Part shown: piece after piece, positions 1-22,911 of the stretch
Position numbering within the stretch: position 1 is the first letter of the stretch
Layout: the number at the start of each line of letters is the position of its first letter
IMG/VR virus record: IMGVR_UViG_3300030382_004707
Span: 1 to 22,911 of that record
Direction: 5' to 3' (one strand)
Source of the DNA: a virus
Length of the DNA: 22,911 nt
Notes under the pieces: generated by a model
The model's database searches: none
Told to the model about the DNA's origin: nothing
What the model saw: only the letters and a program-made list of their open reading frames with translations
Translations under genes and position numbers: made by a program

Positions 1-212
1 CCTGTATGCTTTTCATATGCCCAAGATACTACTGTACTCTGTGCGATATTGCGCATCACAGTTGTATCAAATTCAGCCAATTGACCGAAGCCCTTGCGCA
101 CGTGCCAGGCACCATTTTTATTATGCATATTTAAAGCAAAAGAACCCTTATCGGGGCTTATCGCTTCTATGCCGGCATCGAGCAGCTCAATTTCTTGTTT
201 GTTACCAGCCAT
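1..212 (-). CDS. Neck/tail-type virion protein, N-terminal part only
   Basis: The first 70 codons of a gene that runs off the left edge of the window. Its ATG at 212-210 overlaps the stop codon of the adaptor gene upstream (TAATG junction), so it belongs to the same head operon and is probably translated by coupling. The visible part contains the segment GAWHVRKGFGQLAEFDTT, a Trp/Arg/Gly/Phe-rich stretch that looks like the opening of a beta-rich structural protein. Its place after terminase, scaffold, capsid, portal and adaptor suggests a head-closure, DNA-stabilising or tail-tube protein. The family cannot be settled from 70 residues, so the role is an inference from gene order; that the gene is real is well supported. 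Confidence 0.75.
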   Translation of the reverse strand, partial: MAGNKQEIELLDAGIEAISPDKGSFALNMHNKNGAWHVRKGFGQLAEFDTTVMRNIAQSTVVSWAYEKHT

Positions 213-931
213 TAGAAAATGAAAGAATCCTCATCAATACGGCCGACATATGAAGGCCCATCATAATCTCTGCGCAGGAAGAACTCACGCATTGCAATAA
301 TTCTTTCTTGCAGCCGGTTCGCTGCCACTGGATTTTCGGCCTGCTCCCTGATAGCATAATGCTTGCTAGCCAGAAGGGCGATAACATCGTGGAACTGATC
401 AAAGCGATCGAACCATACATGTAGGAATGGTAATGCGAATACTGTTACATCAATATCAACTGCATATTCTATCACCAACGGGACACCAGGCGCAGAATCA
501 AAATAGATACGTGCGTCGGATCCAAGCCAATAACTATTAAAAGTTGTATATAAAGCTTTGCGTTCTGTGACGGCTTGATATTCATATGAATCAGCATGAA
601 AATCTACGTTTGTGACGTCATCACTAATCGGCCGGTATATACGAATAATTCTTTCAAGTTTGTTGCCGGCCGGTACAGTAGCTCCTTCAATAGTGACAAC
701 CACATTATTAAGGTTGGTGAAATTTGGTGCAATCGTTGCAACTGATCGCTGGTTGATTGTATCGATACGTACTTTGGTAGCATACGTAAATGGAGCATAA
801 TCTGTGATCATGTTCCGGAATTCTTTATATCCCAATTGCAGATAAGTTTGTACATCGATATCGGATAGATAGGTCTGGTCCGGTTCATCAACATACTGCC
901 TGAATAGATTTACTAATTCATTTACTAACAT
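212..931 (-). CDS. Head-tail adaptor (connector) protein
   Basis: A 239-residue protein encoded directly after the portal gene. The start ATG at 931-929 overlaps the portal stop codon (TAATG), and a GGTGGAGG ribosome-binding site sits within the last portal codons. The N-terminus (LVNELVNLFRQYVDEPDQ, then YLQLGYKEFRNMI) reads as amphipathic helices of the kind seen in phage adaptor proteins that dock under the portal ring and form the neck. The central part (residues about 50-150) is richer in beta-type sequence, and the C-terminus returns to helix with a Tyr/Asp-rich tail. Size, position between portal and the next neck gene, and helical N-terminus support the call. There is no enzymatic motif. 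The adaptor role is a moderately confident inference; a structural role is near certain. Confidence 0.7.
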   Translation of the reverse strand: MLVNELVNLFRQYVDEPDQTYLSDIDVQTYLQLGYKEFRNMITDYAPFTYATKVRIDTINQRSVATIAPNFTNLNNVVVTIEGATVPAGNKLERIIRIYRPISDDVTNVDFHADSYEYQAVTERKALYTTFNSYWLGSDARIYFDSAPGVPLVIEYAVDIDVTVFALPFLHVWFDRFDQFHDVIALLASKHYAIREQAENPVAANRLQERIIAMREFFLRRDYDGPSYVGRIDEDSFIF

Positions 932-2850
932 TAGCCTAGGCCTCCACCGTTATTTAAGTTTGTCATTAATGCCTCCACATCTTTAATCTGGCCTTGCCCT
1001 GCTTGTTGAGCTAAACCCTCTTCCATCATCTGTGCGCTAGTTGCAGGGGATCCTGGAGCCAACACCGGTGCAGCCTGGTTTGTAACACTGCCGGCTGTTG
1101 CTGGTTTTCTTGGGAATACTTTATAATTCTGTTCTTGCTGAATGAAAGCTTCCTGCGGCATGCCTGCTGTAACCAAAGATAAATGAATATCTCTTACGTA
1201 TTCTTGGACCTCTGGATCCTGATCATAGTACTCTTCTGTTCTCATATAATCACCGAAGATATCTTTAAATGCTTCAACGTCATCAGAAGCAAATATTTCA
1301 ATATGATGACCTTCCAATACTGCGTCAAGCATCTCTTGTGCATGCGCCATATTGCTGATCTTCTTTGAAACAAATGATTTTCCAGTCCGGAATGATAATT
1401 CTTTAAGAGCATCTTTGGGATCCAGAAGGCCAAGCTCAACTAACTCTAGTACCTTCGCGTCTCTATCTTGTGCTTCATTGCGGAATAGACTACCGGTCTG
1501 AATAAAGATCTCCGGTTCATCTTGAAGATCTGTATTGCCAAGCTCATGGAATATAACAGCACCAGTCTGATCCATCATCCTCATAAACTTCTTTCCCTTA
1601 TAATAATGCTTCATTAGTTTAAGGACACATCCAGCCATCTTTTGGGTGGCATATTCAATATTTAATTGTGTAATTTGAAGCTGGCTCATATCTTGTGTGT
1701 TAAGCGCTTCAATTGCTTTGCCTGAAGATATACCAACTGCTCGCTTACCCATCGATGTACTATGAATACCAGCAATATCCATCATTTCTGATTGGAGACG
1801 TGAGATATTCTCAATAACATATGAAGGAATTGGTACACCCGAGAGTTGCTCTGGCTTACCTCCGGCTGGATTATAATATACTTTCTCGCCACTTCTATTG
1901 TTAATCGATTGTGGAGAGACACCGCATGCTTTGGGGATCAGCCATTTAGGATTGGCCATCAACTCAACGTTCTCAATAATTTGACTCCTACCTTTGTTAT
2001 ATAGCCACTGCAGATCGATAAGCGGTGCTATAACACCGATGCCCCATAGTTGACGGGGAAGCTCTGTATAACGTATAAATTGAATAGGAATTTCATCCAA
2101 GGGGTTATGATCACGGAAGAGATACGTGTCACCCATGGTTACAGCATGCTTTCCATCGCGCCAGTAAGTCTCAAATATTTCAATTCTATTTTTTAATACA
2201 GATACTGGTGCATTATCTCCAAAGGCGCCTGAGTCATCAGATGCAGATGGCGTGGTCTTAATGGCCTCGCTATGATCCGGGTACATATTGGCTAGCTCCG
2301 ATCGCAGCATATATGAACGAATGGAGATCCATTCTGATTCTTCTGGTTTGGATGTACCTGATTCAAAGAATAAATCATATGGAGATACTACCGCCATATT
2401 GACCTGATCTTTGTCTGGATCATAATATTCATGAAGGCCAACAGCACCGGTCGACAACATCCACTCTGCCATGGTTGCGAACTTTCTTTTAACATCGTTC
2501 TGATTCCAGAAGTATTCTAGTGCTATTTCAGCTGATTTAGCTTTGACGACGTCTTCAGATGAAGGTGACGCAGGAAGCGCGACAACACCTGGATATGTAA
2601 TAGCTAAACGAGATAGGAAGTTACGGTATATGTTGAGCACAAGGTTAACTGTGACTCTTACTTTCGATTGTGGTGATTTTAAACTTGTATACTGTCGAAG
2701 ATTTCTATCATAGTTAACCCATTGTCGTCCTTCGAGAAACAACAGGGACAGATCCCAAGAACGCGTTACAAGATTTTTATCTTGCTTGCTTTCATTAATA
2801 AGCTTATCAAAATTTCTTGGGTATTCATTTTCTTCTTCATGACTCAACAT
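931..2850 (-). CDS. Portal protein
   Basis: A 639-residue protein that should form the dodecameric portal ring at one capsid vertex, through which DNA is packaged and ejected. Typical portal features are visible: an N-terminal helical region with the Trp-rich segment LEGRQWVNYD (near residue 40), a conserved block around residues 70-90 (VNLVLNIYRNFLSRLA), a wing region with AVVSPYDLFFE, a long stem/crown helix region containing SYVIENISRLQSEMMDIAGI, and a Gln/Ala/Gly-rich C-terminal tail (barrel or disordered end). Length fits the larger podovirus-type portals. The start is preceded by TAGGA at about 9 bases. It lies after capsid and internal protein genes and overlaps the adaptor gene by one base. 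No truncation or frameshift is seen. Confidence 0.88.
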   Translation of the reverse strand: MLSHEEENEYPRNFDKLINESKQDKNLVTRSWDLSLLFLEGRQWVNYDRNLRQYTSLKSPQSKVRVTVNLVLNIYRNFLSRLAITYPGVVALPASPSSEDVVKAKSAEIALEYFWNQNDVKRKFATMAEWMLSTGAVGLHEYYDPDKDQVNMAVVSPYDLFFESGTSKPEESEWISIRSYMLRSELANMYPDHSEAIKTTPSASDDSGAFGDNAPVSVLKNRIEIFETYWRDGKHAVTMGDTYLFRDHNPLDEIPIQFIRYTELPRQLWGIGVIAPLIDLQWLYNKGRSQIIENVELMANPKWLIPKACGVSPQSINNRSGEKVYYNPAGGKPEQLSGVPIPSYVIENISRLQSEMMDIAGIHSTSMGKRAVGISSGKAIEALNTQDMSQLQITQLNIEYATQKMAGCVLKLMKHYYKGKKFMRMMDQTGAVIFHELGNTDLQDEPEIFIQTGSLFRNEAQDRDAKVLELVELGLLDPKDALKELSFRTGKSFVSKKISNMAHAQEMLDAVLEGHHIEIFASDDVEAFKDIFGDYMRTEEYYDQDPEVQEYVRDIHLSLVTAGMPQEAFIQQEQNYKVFPRKPATAGSVTNQAAPVLAPGSPATSAQMMEEGLAQQAGQGQIKDVEALMTNLNNGGGLG

Positions 2851-2860
2851 ATATTAATTC

Positions 2861-4093
2861 CTAGGTAAACAACTTCAAGATATCCGGATCCATACCTTCT
2901 AGTCCGGCCAAACTCTTTCCGCCTTTAATGGAAGCTTGGCCAGGCTCTCCACCGTAGATCTCTTTGCCAGATGATCGAGAAGCATTTCCCATCAACCAAT
3001 CTAGCCATGTAAACGCAACATCTTCGGGCTTTTCAGCATCAATTGATTTTCCAATTGCATCGATGCCAGTTCCCAACGCAGCAATGCCACCAGGCGCCTG
3101 CTTCGACCCCATTGCAATTGATCGATCTGCTAATTTTTCATACCATTGTTTATCTTCTGGCGGGGTTGCTGCAGAAACATCCGTTTCTTGGCTATATTTG
3201 CCTGCCGGGGGGGTTGTTGAGGCCGGGGCATCACCAGACGTTAAGGCTAGCTGTGCGGTGCCATATACGGGCTGTTTTTGAGCCTCTGCGGCCACTGCAG
3301 CGGGAAGGCTACCACCAGGCCCAGCGCCAGGGGATGATCCGACTGCTGCAGTTGGTGTCGCAGCTTGTGTTAAATTCTTTCCAAACGTTCTTGTTGGCGG
3401 TGGAGGAGAAACCACAGCTGCAGCATATGGATCGATGTTTGATGCTAAACCAAAAGGATCACCACCACCGAAGGCAGCTTCTTGTCGCGCAGCTTCAAGT
3501 CGTTGTTGATTAGTCTCTGCTGCTAGCTGCTCTTGTTCCTTACGATATATATCACCATATTTTCTTTCAAAGGCAGCTGCTGTCTCTGCTTCCAGTGATC
3601 CTGGTGTTGGAGCTGCCTTTGCAGCCTCTTGCTGGAAATAACCAGCACCGGCAGCGCCAGCACCTTTTGCTCCGGCGCCTGAACCCATCAGTGCTGCAGC
3701 CAATCCTTTATCACTCTCACCGGCAGCTTTGCTGCTAGCACCAGTACCGGCAACATCGCCGACGCCTTGGGATCCTGCAGCTGCAGCTAGCAAGGCATGC
3801 TTCTTGGCCAATTCTGGTTTATTCTGTAACTCATAACTGCCGGCTATAGCACCTTCCGTCAAAGCTTTGCCGGCTGCAGTAACTGCTGCACCAGCTGCCG
3901 GGCCTGCATATGCTGTTGTAACAGCGCCTCCAACATTGGATAGGATATTGCCCAATAGCGCTCCCCATCCTTCTTCTTCACCTTCCGTTAAACTTTCTAT
4001 CTTTTGTTTGGCAGCTCGTTCAGCACTAGCAACTCGGGCTTTAAGTTTCCTTTCTGCGCGCTTAATCTTTTGTTCTTCTTTCCAACTAGCCAT
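2861..4093 (-). CDS. Ala/Gly-rich internal or pilot-like virion protein
   Basis: A 410-residue protein between the capsid and portal genes. The N-terminus (residues 1-40) is a highly charged Lys/Arg/Glu helix. It is followed by a small hydrophobic, glycine-rich segment (about 42-80: GALLGNILSNVGGAV, AGPAAGAAVTAAG) of the kind that can insert in membranes. The middle is low-complexity Ala/Gly/Pro/Gln and the C-terminus has one Trp-rich patch (FTWLDWLMGN). This layout resembles proteins packaged inside the head and ejected with DNA, but no specific family was recognised. The ribosome-binding site is CGGGAGAT before the ATG. The opposite strand shows long open frames here only because the gene is GC-biased at codon positions; they have no start signals. 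Function is inferred from composition and position. Confidence 0.8.
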   Translation of the reverse strand: MASWKEEQKIKRAERKLKARVASAERAAKQKIESLTEGEEEGWGALLGNILSNVGGAVTTAYAGPAAGAAVTAAGKALTEGAIAGSYELQNKPELAKKHALLAAAAGSQGVGDVAGTGASSKAAGESDKGLAAALMGSGAGAKGAGAAGAGYFQQEAAKAAPTPGSLEAETAAAFERKYGDIYRKEQEQLAAETNQQRLEAARQEAAFGGGDPFGLASNIDPYAAAVVSPPPPTRTFGKNLTQAATPTAAVGSSPGAGPGGSLPAAVAAEAQKQPVYGTAQLALTSGDAPASTTPPAGKYSQETDVSAATPPEDKQWYEKLADRSIAMGSKQAPGGIAALGTGIDAIGKSIDAEKPEDVAFTWLDWLMGNASRSSGKEIYGGEPGQASIKGGKSLAGLEGMDPDILKLFT

Positions 4094-4109
4094 ACATTAT
4101 CTCCCGGGG

Positions 4110-4271
4110 TTAAGGTCTAGACCACATATCAGCCAAAAGAGAAGGACTTTCGTTATTGCTGAATTTAATCATATCTTTATATTCGTTTCTTTTAATAAGG
4201 GCGAGGATCCCAATGAGGACATTAATATTAATCAGTGTTAAGGCCATTAATATTTCCAGTATCAAACTCAT
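4110..4271 (-). CDS. Small single-span membrane protein, 53 residues
   Basis: A short gene filling the gap between the capsid gene and the 410-residue gene. Frame check: 54 codons from ATG (4271-4269) to TAA (4112-4110). AAGGGG lies 7 bases before the ATG. The N-terminal half is strongly hydrophobic (starts MSLILEILMALTLININ, then VLIGILALI), long enough for one membrane span, followed by KR and a polar, Ser/Asn-rich tail ending ADMWSRP. This pattern fits a positively flanked inner-membrane peptide. A 13-base inverted repeat covers its ribosome-binding region and start codon, so translation could be controlled by RNA structure. It is not similar to anything I recognise. Its location in the head operon makes a role in assembly or membrane interaction possible but unproven. 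Confidence 0.6.
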   Translation of the reverse strand: MSLILEILMALTLININVLIGILALIKRNEYKDMIKFSNNESPSLLADMWSRP

Positions 4272-4279
4272 TGGGATCC
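4205..4279. repeat. Perfect 13-base inverted repeat with 49-base spacer
   Basis: Arms GGATCCCAATGAG (4205-4217) and CTCATTGGGATCC (4267-4279) are exact reverse complements. In minus-strand RNA the upstream arm (4279-4267) contains the start codon of the 53-residue membrane protein and part of its ribosome-binding site; the other arm lies in codons 19-23. The spacer has two copies of CATTAATATT. RNA pairing would hide the start codon. Confidence 0.7.
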
Positions 4280-4292
4280 CCTTACGTAAATG

Positions 4293-4310
4293 CCTGCCCC
4301 GAAGAGCAGG
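4293..4310 (-). terminator. Hairpin with UUCG loop after capsid gene; possible terminator
   Basis: On the minus strand, 9 bases after the capsid stop codon, CCTGCTC pairs with GGGCAGG (one G-U pair) around a TTCG loop closed by C-G, a very stable tetraloop hairpin. The tail on the minus strand (CATTTACG) is only weakly T-rich, so partial termination or mRNA 3'-end protection is as likely as full termination. On the plus strand the same element is followed by eight T (4313-4320), so it could stop plus-strand transcription, though one A-C mismatch weakens that stem. Confidence 0.5.
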
Positions 4311-4318
4311 ACTTTTTT

Positions 4319-5722
4319 TTATAGAGCCAGGCCAGTTACAATCGCGTTAGCACCAGGACGTGTGCAAACACAGTCGTAGTACCACTTCATGAAACCTTCC
4401 CAAGCGTCAGCATTAGCAACGCGAGAGAGGACTGAACCATCTAGATCCGCAAATTCTGCAGAGGAAAGCTCGCACATCTTCCAGGTTTTGGTACTCAGAT
4501 GAATAACCAAACCGTTGTCGACGTGACGTGACACTTTCACCGGGACGCCAGCATAACTGAAGCCAGTGAAACCACCGTCGCCTTTAACTCCTGTAGTACG
4601 CGAAGACGTATCCATCGCGATATTGCCAACCAGAAGAGCAGCCATTCTAGAACGCTGCGCAGGATTAACCAACAGGTAATCCGGAGCTTCCTCACTGCCA
4701 TTGGCAGCCAGAGCAATAATATCGGTTACTGCCTGGAAATGCCGATCAAGGGACATTGCCGTACGTGCCAGTGGCGCGGCCGCAGTCGTTGTCGTAAGGA
4801 ATTGCGCGCGCAACGTTGCGTTAGCAACTAATGCGCGATTAAGACCAAAGTGAACGCCTGAAGCCAGGTTGCTGTAAATGCCAGAAGGCTCAACATCCGT
4901 GATCGCAATTGCACCGGCAACTGTCGGATCAGCTTCAAGAGCTAGAGGCAAGAACTGTCCTGCCGGGCCCTGCGTTGTGGGAAAACCAGCAGCCGCGGCG
5001 AGGCCTCGGACTGTCAGCTCGATCTGGCCAGCCGGCAGGCCGCCTGGGACGGCGTGAAGCTGTACAGTGGTAGGAACGTCAGTGATTTCCCATACAGTAC
5101 CCGCGTTTGAATCAGCATACGTATCCAAACGACGCACCAGGAAGCTTCCGTTACCTGCGAGTACGGCGGTCTGAATGTCCGCAGCTGCTTGGATATCACC
5201 GTCGAATAGGACAGTGGTTGCAGCTCCGGCGAGGATCGGACCTGCGACACCGTGAGTGGAAATAAATCCTTTCACGCGTCGACCAGAAGTCGCAGCACGG
5301 TTTGACCGGTTCCGAACATCATCTTTAAGACGAGTCATCTCCGCATCAACGTAACCAACAAAGCTGTTAGCAGAGCCTTTCCCGGCCGCGGCAATTGCCG
5401 GACCAGTAATAGCAAATTTGCCATATAGGAACGCAGCCGTAACAATAAGGTTTGCGTAGAACTGCTGGGGTGCACCAGCTCCGACAGGCGCTGCGACGGG
5501 GGCACCAGGCATAGCCTGACCCTCACCGACAAAGCCAACGTCTGCGTTACGTCCGACATGGACTGGAATAAACACATGACGACCATTCCAGTCGACAGAT
5601 GCCTTCTCCATTAGTTCGACCACGAGGGTCTCCTGATTAAGTGTTTCCTGGATTGAACCCAGGTAGAATTCTTTAAGTATTGACGATAGCGTTCCCGCTC
5701 CCGCTCCATATGTAGCAGCCAT
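4319..5722 (-). CDS. Major capsid protein
   Basis: A 467-residue protein expected to form the icosahedral head shell. The opening (GTLSSILKEFYLGSIQETLN, then ETLVVELMEKASVDWNGRHV) and the following IPVHVGRNADVGFVGEG match the N-arm and early core of HK97-fold capsid proteins common in environmental phages. It is followed by a long variable Ala/Gly-rich central domain and a C-terminal part containing LLVNPAQRSRMAALL and YAGVPVKVSRHVDNGL, the usual late-capsid layout of a ligand or spine region plus beta strands. The strong site AAGGAGGAAATAAAT before the ATG indicates high translation. It follows the scaffold gene by 36 bases, as expected for co-expressed head genes. Codon positions are more GC-rich than in its neighbours, consistent with high expression. 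It is complete, with no frameshift. Confidence 0.88.
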   Translation of the reverse strand: MAATYGAGAGTLSSILKEFYLGSIQETLNQETLVVELMEKASVDWNGRHVFIPVHVGRNADVGFVGEGQAMPGAPVAAPVGAGAPQQFYANLIVTAAFLYGKFAITGPAIAAAGKGSANSFVGYVDAEMTRLKDDVRNRSNRAATSGRRVKGFISTHGVAGPILAGAATTVLFDGDIQAAADIQTAVLAGNGSFLVRRLDTYADSNAGTVWEITDVPTTVQLHAVPGGLPAGQIELTVRGLAAAAGFPTTQGPAGQFLPLALEADPTVAGAIAITDVEPSGIYSNLASGVHFGLNRALVANATLRAQFLTTTTAAAPLARTAMSLDRHFQAVTDIIALAANGSEEAPDYLLVNPAQRSRMAALLVGNIAMDTSSRTTGVKGDGGFTGFSYAGVPVKVSRHVDNGLVIHLSTKTWKMCELSSAEFADLDGSVLSRVANADAWEGFMKWYYDCVCTRPGANAIVTGLAL

Positions 5723-5758
5723 ATTTATTTCCTCCTTGTGTTGTTAATTTTTAATGGT

Positions 5759-6583
5759 TTAAACATTAAACTGCTTGTTTCCTTTCATAAAGGACAGTAG
5801 TGCTTTCTTCGCATCTTTCATTGTATGGGGCGCTTTACTATCATGACCGGCATTGCGTGTGTTAACACTAGATCCTGCTGATCTACCACGTGGGGCAGCT
5901 GCAGGTGTTTGCTTGCCATTCTCGTTTATATAACGGTTAACGGCTCCTTCTTCGATTGAGGAGACATAAGTGTTATAGTTTTCAGCGACATCCATTACAT
6001 TGATATCTGGTTTCTGCACAACGGCTTGCAATAGAAGGTTTCTTGGAACGTTTGGATATTTATCAATTGCTGATGCGATTTCTTTGTTGAGTTCGACAGT
6101 TGCTTGCTGAACTTCAAACTTGTACAATCTATCTTCTAGATTTTGGTATTTACCTTGATCAGAATAAGAAGGAGTGGGATCATCAGACAAAAGATCATCT
6201 AACCATTGGTCGTTAGAATCTTCTGTTGCCGCAACAGCAGGAGAAGGGTTTGTTCTTAATTGCTGCAATTGTTCTTCCATATGAGAAATTCTAGATTGAT
6301 AATCTGAAACCTCATTTTTATATTTATTGCGAGCATCAAGGACCGATTTGAATCGTTTATACGGGACACGGTGTTTAGAACCGTTATCTTCGAACTCCTC
6401 TGATTGCATGTCAGCATTATCATTTACGTCATTATCTGCGTTTGACGAATTGCTTGAAGACTGTGCTTCAATAACGGGTTCATTGGCCCGGGGTGTTGAA
6501 TCGGCAGAAGCTTCATCAACGGTTGTGGGGTTGGCATCCATTACGGATTGCATTCTCTCAATTGCGTCTGGGTCTAATAGCAT
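5759..6583 (-). CDS. Capsid scaffolding protein
   Basis: A 274-residue, acidic, largely disordered or helical protein just upstream of the capsid gene. After an Asp/Ser/Asn-rich N-terminus it has the signature HRVPYKRFKSVLDARNKYKN (about residues 71-90), followed by a coiled coil (SDYQSRISHMEEQLQQLR), an arrangement common in phage scaffold proteins. The C-terminus is basic (PHTMKDAKKALLSFMKGNKQ), fitting the capsid-binding end of scaffolds. The ribosome-binding site is AAAGGAGAATGTAAA. A sigma70-like promoter lies about 57-86 bases upstream, so scaffold and capsid can be made from their own transcript. There is no protease motif, so maturation by a separate protease is not shown in this window. 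Confidence 0.82.
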   Translation of the reverse strand: MLLDPDAIERMQSVMDANPTTVDEASADSTPRANEPVIEAQSSSNSSNADNDVNDNADMQSEEFEDNGSKHRVPYKRFKSVLDARNKYKNEVSDYQSRISHMEEQLQQLRTNPSPAVAATEDSNDQWLDDLLSDDPTPSYSDQGKYQNLEDRLYKFEVQQATVELNKEIASAIDKYPNVPRNLLLQAVVQKPDINVMDVAENYNTYVSSIEEGAVNRYINENGKQTPAAAPRGRSAGSSVNTRNAGHDSKAPHTMKDAKKALLSFMKGNKQFNV

Positions 6584-6639
6584 TTTACATTCTCCTTTGA
6601 ATGGGTTAAACAGGTTTGAAAGGTCCTGAAACTTTCTAT

Positions 6640-6669
6640 AGTATATAGTGCTTTGTTGTTACATTTCAA
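6640..6669 (-). promoter_or_regulatory. Putative sigma70 promoter for scaffold and capsid genes
   Basis: On the minus strand TTGAAA (6669-6664) and TATACT (6645-6640) are separated by 18 bases; each differs from consensus at one position. The predicted transcript would start near 6633, about 50 bases before the scaffold ATG. It lies in the only sizeable gap between the terminase and scaffold genes. Start-site position is an inference. Confidence 0.45.
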
Positions 6670-6675
6670 TAGTTT

Positions 6676-8283
6676 CTATATCATCGATGGGCATATATCA
6701 TCAAATTGCAATCCTAGAGCATCGACAGGATCGTGGAAGCTGTCTATGTTCTTGGAGTATAATGTGCCGGTTGCTGCTTCATACTCCAGCATCTCTTTAA
6801 CGTTAGCTGGTTTTTCTTTTCTTTTCTTCTCTTCGACATAAGCTGCAGTTTGATCTAAACCGATAAGTGCCAGGCCTGTGGCCATAACCAAATCATCGTG
6901 TTTGCCTTTGTCTGCTTCTGGCTTTCCTTTATCGTTATATACGAAAGAATTCATCTCATTGGCCAGGCGTGGGCAGGATGGGTTTAACCATCCTTTGGCG
7001 ATGTGCTCATGAAGCCTTGATAAAAGAACTGGGCGGCTTTGCTTTGTTGTTGCGAATCCAATCTTTTCGATCCATTTGTTGCCGATCTTGTCATAAGAAG
7101 TACGACGATACATACTAATATTACCATGGTGCTGAAGATCTTCAATGATTGCTTGTCCATAGCTGTTACTCTCTATTACTGTTAAAGGATCATATTGATT
7201 AATAATTGTTTTAAGATCCTCGGCATATTCTTTAAGGCTTACTCTATTATAATATGTTGCAACCACACGTACGTGTTTCTCATCGGTTGTATCCAACAAT
7301 GTTGCAGCTGAATAATCTCCGTTGGGTGTTCCTGATGCGACGTCGACACCCATTATGTATGTGCGATATTTGCTGGGTTTAATATATATAATCCAGCCCT
7401 TTGTATCGTTTTCGGTCTGGGCATAGACTGTCTTGAAGAAAGGCTTTCCTGATGTAATAAATGCTATATCAGCCTCAATTGGATACTCTTGTGAGAAAGA
7501 GTCGATATTGCCAGCGCATTTAATACGAAGTGTTTGAATCATCCAGTTGAATTGGGATGATGACATTATATCGTTATAAGTTTCTCTATATGTATTTTCA
7601 ACGTTATTGAGGTTCTTGGCTTTCTTATTAAGTATATACTCTTCACCGTCCAACCAACTAATAAACAATTTCTCAAAGCCATCGTTCTTGTACCAGAGGT
7701 TTTGAGCATCATTAATACCGTTTGCTGTTGTCTCCAGGAATATCTCTGCGTCAGGTGTTGCTGTTTGGAATACAGATTGAATTGTTTTCTCTATATTCTC
7801 GTAGAAAGCAAACTCACTAACATGCAGGGAATTGTATGTTGAGCCTCGGAATGATTGTGAAGAAGAAGAACCTACTCTAATATAGCCCCCGTGGAAGAAG
7901 GTCAACTCGTATTTGTTGGAAGCTTCTGTTTTAAAACGAAGAAAAGGTGGCAAGGAATTATAATATTGTTTATAAATCTCAAAGATTGAGGCTGCAGCTT
8001 CTCTTGTGTGGGCAATGACGGCTGTCTTATGATTTGGTGTGAATAAAGTCTTATGGAATAGTTTAGCAGCGATGATGGTTGTTAAGCCTAGCTGCCTGGC
8101 TTTCAATACGTATACCCAGGGGTTTGCTTCTGCTGTGGCCAAGAACTTAAGTTGAGCTTTGTTTGGCTTTAAGCTTATCTGTTTGGCTTCTTTTGTGATT
8201 ATCTTAAGATATTTTTCACAGAAGTAAATGAAATCATTCTGACATTTACGAAGTTCAACGGTGTGTTGCTTGGTGAGCTTCAT
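6676..8283 (-). CDS. Terminase large subunit (ATPase-nuclease)
   Basis: A 535-residue DNA packaging motor protein that should bind the portal, hydrolyse ATP to pump DNA and cut concatemers. Visible motifs: a variant Walker A at residues 61-69 (KARQLGLTT), a Walker B-like hydrophobic strand with acidic residue at 153-160 (LHVSEFAF, Glu157), a coupling motif around 183-190 (LETTANGI), and an RNase H-like nuclease with Asp314 (MGVDVASGTPNGDY), Glu371 (VIESNSYG) and Asp463/Asp464 (KHDDLVMATG). All key residues are present. Length is normal for the family. The start ATG follows directly on the TAA of a short acidic reading frame, whose GAAGAAGAAG stretch serves as a purine-rich ribosome-binding region. 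No intein or frameshift is seen. Confidence 0.92.
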   Translation of the reverse strand: MKLTKQHTVELRKCQNDFIYFCEKYLKIITKEAKQISLKPNKAQLKFLATAEANPWVYVLKARQLGLTTIIAAKLFHKTLFTPNHKTAVIAHTREAAASIFEIYKQYYNSLPPFLRFKTEASNKYELTFFHGGYIRVGSSSSQSFRGSTYNSLHVSEFAFYENIEKTIQSVFQTATPDAEIFLETTANGINDAQNLWYKNDGFEKLFISWLDGEEYILNKKAKNLNNVENTYRETYNDIMSSSQFNWMIQTLRIKCAGNIDSFSQEYPIEADIAFITSGKPFFKTVYAQTENDTKGWIIYIKPSKYRTYIMGVDVASGTPNGDYSAATLLDTTDEKHVRVVATYYNRVSLKEYAEDLKTIINQYDPLTVIESNSYGQAIIEDLQHHGNISMYRRTSYDKIGNKWIEKIGFATTKQSRPVLLSRLHEHIAKGWLNPSCPRLANEMNSFVYNDKGKPEADKGKHDDLVMATGLALIGLDQTAAYVEEKKRKEKPANVKEMLEYEAATGTLYSKNIDSFHDPVDALGLQFDDICPSMI

Positions 8284-8424
8284 TTATTCGTCTTCTTCTT
8301 CTTCGTAAAGGTCTATTATAATGATATGGTCTTCTTTCTCTTCATGCTTTTCTTCGCTCTTGTCACGAACATCTTCCCTCCAATAAGGAATGGGTAGCAG
8401 CATATGCAATTGGTTATTCGTCAT
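8284..8424 (-). CDS. Short acidic protein before terminase, 46 residues
   Basis: An open frame from ATG 8424-8422 (alternative ATG at 8403) to TAA 8286-8284, which is directly followed by the terminase ATG. It overlaps the last 11 bases of the 83-residue gene upstream. The peptide starts MTNNQLHMLLPIPYWRED and ends in an acidic run (LYEEEEDE), with IIII before it. No clear Shine-Dalgarno site precedes either start, so translation would depend on coupling. Part of the acidic end may simply reflect the GA-rich ribosome-binding tract of terminase. The tight junctions on both sides argue for a real gene, but the evidence is limited. Confidence 0.42.
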   Translation of the reverse strand: MTNNQLHMLLPIPYWREDVRDKSEEKHEEKEDHIIIIDLYEEEEDE

Positions 8425-8665
8425 TGCGAGTTAGGATATCCAGTATGTTTTGTTCATATGATCCACTATCATCATTCCTGATAATATCAGACAGCAGCCT
8501 TAAGGCTTCCAGCTTTAACTTGCCTCGGACTGCATATGCTCCTTCATCATTTGGTGTCTCCATGATGAGCTGAAGGATAAGCTGCTTGAGGTCTGTGTTC
8601 TGTACATCTTCTGTTGGGAGGGCAGCGATGATAGAATGAAGGGTTCTTTTAGTTTTCTTTGTCAT
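8414..8665 (-). CDS. Small helical protein upstream of terminase, 83 residues
   Basis: A protein with basic N-terminus (MTKKTKRTLHSIIAALP) and predicted helices (LKQLILQLIMETP, LKLEALRLLSDIIRN). It sits where a small terminase subunit is often found, just before the large subunit, and a central helix region followed by an acidic tail would be compatible with that. However, it is short for a small terminase and has no obvious helix-turn-helix, so the function is not assigned. Only a weak ribosome-binding site is seen, and the gene follows a 28-residue membrane peptide by 25 bases. The gene itself is supported by lack of other candidates in the interval and by its tight packing. Confidence 0.65.
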   Translation of the reverse strand: MTKKTKRTLHSIIAALPTEDVQNTDLKQLILQLIMETPNDEGAYAVRGKLKLEALRLLSDIIRNDDSGSYEQNILDILTRNDE

Positions 8666-8690
8666 ACGACAATAGCATACCTATAAATTA

Positions 8691-8777
8691 TTATTTTCTG
8701 AACCAATATCTTAAGACAAACAGTGTGCTGATATTCAATATCAGTAAAAACGTTAATAATAAAAAGTCCTCCACCAT
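8691..8777 (-). CDS. Tiny membrane peptide, 28 residues
   Basis: An open frame from ATG 8777-8775 to TAA 8693-8691, starting 5 bases after the stop of the 177-residue gene and ending 25 bases before the next ATG. The sequence begins MVEDFLLLTFLLILNIS and ends LRYWFRK: an acidic start, about 18 hydrophobic residues and a basic end, the profile of a single-span membrane peptide with its C-terminus in the cytoplasm. The ribosome-binding site is weak (AAGGAT about 17 bases upstream), so coupling to the gene before it is likely. It fills the only gap between two genes. Function unknown. Confidence 0.5.
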   Translation of the reverse strand: MVEDFLLLTFLLILNISTLFVLRYWFRK

Positions 8778-8782
8778 ATAAG

Positions 8783-9316
8783 TTAATCTTTAATCCTTAT
8801 GAACGTGTCTGATATAAGGGATAGTTTAACTTTTATTTCTTTTGTTGTTAAGGCCTCGACCTTTTTCAACTCCGTCAAGCTTAACTCACCAGCGTAGTAT
8901 AAAGCATATGTGGATCCATACTTGTCCTTGATTATCTCCAGAAGTTCTTTGGCAAAGAAGATCTTCTCTGGATTATAAAAATCTGATGTGAGACTTTCCT
9001 GGACATCCTCAATTGTTTCACCAGCATGAAGTTCAATCATATGGGTTCTGATAAAATGTTTTAAAGCATACCAAAGCCATTGACGGTTGATTACTGCTTC
9101 TTTACCTTTTATATCATCCAGCAACAATCGCTCTATACAGTAATTAATTGCGTCATCCAAGGCATCGTATTGCTGAATGACTCCTAACATCTTTTTAATT
9201 GATGGTGCCTTTCCGTGTGCCAATAGTAGTGATTTAATGCATCCTGGATGGACACACAAGGCTGAACTATCGAAGTGTTGGTAAATGCTTCCATGATGTT
9301 TACAAGGTTTTTTCAC
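8783..9316 (-). CDS. Hypothetical protein with Cys/His N-terminus and HTH-like C-terminus
   Basis: A 177-residue protein. The N-terminal 30 residues hold Cys5, His7, His8, Cys21, His23 and Cys26 (CVHPGC), which could bind a metal ion. A helical middle follows. The C-terminal 50 residues (FAKELLEIIKDKYGS, then GELSLTELKKVEALTTKEIK) have the spacing of a sigma-like or helix-turn-helix DNA-binding unit: a helix, a turn at the short gap after GELS, and a second helix. It could be a small terminase subunit or a phage transcription regulator; neither can be chosen from sequence alone. Its ATG overlaps the TGA of the preceding gene (ATGA), showing coupled translation. Confidence 0.65.
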   Translation of the reverse strand: MKKPCKHHGSIYQHFDSSALCVHPGCIKSLLLAHGKAPSIKKMLGVIQQYDALDDAINYCIERLLLDDIKGKEAVINRQWLWYALKHFIRTHMIELHAGETIEDVQESLTSDFYNPEKIFFAKELLEIIKDKYGSTYALYYAGELSLTELKKVEALTTKEIKVKLSLISDTFIRIKD

Positions 9317-9888
9317 CCACAGTAGTTCCTTCTCTGTGAGGCCCTTTCTTTCTTTGACGTCTCTTCTGAAAGAACAATATGGAATGTTGTAATAAAATCT
9401 AATGTCTCTCGAACAAAAGCTTTGATTGCTCCATTCTTTGTGCTCTTGGATTTGAAGAGCTTTTCTCTATGTGGTTCTATACGTTCCATATAGGTATTGA
9501 TAACCTTCTTGCTGGCGCGGTGCTTGGGGTTTAATGATGCATCGTGATATGGTTCCAGAAGTGAAGCTGCTGTTGCGCACTCATCGTGGGCAATAACAAA
9601 CAAGCCTTTAACTGCATCTACTGGTTTAATACCATGGCGTTTTTGGCCTATCCCTTCATACCAAACTACATCAAGAGCCAATTTAATTTGTGTTAAAATC
9701 TCTGTAAGATATCGCTCGATGATCTCTTTTGGCATAATATCTGTCTTTCCAGTTTTGACGTCAACATACTCTGCGAGAGTATATTCGTGCTCTTCTTTTG
9801 GTGTCTTGGAACCTGGAAGTATCTCTCGTGAATGCAATTCAATCTGTTGGGCGATAACTTCTGGTTCTATAGTTTTATCTTTATTCAT
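9313..9888 (-). CDS. Hypothetical helical protein, 191 residues
   Basis: I do not recognise this protein. It is mostly helical with mixed charge; the middle segment (YLTEILTQIKLALDVVWYEG) is an amphipathic helix, and the C-terminus is basic and ends RRNYCG. It is placed in a run of small genes leading to terminase and is joined to both neighbours by stop/start overlaps (TAATG at 9888, ATGA at 9313). This suggests the three proteins are needed together, perhaps for DNA packaging initiation or regulation of late genes. No enzymatic motif, membrane span or signal peptide is visible. Confidence 0.65.
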   Translation of the reverse strand: MNKDKTIEPEVIAQQIELHSREILPGSKTPKEEHEYTLAEYVDVKTGKTDIMPKEIIERYLTEILTQIKLALDVVWYEGIGQKRHGIKPVDAVKGLFVIAHDECATAASLLEPYHDASLNPKHRASKKVINTYMERIEPHREKLFKSKSTKNGAIKAFVRETLDFITTFHIVLSEETSKKERASQRRNYCG

Positions 9889-10154
9889 TAGCCTCGTTCC
9901 CTTTCAACACGAAGATTGATGTTATGTAGCTTGCTTGCTACAGAAAACAGACCGTATCTTCTGGAGTTGATCTCTGATTCAAACAGAATTGCTTCAATGA
10001 ACTGCTCTCTGCTTAAGTCAACTTCTGTTGAAAGCTTCTTAAGATAGGCTTCTGTCTTGGGATGAAGCTTCTGTTTAACTTCAACTTCAATTACCTTATC
10101 GATATATTTAATTTCTGTGAGTGGTGTACTCTTTACTGATTTCTTCTTTGACAT
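9888..10154 (-). CDS. Small basic protein, possible ribbon-helix-helix fold
   Basis: An 88-residue protein with a Lys/Ser-rich N-terminus and the pattern of a beta strand (KVIEVEVKQKL), a helix (TEAYLKKLSTEV) and a second helix (SREQFIEAILFESE). This is the order found in ribbon-helix-helix DNA-binding proteins; the match is by pattern only and is weak. A clear ribosome-binding site (TTAAGGAGAATATATA) precedes the ATG. Its stop overlaps the start of the 191-residue gene by one base. A regulator of the late or early genes is a reasonable guess, not a demonstrated role. Confidence 0.62.
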   Translation of the reverse strand: MSKKKSVKSTPLTEIKYIDKVIEVEVKQKLHPKTEAYLKKLSTEVDLSREQFIEAILFESEINSRRYGLFSVASKLHNINLRVERERG

Positions 10155-10166
10155 TATATATTCTCC

Positions 10167-10652
10167 TTAATTATATATGTTTATTATCTGGTTGGGTGCA
10201 ACTGATTTCATCAACTTAATTATAGCTGATTCTATGTTTCTTGCTTCTCTTTTTGTTTTAACCTCAGCCAAAACCTCATACTCTAAGTCTTCGAAACTAT
10301 AATCAGTGGTCTCTATTACGTGGTGGTATAAAGAACATCCAACGTTGTTTCTATGACACTCTACTCTCTTCTCTATAAGCAAGCTTGTTTGTCCAATATA
10401 TACTTGATTGTCTGGAGTATATATTGCATATACAGTTGAATTATCCTTCTTTATATTAAGTTTGTGGTAATTCTTATGATAATCTGGATTCTTCTTTAAC
10501 CATTTTTTATAGTAAGCTGGCCTGTGGCCCCATCTTGCTTTATAGCATTCCTTGCAATGACATGAAATGTATTTCTTATTCTTCCCGATCTTATAATAAT
10601 CAGTCGTTTCCTTCTCTATCTTGCAAGTCTTGCATGTCTTCATCTTCTTCAT
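10167..10652 (-). CDS. GIY-YIG endonuclease with N-terminal zinc ribbon
   Basis: A 161-residue protein. Residues 7-36 hold a zinc ribbon (Cys7, Cys10, Cys33, Cys36; Cys31 nearby). Residues 74 onward form a GIY-YIG nuclease: AIY at 76-78 (Gly replaced by Ala), YIG at 85-87, the catalytic Arg in LLIEKRVECH (Arg96) and the metal-binding Glu in ARNIESAII (Glu141), with Asn near the end. The key catalytic residues are present, so it is likely active. Proteins of this kind in phages are often free-standing homing endonucleases that cut an allele lacking them; others act in DNA repair. The ribosome-binding site is AGGAG about 9 bases upstream. Its first 53 bases overlap the 74-residue gene in another frame, which is unusual for the window. 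Confidence 0.83.
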   Translation of the reverse strand: MKKMKTCKTCKIEKETTDYYKIGKNKKYISCHCKECYKARWGHRPAYYKKWLKKNPDYHKNYHKLNIKKDNSTVYAIYTPDNQVYIGQTSLLIEKRVECHRNNVGCSLYHHVIETTDYSFEDLEYEVLAEVKTKREARNIESAIIKLMKSVAPNQIINIYN

Positions 10653-10824
10653 TTAAGTAATCTCCTATACATAAGTGATACTCAAGGTTTTTAATACGAA
10701 GATTGAAAGTGTCTATTTCATTAATTATATTATTAACTGAAATTTCTAACTCGGCTAACTGAACATTAATTTTGGGTGGTAGTGGATCTAATGAGCCTTT
10801 AACTGCGAACTTTAAGTCTTTCAT
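10600..10824 (-). CDS. Small coiled-coil protein with acidic tail, 74 residues
   Basis: The first gene of the left-hand minus-strand block. After a Pro-containing start (SLDPLPPKINVQLAEL) it has a helix with heptad-like hydrophobic spacing (about residues 22-50) and an acidic end (LNEEDEDMQDLQDREGND). An excellent ribosome-binding site (AAGGAGGCAAT) precedes the ATG, so the start is firm. Its last 53 bases overlap the start of the GIY-YIG gene in a different frame. I recognise no family. It lies directly after the control region and should be transcribed first. Confidence 0.6.
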   Translation of the reverse strand: MKDLKFAVKGSLDPLPPKINVQLAELEISVNNIINEIDTFNLRIKNLEYHLCIGDYLNEEDEDMQDLQDREGND

Positions 10825-10946
10825 ATTGCCTCCTTGGGTTACATATATAATTAGTTTCTGAAAAATCCAAAAGAAGATATTATTTTATTTTTATTTAAAA
10901 GATCTATTAATAATATAAGAACTGAACATTGCTAATGAAACTGAAT

Positions 10947-10986
10947 AAAAAAGACTCTGAAATAGATATTAATCTATAACAGAGTC
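10947..10986 (-). terminator. Intrinsic terminator or attenuator upstream of the 74-residue gene
   Basis: On the minus strand GACTCTG pairs with CAGAGTC and, inside it, ATAGAT pairs with ATCTAT around a four-base loop; the two stems are parted by an AA/AA internal loop (10953-10986, 34 bases). Six T follow at once (10952-10947). It lies downstream of the two minus-strand promoters and before the 74-residue gene, so it may end a short RNA or attenuate read-through into the operon. The stem is only modestly GC-rich. Confidence 0.6.
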
Positions 10987-11015
10987 CAAAACAAAATAAA
11001 AGGAGATTTATTTAA

Positions 11016-11045
11016 ATGTCAGAGACTTATTCAGTCTCATTATAA
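11016..11045 (+). other. Nine-codon mini reading frame with ribosome-binding site and internal hairpin
   Basis: A frame ATG TCA GAG ACT ... TTA TAA (MSETYSVSL) preceded by AAAAGGAGA, with 10 bases from GGAG to ATG. Its codons include an inverted repeat GAGACT (11022-11027) and AGTCTC (11033-11038). This looks like a leader peptide, but no plus-strand promoter or attenuated gene is evident close by, so it may be chance. Confidence 0.25.
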
Positions 11046-11156
11046 TTACTATATATAAGATAAAACTCTTAATATTAATACAAATAATTCAATATATTCT
11101 ATGTTATCTGATAGAACTAGTAATAAATTAAGATAGTATATTAAAGAACACAATTG

Positions 11157-11185
11157 ATTATATCATATATCCAGAACATTAACAA
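11157..11185 (-). promoter_or_regulatory. Minus-strand sigma70-type promoter, inner
   Basis: TTGTTA (11185-11180) and a perfect TATAAT (11162-11157) are spaced by 17 bases on the minus strand; TG one base before TATAAT adds an extended -10 element. Transcription would start near 11150 and meet the hairpin-T6 element about 200 bases on. In such AT-rich DNA a chance match is possible. Confidence 0.45.
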
Positions 11186-11359
11186 GTATTAATTTAATAT
11201 ATGCTGAATAAAGTACAATTATTATATATAACTCTTATATCCAACACTGTAAGTTTACTCTTTATATTATTAACTTTAAGTGATCTTAAGATCTTCTAAT
11301 AACTAATAAGTAATTCTATTTGTTAATTGGTTGTTCTTTATATTAAGAGTGTCTTTCAG

Positions 11360-11385
11360 TATATTACATTGTCCATTGTAATATA
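11360..11385. promoter_or_regulatory. Operator-like palindrome over the promoter -10 box
   Basis: TATATTACA (11360-11368) and TGTAATATA (11377-11385) are perfect 9-base inverted arms with an 8-base centre. The palindrome spans the -10 box and predicted start site of the outer minus-strand promoter, the usual place for a repressor dimer site. An RNA hairpin at the 5' end is the alternative. No second copy of the site was found in the window. Confidence 0.5.
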
Positions 11386-11403
11386 TTCTAACTCACTTGT
11401 CAA
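11375..11403 (-). promoter_or_regulatory. Minus-strand consensus promoter, outer
   Basis: A perfect TTGACA (11403-11398) is followed after exactly 17 bases by TACAAT (11380-11375), one base from consensus. This is the best promoter in the window. Its -10 box lies within the operator-like palindrome at 11360-11385. Transcription would start near 11368, leftward, with no open frame before the terminator-like hairpin at 10986-10953. Confidence 0.62.
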
Positions 11404-11548
11404 CATTTATTATTAATAATATCAATTATAATTAGTATGAAATATCTCAACAGCAATTATATTTTATAAGTCCTCAATATTATTCAGTATTTATTTTCTA
11501 TAGTAGACTCTGGTATTTCAGTTATTATAGTTATTAAAGGAGGTTTTT

Positions 11549-11656
11549 ATGTATGGTGGTCCAGCTCGTGGGTATCGTCGTTATCCATGGGATGATAAGT
11601 TAGATTTTGCAGCTGCAGTCTGGTTCTGGGGCTTAATAATTTACTCATGTATATAA
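11549..11656 (+). CDS. Small membrane peptide, 35 residues
   Basis: A short gene with the strongest ribosome-binding site in the plus-strand island (AAAGGAGGTTTTT, then ATG at 11549). It begins MYGGPARGYRRYPWDDKLDF and continues into an aromatic, hydrophobic segment (AAAVWFWGLIIYSCI) that can span or enter the membrane, giving a basic N-terminus and membrane C-terminus. It is the first gene of the plus-strand island, 75 bases before the zinc-ribbon gene. The function is unknown; small membrane peptides of phages can act in superinfection exclusion, host modulation or lysis, and nothing here selects among these. Confidence 0.6.
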   Translation: MYGGPARGYRRYPWDDKLDFAAAVWFWGLIIYSCI

Positions 11657-11731
11657 TTAATTTAAATCTTCCGTTGGGATTTCTGAAATCTATTTATTAG
11701 TGGTGGTAGTGTTGATCAAGGAAGTTACAAT

Positions 11732-12028
11732 ATGCAAATTATGAAGGATTGCAAACGCTGTTTTAAAACTCAAGATATCACAGAGTTTAGCAAAAATAAA
11801 TTAACCAAGGACGGCAGATCCTACTATTGTAAGGAATGTGCCAAAGTACATAATAAAAAAGGTATGTATACAGCAGCTGCAGCGAAAGAGGCAGCCAGAA
11901 TGAGATCGTATGGTAGGTGGGCCATGGATCATCTAGAATGGCTGGAAGAGTTTGATAAAGAGCATGGATTGAAAGGTAGGAAAGGTGGTTTCTTACCCAA
12001 TGAATATTTCAAGGAGGAAATAGAGTGA
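11732..12028 (+). CDS. Zinc-ribbon protein, 98 residues
   Basis: Residues 7-36 form a CX2C-X22-CX2C zinc ribbon (Cys7, Cys10, Cys33, Cys36; CKRCFKTQDITEFSKNK, then YYCKECAKVH). This ribbon is usual at the N-terminus of phage HNH or GIY-YIG endonucleases, yet no nuclease motif follows: the rest is a helix (AAAAKEAARMRSYGRW) and a Glu/Lys-rich end. It may be a DNA-binding protein or a reduced homing endonuclease. AAGGAAG lies 8 bases before the ATG; a second ATG three codons on is possible. The end overlaps the GTG start of the next gene by four bases. Confidence 0.72.
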   Translation: MQIMKDCKRCFKTQDITEFSKNKLTKDGRSYYCKECAKVHNKKGMYTAAAAKEAARMRSYGRWAMDHLEWLEEFDKEHGLKGRKGGFLPNEYFKEEIE

Positions 12029-12222
12029 GCAAGAGACGTTTTAATAATTTCGAAAACCGGTTTGTAGATGCATTGGATAGAAGAATGAATAATCCAATTG
12101 AGTATACAGATCGTATGAAACAAGAAGAGGATGAATTTTATGCTGAATTAGATAAATATTATCATCTTCAAGATCTTCGTTTAGCTAAAGAGAAAGATGA
12201 TACGAAGGTGTATTCAGTATAA
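12025..12222 (+). CDS. Hypothetical charged protein, 65 residues
   Basis: A short, highly charged helical protein (MSKRRFNNFENRFVDALDRR, then EEDEFYAELDKYYHLQDLRL). The start is a GTG, chosen because AAGGAGGAAATAGA is placed ideally before it and the gene overlaps the previous TGA (GTGA). It ends two bases before the methyltransferase ATG, so all three genes are likely cotranslated. I recognise no family and no motif. Confidence 0.62.
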   Translation: MSKRRFNNFENRFVDALDRRMNNPIEYTDRMKQEEDEFYAELDKYYHLQDLRLAKEKDDTKVYSV

Positions 12223-12224
12223 CC

Positions 12225-12773
12225 ATGGAAGGTATATACAAAAAGTATGATATCATCTATGCTGACCCTCCGTGGAAATACAACAAGAGGGTAGGTAAAA
12301 AGAAGACTAGATTCGGTGGTGGTGCTGATGCCCACTATCCGATGATGGATCTTCAGGACATAATGAACTTACCAGTTGCTAATATAGCAGCAGACAACTG
12401 TGCTTTGTTTCTTTGGACTACCTTCCCTTACTTGAATGAACAAATAAAAGTTATTGAAGCATGGGGATTTACCTATAGGACACTAGGGTTCAGCTGGATC
12501 AAAACAAATAAAAAAAATAACCAACCCTTTTTCGGGGTTGGCTACTACGCTAAATCAAATTGTGAAGTTTGTTTGTTGGGTGTGAAGGGTAAGATGAAAC
12601 CTGTATCCAATAAAGTTTCTTCAGTCATTATCTCTCCACTAGAAAGACACAGTAAGAAACCTGATTGTGTCAGGGATAGGATCGTAGAATTATTTGGGGA
12701 TATTCCAAGAATAGAATTGTTTGCCAGAGAAACGGCAAAAGGTTGGGATCATTGGGGTAATGAAGTTGTATAA
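12225..12773 (+). CDS. MT-A70 family adenine-N6 DNA methyltransferase
   Basis: A 182-residue enzyme expected to transfer a methyl group from S-adenosylmethionine to the N6 amino group of adenine in DNA. The catalytic DPPW motif is at residues 14-17 (YDIIYADPPWKYN). It continues with typical family blocks: ALFLWTTFPYLNEQIKVIE, WGFTYRTLGFSWIKTN, GYYAKSNCEVCLLGVKG, and the AdoMet-site end KPDCVRDRIVELFGD with IELFARETAKGWDHWGNEV. All are intact and the length is normal for small phage members. It probably modifies phage DNA to evade host restriction or marks it for regulation; the target sequence is not deducible. The minus-strand terminator at 12506-12541 lies inside its coding sequence. Confidence 0.93.
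   Translation: MEGIYKKYDIIYADPPWKYNKRVGKKKTRFGGGADAHYPMMDLQDIMNLPVANIAADNCALFLWTTFPYLNEQIKVIEAWGFTYRTLGFSWIKTNKKNNQPFFGVGYYAKSNCEVCLLGVKGKMKPVSNKVSSVIISPLERHSKKPDCVRDRIVELFGDIPRIELFARETAKGWDHWGNEVV
12506..12541 (-). terminator. Intrinsic terminator inside the methyltransferase gene
   Basis: On the minus strand CCAACCC (12541-12535) pairs with GGGTTGG (12527-12521) around a seven-base loop (CGAAAAA); TTATTTTTTTTATTTG follows. The stem is GC-rich and the T-run long, a canonical Rho-independent terminator. It lies 290 bases beyond the last gene of the right-hand minus-strand block, so it can end that transcript from within the convergent gene. Confidence 0.72.
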
Positions 12774-12827
12774 CTTAATTAAAGGAAATTGTCTTCTACC
12801 GGTGAAAGAGTGCGAGTTTTGGGAGTA

Positions 12828-13073
12828 TCACTCATCCTCTGAATATTCACTACCCGGCAGCAATGCCTCGACGTCTTCTTTATATTGAGCACCTTCGTCC
12901 GTTGTTGGACTCCAGCTATCAACCAAAGACTTAAGTTCAGAAGAAAGATCACCCATGGGCGCGCCAATTTCCAAGACTTCAATTTCCATATGACCTTCTT
13001 CAGGTGCTTCCTCTTCCTCATGAATGGCTTTTACTTTATCAGCCATTTTATCTCTCATATCTTTTTTCAGCAT
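12828..13073 (-). CDS. Small acidic protein, 81 residues
   Basis: The last gene of the right-hand minus-strand block. It has a short basic helix (MLKKDMRDKMADKVKAI) and then a strongly acidic body (HEEEEAPEEGHMEIEVLE) ending GSEYSEDE. AAGGAG is placed 8 bases before the ATG, which favours this frame over the other open frame in the same stretch (12779-13021). I recognise no family. An acidic DNA mimic or a virion chaperone would fit the composition, but there is no direct evidence. It lies 45 bases after the holin-like gene. Confidence 0.68.
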   Translation of the reverse strand: MLKKDMRDKMADKVKAIHEEEEAPEEGHMEIEVLEIGAPMGDLSSELKSLVDSWSPTTDEGAQYKEDVEALLPGSEYSEDE

Positions 13074-13118
13074 TTTAAATTCTCCTTATGTGTAATTGTT
13101 AATATGCTTGTTGTTATA

Positions 13119-13310
13119 TCAGCCATGTTTCCACTTTACTGCTAAATCAACCATTGCCTGTGATCCTATATAAACTAGTGTTACAGCAACCCAATCGTCA
13201 CTTGTTAAACCTCCGGCCAATATTAAATAGGTTGCTGTACACCAAGCTAGGAATTTACGGGATATAAATCGGTTAATGTGTTTGTCTAACCATGCTTTTG
13301 TTCTGGCCAT
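13119..13310 (-). CDS. Holin-like membrane protein, 63 residues
   Basis: A short protein with a basic N-terminus (MARTKAWLDKHINRFISRKF) and two hydrophobic segments (LAWCTATYLILAGGL and WVAVTLVYIGSQAMVDLAV) separated by a short polar turn (TSDD), ending KWKHG. Size, two-span layout and charged ends fit a small holin or a related phage membrane protein that permeabilises the inner membrane at lysis. Its ATG overlaps the stop of the 1411-residue gene (TAATG). No endolysin is next to it, so the lysis role is an inference. Confidence 0.6.
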   Translation of the reverse strand: MARTKAWLDKHINRFISRKFLAWCTATYLILAGGLTSDDWVAVTLVYIGSQAMVDLAVKWKHG

Positions 13311-16300
13311 TATTCAGGCTCCGTTAATTGTTCGAATGCTGTGCGCAGATTAAATTTAGATGTTGGATATCCGGCTGATGCATCGAAGTATTCAAAGACT
13401 GAAGGTGTTTGAAAGCGTATCTTATCACGTTCTGCCATCCCCCAATCTCCCTGCTTTTCCTCTGGGCTTAAGCTTTGGTATTTTAAAGTTTCTTTATCTA
13501 GAATATCTTCTCCTATTGCCATTCTTGGTGTTGTACCAAACTCAGTTGGAGCTGCACCTGTAAGTGCTTTAACTTCTGCAGCTGCTCTTTCTGTATCAGC
13601 CTCATAAATGTCTTGACGATAAGTAGGCTCAGTTGCCAAACTAGCTTCCCAAGATCTAGGTCTTACTAATGAAGGGACCCCAGTATGTACAGCACCAGCA
13701 GTTTCTTCTCCTTCGGGAGCACCAAAAATTGGTCCAACATATTGTGGATCCATTTGTTCTCGTACACTTCCAGCTGCTCGGACTACACCCAATCCACCAA
13801 AGGTTAATATATCAGGAATTTGCCAAGCCCATTCTTCTAATGCTTGTCTCTTGGTATATTCTTGTGTTCGTTCACCAGTACGTCGGGCAGGACGTCTTCC
13901 AGGTGGCAGACGTGGATCAGGTTCATATCCTCCATAGTATTCTTCACTTGCCCATGGGATATCGGGGTTAGTTAATATTTGAATCAGTTCTGTAAATACC
14001 ATAGTACCAATTCCTGTAGCTACAGCTCTATTGATATTAATACCTTGAATTCTTTGTTCAATAGCTGTAATCGCTTCAGGATGTGTTTTTCTAGCTACAT
14101 CTAAAGCTACAACAGCCTCCTCGCCAGCACGTTTAGCTAAAGTATCTAAATGTGGAATAGGACGGAATCGTCCAGAAGCAGGTTTTGTGCTTTCAGGATA
14201 TAATTTACCTACATCGATTGGTGGTATTCTTATTGGTTCGACAGTAGCAAGTGGACCTTCGGGGGGTGGAGGATCGATAACAGGTGGTACTGTCCGTCCA
14301 TGTCGACCACCAATATCATAACCCTGTGGTCTTACAAGTGCTTTAGGTCTAGCAGTTCCAGGAGGTCTAGCAGTTTTAGGAGGCTGAGGATCAGGAACTG
14401 ATAGAATATTTCTTGCGTGTTCTCTAGCCGCCAGTCGACCAGCTTCATGCTCTGCCCATGTCGGAGGACGGATTGCTTCTCCTAGCTTCATCCCAACACG
14501 ACGCTCCAATTCTTGACGTGATGTTGTTCCACCTGTTGCTATTTTCTCTTCAAGATTGTCCCAAACTGTATGAGGAAATCTTTTAGTAGTTCCATATGGA
14601 TCCTCGCCTTTCCACTTTTCTATATCTGCCTCTCGTTCTGCCCAATAATCTGGAGGCTCATCACCTGGACCACCTATACCTCCAGCCATCGCCATGGCAG
14701 CTCCTTCTTCTCTGTCTTCTGGATCCAAGAAGGGAAGCCCAAGCAATGCAAATAGACCTGCTTTACCTTTACCTTTGCCTTTAGGCTTACCTTTCCTAGA
14801 CTTTAATTTACCTTGTTTTGAATCTGCTATTCGCTTATTAGCAGCAGCAATTCCTTTATCAATCTCTAAAATATTCTTTCTAGCTACGTTGGCTAAAGCA
14901 GCTGCTTGATTTCTAGCAGCTGGGGTAGGACCATTTCTTGCATCATCAAGAGCACGATTAAGCGCAGCAGTTGTTCGAGTCTTGTCGGTAGTTAACTGTG
15001 TTAAAACTTCATTCATTCCAGTTTCAATACTAGTGGTCACTTTCTCAAATTTAGGTTTGGGTTTTGCCTGTTCTGCCATGGCAGCATCATTAATCGACAA
15101 TATAATATTAAGCTCCTCCATCATTTGTCTTTCTGCCCCCACTAACTCTTCAGGAGACATTATGCCCACAGCTTCTATTACATCTTCTATCAAATAACCT
15201 GTAAATTCTTTCCATCGCTTTGCGAAATGCTTCATGTCTTCTTTCTGCACTTTGCTGATATCGCCTCCATAGATAGCATTAGCAATGCCCTGTTTAAAAA
15301 CAGCCTTCTTGGGACGTTCAACCCAATAAGGATCAGGAAGTTTAACAGTCATCCCTGCTGTCCTAGGCTTACGTCCTCTAGTATCATCTAGATGACCACC
15401 TCTACCATACTGTTCTAGAATTGGTTTGGCTAATGAGGGTCTTTGAGTACCGCCATAACGTGTCAGCGGTTTGCCCTCATCTAGCTCGATATACGGCTGG
15501 CTCTCTAATTTTTCTATATGCTGCATCTGTCTTTCAGCATAGTGTTCTCCCATAACTGGATCCGTTGGGCTAACTATCTCAGGTCTGGTGGGTGATGATT
15601 TAAATGGAGGGTAGGGACCGAAGACTGCTTCTCTTGCAGCCATAGCTGCAGCTCTATCCTGACCAGCTCCTGACCAAGACTTATGTCTAACAGCATAAAG
15701 TTCTGCTCCTGATGGGGTTGGAGTATACCATTTAATATTACGTGGATCACTAATATCCCAAACTTCTGCTGGATCAAAAGACTTATGGAATAGTGACTCA
15801 CCAGCCTTATCTCGTCTTTTTACAAAGAGAAAATCATAGCCCATTCGTCGATAGTGTTCTCCAACCAACACATCTATCTGAGGATAACTTAACCCAGTCT
15901 TTCCTTCTGTGCCTCTCAGCTTTCCTTGTTTCCTTAATTTTGAAAATTCCTGATACTGATCACCCTCAATTACTTTAACCTTATTAGGTTTAATCTTTTT
16001 AGCATAAGGTTTACGACCCCCCTCTGATCTCCAGACAGTTGTCGGTTTATCAGTTGGTAAATCTTCCAGCCAATTCTCTGGTTTGTCCCCAGCAATAGGA
16101 AGAGTTGCAGCAGTCATCCCTGCTGTCTTAGGCTTACGTCCTCTAGTATCATCTAAAAAATCTGATATCTGAACTTCGTTCATAGCTTGAATATTCTTAG
16201 TAAGAGCTTCAATATGCTTGTCAAGTGAAGCAATTGCTTCTTTTATTACAGCAATGGTACTTTCATGAAGCTGCCTATACTGGGGTTTGATTTCACCGCT

Positions 16301-17545
16301 GCGAAGTTCAGCTTCATATCTAGCCAAATCCTGCAACTTTCGAACCTTTTCTGTTTTATAACGTCGTCTCTTTTGAGCTAGACTTCCTAGGGACGGCTCT
16401 GGTGGACCACCTACTGCTCCAGCCATGGCTAATGCACCAGCTTCTTCTTCCTCCTGTGAAGCAGCATATGCTCCTAAAAGAAGACCAGCAACACCTACAA
16501 GTCCCTTCGGAAATTTAATTCCTAACTTCTTTGCTTTAGCTAAAGTTGATTTAAGTGGCTTGGTATCTCCTCTATGTCGCCAGCTTACTATCTTAGATGC
16601 TGGACCAATAACTTCATGAATTAATTGAGCCTCCATTATCTCTTCAATAAGCAACGGGCTTTCAACTTTATTCATTATATCCATTGCCCAATCTATAAAT
16701 TCTTTGGCAATCTTTTCGTTCCTAGCTAATTTACGACCAGGGAATTGTTCTTCGTTATAATCAGTCCCTGGAACATCCATGTACTCCGTGGCAAACTCCA
16801 TTGCCTCTTTTTCTATTTGTTCAGGACTAGGTTGTGTGGTACCATATAGCATCCTCGACCTCGCAGCATCACTGGGCTGGAGTTCGTTACGTCCCCAGTA
16901 TTCTCCTGCTACAGGATTCTCCATCGATCGTCTAGTTTCTGCTTCGTCTATAGGTCCTAGGATTTGTTGAGTTGCGGCAATTGGTTCAGTTGTCCAAACT
17001 TCGGGTGAAGGGCTAGCCGACATTACCTGTTTCAATTTAGGCTTCTCGGCAATGTTATTTAATGTTTCGACCAAACGACTTACCTTCTCCTGCAGCCCAT
17101 GTGGTTGCCATTTTCCCCCTCCTTTTTTCGCTAGCTGTTCCTTAAGCATCTCTTTAACATCTAAAGGATCCATCTGCTTAAGAGTGTTAACTAACTCAAG
17201 CGCTTTAACATCGTCTATCTTCGAAGCTAATTCAATTGCAGATTCTAGAGGTATACCTACAATATTAGAACCAGGAAGGGGTTCAAATCTTTTAGAAATT
17301 CGGTTAATCGCACTTATTAACTGTTCTATAGTATAACCAGTCATCAGCGATCTAGTCAAAACATCGGACACAAGACTATTAAAATGATGTCGTGTCATAG
17401 TCATAATAACTGTGTCGTTCCAGAAAAGAGGTCGACCCCATAGCTGTTTACCAGTCGCACGATATAAGGTAGCCCCTTCTGCAGGTAATTGAATTTTCTT
17501 CCTAGGATTCCTAGGATCGGTATATGTCGGTCCCTTTTCAGCCAT
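13310..17545 (-). CDS. Giant modular virion-associated protein, 1411 residues
   Basis: One of two very large proteins in the block. It begins MAEKGPTYTDPRNPRKKIQL. Two modules are repeated: LDDTRGRKP followed by K/R and TAGMT at about residues 464-478 and 719-733, and a hydrophobic patch followed by an acidic run and GGP (ALAMAGAVGGP near 371-381, AMAMAGGIGGP near 949-959). Between them residues about 500-600 contain TVWRSEGGRKPYAKK, YRRMGYDFLFVKRR and EVWDISDPRN, a layout that recalls ADP-ribosyltransferase-like folds in phage polyvalent proteins; catalytic residues are not evident. The rest is Lys/Glu/Pro-rich with a possible membrane segment near 1185. No peptidoglycan hydrolase motif was seen. 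It probably enters the virion and may be ejected with DNA; this is inferred. Confidence 0.8.
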   Translation of the reverse strand: MAEKGPTYTDPRNPRKKIQLPAEGATLYRATGKQLWGRPLFWNDTVIMTMTRHHFNSLVSDVLTRSLMTGYTIEQLISAINRISKRFEPLPGSNIVGIPLESAIELASKIDDVKALELVNTLKQMDPLDVKEMLKEQLAKKGGGKWQPHGLQEKVSRLVETLNNIAEKPKLKQVMSASPSPEVWTTEPIAATQQILGPIDEAETRRSMENPVAGEYWGRNELQPSDAARSRMLYGTTQPSPEQIEKEAMEFATEYMDVPGTDYNEEQFPGRKLARNEKIAKEFIDWAMDIMNKVESPLLIEEIMEAQLIHEVIGPASKIVSWRHRGDTKPLKSTLAKAKKLGIKFPKGLVGVAGLLLGAYAASQEEEEAGALAMAGAVGGPPEPSLGSLAQKRRRYKTEKVRKLQDLARYEAELRSGEIKPQYRQLHESTIAVIKEAIASLDKHIEALTKNIQAMNEVQISDFLDDTRGRKPKTAGMTAATLPIAGDKPENWLEDLPTDKPTTVWRSEGGRKPYAKKIKPNKVKVIEGDQYQEFSKLRKQGKLRGTEGKTGLSYPQIDVLVGEHYRRMGYDFLFVKRRDKAGESLFHKSFDPAEVWDISDPRNIKWYTPTPSGAELYAVRHKSWSGAGQDRAAAMAAREAVFGPYPPFKSSPTRPEIVSPTDPVMGEHYAERQMQHIEKLESQPYIELDEGKPLTRYGGTQRPSLAKPILEQYGRGGHLDDTRGRKPRTAGMTVKLPDPYWVERPKKAVFKQGIANAIYGGDISKVQKEDMKHFAKRWKEFTGYLIEDVIEAVGIMSPEELVGAERQMMEELNIILSINDAAMAEQAKPKPKFEKVTTSIETGMNEVLTQLTTDKTRTTAALNRALDDARNGPTPAARNQAAALANVARKNILEIDKGIAAANKRIADSKQGKLKSRKGKPKGKGKGKAGLFALLGLPFLDPEDREEGAAMAMAGGIGGPGDEPPDYWAEREADIEKWKGEDPYGTTKRFPHTVWDNLEEKIATGGTTSRQELERRVGMKLGEAIRPPTWAEHEAGRLAAREHARNILSVPDPQPPKTARPPGTARPKALVRPQGYDIGGRHGRTVPPVIDPPPPEGPLATVEPIRIPPIDVGKLYPESTKPASGRFRPIPHLDTLAKRAGEEAVVALDVARKTHPEAITAIEQRIQGININRAVATGIGTMVFTELIQILTNPDIPWASEEYYGGYEPDPRLPPGRRPARRTGERTQEYTKRQALEEWAWQIPDILTFGGLGVVRAAGSVREQMDPQYVGPIFGAPEGEETAGAVHTGVPSLVRPRSWEASLATEPTYRQDIYEADTERAAAEVKALTGAAPTEFGTTPRMAIGEDILDKETLKYQSLSPEEKQGDWGMAERDKIRFQTPSVFEYFDASAGYPTSKFNLRTAFEQLTEPE
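15346..15390. repeat. 45-base direct repeat, copy A
   Basis: Matches 16111-16155 at 44 of 45 positions and encodes LDDTRGRKPRTAGMT, followed by a different sequence. It lies inside the 1411-residue gene, in the same frame and direction as copy B, so a protein module was duplicated. Confidence 0.8.
16111..16155. repeat. 45-base direct repeat, copy B
   Basis: Second copy of the repeat at 15346-15390; one base differs. It encodes LDDTRGRKPKTAGMT in the 1411-residue protein, about 255 residues before copy A. Confidence 0.8.
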
Positions 17546-17760
17546 TATTCTTTCTCCATTAATCTTTCAAGACGTAACGTTATAACTTCTAATCTTGTAG
17601 TTACAGTCTTTAATTGACCTACAACTATCTGAACTTCTGTTACATCCTTTTCCAATGCTGACAATCTCCATTCAGTTTCTGCCTTAACATATCCGACCGT
17701 AAAAACCCATGAGGCTAATACCAATAATAATGTAAGCATATGTTTGCGTAACCAATCCAT
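17545..17760 (-). CDS. Membrane-anchored coiled-coil protein, 71 residues
   Basis: The N-terminus has a short basic start (MDWLRKHM) and a hydrophobic segment (LTLLLVLASWVFTVGYV) that serves as signal anchor. A predicted coiled coil follows (LSALEKDVTEVQIVVGQLKT, then RLEVITLRLERLMEKE). One span plus periplasmic coiled coil is the plan of small spanin inner-membrane subunits and of some phage accessory lysis proteins, but it is shorter than typical Rz proteins, so this is tentative. It ends in a TAATG overlap with the 1411-residue gene. Confidence 0.55.
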   Translation of the reverse strand: MDWLRKHMLTLLLVLASWVFTVGYVKAETEWRLSALEKDVTEVQIVVGQLKTVTTRLEVITLRLERLMEKE

Positions 17761-17766
17761 TTATTG

Positions 17767-18375
17767 TCACTTTTTTCCCGTATGTTCTTTAAAGCGTTCT
17801 CTCAATATATCAAATAAATCACCCGACATCGGATCTAATATTTCATCTGGTTCGCCTCCTATAGGTTCGTAAGCCCATGCGTCTGCTGCATTCGGTCCAG
17901 TTTTCCACGTTCCATCACCTAATCCGTCTGTTGCGCCTGGATTCCCGTGTTTAATCCACCAATCTTGATCACCGTAAGCACCCATAGGATTTGTATCACT
18001 TACCCTATCGGGATACCAACCGCCTACACCTTCTGGTAATTGAAGACGCATAGCTTCTATGGCATCCTCCTCTGTCTGATGCTTAAGATTCATTTCATTC
18101 CAGGCAGCTCTTTGTTCCTCTGTAAAGAGAGGCGCTTCAGATTCTGGCAATTTACCTTTAAAGGGTAAGAAATTAATTACTCCTTCTTCATCAATTTCAT
18201 AAGCCATACCACTTTGCCCTGCTGCAGGATTTACTCCATAAAGTATTTTAGTTGGAGTTGCCTCGACTTCTGTTATAAGATCTGCTGCAGCTTTTTTTCT
18301 TGGATCAGAGCCATATCTTGTTGCTCCTTCTTTATCCTTGATCAAGTAGGGGTATTGTTTAGGTTTGTCAGCCAT
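17767..18375 (-). CDS. Hypothetical acidic protein, 202 residues
   Basis: I start it at ATG 18375-18373 (MADKPKQYPYLIKDKEG), 7 bases after the stop of the 109-residue gene. A longer frame from 18450 would overlap that gene by 68 bases and adds a hydrophobic stretch that is probably an artefact. The protein is acidic with aromatic, Gly/Asp-rich patches (GGWYPDRVSDTNPMGAYGDQ, DQDWWIKHGNPGATDG) and a charged end (DILRERFKEHTGKK). Its N-terminus shares the pattern DP-R-x-KK with the start of the 1411-residue protein, perhaps a common export or assembly tag. The family is not recognised; a virion role is likely by position. Confidence 0.6.
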   Translation of the reverse strand: MADKPKQYPYLIKDKEGATRYGSDPRKKAAADLITEVEATPTKILYGVNPAAGQSGMAYEIDEEGVINFLPFKGKLPESEAPLFTEEQRAAWNEMNLKHQTEEDAIEAMRLQLPEGVGGWYPDRVSDTNPMGAYGDQDWWIKHGNPGATDGLGDGTWKTGPNAADAWAYEPIGGEPDEILDPMSGDLFDILRERFKEHTGKK

Positions 18376-18382
18376 TATATAT

Positions 18383-18712
18383 TTATCCCATAAATACCAT
18401 AACGGCACAAGGGGTAGCACCAGATTCATAAGTGATGTCAGTGCCACCACCCCATGCCAAGAACAGGTTCGTCCCGGCTGTAATTTTTACTCCTGTTCCC
18501 GGGCCGGCCGTGCCTCCAACAAAAACGTCATTACCTGTTGACGCAGAGATCAGAAGCCCGGTAAACCTAGGTAGGCCGCCGGCGGGGGCCCCTATAGCTG
18601 TATTAATTGCGGTTAGCAAAGAAGTAGGTGCCGCCGCAGCTGCGACCATTACCGTCATAGTTTGCCCGTCTACTACCGGGTTGTTTGCGTATTGTTTTGA
18701 TGATAAGCCCAT
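18383..18712 (-). CDS. Small beta-rich structural or decoration protein candidate, 109 residues
   Basis: A neutral, Ala/Gly/Thr-rich protein (VVDGQTMTVMVAAAAAPTSL, then TGNDVFVGGTAGPGTGVKI and TNLFLAWGGGTDITYES) with the alternating pattern of a compact beta sandwich. It has no Cys pair, no charge-rich tail and no catalytic motif, as expected for a head decoration or small tail/spike subunit. It has a very strong ribosome-binding site (AGGAGGAAATATAAA) and sits behind a 124-base gap, so it may be made in high copy. Attribution to decoration protein is by composition only. Confidence 0.6.
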   Translation of the reverse strand: MGLSSKQYANNPVVDGQTMTVMVAAAAAPTSLLTAINTAIGAPAGGLPRFTGLLISASTGNDVFVGGTAGPGTGVKITAGTNLFLAWGGGTDITYESGATPCAVMVFMG

Positions 18713-18782
18713 TTTATATTTCCTCCTATTGTAATAAAAATATTGTTAAAAGCTAATTTTTAGGTTATTTAATTGCATACAT

Positions 18783-18820
18783 GTATTAGTTTTTATTCCG
18801 CCGCTAGCTGCAGCTAATAC
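18783..18820. repeat. Inverted repeat and palindrome in the gap before the 109-residue gene
   Basis: GTATTAG (18783-18789) and CTAATAC (18814-18820) are perfect arms; within the right side lies the 12-base palindrome TAGCTGCAGCTA (18805-18816). The gap (18713-18836) is one of the few longer ones on the minus strand. No T-run follows, so it is not a standard terminator; a protein site or RNA processing hairpin is possible. Confidence 0.4.
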
Positions 18821-18836
18821 TTGGAATTCTTTTTAA

Positions 18837-21800
18837 TTAATTAGTATCCTTATGTTTTAATGATTCAATCTGGGAAGCATATTCTTCTTCAATTGCCTCC
18901 AAATCATTATTGATGGCCTGCAGCCATTTCTCTCCGACTGCTTCCACACGTGCAGCTTCTTCTAGAAGTCCTGCATCTTCTAGAGCATCAGCACGATCCC
19001 ATATGGGCTGAATGATACTCTTTTTATATTCTTGACGAAGACCTTTAAAAAACCAATCATAACTCTTCCACAAATCTTGCTTCCTCATTAATTGGCCAGT
19101 TAATGTTCTCACAAACCACCTCAAATCACTAGTCTGTTGTACACTTGGATCAAAGGTTCTCCTACCAATAAACTGTTTAAAAACCTCGACCTCTTTAAGA
19201 TCAGTTAAACCTAGGGTCGCTCTCAAAGCTTTTGAATAAGCGCCTCCCATCATCGCGCTAGCTAGAGTTCTAGAGAATTTACCAGCGTTAAAATCAAACC
19301 CTTGTTTCTCTGAAAGCTTAACGGCGTCCAACATATCAAAGAAATAAGATCCGGCTGTTCCCATAATATTAGCTAATGTACCCATATCTTGGCCCTTACC
19401 GGAATGCCAACGATGCCACCAATTTCTTGTTTTGATTATTTCTCTTTTCTCTGCATCAGATATATCCGGATCAGCTTTGATTTCTTTAATGGTCTGATCT
19501 AGATGCAGGGAGGTCGGTGTATAAATATCTGCAACTGCGTCGACACTATTTTTAAATGCGCCGGACAAGCCATCTAAAAGCTGATATGTTCCTTCATAAG
19601 GGTTCATCCAACGAAAATCTCTTGTCATACCATATCCTGGATCAACAGAGGCCTCGACCAAATGGATGCCCAGATCTTTTGGCAACCAATCTAATATCTC
19701 TTTAAAATCTTCATTTCCAGCCAATTGGGACTTGAGACCAGATACCACAGTAGCTCTTCGAAGCGCTAGCATAGCTTCATTCTTTGCCGCTATAGCGTTC
19801 AATTTTGGTGAATTAGTTGCGATCCATGGTGTTGCTGTATGGTTAACTGTGTGACTTACAAGGCCTTTTTGAAATCCCGGTATATCCAGGCTCTTTATAA
19901 ACCACGTATAAAACGGAGATAGTATACCTAAAGCCGGGACTGATTTTAACATCTTGGCATAATTGCCCACGTCTGAATAATCAAATAATATATTTTTTGC
20001 CTTGAAAGAAGCAGTTTCTCCCAGCAGTTTTTCAAATGCGTTGTTCGATATTACCTTTCCATCAACCGAGAATGAATTATCTGCGTTTTTAGTTATTTTA
20101 ACCTTGGTGCCTCTCTTTGGAAGAAGTGTCATTGTTTCGCCAGATTCAAGCATTCTAGATCCATTCATTAATTTCTTGAATTCATCGACGAATATTTGTA
20201 CTTTGAATATTGAGTCACCGGCCTTATAACCCTTGGCCGCTAGCTTGGTGCCAGGTAGTGGTCCTGTACTCTTACCTCTGGTTAGCGCCAAATCAATATC
20301 TGCCATTGAACTATTGATTAAATCTGTATTTCTTAATGCCTCGAAGGTTATAGCGTCGTCGATACTACCACTAAAGGGCGCTGACTTATCGCTCTTAAGA
20401 TAGTTATGATACTTGCGTAAATTAACGATCATATCTTTAAAAACTAATGGGTTGGCATTACGTAGAGCCATAACCATCATATTGGACATAATATTGTTAA
20501 TATGAGTACTGGGGTTTAACACCGTAAAATTACTTTTAATGGCTCTGTTCAGCTTGGCTAGCCAGCTGTCACCGTATAAAGAATTCATTGCTTTGTTTTG
20601 CCACTTAAGCGTATCATTTAAGCCTTTAGGTATCATTATATCATTGGGTCTATAACCAAGCAATTGGGCTGCATCTTTGTTAATTGGCTCAAGCATTTTA
20701 AAATGCCTGGCTAGATCATCCATCTCACTAGCTATATCGATTAATGGACGTCCTGTTTGCTGCGCCACCTGTTCAATTATATAATCTTTATTGAGTTTCA
20801 ACTGTTGTTGCAGTTTCGTGAAGCGCGCCTTTGAAATTGTATCTGGTGTGCTGTATATAACAGGATGTTTTGAATCTCCCATCAATTCAGTTAATATGTC
20901 GATAGTAGAAACAACATCTCCTTCCGCGCCTACAACGCGAAGTGTTGGGCCACTTGCTTTTGGCTGAAAGACCTTACCTTTGTCGCCGGCCATTAAATCA
21001 TCAACAATCAATTTATAACTTGCTTTTTCGACTTGAGGTAAAACTTCACGTGATACTACACCTAACACTTCTTCGGCAATTGTAGCATTAAGTACTTTAT
21101 CCTTCGAAGCAATTGATTGCAATGTGCTTTCGACGTCAAACGTTGCACCGTTTGCTAGCTGATAATCTGGGAATGTATTATCAGCTGATCTAGCTGCCTT
21201 ATTGTGTTCGATCCAGGTTTCTAAATCTGCTTTAATCTTTTTACGTACTGCTCGGTTTGGTTCAATTTCTTTAAGCTTATGCATAAGTTGTTTAAAACCA
21301 ATCGGAGTTTCTAATACTCGCGCGAGATATGGTTTAGTAGCTTCAATCATAGCTTCTTGTATACTGATTAATTCAGCTGGTCTGAACCCACTATCTGATA
21401 ATGCCTCCATTACCCGGGGCAGTATTGCTGCAGCATCAGCTGTTTTAAATGTTTGACCCTCGCCCTTAAACAGTCTCTTTACGTTATCAAAAACCTCGGC
21501 ATACACAGCAGCAACCTCGATACTATTGATGTCTATTAACCCGCCGCCGGCCATCTCACGTATTTCTGTGATTGTTGCTCCTGCGATATCGATATCCGGG
21601 ACATCAATAGGTTCAACAGCTCCTTCTTCACCTATTCTTCTCTGCACTCGCTTGGCTTTGGTTTTATGTATGGGTGTACGTACTCCGGCTTCTTCTTTAT
21701 GAAGAATACGAACAGCGGCTTCTTCGAAAGCAGCACCCATTTTTGCTCTAACTTCCGATGGCTCTTCTAAAAATCTTTTAGCGATCCTTTCTAATTCAGG

Positions 21801-22568
21801 TGTGACTTGTGCTGAAGGATCTGATATCCATCGTCTTAATTTAGTATACGTATGCGTGCGCACAATTGGTTCAACCAAGGATGTCAGTTTTGTATCTATT
21901 TTTTCTGCTGCCTTCAGCGCTGTTTTGGCTGCAGGAGCTAGCTTCGTCCCACTGGCCGCGGCCTTCAAAGTACCAGCTTTGGTTAAACCCTTAACTGCTC
22001 TTACCGTCGGGAGCATTACCAAGGCAAGATCAATCGGTCGAGTCTGGGCATTATCAAAGATATTCGCTGGATTTAACAAATTTGTCATATCACCTAAAAC
22101 AACTTCATGAAGATCTTCTGTTGTTCCATAGGCTTTTGTTGCTTGTTCTGAAACAACATCAAAGAAAGTAGAATCTTCAGGAACAAATTCTTGCACATTG
22201 AAAGGAGATGTTAATATTGTTACAAAGCCCTCGGCCAAGTTACCGATGTTCTTGCCTAGGTTATCGATAAAGTCATTATCCAAATACTCTGCGACGTGGC
22301 TTTGTGACTGATTGTAGGCCTCTTTATAGCCTTCCGGGATGATGTCACCTTCCATAACGCCGACTGCGCGTAAGGGGGCAGTACCTAGGTTATATAAGTT
22401 TTCCCCGGTAGCCTCTGCTAATCCAGCCAGGCCGGCTCCAATATTGGTGGCTACAGAACCAATACGCTCTGGATAGGTTGTTTCACGTTTACCTGCAGGT
22501 GCCAATGATGGCACCTCTTCCGGATCTGGTTGAGCTGTTGGATCTTCTATGTCAATTATTTCTGGCAT
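18837..22568 (-). CDS. Giant internal/ejection-type virion protein, 1243 residues
   Basis: A 1243-residue protein that starts with an acidic Pro-rich tail (MPEIIDIEDPTAQPDPEEVP). Amphipathic helices follow, including ATNIGAGLAGLAEATGENLY near residue 45 and a hydrophobic patch near 183 (LALVMLPTVRAVKGL). A block near residues 680-700 (FTVLNPSTHINNIMSNMMVM) and another near 880-895 (ALGILSPFYTWFIKSLDIP) are of a type I associate with very large phage proteins packaged in the virion. The C-terminus is a coiled coil (AARVEAVGEKWLQAINNDLE). No enzymatic motif was found. It probably sits in the head or tail and may help form a DNA-ejection channel; the role is inferred. The start is preceded by GGAAATTAAAGA, and the gap to the partial gene upstream is 3 bases. 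Confidence 0.8.
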   Translation of the reverse strand: MPEIIDIEDPTAQPDPEEVPSLAPAGKRETTYPERIGSVATNIGAGLAGLAEATGENLYNLGTAPLRAVGVMEGDIIPEGYKEAYNQSQSHVAEYLDNDFIDNLGKNIGNLAEGFVTILTSPFNVQEFVPEDSTFFDVVSEQATKAYGTTEDLHEVVLGDMTNLLNPANIFDNAQTRPIDLALVMLPTVRAVKGLTKAGTLKAAASGTKLAPAAKTALKAAEKIDTKLTSLVEPIVRTHTYTKLRRWISDPSAQVTPELERIAKRFLEEPSEVRAKMGAAFEEAAVRILHKEEAGVRTPIHKTKAKRVQRRIGEEGAVEPIDVPDIDIAGATITEIREMAGGGLIDINSIEVAAVYAEVFDNVKRLFKGEGQTFKTADAAAILPRVMEALSDSGFRPAELISIQEAMIEATKPYLARVLETPIGFKQLMHKLKEIEPNRAVRKKIKADLETWIEHNKAARSADNTFPDYQLANGATFDVESTLQSIASKDKVLNATIAEEVLGVVSREVLPQVEKASYKLIVDDLMAGDKGKVFQPKASGPTLRVVGAEGDVVSTIDILTELMGDSKHPVIYSTPDTISKARFTKLQQQLKLNKDYIIEQVAQQTGRPLIDIASEMDDLARHFKMLEPINKDAAQLLGYRPNDIMIPKGLNDTLKWQNKAMNSLYGDSWLAKLNRAIKSNFTVLNPSTHINNIMSNMMVMALRNANPLVFKDMIVNLRKYHNYLKSDKSAPFSGSIDDAITFEALRNTDLINSSMADIDLALTRGKSTGPLPGTKLAAKGYKAGDSIFKVQIFVDEFKKLMNGSRMLESGETMTLLPKRGTKVKITKNADNSFSVDGKVISNNAFEKLLGETASFKAKNILFDYSDVGNYAKMLKSVPALGILSPFYTWFIKSLDIPGFQKGLVSHTVNHTATPWIATNSPKLNAIAAKNEAMLALRRATVVSGLKSQLAGNEDFKEILDWLPKDLGIHLVEASVDPGYGMTRDFRWMNPYEGTYQLLDGLSGAFKNSVDAVADIYTPTSLHLDQTIKEIKADPDISDAEKREIIKTRNWWHRWHSGKGQDMGTLANIMGTAGSYFFDMLDAVKLSEKQGFDFNAGKFSRTLASAMMGGAYSKALRATLGLTDLKEVEVFKQFIGRRTFDPSVQQTSDLRWFVRTLTGQLMRKQDLWKSYDWFFKGLRQEYKKSIIQPIWDRADALEDAGLLEEAARVEAVGEKWLQAINNDLEAIEEEYASQIESLKHKDTN

Positions 22569-22571
22569 TCT

Positions 22572-22911
22572 TTAATTTCCACGAATCTCTTTTAAAAGAG
22601 CTTTGGTTTGTTTCATCTTCTCTGTTCTGCTTCTAATACCTTGGATCCTTGAGGCCTCGTTAGCCCAGTCCTGATATTGTCCTGTTGCAACGTTGGTGGA
22701 TCCGTGGATATTTGCCAAGCTTTTCTTTTTACTTCTTACGCCTTCCAACTTTCCGCGCACTGTTGTCCTTTTACCTACGATAGCGTCTCTCTTCTTTTTA
22801 AGCGCTGATACGTTCTGTTTCCACGTGATGTATTCTGGATTAGGCTTATTACGTGCTCTTGCCGCCGGCGCTTGGCCTTCCAGTGCGGCTAATGCATTCC
22901 GAGTTGCAACT
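22572..22911 (-). CDS. Basic helical protein, C-terminal part only
   Basis: An open frame that runs off the right edge with no stop: 112 codons are visible. A GTG at 22760 could be mistaken for the start, but the frame stays open to the window end, so the true start is outside. The visible part is Lys/Arg-rich and helical (ITWKQNVSALKKKRDAIVGK, then RSRTEKMKQTKALLKEIRGN). It ends 3 bases before the ATG of the 1243-residue gene. It may be a small DNA-binding or assembly protein, or the end of a larger virion protein. Confidence 0.6.
   Translation of the reverse strand, partial: VATRNALAALEGQAPAARARNKPNPEYITWKQNVSALKKKRDAIVGKRTTVRGKLEGVRSKKKSLANIHGSTNVATGQYQDWANEASRIQGIRSRTEKMKQTKALLKEIRGN

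Follow-up and report, generated by a model that had tools for sequence, protein, structure and literature searches.

A 724-bp non-coding gap in the viral DNA analysed here (hereafter the window, the whole 22,911-nt stretch of IMG/VR record IMGVR_UViG_3300030382_004707) carries two predicted σ70-type promoters, P1 and P2, followed on the same strand by a predicted intrinsic terminator and then by a leftward operon of morphogenesis genes (Table 1). Short RNAs are probably made from this gap and end at position 10947, and we tentatively favor the possibility that the P1 and P2 RNAs serve mainly as an attenuated leader for the operon. As a transcription unit predicted from sequence the gap is well supported; we infer what it does, as well as that it is transcribed, that termination there depends on conditions and what would relieve it. 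The initial annotation of this DNA had proposed either a short RNA or a leader controlled by antitermination. The promoters, the lack of a gene, the terminator and the operon fit both proposals, and to that extent the annotation stands, with no firm choice between the two.

The same phage is represented by another record, IMGVR_UViG_3300008050_007069 (L019; 24,843 bases), which begins at window position 12146, passes the right end of the window, continues through ~9.0-9.4 kb of new sequence and re-enters at window position 1. As read from this arrangement, the window and L019 are circular permutations of one ~32 kb phage. L019 terminates within the capsid gene and lacks window positions 5033-12145, and the gap at 10825-11548 is therefore known from one copy only. 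The extra 9.0 kb (L019:168-9212) contains leftward genes that are apparently structural.

Gene direction in the phage is almost entirely leftward, with the exception of the short rightward cluster to the right of the gap. The leftward genes from 10824 to 931 start with the 74-aa gene, for which a search found no relatives, and a homing-type endonuclease gene, and they include those for terminase, scaffold, capsid and portal. The 161-aa protein encoded at 10167-10652 (−) has a start of the HNH/endonuclease VII zinc-finger type and a GIY-YIG-like end (VYAIYTPDNQVYIGQT), and is probably a free-standing homing-type endonuclease. By eye, the 177-aa protein encoded at 8783-9316 (−), whose homolog in the relative L010 is 31% identical, resembles an ECF sigma factor. 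Its AlphaFold model was poor (pLDDT 59) and gave no significant structural match, and we rejected it as a sigma factor; sigma factors do recur among its non-significant Foldseek matches (best 3mzy, E 1.9). The phage proteins searched included none recognisable as a polymerase, primase, integrase or repressor, and a search of GTDB genomes with the terminase alignment found no host.

The gap separates divergent gene blocks, is 79% A+T (21% GC) and is the only large non-coding stretch of the window, the runner-up being 225 bp long. On its minus strand no frame is longer than 34 aa and no start codon is preceded by a ribosome site, in agreement with the earlier claim that no gene-sized frame precedes the hairpin. 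The sole ribosome site plus start codon within the gap belongs to the nine-codon frame MSETYSVSL on the plus strand. The third-best promoter of the window, at 10703-10731 (+), lies inside the 74-aa gene and is aimed rightward at this frame, and the two might possibly make up a rightward leader peptide.

Both leftward promoters occur at exactly the positions at which the initial annotation had placed them. A plain consensus scan found 10 promoter matches in the gap where 10.3 ± 3.0 were expected; this count shows no excess, and the promoter claim therefore needed a better test, for which we used a σ70 weight matrix. With this matrix P2 ranked first and P1 second in the whole window, and both scored above every site in L019. 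A same-strand pair as good as P1 and P2 together arose in one of 1500 dinucleotide shuffles of the gap, and a single site as good as either one arose in 5.6% of shuffles, such that each is only mildly unusual alone. An operator-like dyad over the P1 −10 element (11359-11386) was discarded, 77 of 200 shuffles having one equally good; a search of IMG/VR for the exact dyad pattern found none. On reading, TAATATACT, a candidate −10-like pause element within the early transcribed bases, stands 8 nt past the −10 element of P1 and 13 nt past that of P2, such letters being common at 21% GC.

The hairpin with six T at 10986-10947 that the annotation had described was likewise confirmed. The hairpin itself (10986-10953, with T6 at 10952-10947) has 8 + 6 bp with a 2 × 2 internal loop, because of which a simple terminator scan missed it, and a predicted free energy of −17.9 kcal/mol. 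No terminator-like site elsewhere in the window is as stable, nor did any of 160 shuffles produce one of this stability. The calculated RNA sizes of about 423 and 204 nt are close to the ~420 and ~200 nt first predicted, and the predicted RNA end lies 123 nt short of the start of the 74-aa gene (10824). From 10947 to the capsid gene the scan found no leftward terminator of comparable strength, and read-through would therefore feed the morphogenesis genes. To the right, the hairpin at 12545-12517 would stop transcripts of the right-hand leftward operon short of the gap. That operon apparently ends at this hairpin, after running into the rightward MT-A70 methyltransferase gene.

Table 1. Sequence features in and around the non-coding gap; promoters, transcripts, folds and frames are predictions.
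Feature	Position	Strand	Description
74-aa gene	10600..10824	−	AAGGAGG at 10835-10829; first gene of leftward operon
Weak promoter-like site	10882..10910	−	TTAATA-17-TAAAAT; 9/12, score 10.0; downstream of terminator
110-nt element	10933..11042	−	17-bp closing stem (11042-11026 with 10949-10933) enclosing hairpin B and terminator; predicted fold
Intrinsic terminator	10947..10986	−	GACTCTG-TT-ATAGAT-TAAT-ATCTAT-TT-CAGAGTC then TTTTTT
Predicted P2 RNA	11150-10947	−	about 204 nt
Predicted P1 RNA	10947..11369	−	about 423 nt, untranslated
Hairpin B	10990..11020	−	loop UCUCCU (11006-11001), complementary to the phage's AAGGAGA-type ribosome sites
AAGGAGA ribosome site and 9-codon frame MSETYSVSL	10999..11045	+	ATG at 11016; overlaps hairpin 11022-11038
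P2	11157..11185	−	TTGTTA (11185-11180), 17 nt with TG, TATAAT (11162-11157); 10/12; predicted start near 11150
P1	11375..11403	−	TTGACA (11403-11398), 17 nt, TACAAT (11380-11375); 11/12; predicted start near 11369
Promoter-like site before 35-aa frame	11504-11531		weak
First rightward frame, 35 aa	11549..11656	+	AAAGGAGG ahead; right edge of gap
Rightward cluster	11549-12773	+	35-aa frame, zinc-finger protein, 65-aa frame, MT-A70 methyltransferase
Second terminator-like hairpin	12517-12545	−	−15.4 kcal/mol, T7; antisense inside MT-A70 gene

If the RNAs do act as an attenuated leader, host RNA polymerase carrying its main sigma factor would initiate at P1 and P2 and would mostly halt at the hairpin and T6, giving RNAs of ~420 and ~205 nt. 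The strong promoter would always be on, and the operon, from the 74-aa gene to the terminase, scaffold, capsid and portal genes, would be reached only past the terminator, whether by means of a phage factor, host Nus factors or simple leakage. A 17-bp stem could then fold around the terminator in read-through RNA and would label the 5′ end of that RNA for cleavage or protection. No antiterminator gene was recognised by Pfam, PHROGs or NCBIfam, although the majority of the proteins here have no match to any family. Read-through might not be needed for the operon, because the weak promoter-like site at 10910-10882 separates the terminator from the 74-aa gene, and this site is possibly that gene's own promoter.

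Folding predictions single out the 110-nt element as the most over-structured part of the sequence scanned (z −8.4; rank 1 of 2074 windows scanned). Most of this excess structure comes from the terminator, which alone gives z −7.9, and the leader minus the terminator has no excess fold relative to shuffles (z −0.5 to −1.0). The 17-bp closing stem taken singly is not rare, being present in 17 of 300 shuffles. It needs the polymerase to read 15 nt further and would form in read-through RNA only; because its 3′ half is made after the T-run, it cannot affect the termination decision. Where the stems depart from Watson-Crick pairing, a minus-strand RNA has G-U and a plus-strand RNA would instead have A-C, weak evidence that agrees with a leftward RNA. 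We rejected an antiterminator fold within the leader: in folds of partial transcripts the 5′ arm of the terminator pairs briefly with the leader, and the full terminator wins.

Alternatively, the 205- or 420-nt RNA might itself be the product, a trans-acting small RNA whose hairpin B loop pairs with ribosome sites of the phage or its host. We consider this unlikely. The UCUCCU loop is indeed complementary to AAGGAGA-type ribosome sites of several phage genes, but the match was found after the fact and the loop letters spell an AAGGAGA ribosome site on the plus strand. The best predicted duplex involves the start region of the gene at 9888-10154 (z −3.6, with a median of −0.5 over 24 genes). 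Small RNAs typically have strong promoters and a strong terminator, whereas the structure is not conserved in the loci searched and has no excess fold beyond the terminator. It is highly improbable that the 110-nt element represents a novel type of cis-acting RNA switch in phages, in which a read-through stem round the terminator and the UCUCCU loop would let one RNA both gate the operon and repress ribosome sites in trans.

Searches for relatives of the element returned the window alone. Nothing in Rfam (release 15) reached the gathering score, the best relaxed match being a microRNA model (E 3.2), and DNA comparisons of the gap among near and distant phages gave only short A+T-rich chance matches. 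Looking for other copies of the gap via the terminase, capsid, MT-A70 methyltransferase, 191-aa, 74-aa and zinc-finger proteins recovered contigs of the same phage, of which only the window spans the gap. A covariance model of the 110-nt element, run against 41 sources (40 other loci), likewise matched the window only; a weak match in L042 (E 0.7), with many pairs broken, was rejected as a homolog. Because this model rests on one sequence, a diverged homolog would escape it. The conserved secondary structure in related phages that the initial annotation had suggested seeking was not found, and the contigs of most relatives stop short of this position.

Terminase and capsid searches identified a family at about 40-50% identity. 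The distant relative G001 (26.7 kb) keeps homologs on either side (81-aa g12828 and 191-aa g9313), and its syntenic gap of 464 bp has its own leftward terminator (−15.7 kcal/mol, then at least 8 T). This terminator is the best leftward one of its 10-kb stretch and lies ~90 nt before a leftward 370-aa gene; the best promoter ahead of it is at chance level, with 20% of shuffles doing as well. A terminator thus recurs at this place, ahead of the left operon, in G001, and the RNA itself was not seen to do so. A 58-aa protein of G001 (L020:2161-2337, −) matches ribosomal protein S21 (Pfam PF01165, E 3e-7). Distant relatives have consensus σ70-like sites ahead of genes in the same block (e.g. L010:1911, L010:2008 and L005:513), and the lineage therefore plausibly uses host-type promoters and a host-type sigma factor. 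Near-identical promoters are repeated before small early-type genes at L010:1911-2060, L010:2396-2450 and L005:513-560, with the pattern ACAACC..AAC, then GTTATAAT or GTTATACT, then GTAT.AGAAGTTAG.

The G001 arrangement bears on the idea that the hairpin is an inherited operon-boundary terminator, keeping leftward transcription of the right-hand genes out of the left operon, with the 74-aa gene using the site at 10910-10882 and P1 and P2 incidental or yielding only a by-product. All G001 genes point leftward, and a terminator at the syntenic position there would simply end the upstream operon; it is followed by an extended −10-like promoter (L020 1761), and the window has a like order of terminator, weak promoter and gene. 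In the window, however, the terminator at 12545-12517 already blocks such traffic, and the two strongest promoters immediately precede the hairpin on its own strand. We therefore regard a mere boundary function as doubtful.

In phage T7, the primary replication origin has tandem promoters before an A+T-rich stretch. It is conceivable, but improbable, that the gap is likewise an origin, which P1 and P2 RNAs would open or at which they would prime synthesis. Its standing as the only large non-coding gap of the window would suit an origin, as would a local turn in cumulative GC skew near 11.45 kb and the fourfold presence of TTATTCAG. Against this, the region 10825-11548 has no DnaA-box-like site at one mismatch or fewer, the skew turn coincides with the change in gene direction and no replication gene was recognised in the phage. 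The TTATTCAG repeats are marginal (6% of shuffles) and were rejected as iterons. Also highly improbable is that there is no working unit and that promoter-like and hairpin sequences arose by chance in A+T-rich DNA: the simple consensus count equals shuffled expectation but the matrix scores, the terminator score and their order are far outside the shuffles.

Were the attenuated-leader reading true, the gap would provide a concrete, testable control point for the morphogenesis genes of a nearly unannotated uncultured phage lineage and would mark a place to seek a new antiterminator.

A promoter-leader-terminator unit in a phage is ordinary in itself. Control of an operon by a promoter, a terminator and antitermination is established for phage Q proteins (PMC6606751), which act on terminated leaders ahead of phage late genes (PMC6606751; PMC4825925), and for the prophage RNA IsrK (PMC4825925), and comparable antitermination logic has been reported for a gene-transfer-agent cluster (PMC11150451). 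By its layout, the predicted unit is of this known kind of phage control, and the individual element matches nothing in Rfam or the loci searched; we class it by that layout and not as a member of the Q-dependent family.

In arrangement the gap resembles the lambdoid late leader pR′-tR′ with its Q antitermination, in which a strong σ70 promoter, an untranslated RNA of about 200 nt and an intrinsic terminator precede the late, or morphogenesis, operon. The gap similarly has a σ70 promoter and an intrinsic terminator within a few hundred nt of each other, with no gene between them and the terminase, capsid and portal genes behind. Unlike lambda, it has two tandem promoters, a read-through stem round the terminator and no recognised Q-like gene. 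With Gifsy-1 IsrK, a small RNA that doubles as leader of a read-through message, it shares one phage promoter serving a terminated short RNA and a possible read-through message, but it lacks an orf45-like small frame right behind the terminator, and its downstream gene is unrelated.

At lambda tI/sib, a terminator sits inside a larger stem that only read-through allows to form. The predicted fold here similarly places the terminator hairpin within a longer stem that becomes possible only once polymerase has passed it, a stem that 17 of 300 shuffles also have; unlike tI/sib, the element precedes rather than follows the genes on which it could act. Finally, the Caulobacter gene-transfer-agent cluster (terGTA, GafZ) also has its morphogenesis genes behind a terminator, but that terminator, located past the first gene, consists of a set of GC-rich repeats, and the antiterminator, GafZ, is known.
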